The notes beneath the pieces were generated by a model. The model had not been told where the DNA came from, ran no database searches, and saw only the letters and a list, made by a program, of their open reading frames with translations. Below, piece by piece: positions 1 through 64,000 of a stretch of 64,000 nucleotides of DNA. This stretch comes from Chalara sp. BL73. Taxonomy: Eukaryota > Ascomycota > Leotiomycetes > Helotiales. The stretch's first letter is position 1, and the number at the start of each line of letters is the position of its first letter. Location of the stretch: the NCBI GenBank assembly GCA_918026815.1, contig CAKJVC010000145.1, positions 1 through 64,000 on the forward strand, written 5' to 3'. The position numbers and the translations under genes were made by a program.

Positions 1-2
1 TC

Positions 3-289
3 AATGTCTATGAGATAGAACCCTCAAACATAATATATCATGAGATTTGGCATGTATGCTGACTACGGAAACTTGCAGCTTAGGACAAAACTGGCGACGT
101 TTCGTGTTTGGAAAATCCTTGGAACCTGAAGTACCTTCTACACTTACTTAGCAAGAATTTCACCGTGAGTACAATGAGCAGAACGAAGACTTTGCAACAG
201 TGCGCTGGCAACAACTTCTCGAGTCTGGCTACTCGGGCAGCTTTGTTGTGACATTACGCGAGGTTCCGGCAACGGACAATAATCTGTAG
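3..289 (+). CDS. 3' end of an unknown protein-coding gene (partial)
   Basis: The last exon appears to be 152-289, ending at TAG 287-289. It follows a TTAG acceptor at 148-151 and encodes 45 residues rich in charged and aromatic residues (QEFHREYNEQ to ATDNNL). A preceding open stretch 3-53 ends at a GTATGC donor (54) in matching phase, giving a 98-bp intron and a joined frame. The start lies outside the window. I do not recognise the family. The evidence is only codon continuity across a plausible intron, so this is a tentative call. It would be transcribed towards the DUF3292-like gene on the opposite strand. Confidence 0.35.
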
Positions 290-779
290 CCAAAAATATG
301 AAATACGAATGCCACGCTTCATCATATCAGACGTGTTGCGTGTTAAAACCTGCCGATGTCTATTCCCGTGCAGGATCGGCCTTGTTGTTACTTATCTATG
401 CCTACTATTATTATGGTTTTATACTCTATTAGATGGTATCTACCGCCCAGGAAATGGCCATGTACTCACCTGCAGGTTTTATCGGAAAGAACAAACTCGA
501 ATTAAAGACGACATCCCGTCGCCCTCTTATTAAGCGAGCCCCTGAATGTCGATAACAGTCTAGAAATTTGGGTCAAGGTTCCAAAGCTTCATGTATCACA
601 TAGCTAACACCATGAGCATCACCCATCCAGTGGAAACGATGACTTTCATGCCGCTTCGATTATTAAGTTTCAGTAAATCATACATCGTGGTCTATCTTAT
701 GTGCTATGTGCAATCGACACTAGTGTACCAAAGTTTATACTCATCGTGTGCTTCTTCCCATCCAGAATATGTATTTCGC
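290..779. other. Intergenic, no supported gene
   Basis: Convergent intergenic space between the partial + strand gene and the - strand DUF3292-like gene. Short open frames at 309-533 and 591-842 show no domain, no splice logic and no conserved motif. Confidence 0.5.
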
Positions 780-2943
780 CTACCATGCCTCCCACATCTG
801 TACCCCCATGGAAATCAACCGGTTGAAAAGCTCTTCTCTTAACGCAATCGCCGTTAGCAGGAATTTGTTCCCATCCTCATCAATGATGAGAAGTCCGTCC
901 GCAATCTCGCGATCGGTGGCCCAACCAACCACCAGCTTTGCCTTCCAGCCTAAACCGCCAACCTTTTTGATTTCCTGCATCCTTGTTAGCCGTATCTTGC
1001 AAAAGGATAAAGGTCACGTACCTTGATATCAGCGATGGCAATCGACCATATGGGATCGATGTCCTCCTTCTCGGTGGTCCAGCTCAAGGCAGGGCTGGTC
1101 GCCGAAGCCGTGATGTATGCATGTCCCGTCCCTTGAATCTAGCTGGGAAATCGATCGGGCCAGCGTTGGGATCTTGGCCGGACTTCAAAACACCTAATCG
1201 GTTCCTGGCGTGCTCAGCTCCTGCGGCGGCTTTCAGCCGATCTGTCCCGAGCACGGTTTCCACTCCCTTGGTGACGCTTTTGAATGCGGCTATGATACGT
1301 CGTCAGGCTTCTTTTCGGCTTCTCATCGGCGCCCGTGGTTGGTGATGACTCGTCGGGATGGATGGCTTCTGCAATTTCGTCGTCTGGTACTCCTTCTGTG
1401 CATGTCAGTAAAGAATTGACACTGGCTCTATATAGACTTACCCAAATGATCAAGGTTTTGGCCGGCTGTGGCGTGCGCTGCGTTTGGTGGCGGAGGTCCG
1501 CTGTAGGGTGGAGGTGGTAGAGGGGCGTTGTTACGTTCGCCAATTCGAAGAAGGGTTACTGTCAGTTGTGCATTTGTGGGGACCCCTTTTAACAGAGTGT
1601 TTCGAATCTCGAGAAGTTTCTGCCAGTTTGGATATCTCCTGTTCAGGAATGACAGCCCTCTCCAGATCAGCGGGTCGGCGAAAAATCCAAATCCGATCAG
1701 CAGACCGTTCATCTTGTAGAACATGTAAGAAGTTGTGAAAAGTGAAACCAGTAATATTGGTGTGAGCACGGCCGCAAGTTCGAGGCGTGGCTTCTCCTTT
1801 GGAAATGGGGCTGTTGGTGACAAGGCGTTGCCAAAACGTTCCCAGCTGTCGGCGATATCAGCGATGATGTGCATTACAGGTCTCGTTTTTGACCACATCG
1901 CAGCCGACATTGGTTCCTTTGTCTTATCGTGGGTAGCTGTTGGATTACCTCCAGCAGTCTTATTTTTGGCATCTACAGCACTATGCACAAAGTTAGTAGG
2001 ATCTGGCGAGCGGTCTTCTAATCCACCGGAAACCTCATCTGTATCATGCTGGTCTCCTTGCGGATGCTTGCCCGTTGCACTGCTGAGCGCAATTGACGTA
2101 AAGCTATTCACGAAGTTGCTTGCTTCCTGTTCAACTGCTTCTCCATGGTGCTTTTCAGGCGCTCCCGTCAAGCTATTGTCGCTACCAAGAACCCCAGCGC
2201 TTGGTTTCTTCACACTTCCAGTCTTGCTGTCGATCAAAGCTATTGGTGCGGGAGGAAACAGAACGACCGTGATGGCGGGTACACAATTAACACTATCAAG
2301 AAGGCGATGAATGTCGGAACAAGAAAGTCAAGTGCCCATGCCAGAAAGTATACTCCCAAGAAAGCAAGCGTCCGATTTCTCTCTCGCCATGAGCGAAGTC
2401 GAGCAATGTGCTTATAGAATCCGACCAAGCCAACAATGACTGTCATGTACAGGCGCTCAATATTAGCTCTCAATTTATCTGGTGAAAACTCTTCTTCATC
2501 TGCAATGTTTAGATCTAAGCCCATGAGAGGCGGCTCTTCTAGTGCTTTCACATGGTACATTTGCTGCCCTTTAGTTGGCTCCTGTATTGTTCTTATTATG
2601 CTTTGCTCACCTTATTGAGTCTTCTGATCAGAGTCCATAGCTCTTCGTTTGATAGCCCTCCCACCAGAGGATTTGGCACATCAGTCGGAGGCTCGTTCCA
2701 ACCCAAATCTTTCACCTCAGTCTGCGAATGCTCAAATTGTGCGGCACCCTTCTCATCGTGATCAGCATTCGCCAAAGCATGGCTATCAGTTGGCAGCTGC
2801 TCTTCATGTGCCACAACTCTTTCTGGTTCTTCAATTGGTCCTTCATTGTGTAATCCGCTGGGTAATGGAGCCGGACCTTTAACTGCATTGGGTTCAACAA
2901 TCACAGGTTCGCTGACAATAGGTTCTTTTGGCGTAGTTGACAT
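780..2943 (-). CDS. Fungal DUF3292/GRAM-like membrane protein, four exons, three 1-nt frameshifts
   Basis: About 674 aa on the - strand. Exons are 2943-2611, 2563-1442, 1395-1022 and 974-780, with introns of 47, 46 and 47 nt (donors GTGAGC, GTAAGT, GTACGT; CAG or GCAG acceptors). The start at 2943 gives MSTTPKEP; an in-frame ATG lies at 2955. The N-terminus is acidic and Pro-rich. Two hydrophobic stretches follow (around LAFLGVYFLAWALDF and LELAAVLTPILLVSLF), then a proline patch LPPPPYSGPPPP. The C-terminus (EIKKVGGLGWKAKLVVGWAT to MGVQMWEAW) looks like the end of a GRAM/PH-like domain. I recognise the pattern as the fungal DUF3292 family; its function is unknown, probably at a membrane. The reading frame needs three single-base shifts: a missing base near 2260-2263, an extra base near 1297-1306 and a missing base near 1125-1132. 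With them the exon sum is exactly 675 codons. Either a recent pseudogene or assembly error. Confidence 0.72.
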
Positions 2944-3741
2944 GCTGCCTCTCAAAGGTCTACCTCAAAGCTAATGGGGAAATAAGCTTGATGATAGATA
3001 ATAACAAAATTTGCGTTCAGGAATGAAAATGTTCATTGACGTAGATGTCCTTATATTGATCTTCATGCTGTAGCTTCGGGCCATACGTCATGAAGTCGCT
3101 TGTCAGCGGGAGTGGTAGAGACTGTTTTGGCATGTTGAGCTAGTTTGATCATGCCTGTGATTTACACTTTTAGACATTAAATGATCTCCCTGCTAGTACA
3201 TTTTGCGATGTAGTCTTTCTAAGAAGCTCATACTGCTCGACAATGTTTGCTCACAGCGTCGTGATCACCAGCATGGGAGTGAGATCAGGTGTGGGGGATG
3301 CAAGGACAGGGATCCTTGTCCTTGCGCTTGTCTCCCATCTGTTCGTCGACTTGACCTCATAACTTTGGATGACCTTTATATTCAACCTTAACTTATACAA
3401 TAGACGCTACACTTCCATCCGGTTAGGGTATAGTCCGATGTATCGGCCAATCTCTGAATACCTCATAAAATATTGTGAGGAAGAGCAGCCAAAGATCTTT
3501 CCATGATAGTTCATCTTAAAGTTCAAGCCAGCTTGGTTTTCAAACGGATACAGTTGTTCCCTACATCTTAACCGTCAGAATTGAATGTATCGCTGATGGT
3601 GATGAATTAAGGATAATTTATAAACCCAAATCCACAGTACTCAGCAGCGTGCTAGAACCAGTTTTAGATTTCTGCCTGATGTGATATTTTGTTTCTATAG
3701 GCGGACCAGCAGATTAGCGGGTCGAAAATTTATCTCCATGA
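2944..3741. other. Intergenic with a short perfect hairpin
   Basis: No gene seen. It holds the promoter side of the DUF3292-like gene and the 3' side of the methyltransferase. A perfect 9-bp inverted repeat (GCAAGGACA 3300-3308 / TGTCCTTGC 3317-3325) with an 8-nt loop is the only notable structure. Confidence 0.5.
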
Positions 3742-4851
3742 TCACTCTTTCGTTCGCTCTTTTGCGCGAGTGAACAGCAATAAAGTGGTTGAACTTCCCA
3801 CTCTAATTTTGATCTCGTCAGGATTCTGCTCTTGCTTTCCTAGAGCAATAGCAACAGCTTTCATTGTTAATACCACGCAATCATCCCCTGTCCCAACAAG
3901 TGCTGGATTGTCTTCACGCCAGCGGGTTACCATGCTGGATGTTCCTAATGAGCCACTCAGTTGCTGGAGTGTAAATTCACGCGAGCTACCAAAAAAGTCA
4001 TCCTTGCCGGGCTCAAGTGCTCCATCTCGATCCCATTCTCGACGAACGAAAGATGATTCTGGAAATTCCATGCCACAGCCACTGGCTGACCAAGGCATGA
4101 TCAATCCTTGGTACATCGTGTGTGAAATTTTGCTAGATGGAAGCTCGTAAGGGCTTAATACTTCGTCCTCGAGATAGCGAAATGCTTTCTGTACACCGGC
4201 AGCGTTCGGTGTAGATGGATCTAGTCTGTATTTAGAACTGTCATGTTCTTGAAAATACCAATTTAGCGGCAACTAACGGCAATAAAGCGAAGAATGAGTC
4301 CAGAGAGCAACAGTTCCACCCGGTTTGACCATCCTTGCTGCCTGCGGCCAAAACTCTTCCATGCGAAACAAATGTGCCTTCGGTATGAGCAATTCGCGTT
4401 AGTAAATGACATTGAGCGAGACACACTGAAAGCCGTGGAAGTTCGGCTTACCGCCATGGCGGCCGTCAAGAGATCAACAGATCCTACAGCTACGAGTAGA
4501 CCTGTCGAGCTCTTCTGCCCCAAGATTCTCATATTCAATTTGATGATTGTCCTTGGATTTACCTCCAATCATTTGTGCTTGCTTGATCATCTCCTTGCCT
4601 GGATCGAGCCCTATGGCGTGGGAGAAATGTTGGGCAAGACTCCTGGTAGCTTTTCCAGTGCCACATCCCGTATCGAGAACTGTGTCAAATTCTCCTCCAT
4701 GAGAATCATGATATTCTAGAACCTCTTTGTAGATATCAGATGAGTACGATCCTCGATGCGATGCGTATGTTGCTGCCTGTTGGGAGTCATAGTTACGGAA
4801 AGTGGGATCCAAAGGAGCGGCGCCACTGGTTGTTTGCTTTTCTTGCGACAT
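3742..4851 (-). CDS. Class I SAM-dependent methyltransferase (trans-aconitate methyltransferase-like), one 1-nt frameshift
   Basis: About 325 aa from exons 4851-4452, 4377-4278 and 4220-3742. Introns are 74 nt (GTAAGC...AAG) and 57 nt (GTTAGT...CTAG). The start was chosen at MSQEKQ (4851); another ATG at 4908 would add 19 residues. Visible motifs are FRNYDSQQAATYASHRGSY near the N-terminus, SAM-binding motif I VLDTGCGTGKATRSLA, motif II IGLDP, then DLLTAAMA, a VKPGGTVALWTHSSLYC strand, and FPESSFVRREWDRDG in the C-terminal cap. This order is typical of fungal Methyltransf_11 proteins resembling trans-aconitate methyltransferase. The substrate cannot be read from sequence; probably cytosolic small-molecule methylation. 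The frame requires removal of one base between about 4476 and 4502 (after GAEELDR, before the GSVDLL strand). With that, the exon sum is an exact 326 codons. Pseudogene or assembly indel. Confidence 0.8.
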
Positions 4852-5126
4852 ACTGAAGTCGGATGATCTTGTCACTGTTGGATGTAAGGTTTCCTTCCAT
4901 CGAAACAAATGAAGAATAGGTCAGGTGATTCATCCCGTTATTAATAAGCGAGAAGGCCCGTAAATACAGAGTTTCTTTGTATCTTTGTCGACGGGTCCGA
5001 GTAATCCAAATATGAGCTATATGTCTCAGTTATCTAATAGCCATGCCGTATTTACATGTGCCAGAATGGCTACGAAAATACTGTCCTGCGGCCAAAATGA
5101 AAGATACTAGGGCCAAAATAAGGGAC
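4852..5126. promoter_or_regulatory. Upstream region of the methyltransferase
   Basis: Short spacer between the methyltransferase start and the tRNA gene, both on the - strand. No clear TATA box or other site was identified. Confidence 0.3.
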
Positions 5127-5205
5127 TGCTCCGTGTCGGATTTGAACCGACGACCTCTTGCGTAACTATGTGAAGCAAGCGTCTTCACCACTAGACTAAC
5201 GGAAC
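5127..5205 (-). tRNA. tRNA-Val (anticodon CAC) with a very short intron
   Basis: Read on the - strand the sequence folds as a full cloverleaf. The acceptor stem is GTTCCGT/ACGGAGC with one G-U pair. The D-arm has a GTC/GAC stem and loop TAGTGGTGAA, and the anticodon stem is CTTGC/GCAAG. The T-arm is GTCGG-TTCAAAT-CCGAC and the discriminator is A. The anticodon loop is 13 nt, i.e. 7 plus a 6-nt intron (TAGTTA) after position 37, giving TT-CAC-A in the mature loop. CCA is not encoded, as expected for a nuclear eukaryotic tRNA. The B box (GGTTCAAATCC) is clear. Identity depends on the intron placement. Confidence 0.83.
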
Positions 5206-8200
5206 ACATGTTTTAAGTTATGATATCAAGTCATTGCTTAAAGGAGTATCTATATGAGCTGGTCCACCTTCCTCGGTCATGGAAAGGGGTGAGGCATGGA
5301 GGATATCCTGATAAGGAAAGAACAACAAAAGAATTAGTCTAAGAACAACAAAACCCAAAGAAGCAATGCAGCTAGCGGTGTTTGTCTTTGCTGTGTACAC
5401 ATTCAACATGATTTACCCACAGTAAAACCGCAAAGCTGATATGGAGGCTCCAAATCGAAAGAGAATAAGCCGCACAGTTTGGGTATATGTGATGATTTCG
5501 TAGACTTTAGATTCCTTGATGAGTAGAAAAATCTTGGAACCAGCACTTCAAGGTCATTGATAAGGAAAGTTCATGAAGCACTAGCGTGGAGGTCTCATTG
5601 AATAGATCACCTGATGATGTCGCTGGCTTTCCTGAAATCACCTTGTTTCTCTAGCAATGGTAATATCTCCCATCAGTTAGAGGTTTCCACATATACGTTT
5701 AGAAGTTTGGAATGACAAGAATACTAATTATATGCCTTGTAAATTACCAAACTTGTCGTATCATTTGTTTTTAGGTATAATTAATATGGTTGCTTTATTA
5801 GGCAATCTATTTTCTTTCGGACGCCAAATGCAGATGATTATGAACCGTATGCGTAAAGATAAGAAACCCCACGGAGCTCTCACGTCATCTACATTAGCGT
5901 CGCAACATACTGAGGTTCGTTTGGGTAAAGAAGCTGAAAGGTCGTAGTAGAGTATCAGATCACTGTGGGTGATGGCGATCCGGCCTTTGACCGCTTCTTT
6001 TCAGGCTATTTCATTTCACCGGAATTACCACGAATGACAGTGGCTCTTTCATCTCAACCTTATCTTGACACTTCTCCAGACCCCACATCCCACATTCTCT
6101 AGTTACATCGCTCATCCCAAGAGCCTCTGAGGTCCAGCGCCCACGTTTCACAGATGTGATTCATCACATTTTCCACCTTCGTATCCACACATGGGATGCG
6201 GTCTGGTGAATAAGATCATATCTAGCTTGGCACATGTCTAAAACCTCGTAACTTTGGGGGGAGATGTATTTTGGGACGCTATTTAATCTATGGAAAAGAT
6301 AAGTAGAAAGACTTACAGGCAGTAATATATCTGACGTACATGGGATAAGTAACGTACCTGCTTTGCCTCGTCAATGGACAATTCAAGTATACGACACAAC
6401 ACCGACCTTATTCGTCAGCATGCCAAACCGACAGCCTATAGGGGTTTGTTTAAAGATGCAAGGAGATCCTTGATTAGGTCTTCATTTAGGAAATACAGTT
6501 TACGTCTAATGTAAATAGAAGAAGAGCTCGTCAGCCATATTAACACGATCATCATATAGATGGCATACCCCGACAAAGAGACGTTAGAGGATCGAGGTTT
6601 GATACACGCGTACAGCCGATAGGTCCGAAGCACAGGGCCAACTTGGATGGTGCAAGGTCAGAATCGCATCACGCCAGGGTTGAAAACCCACCTGCCTTCC
6701 ATAGGTAATGCCAAACCTCCATTTGGTGCAGTCCGTCCATCTCCCAAATATTTCCCCTCTTCACATCTGCATGCCAGGAGCTGCTGCCAACCTTGGTATA
6801 CCAGTATTTTCACCCTTGATGACTGCTCGGTCTACCAGATCCGGCTCCCGAGGTGATCGAGCTGAGCTGTGTGGTTGTTTTTCCCCCTCCGCGCTCACGC
6901 CTTTCCCCCCCTCTCTCCCTCCAGTAGACGAGGCACAGCAATAGCGGGGAAAGCCAAGGAGCGAGGGCCCCCCCACCAAGTCATTGTCCTTCCCCAGATT
7001 TTCAGCTCGTCCCGTTCCTCACCGCCTGCATCTTTGGGGAAAGCGGATCTCACCGGCTTTTCGGACCGTCTCGCGAGCTTTGGACAGTTCTGCCTTCTTA
7101 CGCACTGATCTAGCAATCCACTCGCCTCGAGTTCTGCCAGACATACAATTGGAAAAGCCGTGACATCGGCTACACAGATTGCCCGTTTGGTCTTTACCTA
7201 TCCTAGAAGAGCTCGCATCATGCCGGTAAATAGCCCCCATTGTCTCGCGGCGCAGCCTCATATGGGACTTCTCAAGCAGTCCGGTTCCTGCTTTCCGAGA
7301 TAGATTGGACGAACAGGGAGATCAATAAGGAGGATTCCATTCGGCATTCAGGCACAGAACAGCCGGTTCCCCATATTAAGCGGCGCATACAATGTCACTG
7401 CACGATCCAGACTTTAGCAAAACATCGGGTATTTTCAGGATGTCTTGGGAAGGTGGGAGCTGCCGACAATGCAACTGGTACCAGTCGACAAGAAGGGTAA
7501 GAGCGGTGACATGCATAGGAAGTACGGAGGTATTTCGAACATTTCCATGACGCATCATCAATCATCGCCATGGAGGAATAGCACGGAACCCGCCTACTGC
7601 CATGACGACTTGCTCAGCTCAAACGCCTAATCGGGTACCGAATGCGCCATAGTCATGGGACGGCCTGGTGCATAATTTCAATCTCTTCGAAACCGCTAGG
7701 GCTAGTCCAACAAGTAAGGCCATCGCGAGTATGATTTCGGAGACGTTGGTAGAAAGACTTGGCGACGTCTCTCATGACTTGAAGAGCATCCAGCGTAAGA
7801 GGCGAAGAGTTGGAGCGTAAGAAAATTGTCCGACGTATGTTGCAGATGTACAGTTCCTGGCGTTAAGGGTATAATTATTCGTTATTGCTACTTGGGTGGG
7901 GAATACATCACGTCTTTATTTCCGATCATTTCCGTTCCAAGTGATCCTGCCATGTTGATTTTTGTGATAAAACACAGGCCAGATTAGTATTCAGGCGTTT
8001 GCCTCTCACGTCCGGGGACAATTAGATTGTTACTGGCATTAATCCCAGAATTCTTTGAAAAAGGCTCCAGAGGGATGACTCATAGCTGAGCAAGAGACAG
8101 GGCCTTGAATTCCATGATGGAATACATGTCGAAGGGTAGGCGGGACAGTTCAGGCTCTAGGCCACTTCCAAGCGCTGCTTTCCTTCCCTTCTTCTGTCTG

Positions 8201-8549
8201 TAGCTTGGTCTCTTCATTATAACAATTGACAGCCATTCACGCCTTTGAGTCCTTCTCCCTGAGATCCACGGATCGAGATCCCTGTTCGCCTTGAGTTGTT
8301 ATATTTAATGGCTTTGTGTAATGCATGGCCCTGATTGGTTCAATGGTGAGGTGGGGTCGAGATAATGTAATAACGAGGGCTGAACACTTTTGCAGGGACT
8401 ACATTTTATGATCTAAAACTTCTTGCTGGAATCTCCAAAAGCCCCTATAGCACTTTGTCGCGACAATACTTCCAAGTGTTATTCGAATAAACATAGTAGA
8501 TCGTCACTACAACGTCATCCCTCGTTAAGATCCGCAGAGTTGACACACT
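5206..8549. other. Long intergenic region, no supported gene
   Basis: About 3.3 kb without a reading frame I can support. Small frames (5732-5947, 6647-6944, 7019-7500 on both strands) lack recognisable domains and overlap each other on opposite strands, the pattern of chance frames in GC-balanced DNA. A C-rich tract occurs near 6,885-6,925. The last few hundred bases are the presumed promoter of the HET-NACHT gene. Confidence 0.45.
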
Positions 8550-11500
8550 ATGCGCCTAATCAGTTGCGAAGACACGACCAACCTGTTTCTAATCGAGCGC
8601 TTCGGTGGCAACATCCCTCCCTATGCCATACTCTCGCATACTTGGGGTCAAGATCATGATGAGCTTACCTACAAAGACTTGATAAAGCATACCGGTCAGG
8701 ACAAGCCTGGCTTCCAGAAGATTAAGTTCTGCGCGGAGAAAGCTTGTCAAGATGGATTGGGCTATGTCTGGATCGACACATGCTGTATAAATAAGGATAG
8801 TAGCGCTGAGCTATCTGAGGCCATTATTTCCATGTATCGTTGGTACCGCAATGCTGCAAAGTGCTATGTCTATCTAGCTGATGTAACAATTACCTCAGAG
8901 GGAACGACTCAAAGCCGAATATGGGAACCTGCTTTTCGCGATAGTCGGTGGTTCACTCGTGGCTGGACTCTTCAAGAGCTCCTCGCTCCTGAAATTGTGC
9001 AGTTCTTCTCAAAAGAAGGTAGGGAAATCGGTGATAAGGAGTCTCTCGGAAGTGTTATTCAGGCGATTACAAACATTCCCGCACAAGCTCTTGATAGCCA
9101 CAGTGTGTTTCAGTTCTCGATCTCTGAGCGCGTGGCATGGACACTGAATCGAAATACGAAGAGAGAGAAGATAAAGCTTACTGTCTGTTAGGCTTATTGG
9201 AAATATTCATGCTGCCAATGTATGGCGAAGGCCAGGAACATGCTCTCAAACGGTTGCAAGATGAGATTAATAAGCGACGCCATATTTTTGAGAGTGAGCA
9301 GGCTCCTATTAACGAATTGAGCAACGAGGCCATCGCAAGCTGGCTTCAGCCCGCAGCTGTGGAGGAGGATCTTCTTGAATTGCTAAATCTGCGCCATGGT
9401 TCAACATGTCTGTGGATCTTTGGTCAAGCTGAGTTTGAAAAGTGGCAAACTGGCGGCAATGCAGTTTTATGGCTCCACGGTAAACCAGGTTCTGGAAAAT
9501 CTGTTCTCACTGCGACATTGATTGACAGATTTCGAACGGAAGGAAGGATCATAGCATATTTCTTTTGCAAGCTAGGGGATGATACCAAGAACACCTTCGA
9601 GTCCATACTGCGTACATGGCTCTGGCAGATCCTCGAACAGCTACCCGAATATCGCCAGTTAGTCTTACAGAACAAACAAAGACGCCCTGCAATTCGCACT
9701 CTTTTGGAAGCGGCCAAGGAAGCTTTGAAGGAAATCTCCTCGGAGACTACGAAACGTATATTTCTTGTGGTTGACGGTTTCGATGAGTGCGAGTCAGGGC
9801 CGCTCTCTGCTGAGAAGCTGTTAATGTTTGTCTCCGCATTAGGCGACAATATCTCCCTTGCTTTGACTAGCCGACCCGAAAGCAGGATCATCAAAGCTAT
9901 ATATCCTCGCATGCAGGACAATTGTTTTGAGATAGTCGTTACGAATGATGCAACCAGAGAAGATCTCAATGGCTGGATTCGTGCTTGTATTGGCCGAATG
10001 GGGCTCTCTGATTTTGACTTAGAATGTTCAGCAATTCGGCAACTAGAGGAAGGGGCTGACAGGATGTTTTTATGGGCCAGATTTCAGCTCGAGACGTTAG
10101 AGGCACAGTTTGCAGTCGAAGACGCAAGAGAAGTCCTGCGAAATGAATTACCCAAGGATCTGGAAGCTACTTACGGACGCTTGCTGCTTGCTATCGAATC
10201 CAATGTTAGCGCACTTCGTCGTGCTCGAGCATTTCGAATCCTACAATGGATCACAGCGGCAAATCGGCCGTTGACCGTTACAGAACTTGACTTTGCCCTA
10301 GGGATACAAATCGACTCAGACGCATCTCCGAAGCAAAGGTGGCTCATGCGAGGAAGTGCGGACGTCATTGACGCATGTGGCTCCTTTGTTGAGATCACAA
10401 GTCCAGGACAGATTCGCTTTGTTCATGCCTCGGCAAGAGAATTCCTTCGGAATCGAGGAGTGCACCTAGGTTATGGCCCAGTGAGCCAACCCTCAGCACT
10501 GCCATCAAATCAAGAACAGCTCAATGCCGTCTACATAGCCAGAGCATGTATGACTGTGCTGACATTCCAGGACAATGCATTTAATGACCTGTTGAACGGC
10601 TCACCTCATAACCTCTCACAATCTCCCAAGGGGTTCAGCGCATCTTTAAAGAATGCCAATTCCTCGAATATGCCGTGTTGAACTGGTGGAAACATCTTAA
10701 TGAAGTGCCGCCAGATAGCGCGGGATTCGTACAGAAGACCTTACATCGATTCTTAGGGAACTCGCAACATACGTTGAGGTTGCTACACCTCTATCAATAC
10801 CTCATACAGTTTCAATCTAGAGAAAGCGACCTCCTAGACTCGACTTCTTTACCATGCTGGCAGTACATTCGTACATTTTGGAACCAACACCTAGGCCATA
10901 ACCCCTCAAAACTTTTCAATCGTTGGCAGCGTTGGCATGTGGAGATGAGATTCGGGCCTCACGTCTTATGGCCACCCATACACCTTGCAGCATTTTTCAA
11001 CTTTGCAGATCACGTAGAATATCAAATGACATGTGGAGTTCCTGTGGACCTGAAGGACGAGAATGGAATAACACCACTTATGCAAGCAGCGCATGGCGAC
11101 AGTCCGGACGTTATTCGAATACTTCTTCATCACGGAGCTTCAACGCAAAGCAAGACGGTGTACGACTACACTGTCATTCGATATGCCTGTCGGAACTCGT
11201 TGGATTCTCTACGGTTGCTGCTTCAGGCCGGTGGTCGCGTAGACGAAGTTGACAGCTTTTTCGGCCACACGGCTTTGCACGAGATTTCAGCATCGGTGCT
11301 TTGGCACCCAGCAATATTGATTACTATCCTTGATCTACCATACACGACGGCTATTATCAATTTGAGAGATAAACGAGGCCAAACTGCACTGGATTGCGCC
11401 AATGTTATTGATCCATATTCTCTGGCATCTCGAAGCTATGACACCTCGTATGAAAGTCTCGGGGGCATCGGGGCGTTGGATGGATCTGGTGCGGCGCCTA

Positions 11501-11586
11501 AGTTTACTGCAACAGGCGCTGGCGACTTTTCTCTGTTCAAGGTCCGGCTGCGCTTTTCATTCTTTTTCAAGAATGGCATGAACTAG
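8550..11586 (+). CDS. HET-NACHT-ankyrin NLR-like protein (heterokaryon-incompatibility type), two 1-nt frameshifts
   Basis: About 1012 aa, no introns. The N-terminal HET domain (about 8550-9000) starts MRLISCED and contains PPYAILSHTWG, the GYVWIDTCCINKDSS block and the RWFTRGWTLQELLAP block. A NACHT NTPase follows, with P-loop LWLHGKPGSGKSVL near 9470-9505 and Walker B IFLVVDGFDECESG near 9760-9795. The C-terminal third (about 10,975-11,400) has ankyrin-type repeats (NGITPLMQAA, RGQTALDCAN). This architecture belongs to fungal NOD-like proteins that trigger programmed cell death on non-self recognition. The sequence is broken by two missing bases: near 9161-9170 in a GA-rich run, after ERVAWTLNRNTKRE, and near 10,628-10,635 at an AAGGGG run. 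Adding one base at each gives one 1,013-codon frame. The extreme C-terminus after the ankyrins is low-complexity and may itself be out of frame. Pseudogene or assembly error. Confidence 0.82.
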
Positions 11587-12130
11587 GCATTTATGTGCCC
11601 GACTGAGTGCACTTGTGAGTCTGTTATTCAATGGTTTGTAGTAATTAAAGAAGAGATAGTTCGACGGTTGGTTGACAAAGGTGCCAAAACGGCGCAACAG
11701 CGTAGGCAGGACGCACTACAGCGTTAGAATACTCGCGATGTTGTTTTCACCTAACAGGCATGTTCGTAAACTGATAGCGGTGCGCCAACAATCTGAAAGG
11801 TTATCCTGAAAGGAGGATAGTGCTAAGCATATAATACTGATAAATATGGTCTAATGTAAGCACGCTAATGCACGTAAATTTTGGGCTAAATACTTTCCGT
11901 GGCCCTTTCTCTCCGCGGCGAAACTCCCGGAATGCATATTCCGAATGTTAGAGTGTCTTTAAAGCTTATATACATATCCTTTGTCAATATAACCATTATT
12001 TGATAGCTCTAAAATCTGAAGAGATATCAATTATCTTGATTTAGTAGGTGTAAGGTGCTGGAGTAGGGCGGCACAAGTCAACTGCAATTAATGCAAGTGT
12101 TGAGAATTGGTGGTGTAACCCACCCGTAAG
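11587..12130. other. Boundary between genic DNA and the AT-rich nest
   Basis: No gene seen. Base composition falls gradually towards the transposon nest that begins at 12,131. Confidence 0.45.
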
Positions 12131-12299
12131 TAGACTGCGGAGGACCCAGTGGGTTATCGGCCAACCCAGTGGGTAACCCAACCCAGTGGGTAACCCAACC
12201 CAGTGGGTCGGGTTAGGTTGATATTTTATTGATTTAACTCAGTAAGTTCGACTTAATTTAATAAATTGCTAAAACATACTATAAGTATTAGTAATATAT

Positions 12300-15200
12300 T
12301 ACTAATACAAAATTTGTGCTTAAAACTAAGTTAGATTTTAAAAACACAAATTTTTTAGTTGTATTAAATAGCGATTAGTAGAAATATTAGTAAAAACTAA
12401 CTTAAAAATTGTAGTAAGTTTTTTTAAAAAAAAATCAAATTAAATAATCAGCTTTAATTTAACTGTAGCTTTTATTTATATAAAAACTGAACGAAAAAAA
12501 ATGTATTACGAGTTTTGCAAAAAGCTAAAATGCTTGTTAAAAGTTTAATTCGGTTTATTTAAAAATTAATTAAAGTTTAATCGAAAATATTGTTTTAATA
12601 CTATTAATTTTGCATTTATAAATATAAGTGCAAAAAGCTTAAAAACTTTATTTTTAAATTTATATTAAATACTTTTTTCGTATGAATAAATTAAAAACAT
12701 TATATACAGCCGGATTTTCGAATATTTTTAACTGTTTTAAAAAATACTAAAATAAAAAAAAATTGCGTTTATCGTTTTTATATACGTAATTATCGAGTAA
12801 TTCGTCGGCTAATATATTTTAAACAGCTTTTTATAAAACTGTATCAGTGTACAAAATTAGAGTATTAGATTAGATTATAGCATAATACTCTAATCTAATC
12901 TAATTGAAAAATCTAATAATCTAATCTAATCTAAATCTAATTTAACTAATTAAATTATATTTGAGTATGTTAGAGTATAATTACGTAAGCTGCTATATAA
13001 GCAAGGAAATTGTTATTCCGTTCCGAGCTAAACCTAATTAAGTAAAGTTTTTCTCGGTTAATTTTAGCTTCTTGAAACCTTTTTTTCGTACAATTTCGGT
13101 ATAACAATATAAAGCTTCGACAAAAATCTCGTGATTTCTGATAACTTTATAAGTAATAACTTATTAGCAAAAGCTTAATTAAAGAACTTTGTAATTAATT
13201 CTAATTAGTGTTTTTTATAGTAGATTAAGTTTATTACAACAAACTTATATTAGATTATAATTTAATTATTTTTGATTGCTACTCTAAATCTAATCTAATC
13301 TAATAAAATTTTCGCTACTTTAATCTAATTTAATCTAATCTAATTATAATTGAATATAATTGAGTAATTAGAGTTTTTTGTTCTCACACTGAACTGTATA
13401 AACAATTTAATTAAATTTTTTATTATTATTTATATACAAATTGTTATTTAAATTATTAATTCGTTAATAATTTAAATTATTTTTAAGTTTTTGTTGTTAA
13501 TATTTAATTGCAATTTGTTTGTTAGTTATTAACAATATTTATATTGTATAACAAAGTTATATACTAATTGTTAATACTATAATTTTTAATTTAATTATAA
13601 TATACTAAAATTAGTATACGAATTGTACTAAATTTTAACTGTTTTTAGCAATAATAACAAATATTTTTAACAAAATTAAAAACTCGCTTTATATTAATAC
13701 TAGTTATAAATATACAAAAAAAATTTTTATTAACGTTATTAAATTTAAAAGTCGAAATTTAAATTTTTTTTACATTTTAAATATTTGTTTATTATTATTT
13801 ACTATTATTAAAATTAGTATAAAAATTAGTATAAAACAAAATTAACTAAAATAACTTTTAAAAAAAAATTTACAAAGTAATAAATACTAATTTATTTTAT
13901 AATTAACAAAATTTTTAAATAAATCGTTGCTAAAAATATTTCGACTAATTCGGTTTTTATTAAAAACAATTGTTAAAAAATTAAAATTAATATCGCGAAA
14001 TTATTAAAACGACTATATATTACTTTTTTTAAAAATATAGTTTCGATTATACAACGTATATAATTGTAATTTAAATTTAAATTTTTAATTTTTGTTTTAA
14101 AAATTTAATTAACAAAAATCGAAATTAAAATATTTAAATTTTTTAAATAAATTAAAAATCGTTACAATATTATATAAACTGTTTACGTTACTATAAACTT
14201 TATTGTAATATTTATTAAGTTTTTTTTTTGTTACAAAAAAACTTTTTATTATTAGTTTTATTTAAAAAAACTAACTTTTTTAGTTTAAAAACATTTACAA
14301 GTTTTTTATAAACGTTTAAAAAGTTTGTTATATATTTTAAAAGTATAAAAACTTGTTATTTTCGATATTTTGCCGATATTTGCAATAAAAAAATTAAAAA
14401 GTCGAACAATATCGACTAAATATTTAAATATTTTTTATTTTTCGTTTTAAAATAAAAAATATTTTATTAAAATTACTAATTTTTAAATTTGTTATTTAAA
14501 ATTAGTATAAATATTAGTTTAACTTAAATAAAAAATACTTTCGCTAAAATATAAAAAAATTTTGTTAATATATTTGTTTTAATTTTTTTAAATTTTTAAA
14601 TTTTTAACTTTTTACTAATTACAAATAAATATTTCGTTTAATAAATTTAAACGAAATTTTTTAGCAAAACTTTTAAAATTAATTAAATAATATACAAAAA
14701 ACATAAAATATATTAAATAAAACCGTTTAATAGTTTATTGTTAATAATATTTTTTAAAAAACTGTTAATTTTTTTAATTATAATAATATTGTTTAATATA
14801 TTGTTAATAGTAATCGACAATACTTTTTAATTTAATTTGTATTTTGCAATTATATTATTAATAATTTTTGTAAATTATAATTTAAAATAAACAAATATAC
14901 AATTTTCAAATATAATTAATTTATTACGTAAATTTTAATTTGTATCGATATAATAAATAATAATAACTATAAAAAAACGTTAAATTGTATTTAATTAGCA
15001 ATTAAAAAACAGTGTTATTTTACTTTTAAAAAACAAATTTAATAAAAGTCGTTTTTTTAATTTTTTAATATATTAAATTAAACGATTTTTTAACGTTTTT
15101 AATAATAATAAAAAAAAATTAAAATTTTGTAAAAAACTTAATTTTTTTTATTTTACATTTTTAACAGTATAAAAAAATGTTTGTAAAAATACAATAGTTA

Positions 15201-17619
15201 AAAAAACTTAATTATAAAATAATTGTATAATAAAACTAAATAATCGCTATATATTATTAGTTTGTATTTTATACTAATTTTTATATTAATTAAATTTATA
15301 AATTAGCGTTTTAAAATAAATTTAAATGTAATTTAATAATTTTTTTAATATTTAAATTATTTGTTTAATAAGTTTTTATTGCAATATATTTAAATAAAAT
15401 AAACGTGCTAGTTATTTTAATATTAAAATAAACTAGTAAAAAATTACAGTTGCAATAAATTATAATTAATTTACTTGTTTAACAATAAATATTTTGCGAA
15501 TACTTTATTTATAATATTAAAGTTTTAGCTGTAAAATTTTAAATTGTTTTTTTAATAGTATTAATTAATTAAATATTATTTGTAATATACCGAATTACTT
15601 AAATTGTATTTTGTTATTATTTAATAAAATAAATATATTATAATTGTAACTATAAGTAATAAATTAAATTTTGCTTAATAATAAATAAATTAATATTAGT
15701 ATTACTAATATTGCTAAAGTTATTTATTAAAAATAAATTCGATATTGTAAAATATTTCGAAATAATTTTTAAAATATAAATTCGAAAATAAAAAATATAC
15801 AAACAAAGCTAAAATATTACAAAAAAAATAAAAACGGCTTTTATAATTTGCAATTACGTTTTTAAAACTAATTAAATATATATAATTTTAAAAAAGTTTA
15901 ATTAGCAATTAAAAATCGAAATATTAGTATAAAAATTAGTAAAATATTGTTTTAATTCAGTTTTACGATTGTTTAATTTTAATATGTTTAAAATAAACGT
16001 ATTAATATTTTAAAACTTGTTTTAAAACAAATTTAGTTTTAAAAAAAAATTTAAATAAACAAAATTTAAAACTTAAATAATTAATTATATTATATACTTT
16101 TTTTGAATTTTTTTTTACTAAAATTATAATTATTGTTTTTTAGCTATTAATTGAATTTTTCGGTATATAAAATTTTATTTTATAAACTTTATATATTAAA
16201 TCGAACTACTAATCGACAAAATTTAATAATTTGTTTTTTTTTTGCTGTAAAGTATTTGTTAAGCGAAATACGCGGAATTAATAAGCTACAAAATAATAAT
16301 AAACAATTTAAACAAATTATTATTTAATAGTATTTATATTAAAACAAAATATTTAATTTTTTTAAACAAACTGTTTTTGTTTTAACGTTAAATATACTAT
16401 TAAATTCGAAATTCGATTATAAAAAACTTTTATATAAAATTAGTATTATATTAATTTTTGTACTAATTTTTACATTATTAAAACGTATTAAAACTGTAAA
16501 TTTTATTATAGTATATTTTGCTAAATTAAGTTTTATTCGAAATTTTAAAATTACTTTTTTTTTTAATTTTATTTTTTATTTTGCTTTTTTTTTTTTTTGT
16601 ATTTATACTTTTAGTTGCTATTGTACTTTTAATTTTTTTTATACAAAGTTTTCGTTATTTTTAATCGCAAATTTTTTTTTTATTTTTTTTTAATTAAAGT
16701 TTTTTATTATTAATTTTTTATTTTTGTTTTCGCGTTGTTTAATATATATTAATTAAACGATTATAAAACATTTAATTTAATTAACTGTTTTAACAAAATT
16801 TCGGTTTTCGATATTATAATTATACGTTATTATTTATTACTGTTTATAGTTTAAAACTTCGTTATAATTTTTAACTTTTTTTTTATATATATAACAATTG
16901 TTTAATTATTTTGCTCTGTTATTTTAATTGTTTTTTTAATTAAGTCGTTACTAATTTAAATATTGCGTTTACGAATTTTAATAGTATTTAAATTAGTTAA
17001 CAAAAATTCGACTGTTTTACGTTTTCGACTATAAATTGCTACAAAAAAAAACTGTACATTTTTTGTAGCGATTAATAAAAAAATTAATATAAACAAATTA
17101 AATTTTACTTTATTGTAATTTAAATTTATTGCGACAAATTAAAATTAACAGTTAAAATATAAATAATATAAAAAATTTAATATTATACAATTAAAAAAAT
17201 TAGTTTTTTTTTATCGATTAATAAAAAATTTAATACAAATAAAGCTTAAATTTTATATATCTATATTTTGTAAAAATATTAGTTTAAATAATAATTGTTG
17301 TTTTGTTTATTAATATTTAAAAACTAAAAATTAAAAATATTGCTAAAATAATACTTACTGCTTTTTTATTTAAACTAACAATATTAATAACTTATTTTTA
17401 ATTTTATTTTTGATTTTTAATTTTTACAATTAAAATTAAAACTACAGTAACAAATACAATTTTTATTGTATTGTATTAAATAAACTTATTATTATTATTA
17501 TTTTGCTGTTTTTACTAGTTTTATATTAATTTCTTTATTTAAAACGTATTATTTTTAAATTTTTTGTTAGTAAACTGCAATAAAAATAAACTTTTACTTT
17601 AATTTGTAAATACAATATT
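12300..17619. other. Extremely AT-rich, RIP-type DNA of the hAT relic
   Basis: No open frames of note. Long stretches contain almost only A and T with isolated CG dinucleotides. CA and TG are rare and TA is abundant, the composition left by saturating RIP. Paired ATTAGTATAA-like boxes remain, for example at about 13,815-13,835, 14,503 and 15,925. Confidence 0.7.
12845..13391. mobile_element. 547-bp non-autonomous hAT MITE
   Basis: The ends are CAGTGTACAAAA on the left and, inverted, CAGTGTGAGAACAAAA on the right. It is flanked by a perfect 8-bp target-site duplication AACTGTAT (12,837-12,844 and 13,392-13,399). The subterminal regions hold arrays of TAATC units (ATTAGATTAGATTA near 12,860-12,950; its complement near 13,280-13,345) in inverted orientation, as is common for hAT transposase-binding sites. 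No coding capacity. The TIR differs from that of the host relic, so it belongs to another hAT family. It inserted into the relic. Confidence 0.85.
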
Positions 17620-17811
17620 TGTCACGATCACGATCCTATGGCCTGTAAGGGCGCTGAATAGGTGTTTCAATTACGAGAATACTAAACTAAGGAGGAAAGG
17701 TGTAGCTGTTGCTGTGGCATCCCTGATATCAAGACTATGACCACGTGACCACCATAGGCGAGCTGGTAAGCGAACCAATGGGCGTCTGGTGCGATATTGA
17801 GGAGCGTGACA
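17620..17811 (-). repeat. 3' LTR of chromovirus 1
   Basis: 192 bp, nearly identical to 23,331-23,522. GC-balanced, in sharp contrast to the flanking AT-rich DNA. Confidence 0.92.
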
Positions 17812-18049
17812 ATACCCCCCCCCCTCCAAATAAGCTCGTCCTCGAGCTTGAGAACTATTTGTGATACTTGATATCTATTCCTTACGGCCAGTTACGGCCG
17901 TACTCTTTCTAATTTTGCTTCTTTCCACCCGTAACCTATCTGCAACTAGCTTGGCTTGTTGTTATCTTTTCTCGGCTCTGGATATTCATCACGTTTAGCA
18001 CACTTAAGCCAATACGTAAAATTCTTTGGTGGGCCAGGCTTGTCGGGGT

Positions 18050-21000
18050 TGCTTTCGTGAAAGCTTTTAAGAGCTAACGGGCTATTTACTAGAGCAACTG
18101 CAGAGTACTATTCAGAGTCGTTATCCTATTTTTTCCACTTGACTCGGTACTTTAGCGTTTTATTAACACGTCGAACTGCTAATACTTTTTGAACTTTATA
18201 CTTTTCAGCGTTATTTACTATAACTAGTAGTAAATCAGAGTTGTTTTGGCCAAGTAGTAGGTTGTTAGCGGCTTTTCGAAGCTTTTCAGCATAGAATACA
18301 GAGTATACGCGCATGGAATCTGGTAGTTTTAGCTTGTACGAATAGCTTATTTGTTTTATAATCTCGAACGGGCCTTTTATTTGATTTGCAAGCTTGCGGC
18401 TTGGCCGATGATTTTTCCAATGCTTTGTGGTAACTTATACGAAATCGCTTACTCCGAAATCAGGCTTTCGTCGATGCTTGTTAGCTTGCTTAGCGTATTG
18501 TTTTTGCGAGCGAGCTATATTGCTACAAGCTGATTTTCAAAAGTTATAAATACGAGTTACTAATGCTTTTGCTTTTTTTTTATTGAGCTTTTTTTTGGGC
18601 GTGAGCTTTTTTTCTGGTTTTGCTTTTACAAGCGTTTTTTAATCGAATAACGTACGCGTTTTATAACTACGTTCCGTAAAAAAAAAAAATTGCTTTGTAG
18701 TTTTATGCTACAACGAAGCTTGCTGAAAATCAATAATAGCTACTTATCGATCCTAATTATTTTAATAGTGGTTTATATAAAAGCGTAAACGCTAATTAAA
18801 GTACTGATTCACGATTTCAGTTTAGTCGTTTGTTTGCGAGTAATTTGCTGTTAAAAACTGTAATTTGATTTGCAGTTTAGCACAAAACTTGTTTTAGAAA
18901 TCAAATATAAACTGCGGTTTTCGATTCGACGTAATAGAATTAAGAATTTCGGTATAGCGTATAACATGTAATAAAAACAACGGTACTAGTTTTTTGGCTG
19001 TAATTGTATTGCGAACAAAAATAGTAATTAGTTTTTTGCTTAGTCGATTTACAAATATTGCTATTATATTAAACTCGCTTTTGCTTTTAAAGTATTTTTT
19101 GAAGTCAACTGTAACATGCTGCTATAGCCGATCAAGTACTAGCAGCTAGTATAGCAAGCCAGGCTTTTTATTTCGAGGAACGTGCAAACGTCGGCAAATA
19201 TAGCAATTGTTGCAATAACGAGCAATATTACTTGCTTGACTTGGCTAGTAGTATCGGCTGCGAATAAGCTTACTTAGCTTTGTACGCTTTGGATGTTTCG
19301 TTAATAGTTGATTGTAAGCTTTTTGTACTACAGCTGTTTGTAAAAACATGCTTGTAGTTAGCATTACGTTAAGCACATACAGCTTTTTATGCTGTAGCAA
19401 TAAACTATTCTGGAGCATTTACGTATTTTTTAATTTAGCTCGAGCTTTTGTACGTAGGTTTTCAATGTTAGTAGCAGTTTTATTAGTTGACAGCAATTTG
19501 TCGGTAAGCTGTAGACTGTCGTACTTTTCTGGAAGCATTTTATTACTTTCGATCGGTGCTAATTGAAAATCGTGCACTACTTCCGGGTTTAGTTTGGCTT
19601 TTGGTATTATAACCTGCGTACAGTATTTAGCAATTGCTTGTTTTTGAGCTTTTACGTTTTTTGATCGACGGCTGAAAACGTCAGCTCGCTGATTCGCTTT
19701 TTTTTCGCGGTACATAAGCCTGAAATTATACCGTGATAATAGTTTTGCTTATCGAGCTTAGCGTGCCGATAGCTTTTTAGTTGTTATAAAGCACTTTAAC
19801 GCTCGATAGTCCGAATAAATCAAAAACGAAGTTTCTGTTTGCAGCTTTTGCAATTCGAGCCGTTACTGATTTAATGCTTGTATAATTGCTAGCATTTCTT
19901 TGTTATAAATATCGTAATTCAGTTTAGCAGCTTGCATTGTTTTCGTAAAAAACGCTATAAAATGCTAAATTTTTAAATTAGAGTCTTGTTGTAAAAAAAC
20001 GCTAGCTGCTACTTTATTCGACGCGTTAGCTTTTAGTATAGTTTGTAACTTAGACTTGTAATAGCGTAATATCGAGGAATTGACTAAAACATGCTTTAAA
20101 GCTTTAAACGCTTTTTCGCACTTAATAGTTTACAAATACAAAATATTTTTGACTGTTAAGCGATATAACGGTTTTGCTATATGCCTGTAATTTTTAATGA
20201 ACTGCCGATAAAAATTGCAAAACTTTAAAAACGATTGCACGCTTTTTACAGCAGTAAAGAATTGCTAATTTTTAATTATTTCGATTTTCTGAAAGTTTAT
20301 TGTAACACTTTCAGTTGAAATAATGAACTTTAAATACTTAGTACTGCTAACGCTGAATTTTGATTTTTTGATGTCGATTTGTAAACCGGCTTTGCGCAGC
20401 TGCTTTAGCACTTGTTTTACGTGCTGTTCGTGCTCGCGAAAATTTAAGAAATAAATTAAAATATTATTTAAATACGCTGTACAAAATACGTCGAAATAGT
20501 CGAACAAAACGTTATTTATGTAATGCTGATACGTAGCAAGCTTATTAGTTAGTTTTTCGAACAAAACTTTGCACTTATAAGCTTTGTATCGTGTTCGAAA
20601 CGTCGTTAGCTTTTTTGAATTAAAGTTTATACGAATTCTGTGAAACGCTTGCTTAATATCTAGCTTAGTAAAAATTTTAGCTTTTAAAATCCGAGCTAGC
20701 GTTTCTTTAATCAGTAACAAAAAATAGCGGTCTTTTTTTGTAAAACTGTTCAGTTTACGGAAGTCGATATAAAACCGTAAATTTTCGTTAAGCTTTTGCA
20801 CAAATAGCACAAAAGCAACAAAAAGCGCTTAATTCGCAGCAATAAATCTTTTGTTCAGGTTTTTGATTAAAAATCGCTTGATTTTTTTTAGCTTTAGCGT
20901 AGACTGTTAGCGTAGCGAGCTGTAGCTTAAACTTTTTTTGCTATTTGGATTTTTAAGCTTGATTTTGTAATTATACAGCCGATAAAGCGGCAGTTTATTA

Positions 21001-21800
21001 AAAGCTATTTTTGAGAAAACGTTAGTGTAGTACCGAAATTCTTTTGGCAAAATACGTCGTAACTATTGTATTTCTGTTTTTTTAATTTGTTGTTTGTTAA
21101 ACTCGAGCTTAGCAATTCGGCGTTTTTTTAAAATCTCGTCGATCTCGTACAGGCTAGTAGCAAAAAGCACGTTTTTTTTTCGTTATAAGCTAATATAGAA
21201 TTCAACAGCAGAAACGCTGCAAATATCGATAGTTAGTTTTTGCTTCGAAAATTGCATAAGCTGATGCTTACGGGTTGTTTTAAAGCGTTGGCTTTTTAAT
21301 TCACTTTTTATTACTTTGTATTGCTTTTGTTAATTCTTTTGCTATAAGCTAGCGCTCGACTGCCGTAATAGCTTTTTTGATTTCCAGAAGTTTTCGTGTA
21401 ACTGATTTTGCCGAGTAGTATTTAGCTAGTGTACCGGATTAAGCTTTGTAATTAAATCTTTTTGTTTAATTGTAATAATTCGATTCCAGACTTAATTTGC
21501 AAGTCGATTTTTTGGCTATATTAGTCGATAGTTTTCGCAATTAATAAGAATTCTGCTGTTAGCCGCTTATTTTCTGCTTAGTATTATGTTTTTGTTTTTT
21601 AGCTTAGTAACGAGTATCGGCACTTTTTTCTGAAAATGTTGATTTATCGTTAAATCAATAACAAGAATGTAAAAAAAAGTAGTACCGCTTTCGCTATTGT
21701 ACTTACGTATAGTACCAGGTGTCGAAAAAGCATATAAACTAGTATTTAAATGCTTGCAAACCAAATCAGCAAAGTCTGTGTTAATAAATAATAAGCTGTT
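18050..21800 (-). pseudogene. Chromovirus 1 pol: protease, RT, RNase H, integrase, chromodomain (RIP-damaged)
   Basis: RT lies at 20,810-20,265 (FYIDFRKLNSFTKKDRY, FTKLDIKQAFHRIRI, then AYLNNILIYF). The catalytic YLDD is YLNN, both Asp-to-Asn changes being G-to-A. The end of RNase H is at about 19,715-19,640 (NQRADVFSRR). A protease-like stretch sits near 21,764-21,567. A chromodomain (YKVQKVLAVRR, LKYRVKWK) sits at 18,200-18,126, followed by a GPPKNF/YWLKCAKR tail to about 17,990. This polyprotein would copy and integrate the element and target it to modified chromatin; it cannot function now. Confidence 0.82.
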
Positions 21801-22027
21801 TGCTTTTGTATTAATAAGTGTTGTAGTTTAAATACTAATTCTATTTTGACTAATTACGCAAAAAAAAGTAAAGCTTTGTCTTTTAAGCAATTGACTTAAA
21901 TTAACGCTACTAATATTAATGTCGCTTATTCCTAGAAAAGAGTCTTGTTTTAAGAATCGGCTTTTCTTGATTTTTTAGCTTATTGCTCCGACATTTCTTT
22001 AATTGTTGTAATTGCTGACTTTAAGAG

Positions 22028-23167
22028 TTAAGGGCAATTTTTCGAAATATAACTAGACGTTTTGCAATAAAAACACACTTTATTTATATATTTCTGTCGG
22101 CGAGCCGCGTTGGCGAACGAAAGTACTGGTCGAAAAGGTTCAATTTTCGGGGTAACAGTTGCTTTTACAGTTTTGAATAGCTGGCCAGACAATCGAGTGC
22201 TTACTGCTGCTGCTGGAGCTACAGGCGGTGCGGCTTTTGCTTTCTGGAAACGATCAGTACGTTTTTTGATTTTTTTGAAACCTTGATCGAGCAATAAGCA
22301 TTAATTAGCGAAAACTTTGCAAATATCGAAGCTATTAAACATAAAAAGAATTGCGGTTTAAAGCTTTATTGTAAGTTTGTTGTACAGATTAAGCTTTTAG
22401 TCGTTTTTAGAGATTTAAGCAATACTAGCAAAGTGCAAAAACTGAGTATAGAATTCGGAAAAAAACTGTGAACTTTTTATTGTAAACTGTCGATAGTCGT
22501 TGCGAGCGTTTTGTACTTTATAAAAGTCGGTGTAAATATTTAACAAATGCTGAATTATTTTTTAGGCTGAAACGAACTTGTTTGTAGTTTTTGATTTGTA
22601 TTAAGCCCGTAAGTGTTTTTAAGTATTTTTATTAGTACAGCTATACAAATAACTTATTTTAGCTCGTTTTGTAGCAAAATAGTCGGCATTGACTTTAAAT
22701 TTGTTTTTAATTTGAATTTTCCAGTTTTCGAAACTAGTACTATTTATTAAAGAGTTAAAATCAAGGATTTTTTTTAATGAAACAGGCTTAACAGCAACTT
22801 TAGCTGCAGCTGGCGAAGCTTTAAAGCGTTCCAAGTGTACAATAACCGTTTTATTGTTGGCTATAGTAACAGCTAGAGTTGTTGCTTGTTTTTTCAATTC
22901 CACAATTCTTGCTTTTCAATTCTTTATTGTATGTTTAGCTTGCTTTGCGGTTGCAAGCAAGCTTTCTACACCTAAATCTGTTATATTTTTGAGGGTTCTG
23001 CAATTGAGGAATCGAGTTAGTTCTGGGGCCGTATCTGGCTGACCGAACGCTATAGAGATTCTTTTGGATGGGGTATCGTCAGATAAGTTATCGTCAGGTA
23101 GGTCATTGTCAGGTCGAAACGCTGAAGCTTCGTCATTCGAAAGGCGTGCTATTTTGGTAGGTTGCAA
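22028..23167 (-). pseudogene. Chromovirus 1 gag, RIP-damaged
   Basis: The N-terminal part starts MQPTKIARLSND at 23,167. Further stretches (22,903-22,619) have an Ala/Val/Lys-rich region and FENWKIQIKNKF, typical of gypsy capsid. The C-terminal part (22,294-22,028) carries a nucleocapsid knuckle reading CFYCKTSSYISKNC. The expected pattern is CX2CX4HX4C; here His is replaced by Tyr and the preceding Gly by Ser, each explained by one RIP-type transition. Several stops interrupt the frame. Confidence 0.75.
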
Positions 23168-23330
23168 ATAGGCGGTATTAATGATTAATTATTAATTATC
23201 GGTGAATCAGTAACTGTAAGGATTTCTCGGGTTGTACTAGGGCAATACGCAAGGCGTAGGCTTTGCACGCTCGAGAAGAAGGTAGTTTTGGTTCCTTCGC
23301 AGGAATGAGAGTTGATTGAGTTTAGTATAA

Positions 23331-23522
23331 TGTCACGATCACGATCCTATGGCCTGTAAGGGCGCTGAATAGGTGTTTCAATTACGAGAATATTAAACTA
23401 AGGAGGAAAGGTGTAGCTGTTGCTGTGGCATCCCTGATATCAAGACCATGACCACGTGACCACCATAGGCGAGCTGGTAAGCGAACCAATGGGCGTCTGG
23501 TGCGATATTGAGGAGCGTGACA
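23331..23522 (-). repeat. 5' LTR of chromovirus 1
   Basis: 192 bp, starting TGTCACG and ending CGTGACA in either reading. It is followed by ATATT, the target-site duplication. Confidence 0.92.
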
Positions 23523-24218
23523 ATATTAATTTAAACTATATAGTTATATTAATTTTTATAGTAATTTTTTCGATAGTTTTAAAATTAGCGAAACGTTTTT
23601 TAACTGTTTAACAAGTTTTTGTTTATTTAAGTTTTTTACAACGTTTTTTAAAAACTATTTTTGTTATTAAAAAATTTAAAAAATTTAATCGATTTAAAAA
23701 ATTTAATTAATTTAATTAATTTAAAAAATTTAATCGATTTAAAAAATTTAATTAATTTAATTAATTTAAAAAATTTAAATAATTTAAAAATTTATATCGA
23801 TTTAAAAAATTTAATCGAACCGAAAAATACTTAAAATAATAGCTTAAACTTTTTTGCGCATTTTATTATAAGTAAAAAACATTTTTTCGATTTAGCCAAA
23901 AAAAAAAGCAAAACTTAAAAAACTTTATGTAATACATAAATAAAAACTAAAAAAAAGTAAAAACAATACTATTAAGTAAAAATATATTAAGCAAAAGTAT
24001 ATCGAGCAAAAATATATCGAGCAAAAGTATATCGAGCAAAAATGTAAAAAAAATAATCGAAAAAAAAGCAGTCGAAAAAAAAAAAAAAATTTACTAAAGT
24101 TATTATTAAACTTTTATATAAACGTTACAAATTTAAATTTAGCAGTAAATTAATTAGTAAAAAAATTAGTATAATACTAACAGTATATAATTAAAACATT
24201 TCAAAAAATTAAGCAATA
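23523..24218. repeat. Relic hAT segment with simple tandem repeats
   Basis: About 50-bp AT-only units built of TTTAAAAAATTTAAT and AATTAATTTAATTAA repeat over 23,660-23,830. A 16-bp unit containing ATATCGAGCAAAA repeats about four times at 23,990-24,050. No gene. Confidence 0.6.
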
Positions 24219-24568
24219 TGTTACGCGCATCGCTAACAGGCTTATGCCTTAGGGGCCTGAGGCTCGGTAGACTCGGTTTACACAAAGAACCCCTGTGAAT
24301 AGATCACGTGATGGATCATGGATCATGCCGTGATCCACGATCCATGGATCATGCTAAAAGCAATGATCCAACTTACGAGGGAACCTATATAAGTAGCTAG
24401 CTTTTTCTTTTATAAAAGCTTCGTGCTTAACTTAATATAGTATTTTAACTCTATACTGTTATCGGGATTTTACTCTTTATATGTGATATACTTACTTCTT
24501 TTTAGACCAACAACTCTCGGACTAAAATTTTTTATTTATATTAGTTGTAAACTAATAAAACCGTAATA
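24219..24568 (+). repeat. 5' LTR of chromovirus 2 copy A
   Basis: GC-balanced start with the GGATCATGGATCATG / CCACGATCCATGG dyad and an ATCACGTGAT palindrome. A TATA box (CCTATATAAGTAG) sits near 24,384-24,396. It retains far more G and C than the 3' LTR of the same copy. Confidence 0.9.
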
Positions 24569-24779
24569 CTTTAAACATTTCGTTTTGAAGTACTTGTATT
24601 ACGTATAACTATATCGACAACTAGTTCAACTTTACGCACTTTTAAAAGTTCAGCGCTATCTGAAGCTTTACTACTAATTCTTTAGTCTGTTTACATGCTA
24701 CAGCAAGTTAAACTATTTAAAGTCCAGAAACTTAAAACTTTTAATAGCAGTCGACAGCACTTTCGTTTATATGTTTTTT

Positions 24780-27700
24780 AATGCAAAATTTACATTCGCA
24801 TAAACTCGCTATTTTTCGAAAGCTAAAAGCAGATAGTTTTGTAAGCAGTATTTTTTTTGACGAGAACTGCGTACGACTAAATTTCCACTTATTTGAAAAA
24901 CTACTTCGCTTATTTACATAACAAAAAAAAAAGTGAAATTAACTTTATTTTCGACAGCTATAAAAAGTACGTCAGTTAACTTACTCGTATGTTTAAGAAC
25001 ACGAATAAAAAAATAAAAGTTGAGCGAAACATACAAGTCTGCAAACAATTTACTAGTATAACGAAATACACGGAACGTTTTAAATTGCTAGCAAGAAAAG
25101 TGGACTAAAACGACAAAGCTTTTACCGCGCTTTACTACAAAAGTCTTAAAAAGAATGTAAAAAATAATATTGTTCAAGAAAAACGACTAACTAACTTTAC
25201 TGCTATAAAAAACAAAGCAATTAAAATTGACACTAGACTGTATAAAAGACGCATAAAAAAAAGAAGACAGTATCTTTTAAAGTTCAGCAAAAAGCAACAC
25301 TTTCAGAAACTCCGCTACTACTTATTTATAGAACTAGACGCGTTTTAAAGCAAACTTAAACAAAAAAATAGTTTATTTAAAAAAGAAATGCAGAAGCGAC
25401 GCGACAAAAAACTATGTTTTAAGTGTAGCTTCCCGGGCTACATAGCTAGCTCGCATCGACAAAAACGACAACCTTAAAAAAAAAAAAAGCAACTAAACAT
25501 TACGAATAAAGAAAAATACAACAAAGCATTTAGCAAAGTTTTAGCTGTGCTTAAAGCTAAAAAACTAGAAACACTAAAAAAAGAACTAAAACGACAACAA
25601 ATCTATACTTAGCATAACGCTACGTGCATTAAGTGTAAAATAAAATGCGGTGCAGCCTAAAAAGACAAGTGCTTCAATTGTTATTTCGACGAGAATAACG
25701 AATAAAAAAAAACAAGCAAAACTATAAAAATTTTTTTATTTCAAGTAAATAAAGCAGCTATCGAATTAGAATCTGACGAAAATTGAAATGTAAGCTCGAA
25801 GTTAAACCGGCTTTTAAAAATTTTCGAATTAAAAAAACGGATTTTGTATAAGTTACTATTAAAAGTTGATTAAAATAACTTTAAAACACTTTTTAAGAAA
25901 TACGTAGTTAACAGCACTTTAGCGAAAGAAATCACACTTTAGCAGCGACTGGAAATTATTAACGCTAAAATCTTTAAAAAAAAAACCAAGCTAAAAGAAA
26001 TAAGAACGAAAAAAAAAGCCAAAAAACGCACTCGGTAAAAAGCAATGCTCGCATTAAGCTCGGTCGACGAATCTGAAAAAAACAATACAGTATACTATCG
26101 ACATTTATAATATAGCACACTTTATTAAACTACATGCTATACGAACTACTGCATATATTACTATAACGCTAAACAAACAAAGTAGTACTCAAAACGAAAG
26201 CGAATAATATATTTCGAAAATAACGAAAAAAAAGAACCAAAAAAAGAACTTTGCGCTTTCGGAAAAAAAAAACAATTATTCGTCAAAGTTAAGCTAAAAA
26301 CGTACAACTTGACAGTTATAATAAACTTTAAAACTACTAGAAACTTCGTATTACTAAATATAGTAAAACATTTCGGAATACTTATACAAGTCAAAACTGA
26401 CTTATACACTTTTACAGTAGCTAACAGCACGAATGCATTATACCGAAATAAACTTGTAAATATTGAAATATTAAAGCTCAGAATAAACACAAGTAACTAT
26501 ATAAAATAGTTACAATTAAACGTTACTCGGATAAAGCGACATAAAATCATTTTAGAAATACTATAAATTATAAAGCATAATCCAACGATTAATTAGCAAA
26601 CAAAACAGCTTGTTTTTGACAAATGCTAATATACGGTTAAGCTTAAGCTATTAACTATTAAGCTAACAGAAAACAAAAACAAAGAAGCACAATTAAAAGA
26701 ACTTGACTAAAGCCCGCGAAAAGTTTGCGCTACTTCCAAAAAAGAGCTAAATTACTTAAACAAAAAATCACATACTAAAAAAGTGCTCAAAAAGTATAAA
26801 AAGTTCGAAAAACTGTTTTCGGAAAAACAGAAATTCGCGGCTTTGCCGAAACACAAGTTATAGGATTATAAAATACTATTAATCGAAAAAGCGGTGCTTT
26901 TTAAAGGACTAATTTACTTATTATCCGAAAATAACTTGAAAACGTTCAAAAAGTTTATCGATTTTAGTTTGAAAAAAAGAATTATTAAAAAGTCAATATT
27001 ACTAGTAAAAAGCTTAGTGTTATTTGTGCCGAAACTAAACAAAACTAAAAAGTTGTGCGTCGACTATCGAAAGTTGAATAATATAACAATCAAAAATCGC
27101 TATGCACTACTAAAAGTAAACGAAATAAAAAATCGCTTGTAAAAAGCTAAAATATTTACACAACTAGATTTACGAGATGCGTACTATAATGTACGAATCA
27201 AAAAAAGCAAAAAATGAAAAACAGCTTTCGGAACTCGGTATAAGCATTATAAGTTTACAGTTATGCTAATAAAACTCACGAATGCTTTCGCTACTTTCTA
27301 AAAACTGATCAATAATATTTTTATGCTATTTTTGAACGTTATTTGTATATGCTACTTAAATAACATTTTAATTTACTTTAGTCGAAAAAAAGATTATAAA
27401 AACGATGTTAAAACAGTATTATGCGCGCTGCATAATGCTGATATAAAACTTAAGTTATCGAAGTGTCGATTTAAAGTTAAAAAAGTTATATTTTTGAAAT
27501 ACGTGATTTTTACAAAAAAAATCAAAATAGACTTAGCAAAAATCAAACTTATTTTAAAATAAAATGTTTTAATATACGTTAAGAACGTACAATTATTTGT
27601 AGAATTCGCAAATTTTTATCGAAAATTTATTAAAAAATACTCGGAATTAGTTATTTCACTAACTCGGCTTACTCGGAAAAACGTAGTTTTTAAATAAACA

Positions 27701-29690
27701 ACAAAAGCACAAAAAGCGTTCGACAAGCTAAAGCAAGCTTTTACTATCGCTTTTGTACTTTTTGCTTTCGATGCAAAAAAAAAAATCAAAGTAAAAACAA
27801 ACGTATTAAATTACGCTTTAAAAGCTGTGTTTAGTCAACTTAACACAAAAAAGAAATAGCAACTAACAGCTTATTATTTACGAAAGTTTATACTAGCAGA
27901 ATTCAACTATAAAATATACGACAAAAAACTACTTGCTATTGTTGATGCATTCCGCAAATAGAAAAAGTACTTAAAAAGATTTAAATACTAAGTACAAGTA
28001 CTAATAAACCATAAAAATCTTATTGCTTTTATTACTACGAAAAAGTTGAACCGACGCTAAGTCAAGTAAGCGGAAAAACTCGCTTTATACAACTTCAGAA
28101 TTTTATATATCAAAAAAACAAAAAATACTAAAGCAAACGCGCTTAGCAAAAAACTCGAATACTTTTTTAATAAAACGCATATTTTGTACGCGGTGTTACA
28201 ACAAAAAAAAAACTTGTTAGTATTCAACAAAGAAAAACTTTTTATAGCAACTAGAATAAAACATCGAGTAAAAAACTCAAAGTTTTTTTAAGTTTATAAA
28301 AAGGATTTTATAGCTACTAAAGCTTTCAGTAAACAAAAGCAAAAATTTACTACAAACGGCTTAAGAATTCTTTGCTATCACGGAAAAATTTATGTTTTAT
28401 TTATACTAAAAGCGACTTTTATAATAAAACAACACGAACTACTCGCTTACGGACATTAAAGAATCGCTAAAACAATAAACAGGATTTCCAAAAAATACTA
28501 CTTTCCAGAAATAAAAAAACTAGTTACTAGAATAGTTACTAAATGCGACACATGTATTTGGAACAAAGCTTTACGCTATGTTTTCTATAAGCTAATGCAA
28601 TTACCGACTATTTCAAACAAGCTATAAAAGTTTATCGCATAAAACTTCGTAGTAAAACTACTACTTTCTAAACAACCGGTTTCGGAAAAATAGTACGATT
28701 CAATATTTGTTATTGTAAAAAAAACCACTAAATACTGCTATCTGGAGCTATATTTAGAAAACAGTACAACAGAAAATTTAGCCTATACATTTCTTAAAGT
28801 CGTAGTTGCGAACTATAAAACTTTTACGGAAATTATATCAAACAAAAACAAGCTTTTTACATTTAAGTTTTAAACAACGCTTACTACGTTTATAAAAGTT
28901 AAAAAAAAGCTATTAACAAGCTTTTATTTACAAACTAACGGACAAACAGAAAAACTTAATTAAACAATAAAAGCATACTTTAAATATTATATGAACTATA
29001 AGTAAAACAACTAAGTCGAGCTTTTGCTATTCGTACAGTTTGCATACAACAGCGCAATCAATAAAACAACAAAAGTATTATTATTTTATGCTAATTATAG
29101 CTACGAGCTAGAAGCATACTATAAACCAAGCAAAAATAAAGCGTATTTATAACTTGCAATAGTCAAAGTCGAACAATTACAAGCACTGCATTCGCAGCTA
29201 GCCGAAAACATAAGATTTTTTAACTAAAAATCTGCGAAGTACTACAACCGTAAGTATAGTGAAACACTATACTTTAAAAAAGAAAATAAAGTTTATTTTG
29301 TCAGAAAAAACATTAAAACCAAAAAACCAAGCGACAAACTGAATTACAAAAAGTTGAGACTATTTAAAATTAAACGAATTGCAAGACTAAATGCATTTGA
29401 ACTCCACTTTTTTAAAACTATAAATATACACTTAATATTTCTCGCTTTACTTCTTGAACTAGCACCAAAAAAAGCACCGCCGGCTTTACACACGGAAATT
29501 AAACCAATTAACCCAAAAACTGAATACAAAGTCGAAAAGATTCTAGACTGCAAATATATCAAAAAGAAGCTAAAATATTTGATTAAATAGATTAATTACC
29601 CGGATTCGGAAAACACATAAAAACTAAAAAGAAATTTCAACTGCTTTAAAATGCTTAAGAAGTTTTACTGTTAATATCTAAAAGCTCTAA
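24780..29690 (+). pseudogene. Chromovirus 2 copy A gag-pol, RIP-damaged
   Basis: The zinc knuckle near 25,411-25,455 reads CFKCSFPGYIA; the expected His is Tyr. RT lies at about 26,890-27,560 (VDYRKLNNITIKNRYALLK, then ICYLNNILIYFSRK). The catalytic YLDD has again become YLNN. RNase H is at 27,790-28,150 (ending TKADALSKK-like). The integrase zinc finger and core are at about 28,430-29,130, and the chromodomain at 29,520-29,690 (YKVEKILDCKYIKKKLKYLIK). Stops are CAA/CAG/CGA/TGG-derived. No intact domain remains. Confidence 0.85.
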
Positions 29691-29799
29691 ATGCGACGCC
29701 CAGAAAACATTCTTAAAAAAAGAAAAAGTATACGTATTAAAGTCGAAAAAACCTGTAAAAACAAGTTTTGCATAAGCTTTTTAGCTTTTACTTCTTTAA

Positions 29800-30330
29800 T
29801 TTGCTTCGGCAGCTAATTTTTTTTTTTTCTCCAAAACATCGAGCTTATCCAGAAATGCGAAACTACGTCGCAACATTTTTTTTTCACGAGCCCGAAAAAA
29901 CTTTTTTTACGTTCGGATTCGTTTAATTCGTGCAAAAATCTTTGCAGCAGCCTCGGCGAGTGCTTCGGCTTTTTTTTCGGCTTTAGCTTCGTTTTTCTTT
30001 AGTTTTTTTTTCGCTTTGTCCAAAGACTTCTAGTTTTTAAAAGCAGGACCACTAATATTACAACCAGAAAAACCACGACGCACGCATTTAGCACAACGAG
30101 TTGATTTTTCTGCTTTTATGCATTTTATAAAATGTCGATTCTGAGCATGTTTTTTTTCGCAGGCAGTACACGGAATTATTTCTTCGCTAGTCAAAATTAT
30201 TCGTTTTTTTAAATCTTTTTTTTCGATATCTTTTTTTAACGTATTTTCAGAATTAAGGCAATCGGCTAAACGCTTAGTTGTTATAATAAAAAAAAAAAGC
30301 GGCTATACGGCCTCCTACGATATTTCTTTA
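29800..30330 (-). pseudogene. Antisense Cys-rich accessory ORF of chromovirus 2 (copy A)
   Basis: A reading frame on the strand opposite to gag-pol, between the chromodomain and the 3' LTR. It encodes a zinc-binding-looking cluster, IIPCTACEKKHAQNRHF then C, then TRCAKCVRRGFSGCN. A long Lys/Ala/Glu-rich coiled-coil-like tail follows (KAEKKAEALAEAAAK). It is broken by TAG and TAA codons consistent with RIP of CAG/CAA. The same frame at the same place exists in copy B. Cys-cluster proteins of this type can be DNA- or nucleocapsid-binding; the actual function is unknown. Confidence 0.6.
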
Positions 30331-30373
30331 GTATACTTAAGCATGTAAACACGCTAGTCTAGAAAAGAAATAG

Positions 30374-30723
30374 TGTTACGCGTATCGCTAACAAGCTTAT
30401 ACTTTAAAGGCTTAAAGCTCGGTAAACTCGGTTTACACAAAAAACTTTTGTAAATAGATCACGTGATGGATTATAGATCATGCCGTGATCCACGATCTAT
30501 AAATTATGCCAAAAGCAATAATTCAACTCACGAAAAAACCTATATAAGTAGCTAGCTTTTTTTTTTATAAAAGCTTCGTGCTCAACTCAACATAGTATTT
30601 TAACTTTATACTGTTATCGGGATTTTACCTTTTATATGTGATATACCTACTTTTTCCCAGACCAACAACCCTCGGACCAAGATCTTTTATTTATATCAGT
30701 TGTAGGCTGATAGGACCGTAACA
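30374..30723 (+). repeat. 3' LTR of chromovirus 2 copy A
   Basis: Aligned by eye with 24,219-24,568. Differences are overwhelmingly G-to-A and C-to-T, for example GGGGCCTGAGG to AAAGGCTTAAAG. Confidence 0.9.
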
Positions 30724-31285
30724 CAATACTAAATATTTGTAAAATTATTAATTTTAAAAGCTTTTTTTATTCGAGTCGTTTAAAAAATAATATAGTAACA
30801 AACTTTTAGTAATTTTTTTAAAATTTAAACTTTCGTTATTAAAGTTTTAAAAAAAACAATTAAAGTATTTATAACAAACGAATTTAAACGTAAAAAAACT
30901 TATATTGTTTTACTAAATAATTAACTAATTAAATATTTTAGTTACTAATTTAGCTGTAATTTACGTAAAACGTGTTACTATTCAATTTAAAAATATGCAT
31001 TTAGTTTAATATATATAACAAAAAATGTTTAAATACAAAATAAGTTTAAATAAATAGTTTAAATTAATTGTAAAATTATTTCGAAATACGAAATTAAAAT
31101 CAATAAGCATAAAGTTAATAAATATAAAACTAATAAGTATAAAGTTAATAAGTTTACAGAACTTTATACTATAAAATTAAAAATAATAAAATTAAAGTTT
31201 TACTATATATAAATTTATATTTAAATTTTATTAAAATAAATGTAATTTACAAAACTGTAGTATATTATATTTTTAATAAAAGTAT
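30724..31285. other. 562-bp relic segment between the inverted chromovirus copies
   Basis: AT-only DNA of the host hAT relic. It contains a short run of 16-17-bp units (AATAAGTATAAAGTTAATA-like) at 31,095-31,160. No gene. Confidence 0.6.
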
Positions 31286-31637
31286 TGTTACGGTTTTATT
31301 AGCTTACAACTGATATAAATAGAAAATCTGGGTCCGAGAATTGTTGGTTTAAAAAGAAGTAAGTATATCACATATAAGACTTTTAATTCCGATAACAGTA
31401 TAGTGTTAAAATACTATATTAAGTTGAGCACGAAGCTTTTATTTAAAGAAAAGTTATTTACTTATATAAAACTTTCGTGAATTAAATTATTGCATAACTA
31501 TAATTCATTTAGAATTATAAATTATAAATAATTTATAATTTATTACGTGATTTTTATTTTAAAAGTTTTTTTGTGTAAACTAAATTTACCGAGCTTTAAA
31601 CTTTTAAAATATAAGCTTGTTAGCGATGCGCGTAACA
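31286..31637 (-). repeat. 3' LTR of chromovirus 2 copy B
   Basis: Inverted copy of the 24,219 LTR, heavily AT-shifted. Confidence 0.9.
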
Positions 31638-31699
31638 TTATTCTTTTTTTAGACTAGCGTGTTTTTATACTTAAGTATACTAAAAAAATATCGTGAAAA

Positions 31700-32230
31700 G
31701 CCGTATAGCCGCTTTTTTTTTTTATTATAACAATTAAGCGTACAGCCGATTGCTTTAAGTTTAAAGTATTACGAAAAAACGTTAAAAAAAAAATTTAAAA
31801 AAACGAATAATTTTGACTAGCGAAAAAATGATTTTGTATATTGCTTGCGAAAAAAAACATGCTCGAAATCGACATTTTATAAAATGTATAAAAGCAAAAA
31901 AGTCAATTTATTGTATTAAATATATACGTTGTAGTTTTTTTAATTGCGATGCTAGTAGTTTTGCTTTTAAAAACTAAGTGTTTTTAAACAAAGCAAAAAA
32001 AAATATCGAAAACAAAATAAGTTAAACTAAAAATGCGCTGTTTAAAGCTATAGCTCGTGTTAAGCGGTTGTAACTGCAACGCTGCTTTTTTCGAAATTGT
32101 AAAAAAAAGATATTACGTCGAAATTTAGCATTTTTAAACGAGCTCGATACTTTAAAGAAAAAAAAACGATTAGCGCGAAAAGTCGATACGGTTAGTCCGA
32201 AAAACAACTTTACCGAAGTTTTTTTTTAAA
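31700..32230 (+). pseudogene. Antisense Cys-rich accessory ORF of chromovirus 2 (copy B)
   Basis: Positional and sequence counterpart of 29,800-30,330. It retains ACEKKHARNRHFIKCIKAKKS and the basic tail LRRNFAFLNELDTLKKKK. Several cysteines have become Tyr and Gly/Ser codons have changed, as expected from RIP. Stops are present. Confidence 0.55.
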
Positions 32231-32349
32231 GCGTGCTGTTTTTAAAGTACAATTTTTTTTTTTTTAAAAACGTTTTTTAGTCGACTATACTAAAAAAACA
32301 AAGTTTTGTTAGTAAAACATTTTAAGTATTTTAAAGCAGTTAAAGTTTT

Positions 32350-35300
32350 TTTTTAGTTTTTATATGTTTTCTAAATCCGGGTAATTTAACTATTTAATTA
32401 AGTATTTTAGCTTTTTTTTGACATACTTGTAGTTTAATATTGTTTTTATTTCGTATTTAGTTTTTAAGTTAATCGGTTTAATTTCTATATGTAAAGCTAA
32501 CAGTGCTTTTTTTAGTGCTAGTTCGAGTAAAAAAACGAAAAAAACTGAATATATGTTTATAGTTTTAAGTAGTTAAAGCTCGAATGTATTTAGTTTTGTA
32601 ACTTGTTTAATTTTAAATAGTTTCAACTTTTTGTAATTTAGTTTATTGCTAAGTTTTTTAGTTTTAATGTTTTTTTTTACAAAGTAGACTTTATTTTTTT
32701 TTTTAAAGTGTAATGTTTTACTATATTTCCGATTATAGTAAAGAGCGAAGCGCTAGTTGAAAAACTTAATGTTTTCGGCTAGTTATTTATGCAATGTTTA
32801 AAATTGTTCGATTTTAATTGTTGCAAATTGTAAGTACGCTTTATTTTTGTTTAGTTTATAGTATACTTTTAAATCGTAGCTATAGTTAGCGTAAAATAAT
32901 AATACTTTTGTTGTTTTATTAATTGCGCTATTGTATATAAACTGTACAAGTAGTAATAGTTTTACTTAATTGTTTTGTTTGTAGTTTATATAGTATTTTA
33001 AGTATATTTCTAATATTTAGTTAAGTTTTTTTGTTTGTTCGTTAGTTTGTAAGTAAAAGCTTGTTAATAACTTTTTTTTGATTTTTAAAAATGCAGTAAA
33101 CGTTGTTTAAAACTTAAATATAAAAAGCTTGTTTTTGTTTAATATAATTTCTGTAAAAGTTTCGTAATTAGCAACTACAACTTTGAAAAACGTGTAAGCA
33201 AAGTTTTCCGCTGTGTTTTTTTTTAAATATAAAATCATATAACAATACTTTGTTAGTTTTTTTACAATTACTAATATCGAATTATATTTTTTTTTTAAAA
33301 CTGGTTTTTTAAATAACGATAGTTTTACTATAAAGTTTTATACAATAAACTTTTATAGTGTATTAAATGTAGCCGGAAATTGTATTAGTTTATAAAAAGC
33401 ATAACGTAAAACTTTGTTCCGAATATACGTATTGTATTTAGTAACTATTTTAGTAACTATTTTTTTTATTTTTAAAAAGTAATAGTTTTTAAAAATCTTG
33501 TTTAACGTTTTAGCGATTTTCTAGTGTTTATATACTAGTAGCTTGTGCTGTTTTACAACGAACGCTGTTTTTATAGTAGCCGGCATATATATTTTTTTTT
33601 AGTATTGCAAAATTTTTTGCTTGTTCCGAGTAAATCTTTGTTTTTAGTTGTTAAAAGCTTTAGTAGTTATAAAGTCTTTTTTATAAATTTTAAAAAACTC
33701 CGAATTCGTGATTCGGTGTTTTGTTTTTGTTATTGTAAATAACTTTTTTTTGTTAAATACTAATAATTTTTTTTTTGCTGTAAAACTGCATAAAATATAT
33801 AAGTTTTATTAAACAAGTATTTTAGTTTTTTGCTCAAAGTATCGGCTTTAGCGTTTTTAGTTTTTTTGACATATAAAATTTTAAAATTATATAAAGCGAG
33901 TATTTCTAATTATTTGACTTAGCAACAGTTCAGTTTTTTTGTAGTAATAAAAACAACGAGATTTTTATAGTCTGTAAGCACTTGTATTTAATATTTAAAT
34001 CTTTTTAAGTATACTTTTTATTTTTGAAAAGCATTAACAATAGCTAGCAGTTTTTTGTTGTGTATTTTATAGTTGAGTTTTGCTGTTGTAAGTTTTTGTA
34101 AATAATAAGCAGTTAGTTGCTATTTTTTTTGTTTGTTAAACTAGTTTAGTATAGCTTTTATAGCGTAGTTCGATAAGTTTGTTTTTACTTTAATTTTTTT
34201 TTTTAAGTCGAAAGCAATAAGTACAAAAACGGTAGTAAAAACTTGCTTTAATTTGTCGAACGCATTTTGTATTGTTAGCGTTTATTTAAAAACCGTGTTT
34301 TTCCGAATAAGTTAAATTAATGAAATAGCTAGTTCTAAGTATTTTTTAATAAATTTTCGATAAAAATTAGCGAATCTCACAAATAACTGTACGTTTTTAA
34401 CGCAAGTTGAAGCATTTTATTTTAAAATAAGTTTAATTTTTGCTGGATTTATTTTGATTTTTTCTGTAAAAATCACATATTCCAGAAATGTAACTTTTTT
34501 GACTTTAAATTTACATTTCGATAGTTTAAGTTTTATGTCAATATCGTGCAACGTATATAATACTGCTTTAATATCGTTTTTGTAGTTTTTTTTTTGCTAA
34601 AGTAAACTAAGATATTGTTTAAATAGTATATACATGTAACGTTTAAAAAAAGCATAAAAATATTGTTAATTAGTTTTTAAAAAGTAGCTGAAGCATTTGT
34701 AAGTTTTATTAGTATAGCTGTAAACTTATAATGTTTATACCGAGTTTCGAAAATTGTTTTTTATTTTTTTTCTTTTTTGATTTGTACACTGTAATACGCG
34801 TTTCGTAAATCTAGTTGTGTAAATATTTTGGCTTTTTGCAAGCGATTTTTTATTTCGTTTGCTTTTAGTAATGTATAGCGATTTTTGATTGTTATATTGT
34901 TCAACTTTTTATAGTTAACGCACAACTTTTTCGTACCGTTTAGTTTAAGTACGAACAATACCGAGCTTTTTGCTAATAATGTTGACTTTTTAATAATTTT
35001 TTTTTCAAGTTTAAGTTAATAAACTTTTTAAACGTTTTTAAATCATTTTCGGATAATAAATAAATTAGTTTTTTTAAAAGCACTTTTTTTTTTACTAATA
35101 GTATTTTATGATTTTATAATTTATGTTCGAATAAAGTTTTAGATTTTTAATTATTCAAAAATAGTCGATTGAACTTTGTATACTTTTTAAGCACTTTTTT
35201 AGTATGTAATTCTTTATTTGAGTAATTTGGCTTTTTTTTGGAAATAGCGCAAACTTTTTTTAGGCTTTGATCGAATTTTTTTAGTTGTGCTTTTTAGTTT

Positions 35301-37250
35301 TGTTTTTTTTTTAGTTTTAGTGTTAATAGCTTAAGTTTAACCGCACATTAGCATTTATTAAAAACAAGCTGTTTTGTTTGCTAATTGATCGTTAAGTTAT
35401 ACTCGTGTCGCTTTATTCGAGTAACATTTAATTGTAACTATTTTATATAGTTATTTGTGTTTATTTTAAGCTTTGTTGTTTTAATATTTACGAATTTATT
35501 TCGGTATAATGCGTCCGTGCTATTAGTTATCGTAAAAGTGTAAACGTTCGTTTTGACTTGTGTAATAATGCTAAAATGTTTTATTACATTTAGCGATATA
35601 AAATTCTTAGTAGCTTCAAAGTTTATTATAACTACTAACTTGTTTGTTTTTAGCTTGATTTTAACGAATAACTGTTTTTTTTTTCCGAAAACGCAAAGTT
35701 TTTTTTTTAGATTTTTTTTTTTTTCGTTATTTTCGAAGTAAATAAGTTTTTTCCGTTTAAAGTACTATTTTGCTTGTTTAGCGTCGTAATAGTATATATA
35801 ATAGTCAGTGTAGTATACTGTCTAATAGAAAGTTCTATATTGTAAGTGTTTATAGTATGCTATATTGTTTTTTTCTGACTTGTCGACAAAGCCGAATACA
35901 AGCATTGCTTTTTATCGAGTACGTTTTTTGGCTTTTTGTGCCGTTTTTATTTTTTTTAACTTTGTTTTTTCTTTAAAGATTTTTTGCTTAATAATTTCTA
36001 GCTGCTGCTAAAAAATAAGTTTTTTTACTAGAGTATTGTTGATTATATAGCTTTTAGAAAATGCTTTAAAGTTATTCTAATTAATTCTTAATAGTAATTC
36101 GTGTAAAATTCGTTTTTTTGATTCGGAGATTTTTAAAAGTCGATTTAGCTTTAAACTTACGTTTTACTTTTTATTAGATTTTAATTCGATAGCTGCTTTA
36201 TTTTCTTGAGATAAAAATTCTTTTATAATTTTGTTTGTTTTTTTTTATTCGTTATTTTCGTCGAAATAACAACTAAAGTACTTATTTTTTTAAGCTGCAC
36301 TGCACTTTATTCTACATTTAATGCACGTAGTATTATGCTAAGTATAAATCTGTTGTTGTTTTAATTTTTTTTTTTGGCGCTTCTGGTTTTTTAGCTTTTA
36401 ACACAGCCAATTTTTTGCTAGGTGCTTTGTTGTACTTTTTTTTTTCGATAGTGTTCAACTGTTTTTTTTTTTTTTATAGTTGCTTTTTTTGACGATATAA
36501 GTTAGCTATGTAACTCGAAAAGCTACATTTAAAACATAGTTTTTTGTCGCGTCGTTTTTGCATTTTTTTTTTGGATAAATTATTTTTTGCTTAAGTTTGT
36601 TTTAAAACGCGTTTAGCTTTATAAATAAATAATAGCGGAGTTTTTGAAAGTATTGCCGTTTGCTAAATTTCAGAAAATACTGTTTTTTTTATACGTTTTT
36701 TATATAATCTAGTATCAATTTCAATTGCTTTGTTTTTTATAGCAATAAAATTAGTTAGTCGTTTTTTTCGAACAATATTATTTTTAACATTTTTTTTAAG
36801 ACTTTTATAGTAAAGTGCAGTAAAGGCTTTATTATTTCAATTTATTTTTTTTGTTAACAGTTTAAAACGTTTAGTGTATTTCGTTATACTAGTAAACTGT
36901 TTGCAAACTTGTATGTTTCGTTTTGCTTTTATTTCTTTATTCGTGTTTTTAAATATGCGAGTAAGTTAGCTGACATATTTTTTATAGCTGTCGAAAATAA
37001 GATTAGTTTCAATTTTTTTTTTATTATGTAAATAAGCGAAATAATTTTTTAAATAAGTAAAAATTTAGTCGTAAACAGTTTTTGTCAAAAAGAATACTGT
37101 TTACAAAACTATTTGCTTTTGGCTTCCGAAAAATAGCGAGTTTATACGAATATAAATTTCGCATTGTAAAACATATAAACGAAAGTGTTGTCGACTGCTG
37201 TTAAAAGTTTTAAGTTTTTAAACTTTAAGTAGTTTGACTTGTTGCGGCAT
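32350..37250 (-). pseudogene. Chromovirus 2 copy B gag-pol, RIP-damaged
   Basis: The best-preserved piece is RT at 34,958-34,761 (KLCVNYKKLNNITIKNRY, FTQLDLRNAYYSVQI), where the canonical VDYRKLN has become VNYKKLN. It is colinear with copy A in inverse orientation. No functional domain survives. Confidence 0.8.
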
Positions 37251-37375
37251 ATAAACAAATTGTAGAATTAATAAAAAAGCTTTAAATAGTGCTAAGCTTT
37301 TAAAAGTACGTAGTATTAAACTAGTTGTCGACATTGTATATACGATACAAATACTTTAAAACGAAGTGTTTAAAG

Positions 37376-37727
37376 TGTTACGGTTTTATTAGCTTACAAC
37401 TGATATAAATAAAAAATCTGAGTCCGAGAGCTGTTAATCTGGAGAAAAGTAAATATATTACATATAAAACTTTTAATCCCGATAACAGTATAGTATTAAA
37501 ATACTATATTGAGTTGAGCACGAAGTTTTTATCTAAAAAAAAGCTATTTACTTATATAAAACCTTTGTAGGTTGGATTATTGCATAACTATAATCCATTT
37601 AGGATTATAGATTATAAGTGATCCATAATCCATCACGTGATCCTTATCCCAGGAGTTTCTTTGTGTAAGCTAAGCTTACCGAGCCTCAGGCCCCTAAGGT
37701 ATAAGCCTGTTAGCGATGCGCGTAACA
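37376..37727 (-). repeat. 5' LTR of chromovirus 2 copy B
   Basis: It ends (+ strand) GATGCGCGTAACA and retains GC-rich blocks (GAGCCTCAGGCCCCTAAGG) that are lost in its 3' LTR. This mirrors the asymmetry in copy A. Confidence 0.9.
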
Positions 37728-38041
37728 AGTATACAAAATCGAAATTTAAAATACTATATTTTTAAAAATTAGTATAAAAATTAGTATAAAAACTAATTGT
37801 AATATTTTTTAGTTTTTAAATATTATTATAAAAATTAAATATAAAACTTTTTAATTTTTTTGGTTATAAACAAAATCACGTATTAAAACTTTATATTTTT
37901 TTAGCAATTTACTAAGTCGAGTTATAAATTTACTAAGTTAAGTTGTAAATATAATTAATAACCCAGCCAACTTACTGAGGCCTTAGTAGGTTAAGTCGAA
38001 AGGCCGAAAACCCAACCTAACCCAACCTAGTCCGCAGTCTA
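37728..38041. other. Right terminal segment of the hAT relic
   Basis: It contains a paired ATTAGTATAA box near 37,768-37,792, then GC-richer subterminal DNA (CCTAACCCAACC) and the terminal TCCGCAGTCTA. No gene. Confidence 0.6.
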
Positions 38042-38714
38042 GTTATAAACTATAAAATTGATTTCAAAATCGTTTTATTAAAATATAGCTATTTATTTTA
38101 TTTCTCGTGTTTTTATACGCGTTTAAAACATAGCGCAGTTTAAACATATATAATAAAATTTTTATATTGTTATGCCGATTTAATTTCTACGTTTCGTGTT
38201 TATACTGTTATGCTTTTTTATACACGTTTTATATTAAAACCTGAAAAATTTGTTTACTTAGTTTGTACATTTTCTTTTTTTTATTAAAACTTAACGATAT
38301 TAATACTAATTCTGGATTGTTACTTAAATATTAAAATTATAGTTCAAATGTTAGTTGAAATAATATCGCATATGCATAATGTATTATATACTTGATTTTC
38401 AGCTGTATCTTGACTTTTTTTGGCGTAACCCTAATAAATGGACTTGGCTAAATAAACTTGACCCCCCTCGGCAAATCCACGCTAAAGTTTGTATGGGGAA
38501 ACAAATGAACTTGACCCCAAGTTCATTTTGCATTGGGGATAGGTATTCTACAGTTGAGCTGTTTTTATAGATATCAACTCCTTGGCCATCCTTGGCGTGC
38601 TCGCGTATCCACCCAATGACCCTCAACATGGATCGGTTCTGTGACATATACACTATACCAACCAACGAGCCCTAAGCCCAGCTACCTAGGCCCAAGGCTA
38701 TCCAGTACGTTACA

Positions 38715-38838
38715 GTAAGCTTTACAGGCTGTAAAATCACATGTTGTAAGCTTTACAGGCTGTCGGATCGTGTATTGTAAGCTTTACAGGCTGTAGAATC
38801 ACGTATTGTATGCTTTACAGGCTGTCGGATCACGTATT
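38715..38838. repeat. Four-unit 31-bp iteron array
   Basis: GTAAGCTTTACAGGCTGT recurs at 38,715, 38,746, 38,777 and (with one change) 38,808, an exact 31-bp period, alternating with GATCACGTATT-like spacers. A related 30-bp array in opposite orientation lies at 46,271-46,375. It is probably part of the terminal region of a transposon family. Confidence 0.85.
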
Positions 38839-39161
38839 ACGTAATCAAGACACGCTGTTTTGTGAACCGCGACGTTCGCTACATAAATCAGCCACAACAA
38901 AATCAAGAATAACTTTTTTTATAGAATATGGAATAAACTATACGCTAGCTTAATAGAAAGCGCTTAATTAGTGTAATCAAAATCGTTAACATTTCAAAAA
39001 ATCGTATTAGTAGTTTAAAAGCTTTAGATCAAAACAGCCGATTTTTCTAATGTCAATTTTTTTGTTGGGGTAAAACACGCTGTCAGGTGGTACCGGCACG
39101 TGATGGACAATTTTTCCGTAAATTGATTGAGCCAATCAAAACGATTTGAATTTATTTTACC

Positions 39162-39197
39162 TTATATATAGAGATATAGAGATATAGAGATAGTGAC
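39162..39197. repeat. GAGATATA microsatellite
   Basis: A TATATATAGAGATATAGAGATATAGAGA-type simple repeat with about three AGAGATAT units. Confidence 0.8.
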
Positions 39198-39421
39198 GGA
39201 TGTCCGAAATTTGCCTGTCATTCTCGGGTTTCGGTCAAACATATATCCGGTCATTAGGTGACACACAAGAAAAAGGTCTGTGCGTTTGGGTAAGAATTGG
39301 CTCCGCTCTGTGGTGGCAACCAGGCAGGAGTGCACAGCCACAAGTGGCTGAAAATGGATCCTGCTAACAATACTTGACTAAAAACCAGTGACACCCTATT
39401 CGCCTTCTACTGGACAATCAC

Positions 39422-42031
39422 TTATATTCCGCCTGGAGGCCAATACCAGTCTCTGCTCTGGGCCATTTGCCATCCAGATGAGGGATAAATAGGCATAGCT
39501 AGTGTCTCAGTGTCTAGCAGGTCGTGAGTACGTTGGGCACTCGGCTGATCTCCCAATCCGGGAATGCGTGCTGATGGAAGTGGTGTAGACATGTGAGACG
39601 AGAATTGCGACTGAATTTGCGTTTGGTGCGGTTGGTATGAGCTGCCCTGAGGAAAATCTCCCTGAGGCTGTTGGATCTGAAATTGCCAAATATCAGGACC
39701 AGGCTGGGCTGAGCCAGAGGCATATTGGGCGTCTAACGACTGTCCGAGGCCGGGCGTGAATGATGGAGCTTGAGGCGGCTGATGTAGAAACGGCGACAAT
39801 CCGTGTTCGATTTGACCAGTGGAGCCAAAGGGATATTGCGTATATAACGGAGCACCTGTATTCTGCCTAGGAATGAAGGATGGTGTTGGAGGCGTGAAAT
39901 GTGGAACACCAAGAGCTGGCTGCATTTGCTGATGAAAGACGGCCTGAGGTCCCTGTTGTATTGTACTTTGTTGCTGTTGAGTATGAGTAGGAACCCCGTT
40001 TTGGCTGGCAGAGGTAGGCTCAATCCCACTCTGGCTGCCATCAGCAGCGCTGTTGCCCAAAGCAGAGTCTGATCTGCTCTCCACTGTAGTACTGGTTGGA
40101 TCGACAAAACGTTCAGTCTCTTGTCGCGCAGGAAGCAAGCTAGGTTGAGGTTGGAGAGAACGAGTGGTTGAATATCTAGGATTCCAGCTTTCGAGCGCCG
40201 TAGCAACGAATTCTGGGTAAAAGGAATGGTGGAATGACTGTATTTCTTCCAAATATGGTCGCAGGTTCTCTGGTATATGTGTACGTACGATTTCGTTCCA
40301 GACAGACCGCCCATTTGACTCAAAGTGCTCGCGAAAAGCAGGGAGGAGCCCTCCCGAGAGGGATATTTCAATGTAGGGACTTCTTGGTAAAGGAGAGTCC
40401 GGGAAAAGGATTCTGTAAACCGCGTTCCAATTTTCCACCTCAGATTTTGACGACGATCGTTTTTCTAACTGCTCCCTTTTCTCGGCAGTGATGCCTTCCC
40501 ACTTGATCTGCGGCTTCTTAGTGCATTTTGCTTCTCTCACATGATCATCGCGTTTGTCTTCCCTCGAAAATGTCTCTGAGCAATTCGGGCAGTAGATAGG
40601 TAAACGATGAGCTTTTGCCCGGAATAAATGATACTTTACTCGCGATACATTCTTTAATTCATGGCTGTAACACTTGTCGTAGTGGCGTGGATACCGTTTC
40701 ACGAAAGGACAAGCAAAATGTAAGCGAGTCCCTTGGCCGTTTTCGGAAATATTCGGTGGTGTATTCTCCGAATCATTTCCATCGTCGTCGTCGCCTTGGC
40801 CATCTCCATCACCACCATTTGCTGATTGTCTTTTGGACCTCTTAGGTGGGCGGTTTTCAGAGTTGTTGTTGAAAGCCGACGAGGTAGCATGGCGATTCCA
40901 ACTTCTCGACCCAGTCGAAGGATCCGACCCTTGGTCTGAGGCAGCAGGAGATCGCCACTGTCGCTGGACTAGGCTGAAAGAAAACAGCAGGCGCTCGATA
41001 TACTTTTGCTTCATGGGAGCAAGTATTGCTCCAGAAGGGTCCCACTCGGGGCTATTCTCGGAATATTCCGTCCACACAAAGGATTCGTTGTCAGTATCAA
41101 TTCCGTCCTCCTCAGACTCTGACGTCGCTCGTATAGCCTCGTATCCTATTCCAAACTCGGAGGACCATGAGGTCATCCCGTCTCCGCTAGATCCCGATAG
41201 AGGGCTCTGAATAGCATATGTACTATCCACCCAGTTCGTTACGTAACCCGGCTGTTCTGTTCGCTCCTCTCTTGAGTGCCTAGGAACGATTGCATTAGAA
41301 GGGTTCGTTGAGTCCACCTGCTGTTCAGTAGGGTCCTCTGTACCTTTGGGCGATGGCTGAGAATTTCCCCTTATATCATCTAATTTCAGCGGTTCGGTGA
41401 CAATCAATTCTGGGCTCACAGGATCTTCAACTAGAATACGCTCAGACTCAGTCGTGCTCACTTTGGTATTGACACGATGTGAAGACGCATCAGGAGCCTC
41501 CGGCGTGGAGCGGTTCAAATCGGATACTTCCCCATTCTCCACCCAACCTGAGGAGCCAGGATGTATCAAATTCGAAATCAAAGGTAAGATTTTTCTCGGA
41601 AGCGGGGGAGCAAGCGAATGCATGGGCGGCAGTTCGATTTTGTTAGTTGAAATCGCTTGACGGTCGCGACGGAAAGTCTTCCTCTCAGTAGCGGAAGGAC
41701 GCGGTCGTTTGGTCTTTGACGCCACTTTATCAATATGCCCATTCGCTTGTGACTTGACTATGCGCTTGAGGCAAGCCGTTTTGCTCAATTTATGCATTTT
41801 TAAAGCGAACCTATCGCTAAAGAGGTACCCGCACAGGGGACAAGTACGTTCTGAGCATGTCATTTTATGGTTCTCGAGATTACCCGGATATATGAATATT
41901 TTGCTGCACTTCGAGCATTTAACATTCTGCCGGTGGGGCGAAGTTGGTTGGGAAGGGGGGGGCATTAGTTCCCGGGTTATTGAACCTGAGGATGTGTCCA
42001 TAGTTGAGCCGTGGCCGCTATCATTTGACAA
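39422..42031 (-). CDS. C2H2 zinc-finger protein, 869 aa, probable transcription factor
   Basis: One uninterrupted 869-codon frame. Near the N-terminus (about residues 39-95) are two C2H2-like fingers: CSKCSKIF with NLENHKMTC, and CPLCGYLF with ALKMHKLSKTAC. A middle region holds a second zinc cluster in the pattern FACPFVKRYPRHYDKC, VSRVKYHLFRAKAHRLPIYC, CSETFSREDKRDDHVREAKC. It is followed by WEGITAEKREQLEKR and ILFPDSPLPRSPYIE. This block is typical of a large fungal family of C2H2 proteins with unknown targets. Acidic and Ser-rich linkers and a long Gln/Pro-rich C-terminus resemble activation regions. Unlike its genic neighbours left of the nest it has no frameshift. Probably nuclear. The ATG at 42,031 is the first of the frame. 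Confidence 0.85.
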   Translation of the reverse strand: MSNDSGHGSTMDTSSGSITRELMPPPSQPTSPHRQNVKCSKCSKIFIYPGNLENHKMTCSERTCPLCGYLFSDRFALKMHKLSKTACLKRIVKSQANGHIDKVASKTKRPRPSATERKTFRRDRQAISTNKIELPPMHSLAPPLPRKILPLISNLIHPGSSGWVENGEVSDLNRSTPEAPDASSHRVNTKVSTTESERILVEDPVSPELIVTEPLKLDDIRGNSQPSPKGTEDPTEQQVDSTNPSNAIVPRHSREERTEQPGYVTNWVDSTYAIQSPLSGSSGDGMTSWSSEFGIGYEAIRATSESEEDGIDTDNESFVWTEYSENSPEWDPSGAILAPMKQKYIERLLFSFSLVQRQWRSPAASDQGSDPSTGSRSWNRHATSSAFNNNSENRPPKRSKRQSANGGDGDGQGDDDDGNDSENTPPNISENGQGTRLHFACPFVKRYPRHYDKCYSHELKNVSRVKYHLFRAKAHRLPIYCPNCSETFSREDKRDDHVREAKCTKKPQIKWEGITAEKREQLEKRSSSKSEVENWNAVYRILFPDSPLPRSPYIEISLSGGLLPAFREHFESNGRSVWNEIVRTHIPENLRPYLEEIQSFHHSFYPEFVATALESWNPRYSTTRSLQPQPSLLPARQETERFVDPTSTTVESRSDSALGNSAADGSQSGIEPTSASQNGVPTHTQQQQSTIQQGPQAVFHQQMQPALGVPHFTPPTPSFIPRQNTGAPLYTQYPFGSTGQIEHGLSPFLHQPPQAPSFTPGLGQSLDAQYASGSAQPGPDIWQFQIQQPQGDFPQGSSYQPHQTQIQSQFSSHMSTPLPSARIPGLGDQPSAQRTHDLLDTETLAMPIYPSSGWQMAQSRDWYWPPGGI

Positions 42032-43161
42032 ATCTGAAGCGCAAGATGTTGTGGGGTCTCTGGATGCATTGGCGCTTCTGCTGAAGCCAGCTTATTCCGT
42101 CGCTGATTGAAGGTCCGGGAAGTTCAGTAAATATGAGGCTAGAGGGTGGGATTATAAGGAGTTCCGCTGGCCCTTAGGAAAGACGGATAGGATGCATGAA
42201 GGAGGCGTTAGTACCTGAAGATGGACCTGGAGTAGCGGGAACGGATTAGCCTTATCATCATGACGCTTGTAGTTGGATGCAGAAGGGCCATGTCGAGGAA
42301 GAAGAACATACTATGGTCCCACAAATGCACCAACAAGAAGTCCGCGAAGGTACTATCCTCCTAGGCATCGTCGACGGGGTCACGGGCAATAGCAATTGGG
42401 ATTCACTGAGCATGCCACTGTGGTGGTTGTCGTGATGCTGCAGCGCGCGTCACAGCTACCATCTGAAGCATTGAAAGAGAGAAGCTGCGATACAGGAGAA
42501 GGGAACGCATATTGAGTATTGAGAGAGGGGTGCGAAAGAGAGCAGTTTTTGAGGACTAACATTGATGGCTTGCGAGTTGCGGTGCTCTCTTGTAAGGCTG
42601 CCGCCAAGGGGCCAGGGTCGAGCGGCAGTGTGGCCACGGTGAGTGCTGCACCAATCGCATTCCAGACATGTCCTCTTGTTCTAGGCTTAGCGCAGAGCCA
42701 CTAATCTAGTGCGTACTTGCTCACAGCACAATGGTGCTGAACGCTTATTGTGCCTACGACAACAACGCCACCACCAATAGCAGCCTCCAAGTTGAAGTGC
42801 AGCTCGATCTTATGATGTTCCCAAGCTCGCAGTCAAACGGAGCTGTGTGCTTTCTCAACAACCATGCCGGGCTGTTCTTCGACGATTCGAACACTTTTCG
42901 TGCCCCGCGTTAAAACGCGGCTCAATACACTCTGGAGGATGGCTCTCAGTGACGCAGAGATCAGCTTCCGCGGCGCTGAGGCAGAACAGGAGAGCAAGAG
43001 GTGGATTTAACCTCTCTTCCATCCCCAGTTCCTTCCTGCATACATTCTACAATAATCACTATCATCGTCTTCTACTGCTAGCGATAATCTGAAGTGCGAC
43101 CGATTCATTCATCAACTTATCTCAGCAACAGCAGCCGTCACCCGCCAATTCCGCTGAATTC
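42032..43161. other. Intergenic, with one weak small Cys-containing frame
   Basis: A - strand frame at 42,637-42,380 ends in a Thr/Cys-rich segment (CDARCSITTTTTVACSVNPNCYC) that could be the tail of a small secreted protein. A GTTAGT...CGCAG intron could shorten it. There is no clear signal peptide and no family, so it is not called as a gene. Confidence 0.3.
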
Positions 43162-43959
43162 GTGACGCAATCTACCATGTCGATGACTGCAGGTGCCTCT
43201 CAAGCAGCTACGGGCTATGCAAACGACATTGAGTTGAAAACGAACAACTCGCAAACTAGAAACACCGGTAGCCTACCGCGCAACATCCACGTTCGAGTGG
43301 CATACGCTGGTCCAAGGCAGCAACACAGCTGCCGTCTTCTCGCCATTGACGCTATAAACCAAGGCGAAGACCTGATGATCAAACTACACCAAATAGTCGA
43401 GAGCGGTTCAGGCCGCGGTTTCCGCTTCATCACGGCCTGCGAAGATGGTTTTCTTATGCGACAAGATTCGGTTTGGATTGTATCTGTATCTTTAGTGAGC
43501 GGATCCAAAATCAGATTCACATACTTATCCACACTAACATGCCTGTACCAATAGCTCTCAAGCAGCGCTGTGGTAGATCTAAAAGAGCAAATTGTGGATC
43601 CAATAGTCTATATTGAGCACAGCAAGTGCAGCGAGTCTCTCACTCATGCGTTCCACCATCCAGCGCAGCTCGGATCAGCGAGCAACTTTGTCCTCCACCA
43701 TCTAGAAGGTATCGTTGGCGATAATCGTCTGGCGTGGACTGTGCCGAGACAGGCTCTATACCTCAGGAAAATTTTCAGCAAGAAAGCTGCGTTCATCTGG
43801 TTTTGTATTGCCCTTGCCCTCTCCGCAGTGACAGGCGTAGGCGCGGGTCTTGCCAAACGCGATGTGCGCCTCGGGTTTGCTGTCGGGACTGGGATGTTAG
43901 CTGTCTTCGCAGCTATACAGTGTGTTTTATTTTGGCAGATTAGTGCAGTGAGTGTTTAA
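43162..43959 (+). CDS. Hypothetical two-TM membrane protein, two exons
   Basis: Exons 43,162-43,479 and 43,555-43,959, with a 75-nt intron (GTATCT donor, CACTAAC branch point, CAATAG acceptor) that keeps the frame (VWI joined to LSSSAVVDLKEQ). Length is 240 aa from the ATG at 43,162; an ATG at 43,180 is also possible. The N-terminal half is soluble. The C-terminus has two hydrophobic segments separated by AKRDVRLG: AAFIWFCIALALSAVTGVG and a LGFAVGTGMLAVFAAIQCVLFW-like stretch. Similar tails occur in small fungal membrane proteins of unknown role. I do not recognise the family. Intact and GC-balanced. Confidence 0.68.
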
Positions 43960-44667
43960 AACGCAATATTAGTTCTGGAACTGGTTGATTCCAGCTGCAT
44001 GTCAGCCCGAGACGGAAATACCAGAAACATGAATCAAGCAAAACATACTTACCCTCATCCGACCCTTATCCCCGTTCATACCACCGTGACCTACCCTTCG
44101 ACCTTCTCGACGATGCCCACGCCTTTATGGCTCAGCCCATAACCGGAATTTATATCGTGCGCTTTCATCCCACATAGCCTAGAATAGCGCTTCTAATGCC
44201 GCCGCCTGAGGCAAACGACGAAAAGAGTTCAAGCTAGAATTTAGATCCACATTTTTTAAACTTACCAAATTATTCTGGATGCCCAATAGAACATCACGGA
44301 TGACATCTTCCCAGGGTGTAGTTCTTCGTCCCTGATTATGCAATTATGTGCGCTCGAGTGCGTGATGCAGATCCATACTTTGACGCCATCGATCTTTCGC
44401 TGCGAGTGTTTAACGTGGATTGTACCAGAGGACGGGGCGAGAGGTGATGTCTTAAGTTGCCATTTTGGGCTGGGTGTAGCATGATTAGGAAGCTTGCTTT
44501 CTTACTAAAGTCAGGACCCAGTGTGTGGGGGCACGTGATGCCGAAAATTGGTGGTTGAGGGCTCAAAAAGAATCATGTGACTTAAAAAAACACTTTCACG
44601 TGATAGTGCTTTTTCACGGGCCATTTACGGGTCGGTGCGTTGCTGAAAAGGCTGAGCGCAGCGAAAT

Positions 44668-44820
44668 CAGTGTGACAAAAAAACTAATCAAAGCTGTGAT
44701 TAATCATGATTAATTAGACCTGATTAATCATGATTAATGATTACTTAGTGCTTTGATTAGCTTTGATTAATAGAATTTGATTAATCATGATTAATTATAA
44801 TTAACCAAAGCTTATATAAA
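44668..44820. repeat. Orphan hAT-like terminus with TTAATCATGATTAA palindromes
   Basis: The sequence CAGTGTGACAAAAAAACT at 44,668 resembles the termini of the hAT MITE at 12,845-13,391. It is followed by several copies of the perfect palindrome TTAATCATGATTAA within about 130 bp. No matching right terminus or duplication of the flanking AGCGAAAT was found, so the element may be truncated. Confidence 0.55.
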
Positions 44821-45830
44821 CAAATAAAAATGTAAATAACTAAAAATTTAAAAAGACTTTTTTAATATTAATATTAATTTCTAAAAATTGATTAAGTTGA
44901 TCATAAACTAGACAATAAAAATATTCTTTTCTTTAAACTCTTGCTTTTCGATTTTTTTTTTAATATTTTCTTCGTTTTGTATAATACTTCAATTTTTAAA
45001 ATATATACTTTTTTTAAAAGTTTTTTTATTAAGTCGATTTCTTAATTTATTAATAATTAGCGCGCCGTTTAAGAAAAATCGTTCCGAAAGCGCACTAGTA
45101 GCAAGTATTTGTAAATACTTTTTAACTATTAAAAATAAAACCGGAAATTTATTTTTATTAATAGACTAGTATTGTAAAAGTTTAATTTATTATTAAATTA
45201 ATAAATTAAATTAAAATCTTTAACTTTTAAGTTTTAACTTACGTTTTTAGTAACTCTTTTTTTTTAAAAATATAAAGTTAATTCATTTAAAACTTTTTCG
45301 TTATTATTGTTATGTAAATATATATTTAATTCGTTGTTGTCGAAATTAAAATTGTATAAATCTAAAGCTTCTGTTTTTTCAATAATAAAATTGTTTTTTA
45401 AATAATCTTTTTTATATCTATAAAAGTTAATTTAAATCAAATTTTTTTAATTTTAGTTTTAACTTACGTATTAAAGTTTAATTTTAATCGAGTTTCGATG
45501 TTGCTTATTTGACCGATAGTTAAACTTATATTACTTAACTTTTCTTTTTTAATTTTAAAATTTAATATTAAAGCTAAATAAATAGCTTTATTGTCGTTGT
45601 AAATATTTCTTTTTTTAAAATAATATTTTGATAATTTTGCTATTTCGCGATTTATAGCATTTTTTAAAACTGAATTCTACTTTTATAATTAGCATTTTTT
45701 TTATATAGGTTTTTTTTTTTTTTTTAAATTTAAAACAAATATTTACATTATTAAATTCAAATTTTAACTTTTTAAGCTTATTATATATAATATATAATTC
45801 CTAATCCTTATTCCTTTTTTCATTTGTATG

Positions 45831-45950
45831 GGTCACCTGGGTAGGTGACCGGAAAAGTGGGGCTTCGACGCTAAAAATACAGGGGGAGGTGACCACACAA
45901 AATTTTCTATTCGACACTTAATTTGGTCACCTGGGTAAACGCAAAAACTA
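45831..45950. repeat. GGTCACCTGGGTA repeats with a perfect hairpin
   Basis: GGTCACCT-GGGT-AGGTGACC (about 45,832-45,851) is a perfect 8-bp stem. GGTCACCTGGGTA recurs in direct orientation near 45,932, with GAGGTGACC between. It looks like a terminal repeat of a small DNA element. Confidence 0.6.
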
Positions 45951-46144
45951 GTTAATATTTTAAACTAGTTTATATGAAACAAATTATAGAATTTTGATTA
46001 AATTATATTTATTAATTCGAATCAATTGATTTAGATCGCTAGTTCTACAATTATTAAAGTTTGAAAATAAAATTCAAAATATTTGATTTTAATGTTCTCA
46101 AAAATTGTCAAAGCTTTGAACTTTAAATTTATTTTTTAACCCCA

Positions 46145-46165
46145 ACTTTAACCCTAACCCTAAAT
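46145..46165. repeat. Two telomere-like repeats
   Basis: TTAACCCTAACCCTAAATT carries two copies of the fungal telomere unit CCCTAA. Too short to claim an ancient telomere. Confidence 0.4.
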
Positions 46166-46270
46166 TAACCCCAAGTCACGTGACTTTAGAATAGCTATAA
46201 AAAGTAAGCTTTTTTAAATATTTTTTTTGTACGTGTTTTAATTGTGTAATATGTAATACAACAGTTTGTA

Positions 46271-46375
46271 AAGCTTACAAAATCGATTTTACAGCCTGGA
46301 AAGCTTACAAAATCAATTTTAAAGCCTAAAAAGCTTACAAGATCGATTTTACAGCCTAAAAGCTTACAATAGCGA
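46271..46375. repeat. Four-unit 30-bp iteron array
   Basis: AAGCTTACA units at 46,271, 46,301, 46,331 and 46,360, separated by AATCGATTTTACAGCCT-like spacers. In reverse complement the unit matches the array at 38,715-38,838. The DNA after both arrays also shares a CATAAAT...AACAAAAT...AATAACT stretch (38,894-38,925 and 46,411-46,444). Confidence 0.8.
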
Positions 46376-46475
46376 CGATTTTACAATTTGCGATTTGCCT
46401 AATTCGCTTGCATAAATTACTTATAACAAAATTAACAATAACTCTTTTTCTAACATTATCTCCCGTAAAAAATGC

Positions 46476-46561
46476 TCGGTTGACAGTCAACCGGGAAATA
46501 TTTTGGTGTAACGGTGACCGCTTGTGACCATGTATGCAAATATCCCGGTTGACTGTCAACC
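46476..46561. repeat. 25-bp inverted repeat made of two hairpins
   Basis: TCGGTTGACAGTCAACCGGG (about 46,477) and its inverse CCCGGTTGACTGTCAACCGA (about 46,542) flank 40 bp with GGTGACC/GGTCACC-like motifs. Each arm is itself a hairpin (GGTTGAC-A/T-GTCAACC). It lies just upstream of the OrsD/RecQ-like pseudogene and may be a promoter or transposon-end structure. Confidence 0.75.
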
Positions 46562-46628
46562 GATTTTACCCCAACAACCCCAACCCCATTAAAAACGCAC
46601 CACGCCGGTCGATAATTATATAACCAGC

Positions 46629-49600
46629 ATGGCAGATTTACAACCCACCCAGGTAAAGCGCATTCCCGAAACATTGAGTTATTTAATAGAGTTAAACAAG
46701 AGTTATAGTTTACTGCTTTGTTTGAATATGAAGTGTCGTTGTGCAGTAAGTCCGGCGGCTATAACCAACTATTTGCGCAAGCAACATCAAGTAAAGCTTG
46801 AGCTTCGCAAGCAAGTAAATCGATATATTGAAAAATTCCTATTTAAATATAATTATTCGACAGTTTAATTACTACCGGATAGATCCGCTTTACAGCCAGT
46901 AATTGAAGTTGTAGATAAATATCAGTGCAAGCATTGCCTACTTGAAAAGACACAAAACCGCGGCAACGCTAGAAAGCATAGAAACAAAGCTTACGACAAA
47001 AAGAAAGTTGCAGATAAAGATTTATTTGATTGCGTTAAGCTGCAGTTATAGTTCAAAAAAGAAAAAAAGCGCTATTAAGTTGTGGATAAAAGTTAGCAGT
47101 CAAGTCAGCTAGTACAGTTACGTGCCAGCCCGGCCAACCAAGCAAATAACGGCTATAATAATAACCGGAAAAATAACAGCGATTATAATAGTAACGGTGA
47201 AAATAATAATCAAGAAATCATCGATAACTAGATTGTGCGAAATATTAAAGCATAAAAAAATCAGGCCAAAAAACGCCGGCTGACATTGTTGCAAAAAAAG
47301 CTACTTATAGAAGTTGATTCGTGGCTACAATTTACTTAATAGAATAAAGTTTTAAGCCGGTTTAAGCACGATATAGTTAAAACTCACCGTTTTGCCCGGG
47401 AAGCCGATTTCGACGAGCCCGAATTGGTTCGCATTGCTAAAGCATAAAACCGGATATTGAAGCGGTGTTTAAATACGTTAACAGCGTCCGACTACAAAAA
47501 TACGCTTAAATAGTAGAAATCACCAAAAAACGAAGCAGCTAGCCAGCATTCGTTCGAGTTGCCGCAAAATGCAAAAACTATTACTAAGTATAGTAAGTTA
47601 TAGCAGCAAGAACTATGTTACTGAATGCGAACAGCGTTAGCGAAGTAAAAAAATGAAACAAAGACCGGCGTGCAATTTACTGAACAGCAGTTCGAAAGTA
47701 TACACAAAATCCGAGTAATGTTGCAAACCGATTTTTCAGAAAATAAGTTTACCGAAAAGAAAAAGCGAAACCGAGCATTAACGACCGAAGTGATGCGGTT
47801 GTGTATGTTAATTGTGATGCAGGATATAAGCAAGATTTCTGTGTACGATTTTCTATTGATGCATTTTTTAGCCGTAATAAGTGTAAATGCACACATTAAA
47901 ACGCTCCGTTTATTGTTTCATTATACCAAGTTTTTAGCTGCGGTTTTGTATATTAACCGGTTAATTATGTTAGAAGTGGCCGTTTCAGCAAAAGCATAGC
48001 TTATGTTACCAAGTCGAAATAATATTTTCGATGTTTCGAATCGCATTATGCAGATTCGAAGCAAACATTTATGTAAAAAGTCGTTTTCGCTTACATTATG
48101 CATTTTAAGCCAGTTGGCCATAAAAAAAGCATTTAATAAGTTGCACAAGTCCGCACTTAACATTTATTGGTCGGACGACCAGCAAACTATTTTTTATAAA
48201 AGCCGACCCGTGCGGCTAGAAAAGATTTCCAACATGTGTCACGCCGTTAATACCGAGCTGCAAGAAATGTTAACGTAGTTAATGTTTAACGAAGCCGGTC
48301 CCGACATTGATTTAAGCCAGATTACCGACAGTATAGTATAAAACTACGAATTCCGGCGTGATAAGTATAGTTTTATTCAGCATTTTTAAAACCAGCATTT
48401 AAATGTTGAGTATTAATAGTTATTAACGCGTGCGCGAACGGCCCGTAGCAAACGGCAAATTATCAAAAAAAGAGTAAGTAGACAAAACGAATAGATTAAG
48501 CACCGCGTAAATGCGTATTTAACGGTTAAAAAAAGGTTTTTGCGAAAAGCTATAAAAAGAATTCACATTCAATATAAGCAGCTCGCTCGTGGACCGGAAA
48601 TTAGGTCGATCAAAGTTAGTAACAGTATATATTCCGTTCGAAATATATACGTGATTAATGGCCGAGTGTGTATTTTAACGATGTACGACAAAGCCCGGAA
48701 ACGGCGCGGCAACACCGAGTACATTGTCCGGTTTTTGCCCGATAAGCCGAGTTAGATAATTGTCCAGTATCTTGCTTGCGTTCGTCTATTCGCGCGAGCA
48801 TTGAATTAGCGCGAGTCCGAATATTTGTTTAAAAATGACCGAAGTTTATAAGCGGGCGAAGAGTTGTTTCGCGAATTAAAAGCAATTACCGGCAAGCATT
48901 TAAGCGTAAAGTTGGTCGTGTCGTTATAGCGTTAAACTGCAGTTAAAATCGCTAAATGTTATTTAATCCGGGCAAGCAAGTCATAAAAACAGAAAAAAAA
49001 AAGTAATAAGAATAAAGACAATTTTGCAAAAAAGAACGATAAAGAAAAATTGCAGGCTACAATGTTTTAGCATGCTGTAGTTCGGCAGTTTAGCTACGGC
49101 TAGCGAGTTGCACGAAATCATTATGCTATTAACGGGGGATTTTTGCATCGGTTAAGGCCCGAGTTGTTGCGCGTGTTTAAGCAAGCATTAATTGCATGGC
49201 ATAATTTATTCCATTTGCGGTCGGACAGAACTGGTCGACGCGCGAAAGCGTTTAGCTATCGGCGTGCCGCCAGCTAGCAGTTGGTGTTTTTATTCGAGAA
49301 AAAGATCAAAGCCGAAAAAAGGGTTTCACCGGAGTATAGTGCTGCATTCCGTAAAGCTATAGCCGGTTTGCACCGAATCGGGTTTACTCAGCTGCAATCC
49401 GAAAGTCAAGCAGCAGCATTAAAATTGGTTTATAACTTTTTAGCAACGTTTATTATTGTGTTGCCGACGAGCAGTAGCAAGTCCGTATTGTTTTTTTCCG
49501 TAGCAGCTATAGCTGAGCAACAAACGGTGATTGTTGTAGTTCTATTTGCTGCATTAGTAAATAATTTAGTTCAGCGTAGCCAACAAACCGAGTTAGCGTG

Positions 49601-50965
49601 TAAAAAGTAGTTCGAGCTGCACTTATGTAGTGAAATGCAGCAGCTAGTTATTGTTAGCGCCGATCGGGCCGTAACTAGAAAGTTTCGACATTATACTAAA
49701 AAATTAGAATTGTATCGGCGGCTGGCACATATGTTTTTTGACGAAAGTTATATAGCATTCACCGATATATCGTTCCGGGAGCAGTTGCGTAATTTATAAA
49801 CGTTGCGGTATTTGAATTGCTCGTTTACGTGTTTGACTGTTACGTTAATCGTGCAGCTGAAAAACGTGTTGCGGAATAAATTATTGATTTCCGATACGCA
49901 GCTGTTCCGACGGTTTACCGCACGCCGCACTATTCGATACCGCGTTTACGACAGTAAAAATGAAGCTTCGTTCGTAGTTAAGTTACGAGTAATTTAACGG
50001 TTGGTATTGCCCGCCGGAAAACGAAATGTAATTTACGTTCGCAGTTACGCTACTAGCGAAATTATCCGCGACGCGATGCAGTGTTTATTTTACAAAACAC
50101 GAGCAAATAACAAAAAAGAGTTATTACAAGCGTAAATGCAAAGTTGTAGTTAGATTGTAGCGACCGGTGCGTTAAAGACGAAGATTAATATCGCCGACAT
50201 TATTTTCGTGGTTTATATTAATCGGCTATATAAGTTAACTAGTTTTGCGCAGCAGTCCGGTCGCGGTAGAAAAAGTAGCGAAGTAAGCGATTTTATTGTT
50301 ATTGTCCGAGTCTAGACTACTAGCGGGCAGCGTTGGAAAAAAGTTTTAAGTAAGTATTGCGTTAAGCAGGTTAATAAAAACGCTATAACGAAGTTTTTGC
50401 AGGTGGAAAAGTGTCGGCGGCAAGTAATAGCAAAGCATTTCGATAGTAAAACGAAAAAAACCGATTGCAAAAGCACTAATAGCATTTTGTATAATTAGTG
50501 TAGTATTAATTCCCGTTAGCTTACAGTACTGAAATGTTAAAATAAAAAAGTTAAAAGCGAATATATAAACGCGGTAAGTAGTGAAGCAGCACTAGAAACG
50601 AACAGCGAAGTTCGCAGTAGTCAAATAATTGCCGGTAAGTTAAAAGCGTTAGCCGAAGCGAACAAGTTTGTATTCTAAGCTATAAACGTATTAAAAAGCG
50701 AGTGCGTGTATTGCGAGTTCGTTCGCATTGATAGCGGAGCTCACGAACAGCTGCATCCGTATGCAGAATGTTTTGCCGCAGAAGCTAATCGCGTCGGTTA
50801 TAGTAATTTTCAGCAGTAGCGAAAACAGGTAAATTTTGGAAAAGAGTTTAAACATTGTTTTAATTGTAGGTTGCTTTAAAAAATGTGTCGAAAGCAAGAA
50901 ACCGAAAAAGCGTGTAAGTATATCGATGTGATGTTGGCCGGGATTTATATATTACACGAATAAGG
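46629..50965 (+). pseudogene. OrsD-type zinc finger / RecQ-like helicase pseudogene (mobile-element ORF), RIP-damaged
   Basis: Start MADLQPTQVKR at 46,629, then an OrsD/DUF3505-type segment (LLCLNMKCRCAVSPAAITNYL, KQHQV). A further Cys pair (YQCKHCLLEK) lies near 46,922. The helicase part begins near 49,370 (HRIGFTQLQSESQAAAL). Its P-loop region IIVLPTSSSKSVLFF has Gly-to-Ser changes in the expected TGSGKS, a RIP-type G-to-A effect. A DExH-box-like MFFDESYIAFTD lies near 49,735. Helicase-C blocks follow, then a Cys-rich C-terminus (CVYCEFVRID, HCFNCRLLQKMC) to about 50,965. Frames are interrupted by TAA/TAG codons derived from CAA/CAG, about one per 50-150 codons. This architecture matches repeated, often subtelomeric, fungal RecQ-like helicases. 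It is the first gene of the large element interrupted by the hAT. Confidence 0.75.
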
Positions 50966-51149
50966 ATTTTTAATAAGTAGAGTTTAAAGCGTCGGGTTTT
51001 AAAGAGATTATTTCAGAGATTTATAGAAGTAGATAAAAAAAGAAGCAAAGAAGTTCGGATCGGTTATCGAAAGTAACTGAATAAAAACGTGGCGAGAAGT
51101 TTGTATTGTATATTTAAAGATGCGACAAAAGTATCGAGCAAAATGATTT

Positions 51150-51960
51150 TAACCCGAACCCGTCCGTATTAAACGCTCGGCAGAAAAAAGAAACAACAAA
51201 AACAAAGTAAAAGAGTTGTTTTCTGTAAGTATTTTGCAATTGGATTTGAATATATTATTACACAAGTATTTAGAGTTCAGAGAAATTAAAATATAACCCG
51301 AACTCGTCCGTATTAAGCGCCCGGCAAAAAAAAGAAACAGCAAAAACAAAAAAAAAAGATTGTTTTTTGTAAGTATTTTGCAGCCGGATTTGAATATGTT
51401 ATAAAACACGTATTTTATCGAGAAGTGAAATTAAAGTATAACCCGAACTCGTTTGTATTAAGCGCCCGGCAAAAAAGAAAGAAATATTTATAAAAAAAAA
51501 AAAGTTTCCAGTAATGATTTAATTTATTAGCATCGCCGCGAGTCAGGTAAAAAAAAAAAAGTTAATATGGTTCGGAAAGAAAGTTCGATAAGCATTAATT
51601 GAAGCAAGTGTATTATTACAGGTGTTTTATTATTTAACAGTTAAATTAAAAGATTAGAAAAAGCAGTATTAAACGTAAAAAATCGAGTTAAAGTTTCGAA
51701 GTAATTAGTATTAAATTTAAAGTTAAGCTTTAATTAGTTTTCCGAAACAAGCCGGTATAAGTATTAAAATAGCTTATTACTCGGTCGCATTAAGTATTCG
51801 GCAAAGAAAAAAATAACAATAACAGTGTCAGGAATTTGTTTCGAGTAAGTAATTTGTACAAAGCGTAAAATATGTTATTTACGAGTATTTTATCGGAAAA
51901 AGAAATTAAAATATAACCCGAACTCGTCCGCATTAAGCGCCCGGCAAAAAAAAAAAAAAA
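51150..51960. repeat. Imperfect ~140-bp tandem repeat array
   Basis: A unit beginning TAACCCGAACTCGTCCGTAT, running through AAGCGCCCGGCAAAAAA and ending in a GTAAGTATTTTGCA...TTTGAATATGTTAT stretch, recurs at about 51,160, 51,294 and 51,438, with diverged copies near 51,760 and 51,914. A-rich runs separate the units. No coding potential. Confidence 0.75.
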
Positions 51961-52116
51961 AAAAGAACAAAAAAGTTTCTAATAATTATTTTATTTGTTA
52001 CTGTCGGCCGGGTTAAAAGCATGTTCGAGTTAAATATAATAAGAAAGAAAAAAAAAAAAAAAAAGAAAAAAAACGACCAAACTATTACAAAATATATTTA
52101 TTATGCGTAACTCGAC

Positions 52117-52124
52117 GCTAGCAG
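52117..52124. repeat. hAT target-site duplication, left (GCTAGCAG)
   Basis: Identical to 58,357-58,364. An 8-bp duplication is the hallmark of hAT integration. Confidence 0.95.
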
Positions 52125-52581
52125 TAGACTGCGCAGAAACCCACGGGGCGGGCCGGGGCCCCCGACCCATGGGACCCCGTGGGTCGGGTCTTCGAGGCTC
52201 GCTTCCCCCGTGGGGTGGGTTGTATATTTTGACCCCAACCCGCGGGACCTCAATGGGGCCCCGATAAGATTAACTAAATATAGAAACTACAGTCAAACTC
52301 CTCTACAAGAATGTAGGGCGGACTGGCGGAATTTTAAAAATATACGAGGTATTCTAGTATCGAGATGATTCTTTCCAGTTTTGGCATTGATTTTTCTATG
52401 TGCACACAGGTTAAACAAGGCTATTTTGTATACTTGTTTTTACAAAAGTACTTGAAATGCAAAGTGGTTGATTAGTATAAAAATTAGTATAAAAATTAAA
52501 CTTCAAATGTTAAATCTAAACATATTGTAATAGAGTGGAAAAAATTGTGAATTATAATAATACAACACTAATATTCTAAAA

Positions 52582-55395
52582 CTAATTTTTTTTTTGCTTT
52601 TTTGACCTGTGAATGCCTATTGGAGTATCCGGCACAATATTACCAATACCAGGAGTCGGAAGTCGAGGCAGCTCTTGACTACTATTACTAGATAGTTCCC
52701 AGTTCGTTGTTTCAATTGACGGTTCGCGGCGATTCCTAAGTGTATTTTGAAACTGAGTAGTCGAAAGTGGCTGATTTTGATGAATTGATTGACGTAAAGA
52801 TTTAGAAATCTTGTAATCCCAGCGTTCTTGAGCACGACGAGTTCGAACTTCTTCGTTTCCTTCTGGTTCTTCATCACTAATATAGTAATGATTTTCCCAA
52901 AGATCAATTTGATCAAGTTGGACTTCAAGATCATTTTCTCGCGTTTTAATTTCCGTTTCCATATCTTCAAGTGTCATATCCTGGATATTAATAGTTGAAA
53001 ATAGTAGATTTTGAAGCTCACGTGTTCGTGAATGTTCAACGAGCGAATGATAAACCAAAAGAAGCGACCGAATAGTTGTCGGTTGAAGCTGGCCACGGCG
53101 ATATCCGCATATATCACGTGCAAAACTAAAAGCACGTTCTACTCCAACACCGGCCATCGGGATACAAAGTAAGTCTCTAGCCATTGCTGATAAGCCAGGA
53201 AGCTGTGTTTCAAGCGATTTCCAAACAAGTAGCGGTGATCGATTATCAGGCTCTAAAAAAACAACACAAAGATTAGTATAAAAATTAGTATAAAAAGTAG
53301 AATTGTAAACATACTCATAGCCAGCCATTCATCAATTTCAGAAGGAGAAAAGTCATCATCTTTGCGATAAGGGTTCTGAATGTCTCGAGTAAAGCGCTTG
53401 CGACTTAATGCCAATGCTAAAGGGTCGTGATTAACTTCTCGAATTTGAGAAAGTCGGTCAGCATTCGTAGACTTTTCTTTATATTCCGTATCGTATAACG
53501 ACCGAAATTGACGCTCAAATTCTTTGGCCCAATCAACTGTTTTGAAATTAAGCCAGCAGTAATCTTCTTCAAAGCATTTTAGCTTCGATTTTGGATCAAG
53601 AATTGCTCCGATGCCATACAAACTACCAAGACTACTATATGTTTTGTTATAGTAAGTATCAAGCTTGGCTTCTGCAGCGTTAATCGCACCAATTAAATCT
53701 TTTACCCAAAGTTGAGCAACAGACTTTTTGGTTAATACTCGGCGAGATTCTTGCAAGTGTTCAAACAATTCATCGTAAATTGATAAAGCATAAGGCAATG
53801 TTATGCTTGTTGTTTTGCCGATTGTTGTTGTAAAAAAATTGAAAGGACGTAACAAATCGGCCAAATAGCCAAGTTTTTTCCATTCTAATGCAGAAAAAGA
53901 AAAAGGCTTAGCAGGATCGTATGCACTGCAAAATTGATTGATAGACTCTTTAAGACGCAATGCACGAAGAATCATATGCACTGTTGAGTCCCATCGAGTG
54001 CATACATCAATTAACAATGTAAGAACTGGATCATTCGGAGAAGATGAATCTCTGATTTGTTCTTGTTGAACTCTTTGAAATCGATGTTTCCGCTGTGCAC
54101 TGGAATTAACAAGAATAGCAAGCTTTCGAATCTAATATAAGATTAGTATAAAAATTAGTATAAAAGTCACGTGTTACATACCTTTGCTAGTATATATGGA
54201 ATACCACGTTTGTCACTAGCTTTGATTCTCTCAAGATCAGACAGCTCTTTTTCTGCTACCCAATTCCGAACAAATGTGTCGTTAGTAGGCCTCAATTGAA
54301 CAAAGCCCAAAAGTGCTTGAAGACTAAGCTGAATCACATGCGATAAACACGGCACGTGTTGGACTTTTCTTTTTAGAATACTATTAGCTTTCAAAGCTTC
54401 TTGTAAGTATCCGTTGATTTCGAGAACCATTGTAGTATTCGAACTCGCATTATCAGTTGTAATTGAAACAACACGATCAAAAAAGATTGTGCTGTTGAAA
54501 AACGTTATTGACAACTTGAGCAAGCGCATTTCCGGAATGAACGTTTACTAAACTTTCAAATCCTATTAATTCTTGACAAAGAACCCATGACTTATCAATA
54601 TAGTGAGCTATTATACCCATAAATGATAGTCTTGTTGTACTAGACCAGCAATCAAGAGAAATTGCAATTTTGCTTCCAGGAACAACATTTGAAAGCATGT
54701 TCTGTTCAAGTTTGACTGATTGTTCCATTAGTCGATTCTTCATAGTTGTTGCAGAAGGAAGTTCGAAATTTGGATTTTGCATAACAGCTAGCTTTCTCCA
54801 TTCAGGATTTTCGACTGCGCGGAAAGAAGTACGAAGTGAAACAATAGTTGCAAGAACCTGGTCGTGAAATGCTTGCTTCGTAAAGATTGGTTGCTATTAA
54901 TATTAGACATTATACTAATATTTATACTAATCTACTTACAGAGATAGCGTGAAACATGTCTTCCACTTTTTTCTGCCTTGTATTACTTTGGCTAGAATAA
55001 ACAAAGCATTGCCGAGACGCTATATGACCAGACAAAGCTTTTGTGCCGGTATTCCGCGTATTTGGATGTGCGAGAACCTTGTTGCAGTTTTGACATATGA
55101 CTTTAGGCTCTCCGGTGATCCGGTGTATTCCTTGATCGAATTGTTTCCAAGCAATAGATTTTCGATTTTGAGATTTCCAATTTAATTGCTTTACCAAATC
55201 AATTGATTGGTTTGCAACTGCTTGAACTGCCCATTGTGTACTTAACCACCATTCAACAAACTTATCGTGATATTCGAGTTCCCATCGAAAATATAGGTTT
55301 TTTGGACCAATTTGCGAAAATAGTAAATTGTCAGAAGTATTTGGCTCAAATGAGCTAAAAGGATCAGAAAAGTCTTGCGAATTGCTTGACTCCAT
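52582..55395 (-). CDS. hAT transposase, four exons, one 1-nt insertion
   Basis: 884 aa from exons 55,395-54,940, 54,893-54,182, 54,131-53,315 and 53,252-52,582. An N-terminal BED-like finger (CQNCNKVLAH ... SGHIASRQC) should bind the transposon ends. The catalytic core has ISLDCWSSTT (first Asp), SITTDNASSN (second Asp), VPCLSHVIQLSLQALL (Cys/His of the insertion-domain region) and DVCTRWDS (the RW motif). The C-terminus SAMARDLLCIPMAGVGVERAFSFARD is the hAT dimerisation domain. Introns are 46-62 nt with GTAAGT/GTATGT donors. One extra T in a T6 run near 54,476-54,482 breaks the frame between HNLF and DRVVS; without it the exon sum is an exact 885 codons. Otherwise intact. Catalysis: cut-and-paste excision and integration with 8-bp duplications. 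Confidence 0.9.
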
Positions 55396-55632
55396 AGCAA
55401 CAAAAGTGTGCAAGTAAAAAAAAAAAGCATCAAATCGGAAAGAAAAAACAAGTATTTAAACACAAGTTAAATTACTACTTCCAAAAAATTGTACATATTA
55501 AAGGTTATAATTAAACTTCCAAAAATTAATGTAAAATATAATGATTAGTATAAAGATTAGTATAAAATTGAATATATCTGCTTAAAGTTCCTTGCTTCAT
55601 TTGTTGTATATACTTAAAAACTACATATACAT

Positions 55633-56937
55633 TTACAGCTTACGCGGCTTTTTAAAGCTGCTTTGTAAACCAAAGAATGCTTTAACGATTGTTTGACTTA
55701 AAGAATTGTCTGTCATCAAAAACAAATCATTATAAGCGGGGAAAATACGTTCGTATGATCCATCTTCCGGAATTTCCGTAGCATATACCATATCAAACGC
55801 TTCTCTATGGCCTGTCAACGAATCGGAGAAGCCGAATCCTGTGTCATTTAACTTATCGTCGGCTGGCCACCAATTTGCAGGGCCCGGCAGATCGATCCAC
55901 TCTTCATTTCCGTATGCCCATGCTGCAAGATTTTTCCAAATTGCCTTTTCTCCTTGAGTAAAGTATCTTTCAGGAGTTTTATACGCATAGAATTTGCTAT
56001 ATCAGTTAGCAGATTAGTATAAAAATTAGTAGAAATTTGTACTTCTTGTAAATGTAAGGACAGCTTGTTCTTTCCAAGTATTCCTGTCCACCAGCAGCAA
56101 GCTTTCGGATTTTGCGGAACAAAGATCGACGGCTTCGGCGCCATTTTCTTTGCCAAAACTTAAATTCAAGCTTTTTGGCATCCTGAAATTGTATTAGCGT
56201 TATACGAATCATTATATTAATCTGAAACTTACTAAAATGGATCGTTTATGCTTGGCAATCCCGTCATTTTTCAACTCTTTAGCAGATTTGCCGACAACTG
56301 CTTTATCACCGTTTTGCTTTTCATTCAATCTCCACATATGCTCAAACTCGTATTCGTCTTCCGATTCATACTCAATATCTTCCCATGCTGGATTTCCATC
56401 ATCATCAATTGCATATAGGCCACCAATTTCTCCATAACCCAAAGCTTTTGCCACAGATTTCCAATCTTTGCCATCTCGTTCACTATACAGGTTAGTATAA
56501 AAATTAGTATAATCAAAATTAAACGAACCGCTTTGTTCTAACTTGCAAAGCAGACTGCTCAATCATTCGCTTCTGCTCGGCAACAGATGCGAGTGCAAAT
56601 TCGGCAGACTTTTTGAGTACTTTTTTTCTGTATGTAATTGCTGCTTGATCTGCGGCTTTCGCTTTTTCGATCTGATTTTGAATACTGTTGCTTTTTATAG
56701 CTTCAAGTCTTCTTCTAGCTTTAACAGTATGCACATTGGTAGAAAAACTGCCCGGAGATTTGCGCTTGCGTTTATTGGAAGAACCGATTTGCTGCGAGGA
56801 ATCAAGATCCATATCAAATTCATGATCTGAATCATCAGAAATGACAATGATATCCTTGAAACCGATTAGTATACAGATTAATATAATATTTCAATAAAAA
56901 TTACCTGAGGAGGTTGCTTTTCGAAAGGTGAAGCCAT
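55633..56937 (-). CDS. hAT accessory protein, 370 aa, SIM-like motif and basic region, intact
   Basis: Five exons, 56,937-56,905, 56,854-56,529, 56,482-56,233, 56,182-56,043 and 55,996-55,633, sum to 371 codons in one frame. The third donor GTTCGT is unusual. N-terminus MASPFEKQPPQ, then DIIVISDDSDHEFD, a classic SUMO-interaction pattern (hydrophobic core followed by Ser/Asp). An NLS-like SNKRKRKSP follows, then a Lys/Ala-rich helix (residues ~55-110) and an acidic stretch (EDIEYESEDEYEFEH). Next is a very basic segment (KFWQRKWRRSRRSLFRKIRK), then an aromatic-rich globular part with EEWIDLPGPANWWPADDK. I know no family for it. It starts 524 bp from the divergent H3-like gene and lies tail-to-head upstream of the transposase. 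The SIM suggests contact with sumoylated chromatin or transposase, which is inference. Confidence 0.75.
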
Positions 56938-57460
56938 ATTGGAAAGTAACGCAACCGAAAAGTAGGCGTATTTTGCAAATTTCAACTCGCAAGAACTAGA
57001 GCTTCAAAAATTAGTATAAAGATTAATATAATACACCAAAAACACGTACTGCGATAGATGTTTGACTTTGTTCAGATTTAATAAGTTGGTGCAAAAAGAA
57101 TGAATGAGGGAAAAGTACGCGTTATCCTGAAAAATAAGGCAGTCGCGTTTTTATGCCTCGATTTTAAGGCATCCAACTACTTTTTTTAAACCTGACTTCT
57201 TTTAACCTTCAATTAAATTTACCAACAACTACACCATACACAAGTATGTATTATATTTATCTTTTTTATATTCTATTTTTATATTAATCATTATACTAAT
57301 TCTTTATAGTCTTCTCGTCGAAATCACAAAGCTATAATTTCAATTTCACGTGTCAATATTCACATTCACCTTCACCTTTTCTGAAAATAATTTGCGACTT
57401 TGCACAGGTACATATTATTCTGTATTATACTAATATTTATTCTAATCTTAATAGGTTACA
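56938..57460. promoter_or_regulatory. Divergent promoter region inside the hAT
   Basis: This spacer separates the starts of the SIM protein (- strand) and the H3-like gene (+ strand). It contains two paired ATTAGTATAA boxes (about 57,008 and 57,290). A probable 5'-UTR intron of the H3-like gene lies at 57,408-57,454 (GTACAT...AATAG), with another box inside it. Confidence 0.5.
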
Positions 57461-58011
57461 ATGGCACGTACCAAGAAAATAGCTACCAAATCTGCTCGCA
57501 AACCCTCTGCCAAAACCTCTGCCAAAACCTCTGCCAAAACCTCTGCTAAAACCTCTGCAAAAGCTGTACCAAAGAAGAAATATCGATTGAAACCTGGCAG
57601 TAAGTTGATTAATATAATAATTAGTATAAAACTAACATTTAAACGTAGCCAAAGCACTTAGAGAAATCAAACGATACCAAAAAAGCACTGAGCTTTTAAT
57701 CCCAAAAGCTCCATTTACTCGACTAGTTAGGGGAAATAATGTATGATATTACGTCTCGACACGCATTTCGCATTCAACTTAGTGCTTTACAATGTCTCCA
57801 AGAAGCCGCAGAATCTGCTTTGGTAGCTGAGTTCGAGCGTAAGTTATTTCATATAAATACATTATACTAATATTTATACTAATATTACTTTAAAGTCACA
57901 AATCTTGCCGCAATCCACGCTAAGAGAGTTACTATTCAAGTAAAGGATATGCATTTGGTTCAAAGAATGAGAGAGGGAATGACGGGCTACAAGTACCCAG
58001 GCCGGTGTTAA
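57461..58011 (+). CDS. Histone H3-like protein carried by a hAT transposon, three exons, one 1-nt insertion
   Basis: 147 aa from exons 57,461-57,599, 57,649-57,838 and 57,896-58,011. The tail is [18 protein letters not shown] followed by tandem TSAK units (12-bp DNA repeats). K4 and a K9-S10 pair are kept, but R8 is Thr and the K14-K18 region is lost. The histone fold is clear: [20 protein letters not shown], then [30 protein letters not shown] and [18 protein letters not shown]. His and Asp of the H3-H3' four-helix interface (HAKRVT, KD) are conserved. Loop 1 seems about two residues longer than in canonical H3, as in CENP-A, and the C-terminus ([14 protein letters not shown]) is longer. One extra G in a GGGG run near 57,726-57,731 shifts the frame between LVR and the next helix; otherwise the count is exact (148 codons). 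Likely role: replacement or decoy H3 in the nucleosome. Confidence 0.85.
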
Positions 58012-58356
58012 AGAATCAAACGCAGTTCATACAAAGGAAATGGGTTAAGCAATGGAGTTATTAAAGGTATACACGCTAGCGATAGGGCGCTAAGCACATA
58101 ATAAAATTCACAAACCAAAATTTTAATACGTTTATGTCGCGTAGCTTTTGATTAGTAGACTTATTAGTATAACTTCTCTAACTGTACAGCAACTATTGTA
58201 ATGTCACGTGTAAATGTAATGGGTGCTTGGCACCCCATCAAGACCCCATGGGGTGGGGTGGGTGCTTTTGATAGACCCCAACCCATGGGGTGGGACCCCG
58301 ACGGGTGGGGTCAAGTAGGTGAAAACCCGCCCCGTGGGACCCCAGTTCGCAGTCTA
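58012..58356. other. Right subterminal region of the hAT
   Basis: It contains one more ATTAGTATAA box (near 58,150-58,170) and a GC-rich block of CCCATGGGGTGGG/CCCCGTGGG-type palindromes (58,225-58,345) resembling the left subterminal block at 52,135-52,260. These are probable transposase-binding sites. Confidence 0.6.
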
Positions 58357-58364
58357 GCTAGCAG
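58357..58364. repeat. hAT target-site duplication, right (GCTAGCAG)
   Basis: Identical to 52,117-52,124. Confidence 0.95.
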
Positions 58365-59540
58365 TATAATGCGCCGGTAGTAAACGTGAAAAAGTCGTTA
58401 TTATAATTATCAAGTTTAAAAGTAAGTAAAAATAGAGTTAGCAATTTAACAGAAAGTAAAGTTATAGTAAAAAAGTTGCGCAAAGATCTATAAAGTAAGT
58501 AGTTTTAATAAAATAAGTTAATCGGAAAAAAGAAAGAAAATTAAAAGCGGTAAAGCAAAAGTCAGAAATATTATTTTAAAATTTCCAAAGCATTTCAATT
58601 AGTAGTAAATGTTATTTTGAATAGTTAAAGTGTTGCGCGGTTGTTGAAGTGTGTTTTAAATTACATAATCATAACAATTCGACGCGGTCGAGTTAAGCAT
58701 TAACGAAAAGTTGAATTAAACAGATTGTTTAACATAAAGTCGCGTATTAAAATTTACGGTAATTATGCATATAATAAAACATTAGCGAAAATTTTATTTT
58801 AAAAAATTGGAATTGTAGTTGTTGAGATATGTTGAATTTCGATAAAAAAGTTAAAATTCAACAGCAGCAATATTAAGCATAGCGAAAAGAATTACGACCC
58901 GGCGTACGAAGTGAAAATTGATTTCCGGTAGGAAAATGATTATATCGATAACGAAAGAATTTTAAGGATTATTTTACAAAAAATAGAATTGTGGATTTAA
59001 AGTAAAGATTTATAAGAGCGCAATAAGATAAATGGCATAATGTTGAAAATGATTAAGTAAGCAACCGCAAGCCGGAAAGCAAACGGAGTAAAAAAAATAA
59101 AGCAAGCAAGCGAAAAAAGCGTTATTATAAACAAATATTATTATAGTCAATTCCGAGTAGTTAAGCACATTGTAAATAATGCAGAACAAGATCGTTTTAC
59201 GGATTTAGAATTGTAGTAGTTGAGTTATGTTAAAATCGGATAAAAAAGTAAAAATATAAAGCAACAGCGAACAGCGATTACGCGAGCAATTAAAAAAAGA
59301 ATCAAAGAAAGAAAAAAATAGTTTTAGAAATCGGGATTAACAGTATCGGAAGTAAAGTAAGTTAAAAGAAATTTTTGAAGAAAAAAAAAGATTTCGATAG
59401 TAGTTAAGTAAATTTGAAAATCAAAAGTTTTTACAACAGCGCAGAGTTATTTTAGATGTTGAAAGCAAAGAAGTGCGAAGCAGGGTTTTTTAAGCAAGCA
59501 AGTGTTTACAGTTGAAAACAAGTAGTTTTCACAAGCAAGC
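58365..59540. other. Non-coding part of the large RIPed element
   Basis: No gene. Its composition (A-rich, short TAAG/AAAG words) is like the DNA left of the hAT at 51.5-52.1 kb, consistent with one element split by the hAT. Two diverged copies of a GTAGTTGAGATATGTTGAAT-like unit lie near 58,815 and 59,215. Confidence 0.45.
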
Positions 59541-59985
59541 AAGTTTTTACAAATCGGGATATTTTTTGCACAGTACGTGATTTTAAAGTTCGAAACAAAA
59601 CAGGCAGGTTTTTACAAATCGAGATATTTTTTGCACAGTACGTGATTTTAGAGTTCGAAACAAAACAGGCGAGTTTTTACACATTAGCGGATTTTTACAA
59701 ATCAGCAGGTTTTAACACATAAGCAGGATTTTGCGAACAAGTAAGTTTATAGAAACGCGTAGAGTTTTTATACGTAAGCAAGATTTTACACATAAGCAGG
59801 ATTTTACCAGCAAGTATATTTTTTTTTGCAAACGAGTAAGTTTTTACTAATATGCAAGTTTTTACAAACAAGCAAGTTTTTGCAAACAAGCAAGTTTTTA
59901 CAAGCAAGTGTTTGCACCCAGGTAGGTTTTAACAAACAGGCAAGTGTTTGCAAACAGGTAGGTTTTAACAAACAGGTCGAGGGGC
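59540..59985. repeat. Minisatellite arrays
   Basis: First, two copies of an about 69-bp unit (AGGTTTTTACAAATCGGGAT ... GATTTTAAAGTTCGAAACAA, near 59,540-59,680). Then an array of 15-18-bp units of the type CAAGTTTTTACAAACAAG over about 59,690-59,980. Confidence 0.8.
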
Positions 59986-60360
59986 GGCCGGGCCAGTTCC
60001 CTCGCAGGGCCACTTCGGCCACAGCGACGGCGACGGCGACGGCGACGCCCCGCCCGCCCGCGCGCCGGCTCCCCTCTTGCCGCGACCAACGCCCGCCGGC
60101 CTGGAATTAAGGCCCCGCCGTCGCCGGCGCGCGCGGCGAGGTCGTCGTCGCTTAGGTGGCGCTAGTCCTAACCAGGTAAACGTAGACATCACGTGACCAA
60201 CCCTTTCCGGCGGCATGGTCGAATTGCTTGCAGCTTACCCGCGACAGCATACTGCGTGTGCAGAAGCGGCGGCGCGTGCTCGCTGCTGCAAAACCCGGCG
60301 GCGAAACGTAGCTGTCGCGACATACAAATACTGCCACTGCCAAAGTCGCGCTAGTCCCAA
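59985..60360. other. GC-rich island inside AT-rich element DNA
   Basis: A sharp island dominated by CG-rich DNA, including a (CGACGG)n run near 60,024-60,048. It also holds half of a direct repeat pair (GTAAACGTAGACATCACGTG near 60,175 and GTAAACGTAGACATTATGTG near 60,364). Open frames here on both strands are composition effects. No gene is called. Confidence 0.6.
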
Positions 60361-60442
60361 AAGCGTAAACGTAGACATTATGTGACTCGCTTTTCTACGC
60401 TGTTTGCTGGCTTGTCTGTAAGCAAGTTGTGCCAAAGTTTCT

Positions 60443-60520
60443 TTTTTTGTTGAACGTGTTCGAAAGCAGCTGGGCTAATAAGTAAAAGTTACGCCTAGTT
60501 AAACACGTTCAACAAAAAAA
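60443..60520. repeat. Inverted repeat upstream of the long pseudogene
   Basis: TTTTTTTGTTGAACGTGTT (about 60,444) and AACACGTTCAACAAAAAAA (about 60,501) form a perfect 19-bp stem with a 38-nt loop. Possible promoter or terminator element of the following gene. Confidence 0.7.
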
Positions 60521-60666
60521 AGGAAAAAAATATAATAGTATAAAAACTGCGTTTATGTAAGCGCGCCGAGTATAAAGCGCAAAAGCAAATACAGAAAAAC
60601 GAAGTATGCGCTTTCGAAATTATTTAGTTAAAAAAGCTATGCCAAAGCTATTATCGCTTTATTTCA

Positions 60667-63600
60667 ATGCTTCGTCGTAAGCTGTCTCCAAGATCAAAAC
60701 GTGCTGCGGCCACGGCGCGCACAAATCGATGGCGGCAGCGGGTTGCGACGCAGCAAAACCAAAACAGACAGCCTAAGCAGTTTTTGAATACTTTACTACG
60801 TAGCCAACAAGCAAAAGTCCCGACAAACGAGCATAGTAAAAACTTAAAAACAGCTTAGCCAAATACTTAAAGCGCTGCGGAACAAATTGGCTCAGCTGTG
60901 GCCAGCGCCGAAGTTCGGCTATGTATTAGCGGACTTTCAAGTTTGAATCAAAATAGAAGCAGCCGGCAACTATTTGTTGTAGGATCCAAGCGATCTAGTC
61001 GGCAAAGCTCAAGCCGAGCTTACAGCCGGATCAGCGACTACTATTGCGTTTCGAAGTCGGCGTTTTTTTTAGCGGCACAAACTGCTGGCCGCTAGCGAAG
61101 CAAAGCACTATCTTTAACACTACAACGCGTAAGCGGCGAAAGCGCAGCTAGCTTTGCTATTATTATCGACTATAATGCGTCTTTACATCGTACTTAAACT
61201 TTAAGCGACTTTAGTAGCTATACTTTAAACGATCAGAACATCGACGAAAGCGACAATGCTGCCGCTTAAAAGCAACTTTTTCAAGAAAAACGCACGCTTA
61301 ATATCGCAACTTAGCTAAGTCAGCATTTGCTCCGGTTTCGCGAGTACGAGCTCGAAGCGCACGGCCGGGCACAAGATCGCTACTTTCAGGACTTGCGTCG
61401 ATTTACTAACTACTATTCGTTAGCCGACTTTTAGCTTTTTACCGGGCAAATGCTTAACGTGTTTGGATTTTCCACGCTTTTGCAGCACAACAGCCTTAAG
61501 CTGACGCAGTTTATTGACTGGGCTCGCATTTTTGAAGGCAACTATACAGAAGCCGATAAAAAAGAAAAGGAAGAAGACGAAGCGCGAATCCATGTTTGTT
61601 TTTATAAGTCAGAGCAAATTTACCGCTTTATAGTCATTCAGTACAATGTTGACAGCGTGTTAAGGTACGCTAGTAGCTTTGCATTTGCAAAGCAAAAGCT
61701 GATAGTAAACCTGGCGCTTCAATTTTATTTTAACCTCCGGACTAACTTGCACTTTTTTATTTACGTTACTTACGATACTTCGCGAAAGCTTTAACGGCTC
61801 TGGGTCAAGCTGCACTAAGTACTTTATTACTGCTTTAGCTATTTAAGCCAACAAGCATATATTCAAGTTTATGTTTTTTTCCCGCGGCAATAGAACAAGC
61901 ACAAGCAAACCAACTTCTCTAGACAAAGCTTAAACGGCGAAAAGCACAAGCTGCTGCGAATATAAACCGATGAAATTCTATTCTCGGCGATCGCTCGTTA
62001 CGCTACTTTTAACATTAGCCAATATATGCTTTTTTCGTGGCGGCAGGCTCGCTTAAACGCCCGAGCTTACTACAGCGAAGCGAATACGCGGCAGTCCAAC
62101 ATAAGCTATTAGCGGATGTTTTATTCTGATTTGCAGCTCGATACTCTGGATCTGATCTGGCGCGATATACAAGATCGCTTTGGCGCGCCGGAATATGCTA
62201 TATACCAAAGCGCGTATTTCTTTTTTTTTAGCAAAAATACTAAAGTTAAGTACAAAACTGCTACGCTGGCCGGAATGTAGAAGAAGTTCGGTGCAGTGTT
62301 GTATACTACACTTGACTTTCGGTATTTTAACAAAGACCGAATTTGGCTTGACCTGGACAAGAAAACCGCATGCGCGGACTAGTGCTTGCTACAGCAGGAT
62401 CTGTCGCTTAACTAAGCGCCCGCTACATATTTGATGCGATTTTGCTGTATCGAGGCTTTTTACTAGTAGTCGCATTTCGGAGAACTTTTATTACGAGCTA
62501 AAAAAACTGTGTATATGCCGGCGATACTTAGTGAAATTTATAATGTAACTGTAAAAATGTTTTTTAACTTTATAAAGCGAAGCGAAAGTTGGATATTTTA
62601 CCAGATGTACAACAGCTATAAAAAAATAACAAATGTTGCTAAAACAAAGCTATTTCGGAGCTCGTATTTAAAGCAGCTTGCCTGGAACGCTAAAGTGCGC
62701 GGCATAATCGAGCAAGCCGGCGGCCGCCCTGTTATTAGCGCCGCTCGAGTTCGGGCAAATTATAGCAACAGCAAAACTAGACTGGCCGGGGCGCTTTCTG
62801 ATAGCCGCAAAAAGTCGTATAGCGTTCGCGAAGAGCATCGTATTTTTTTTACTTTTTTTTATCGGATGCAAAACGGCTTTATAACGGCTAGTAACTAAGA
62901 ACAGCAACTAAGTCAGAATGCTACTTCGCATTCGTTTTGAAAGTTTTCGAGCAGCTTATTTACTGCATTTTTAAAATACAATGCGAACAAGTTCTTTTAC
63001 GCTATTGAAAAAGCTTTAGCTTTGGCTGCGGATAGCTTGATCAGCTACGAGCGCTGCAAAATTATTGCTATGCTTTTCGACGCAGTCAAGTACTGTTACG
63101 ACACGTTTTTTTTGTTCTGCGAAAGCAGCTTATAAAAAAACCGGTACCGAGTCAACGAAACCGGTTCTTTTAAGCAGAAAGTTAAGCTTCAGCAAACGAT
63201 TCATAAATCGGGCTATAGCTGGCTTTTGCTTAAAGTTAACTGGCAGCAACTAGTATTCCGGCTTGAGCTTACGCAAGAAATTCGGTACAACGAAACCGCT
63301 TTATACGATACGTATCGAAAGCGGTAAGCGGCAGTAAAAAACGTGAAAAACGATTTTCAGCGGTTTAAAGTCGCTTACGGGTAGTTCGGCTTATATTGTG
63401 CTAACTCGCTGCTAGCAAATTGCGTGCTCGAGTTTATTATTATTTTTGTTATTTACTGCTTTCGCAAAAACGTTTTTTAAGCTATTAAAAAAAATATTCG
63501 ACTCGAATATTAAAAAGCAGCGTTAACGAGCAAAGTTATATTTTGCAAAACGTTGTTGAAGTCTGTTTTTTTGCCGGGAAAAACCGAGGCTAACTGCTTT

Positions 63601-64000
63601 TTATACATTGTCGAAGCGAACCGAGCGAAAATCCGCACTTTTACGTAGCTAGTAGACTTTTTATAAAACTTCGACGATAGCTACTAACGCACTTAGTAAA
63701 CAAATCGCAGTTACTGTGTATTTTACTAGCGAATACTTCAAATTACGCAAATTTATTACGGCGTTAATTAGGCGAAGCTGCTCGGCGATATAATCAAACG
63801 ACTGTTTATTGCTACTAATTGGATCGTTTTTTACTTAATCGAAACTAAGTTCTTTCGGCAAAGCAGCAGCAACAAGCGCTATTAGATGTCGATTTGCCAC
63901 TAAAACTGAGTCGATCGTTTTTCTACTGAAACTATTCTTTTGATCGAGCTGCTGGCTTTTACACTGGATAGCAAACGAAGCTCACAACACTACTTACTCG
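60667..64000 (+). pseudogene. Very long intronless pseudogene of the large mobile element, runs off the window
   Basis: One frame is maintained from MLRRKLSPRSKRAAATARTN at 60,667 to the window end (more than 1,100 codons). It is interrupted by TAA/TAG codons that are almost all explained by CAA/CAG to TAA/TAG. The N-terminus is basic, and Gln/Ser-rich stretches follow. Later blocks include RFREYELEAHGRAQDRYFQD, KLTQFIDWARIFEGNYTEAD, LFSWRQARLNARAYYSEAN, LDLIWRDIQDRFG, TLDFRYFNKDRIWLDLDKK and YLKQLAWNAKVRGIIEQAGG. I do not recognise a domain. Position after the helicase pseudogene and equal RIP damage suggest it is the second gene of the same mobile element, perhaps a replication or recombination protein. 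That is inference. Confidence 0.6.

Follow-up and report, generated by a model that had tools for sequence, protein, structure and literature searches.

A hAT transposon family of Chalara sp. BL73 with a histone H3-like gene and a motif array in its introns

What would a DNA transposon do with a histone of its own? The question is raised by a locus within the window (the whole stretch of 64,000 nucleotides of Chalara sp. BL73 that was analysed), where a gene for a histone H3-like protein, here H3L, is found between the ends of a hAT element. The element almost certainly represents a recently active, multicopy ascomycete hAT family with three genes, encoding a transposase, a central protein and the histone H3 variant H3L. 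The preliminary description knew of no DNA transposon family carrying an H3 variant and found that the locus looked most like an undescribed system. This was wrong: the same cassette was published in 2013 from Pyrenophora tritici-repentis (PMC3538342), and the present element is a further member of the known hAT-H3L kind.

The element and its copies

The H3-like gene does lie inside a complete hAT element, as first described. The element comprises 6,232 bp and is bounded by perfect 9-bp inverted ends (TAGACTGCG) and identical 8-bp flanks (GCTAGCAG), ends and duplication being read from the window sequence. Of its three genes, the hAT transposase and the central gene are encoded by the minus strand and H3L by the plus strand (Table 1). 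Around the element, a short GC-rich island was seen at 59960-60160 within a strongly AT-rich flank, and the regions at about 49500-51000 and 60900-64000 contain many stops in long coding-like stretches, by eye probably RIP-damaged retrotransposons.

Table 1. Coordinates of the element, its genes, introns and motif pairs in the window
Feature	Position	Strand	Details
Left 8-bp target-site duplication GCTAGCAG	52117..52124	.	sequence read directly
Whole hAT element, 6232 bp	52125..58356	.	ends, duplication, other copies with the same ends
Left terminal inverted repeat TAGACTGCG	52125..52133	+	sequence read
Motif pair TTAGTATAAAAATTAGTATAA, left terminal spacer	52472..52492	+	
hAT transposase gene	52582..55395	-	exons 55395-54940, 54893-54182, 54131-53315, 53252-52582
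Transposase intron 3	53253..53314	-	motif pair at 53273
Transposase intron 2	54132..54181	-	motif pair at 54143
Transposase intron 1	54894..54939	-	motif pair at 54910
Motif pair, spacer between central gene and transposase	55545..55565	+	
Central gene, 370 aa	55633..56937	-	exons 56937-56905, 56854-56529, 56482-56233, 56182-56043, 55996-55633
Central-gene intron 4	55997..56042	-	motif pair at 56014
Central-gene intron 3	56183..56232	-	motif pair at 56200
Central-gene intron 2	56483..56528	-	motif pair at 56492
Central-gene intron 1	56855..56904	-	motif pair at 56866
Putative central-gene 5'UTR intron	56996..57049	-	motif pair at 57011; GT-AG limits by eye
Putative H3L 5'UTR intron	57244..57309	+	motif pair at 57279; GT-AG limits by eye
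Putative H3L 5'UTR intron	57408..57454	+	motif pair at 57425; GT-AG limits by eye
Histone H3-like gene H3L	57461..58011	+	exons 57461-57599, 57649-57838, 57896-58011; ATG at 57461, stop ends 58011
H3L intron 1	57600..57648	+	motif pair at 57609
H3L intron 2	57839..57895	+	motif pair at 57862
Weak motif pair (3 mismatches), right terminal spacer	58152..58172	+	
Right terminal inverted repeat	58348..58356	-	sequence read
Right 8-bp target-site duplication GCTAGCAG	58357..58364	.	sequence read

The transposase comprises 884 residues in two open copies (L047 and L048), and in the window copy its frame is broken by a homopolymer length difference. It matches Dimer_Tnp_hAT (PF05699; E 5.5e-10, 39.3 bits versus a cut-off of 21.4); the hAT RNase H-like domain PF14372 reached 20.6 bits, under its cut-off of 27, with a single exon as query. 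The central protein contains acidic stretches. Two fungal homologues were identified for it, about 39% and 41% identical, figures that are approximate because about 48 residues of exon 4 stood in the wrong frame in the query. Neither of these two matches was a Pyrenophora protein, and no Pfam family was found above the cut-off with three exon pieces of the gene and the two homologues. A model of the central protein from the two homologues was too poor for use (mean pLDDT 45.6).

With up to 3 mismatches allowed, the genome contains thirty hAT left ends, the window's own included. A search of the same genome with PF00125 gave 31 matches, sorted by judgement into 24 H3L-like places and 7 others. 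Inspection of the latter covered four, namely H3 (L001), CENP-A (L002) and, by eye, a CBF/NF-Y-like (L003) and an H2A-like protein (L054), leaving out those on C52, C33 and C1. Twenty-three of the H3L-like places have a left end at a distance of 5,496-5,533 bp; for the 24th, on C73, none was listed. This number of places and the constant distance rule out a one-off processed capture, an outcome for which the preliminary description had allowed. The exon-2 frame is open without stops over 124 residues in seven of the 24 places, is limited to 36 residues in nine, and is shorter or contains stops in eight. The 36-residue frame is that of the window copy; six of the nine places were read at letter level and all share the break.

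Fifteen of the 30 left-end places were examined whole, together with the window copy. Both ends and identical 8-bp flanks were present in 14 of the 15 fetched copies, with 13 different flank sequences among them, and in the last one the right end was absent from the stretch fetched. The copies L045 and L046 (contigs C17 and C18) carry the same flank, ATTGTGGG, suggesting that the region was duplicated or that a haplotype contig stayed unmerged. The alignment of the 15 full copies (14 fetched plus the window) comprises two groups. Eight copies are almost identical, indicating recent movement of the family; the other seven are heavily RIP-mutated, with 224 to 1,069 C-to-T or G-to-A changes each, as against no more than 19 of the reverse changes and no more than 15 transversions. 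Recent and mobile, the family is also subject to RIP. Of the early suggestion that H3L might serve to evade heterochromatin or RIP, the part on RIP fails as far as outright escape is concerned, given these seven copies of 15.

Within the genome the copies differ almost solely by RIP and homopolymer indels. Among the eight freshest the differences are mostly one-base homopolymer indels, breaking different genes in different copies, and H3L and the transposase are both open in none of the eight. Such breaks vary between otherwise identical copies, the one in H3L having been read in six; they may come from slippage in a mobile family or from residual read or assembly errors in homopolymers.

The window also contains, at 12131-17620 and 37700-38041, an older relative from the same hAT family that has identical 9-bp ends and is heavily RIPped. 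It is split by a later insertion that starts near 17621 and resembles, by eye, a long-terminal-repeat element. No duplication is left, since the flanks past its two ends do not match. After C-to-T collapse it is colinear with the fresh element (best E 5e-113), in a comparison where the collapsed opposite-strand control still matched, down to E 3e-21.

The H3L protein and its relatives

The HMM search proposed in the preliminary description gave a histone match: H3L spliced from the open copy L004 matches PF00125 with an E of 8.7e-30 (103.9 bits versus a cut-off of 26.4). The MARTK start, the alpha-N helix and the EAAES and HAKRVT blocks first noticed are all present, but the whole fold is not encoded by the window copy, since its frame stops after 78 residues because of a homopolymer of differing length in exon 2. 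The full protein of 147 residues is open at three other loci, L004 (the same place as L051), L005 and L006.

Residues were read from an alignment to ordinary H3. Retained in H3L are MARTK with K4, together with K56, R69, R72, R83, K115, K122, H113, D123 and L126, where H113, D123 and L126 are what we take to be the face for H3-H3 pairing. K79 is missing, P replaces R63, T replaces R8 beside K9, and a repeated AKTS tail stands where H3 has the stretch leading to K27. The alignment gives loop 1 two residues more than H3 has, a feature insufficient alone for CENP-A. Together with the sequence, a structure predicted for the Bisporella relative P0001, and not for the protein of the window, shows a histone H3 fold for H3L. 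The model comprises the alpha-N, alpha-1, alpha-2 and alpha-3 helices at a mean pLDDT of 67.7, and its nearest PDB folds are nucleosomal H3 chains.

The protein closest to H3L is from Bisporella sp. PMI_857, 90% identical. Tricladium contains both an H3L relative (62% identical, in an entry that represents three contigs) and a relative of the central protein (about 39%, from the approximate query), as expected if the cassette travels together. Five aligned H3L relatives are 55-92% identical and share 47 invariant columns, and the proteins of several fungal genera that group with H3L keep the histone domain.

The tree comprises 17 rows and 104 columns, with its root for drawing only. The rows on the H3L side were hand-picked by eye as ascomycete proteins with H3L-like features, whereas P0039 (fetched) and other listed H3 proteins were left out. 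A profile search with the H3L set was swamped by long or ordinary H3, and four more ascomycete rows were taken from the best 120 of 7,992 matches. A split at 100/96 sets H3L and nine H3-like proteins of ascomycetes apart from H3 and CENP-A; it may partly reflect the choice of rows, as these were hand-picked. The nine are from Bisporella, Tricladium, Pseudogymnoascus, Clarireedia, Stromatinia, Talaromyces (three proteins) and Paracoccidioides, genera of the Leotiomycetes and Eurotiomycetes. The other side of the split holds five rows of H3 or H3-like proteins and two of CENP-A, the host CENP-A grouping there with S. pombe cnp1 at 93/95. The well-separated group and the 90% identical Bisporella relative argue that H3L is probably maintained and not decaying.

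Two other origins were considered and rejected. The two introns of H3L sit where the host H3 gene has none, and these differing positions together with the tree rule out a fresh copy of host H3. A captured CENP-A is ruled out by the tree, despite the longer loop 1; the best 60 of 176 PDB matches of H3L were all named H3 and none CENP-A.

A motif pair in introns and spacers

The non-coding part of the element contains a paired 9-bp motif, TTAGTATAAANATTAGTATAA. Searched at up to 3 mismatches, it was identified at 15 sites in the element versus 0 in each of 30 shuffles. There is exactly one pair per coding intron in all nine, three sites are found in spacers, and none of the 15 touches the 4,214 coding bases (Table 1). 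Within introns the pair occurs in both orientations. The limits of the three putative 5'UTR introns were drawn around motif sites, so that they give no independent support to the rule of one pair per intron.

Exact motif pairs number 202 genome-wide, and exact sites of a reversed control pattern zero. Of the first 100 of the 202 exact matches, 98 are inside element copies by our own count, so the motif is no general host intron signal. Two exact pairs outside the listed copies (C9:1384443 and C9:1826264) may mark further decayed elements. The older RIPped relative retains nine motif sites in 12131-17620, versus 0.13 expected. The motif pair contains no CpA, the usual target of RIP.

Known systems and the possible role of H3L

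The nearest known system is the 5.6-kb hAT element of Pyrenophora tritici-repentis, with a transposase, a central ORF and H3L (Manning et al. 2013, PMC3538342). It shares with the present element the three genes between inverted ends, many near-identical copies, and an H3L that is neither H3 nor CenH3 and has an altered N-terminal tail; ESTs exist for the Pyrenophora gene. Its authors asked if selection keeps a transposon-borne histone and suggested drift. The element described here is larger (6.2 kb, the two being compared by description only), and it differs in the strong RIP on part of its copies and in the array of motifs in introns and spacers, of which the accessible part of the Pyrenophora paper makes no mention.

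An independent, RIP-inactivated capture of H3 by a hAT element has been reported from the Mycosphaerellaceae (Dhillon et al. 2019, PMC6710886). The elements of Pseudocercospora, Cercospora and Sphaerulina have, as here, 8-bp duplications, H3-like sequence and RIP in copies. They comprise 9.5 kb and carry an intron-free copy of a host H3 transcript, with the extra copies inactivated. Unlike that capture, H3L has two coding introns of its own, belongs to a variant lineage apart from host H3 and is present in open copies.

The motif array has its closest parallel in VANDAL21 of Arabidopsis, where VANC21 targets the motif YAGTATTAY in introns, intergenic regions and terminal non-coding parts (Hosaka et al. 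2017, PMC5735166). Common to both are a short motif repeated in non-coding parts and accessory genes in the element. VANDAL21 belongs to another superfamily and kingdom, no histone is reported for it in the accessible text, and motif binding and loss of marks were shown there for VANC21. The array may be said to resemble VANDAL/VANC anti-silencing in its layout, not in membership. Fungal DNA transposons, hAT included, have also been described with TET/JBP dioxygenase genes (PMC12730594); they too have an epigenetic gene aboard, but one for a methylcytosine enzyme and not for a histone. Among the papers listed in literature searches, none reported an H3L element from a Leotiomycete or an array of intron motifs within such an element. 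New here are a further hAT-H3L member, a group of H3L proteins that stands well apart, and the motif array.

A role of H3L at the element is possible. In the likeliest reading, held tentatively and with a probability of roughly 0.4, H3L is an accessory chromatin protein that would lower silencing while the element is active. H3L keeps K4 and the residues through which H3 pairs with H4 and with another H3 molecule, whereas the surroundings of K9 are altered and the K27 region is unrecognisable, so that nucleosomes with H3L should be poorer substrates for heterochromatin marks. We infer that H3L would be expressed and made during bursts of activity, would be incorporated into nucleosomes and would counter silencing, the element thereby staying transcribed and transposable; the motif pairs in introns and spacers would likely bind an element protein, either the transposase or the central protein. 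The freshest copies include ones whose H3L is broken, so that the gene need not be intact in cis. A further reading, judged improbable, would combine these elements into a sequence-addressed replacement of chromatin: the acidic central protein or the transposase would bind the motif pairs and load the element's own H3 variant, whose tail seems poorly suited to K9 and K27 marks, leaving the element open and the host spared. To our knowledge no transposon has been shown to write nucleosomes of its own, and none appeared among the papers listed in literature searches.

The main rival to an accessory chromatin role is that H3L is a passenger, captured once as an H3 variant (transduplication), amplified with the element and drifting without a role. 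Such a history would agree with the short broken exon-2 frame common to nine of the 24 H3L-like places, which has not kept them from spreading, and with the drift suggested for published H3Ls, being near the view that Manning et al. (PMC3538342) took of the Pyrenophora H3L. It agrees poorly with the grouping of H3L, across several fungal genera, with proteins in which the histone domain is retained, with the 47 invariant columns of five relatives at 55-92% identity, and with the better conservation in Tricladium of H3L (62%) than of the central gene (about 39%). A passenger H3L is a real possibility, on the doubtful side.

Rather unlikely, in turn, is that the motif has nothing to do with chromatin, serving splicing only or marking introns that an intron-generating sequence has spread. 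It occurs once in each of the nine coding introns, one of its orientations contains the branch-point-like ACTAAT, and the two introns of H3L are at positions absent from the host H3 gene, all of which would suit an origin in splicing or intron spread; the use of either orientation in introns, and the further sites in three spacers, would not. The place of H3L in one cassette with the transposase and the central ORF, also seen in the Pyrenophora element, might suggest that H3L acts with the transposase in transposition, for instance by making donor or target chromatin accessible or by tagging copies. Against this stand the broken H3L of some of the freshest copies and the fact that hAT elements generally move without a histone; such a role is considered improbable.

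Selection on H3L becomes testable through the fold-keeping H3Ls across genera, a second species with relatives of both H3L and the central protein, and the motif in nine coding introns, with open and broken copies present in one genome alongside RIP. Should H3L enter chromatin at the element, it would offer a natural means of replacing H3 locally, and one short motif per coding intron hints that the element may manage its own chromatin.
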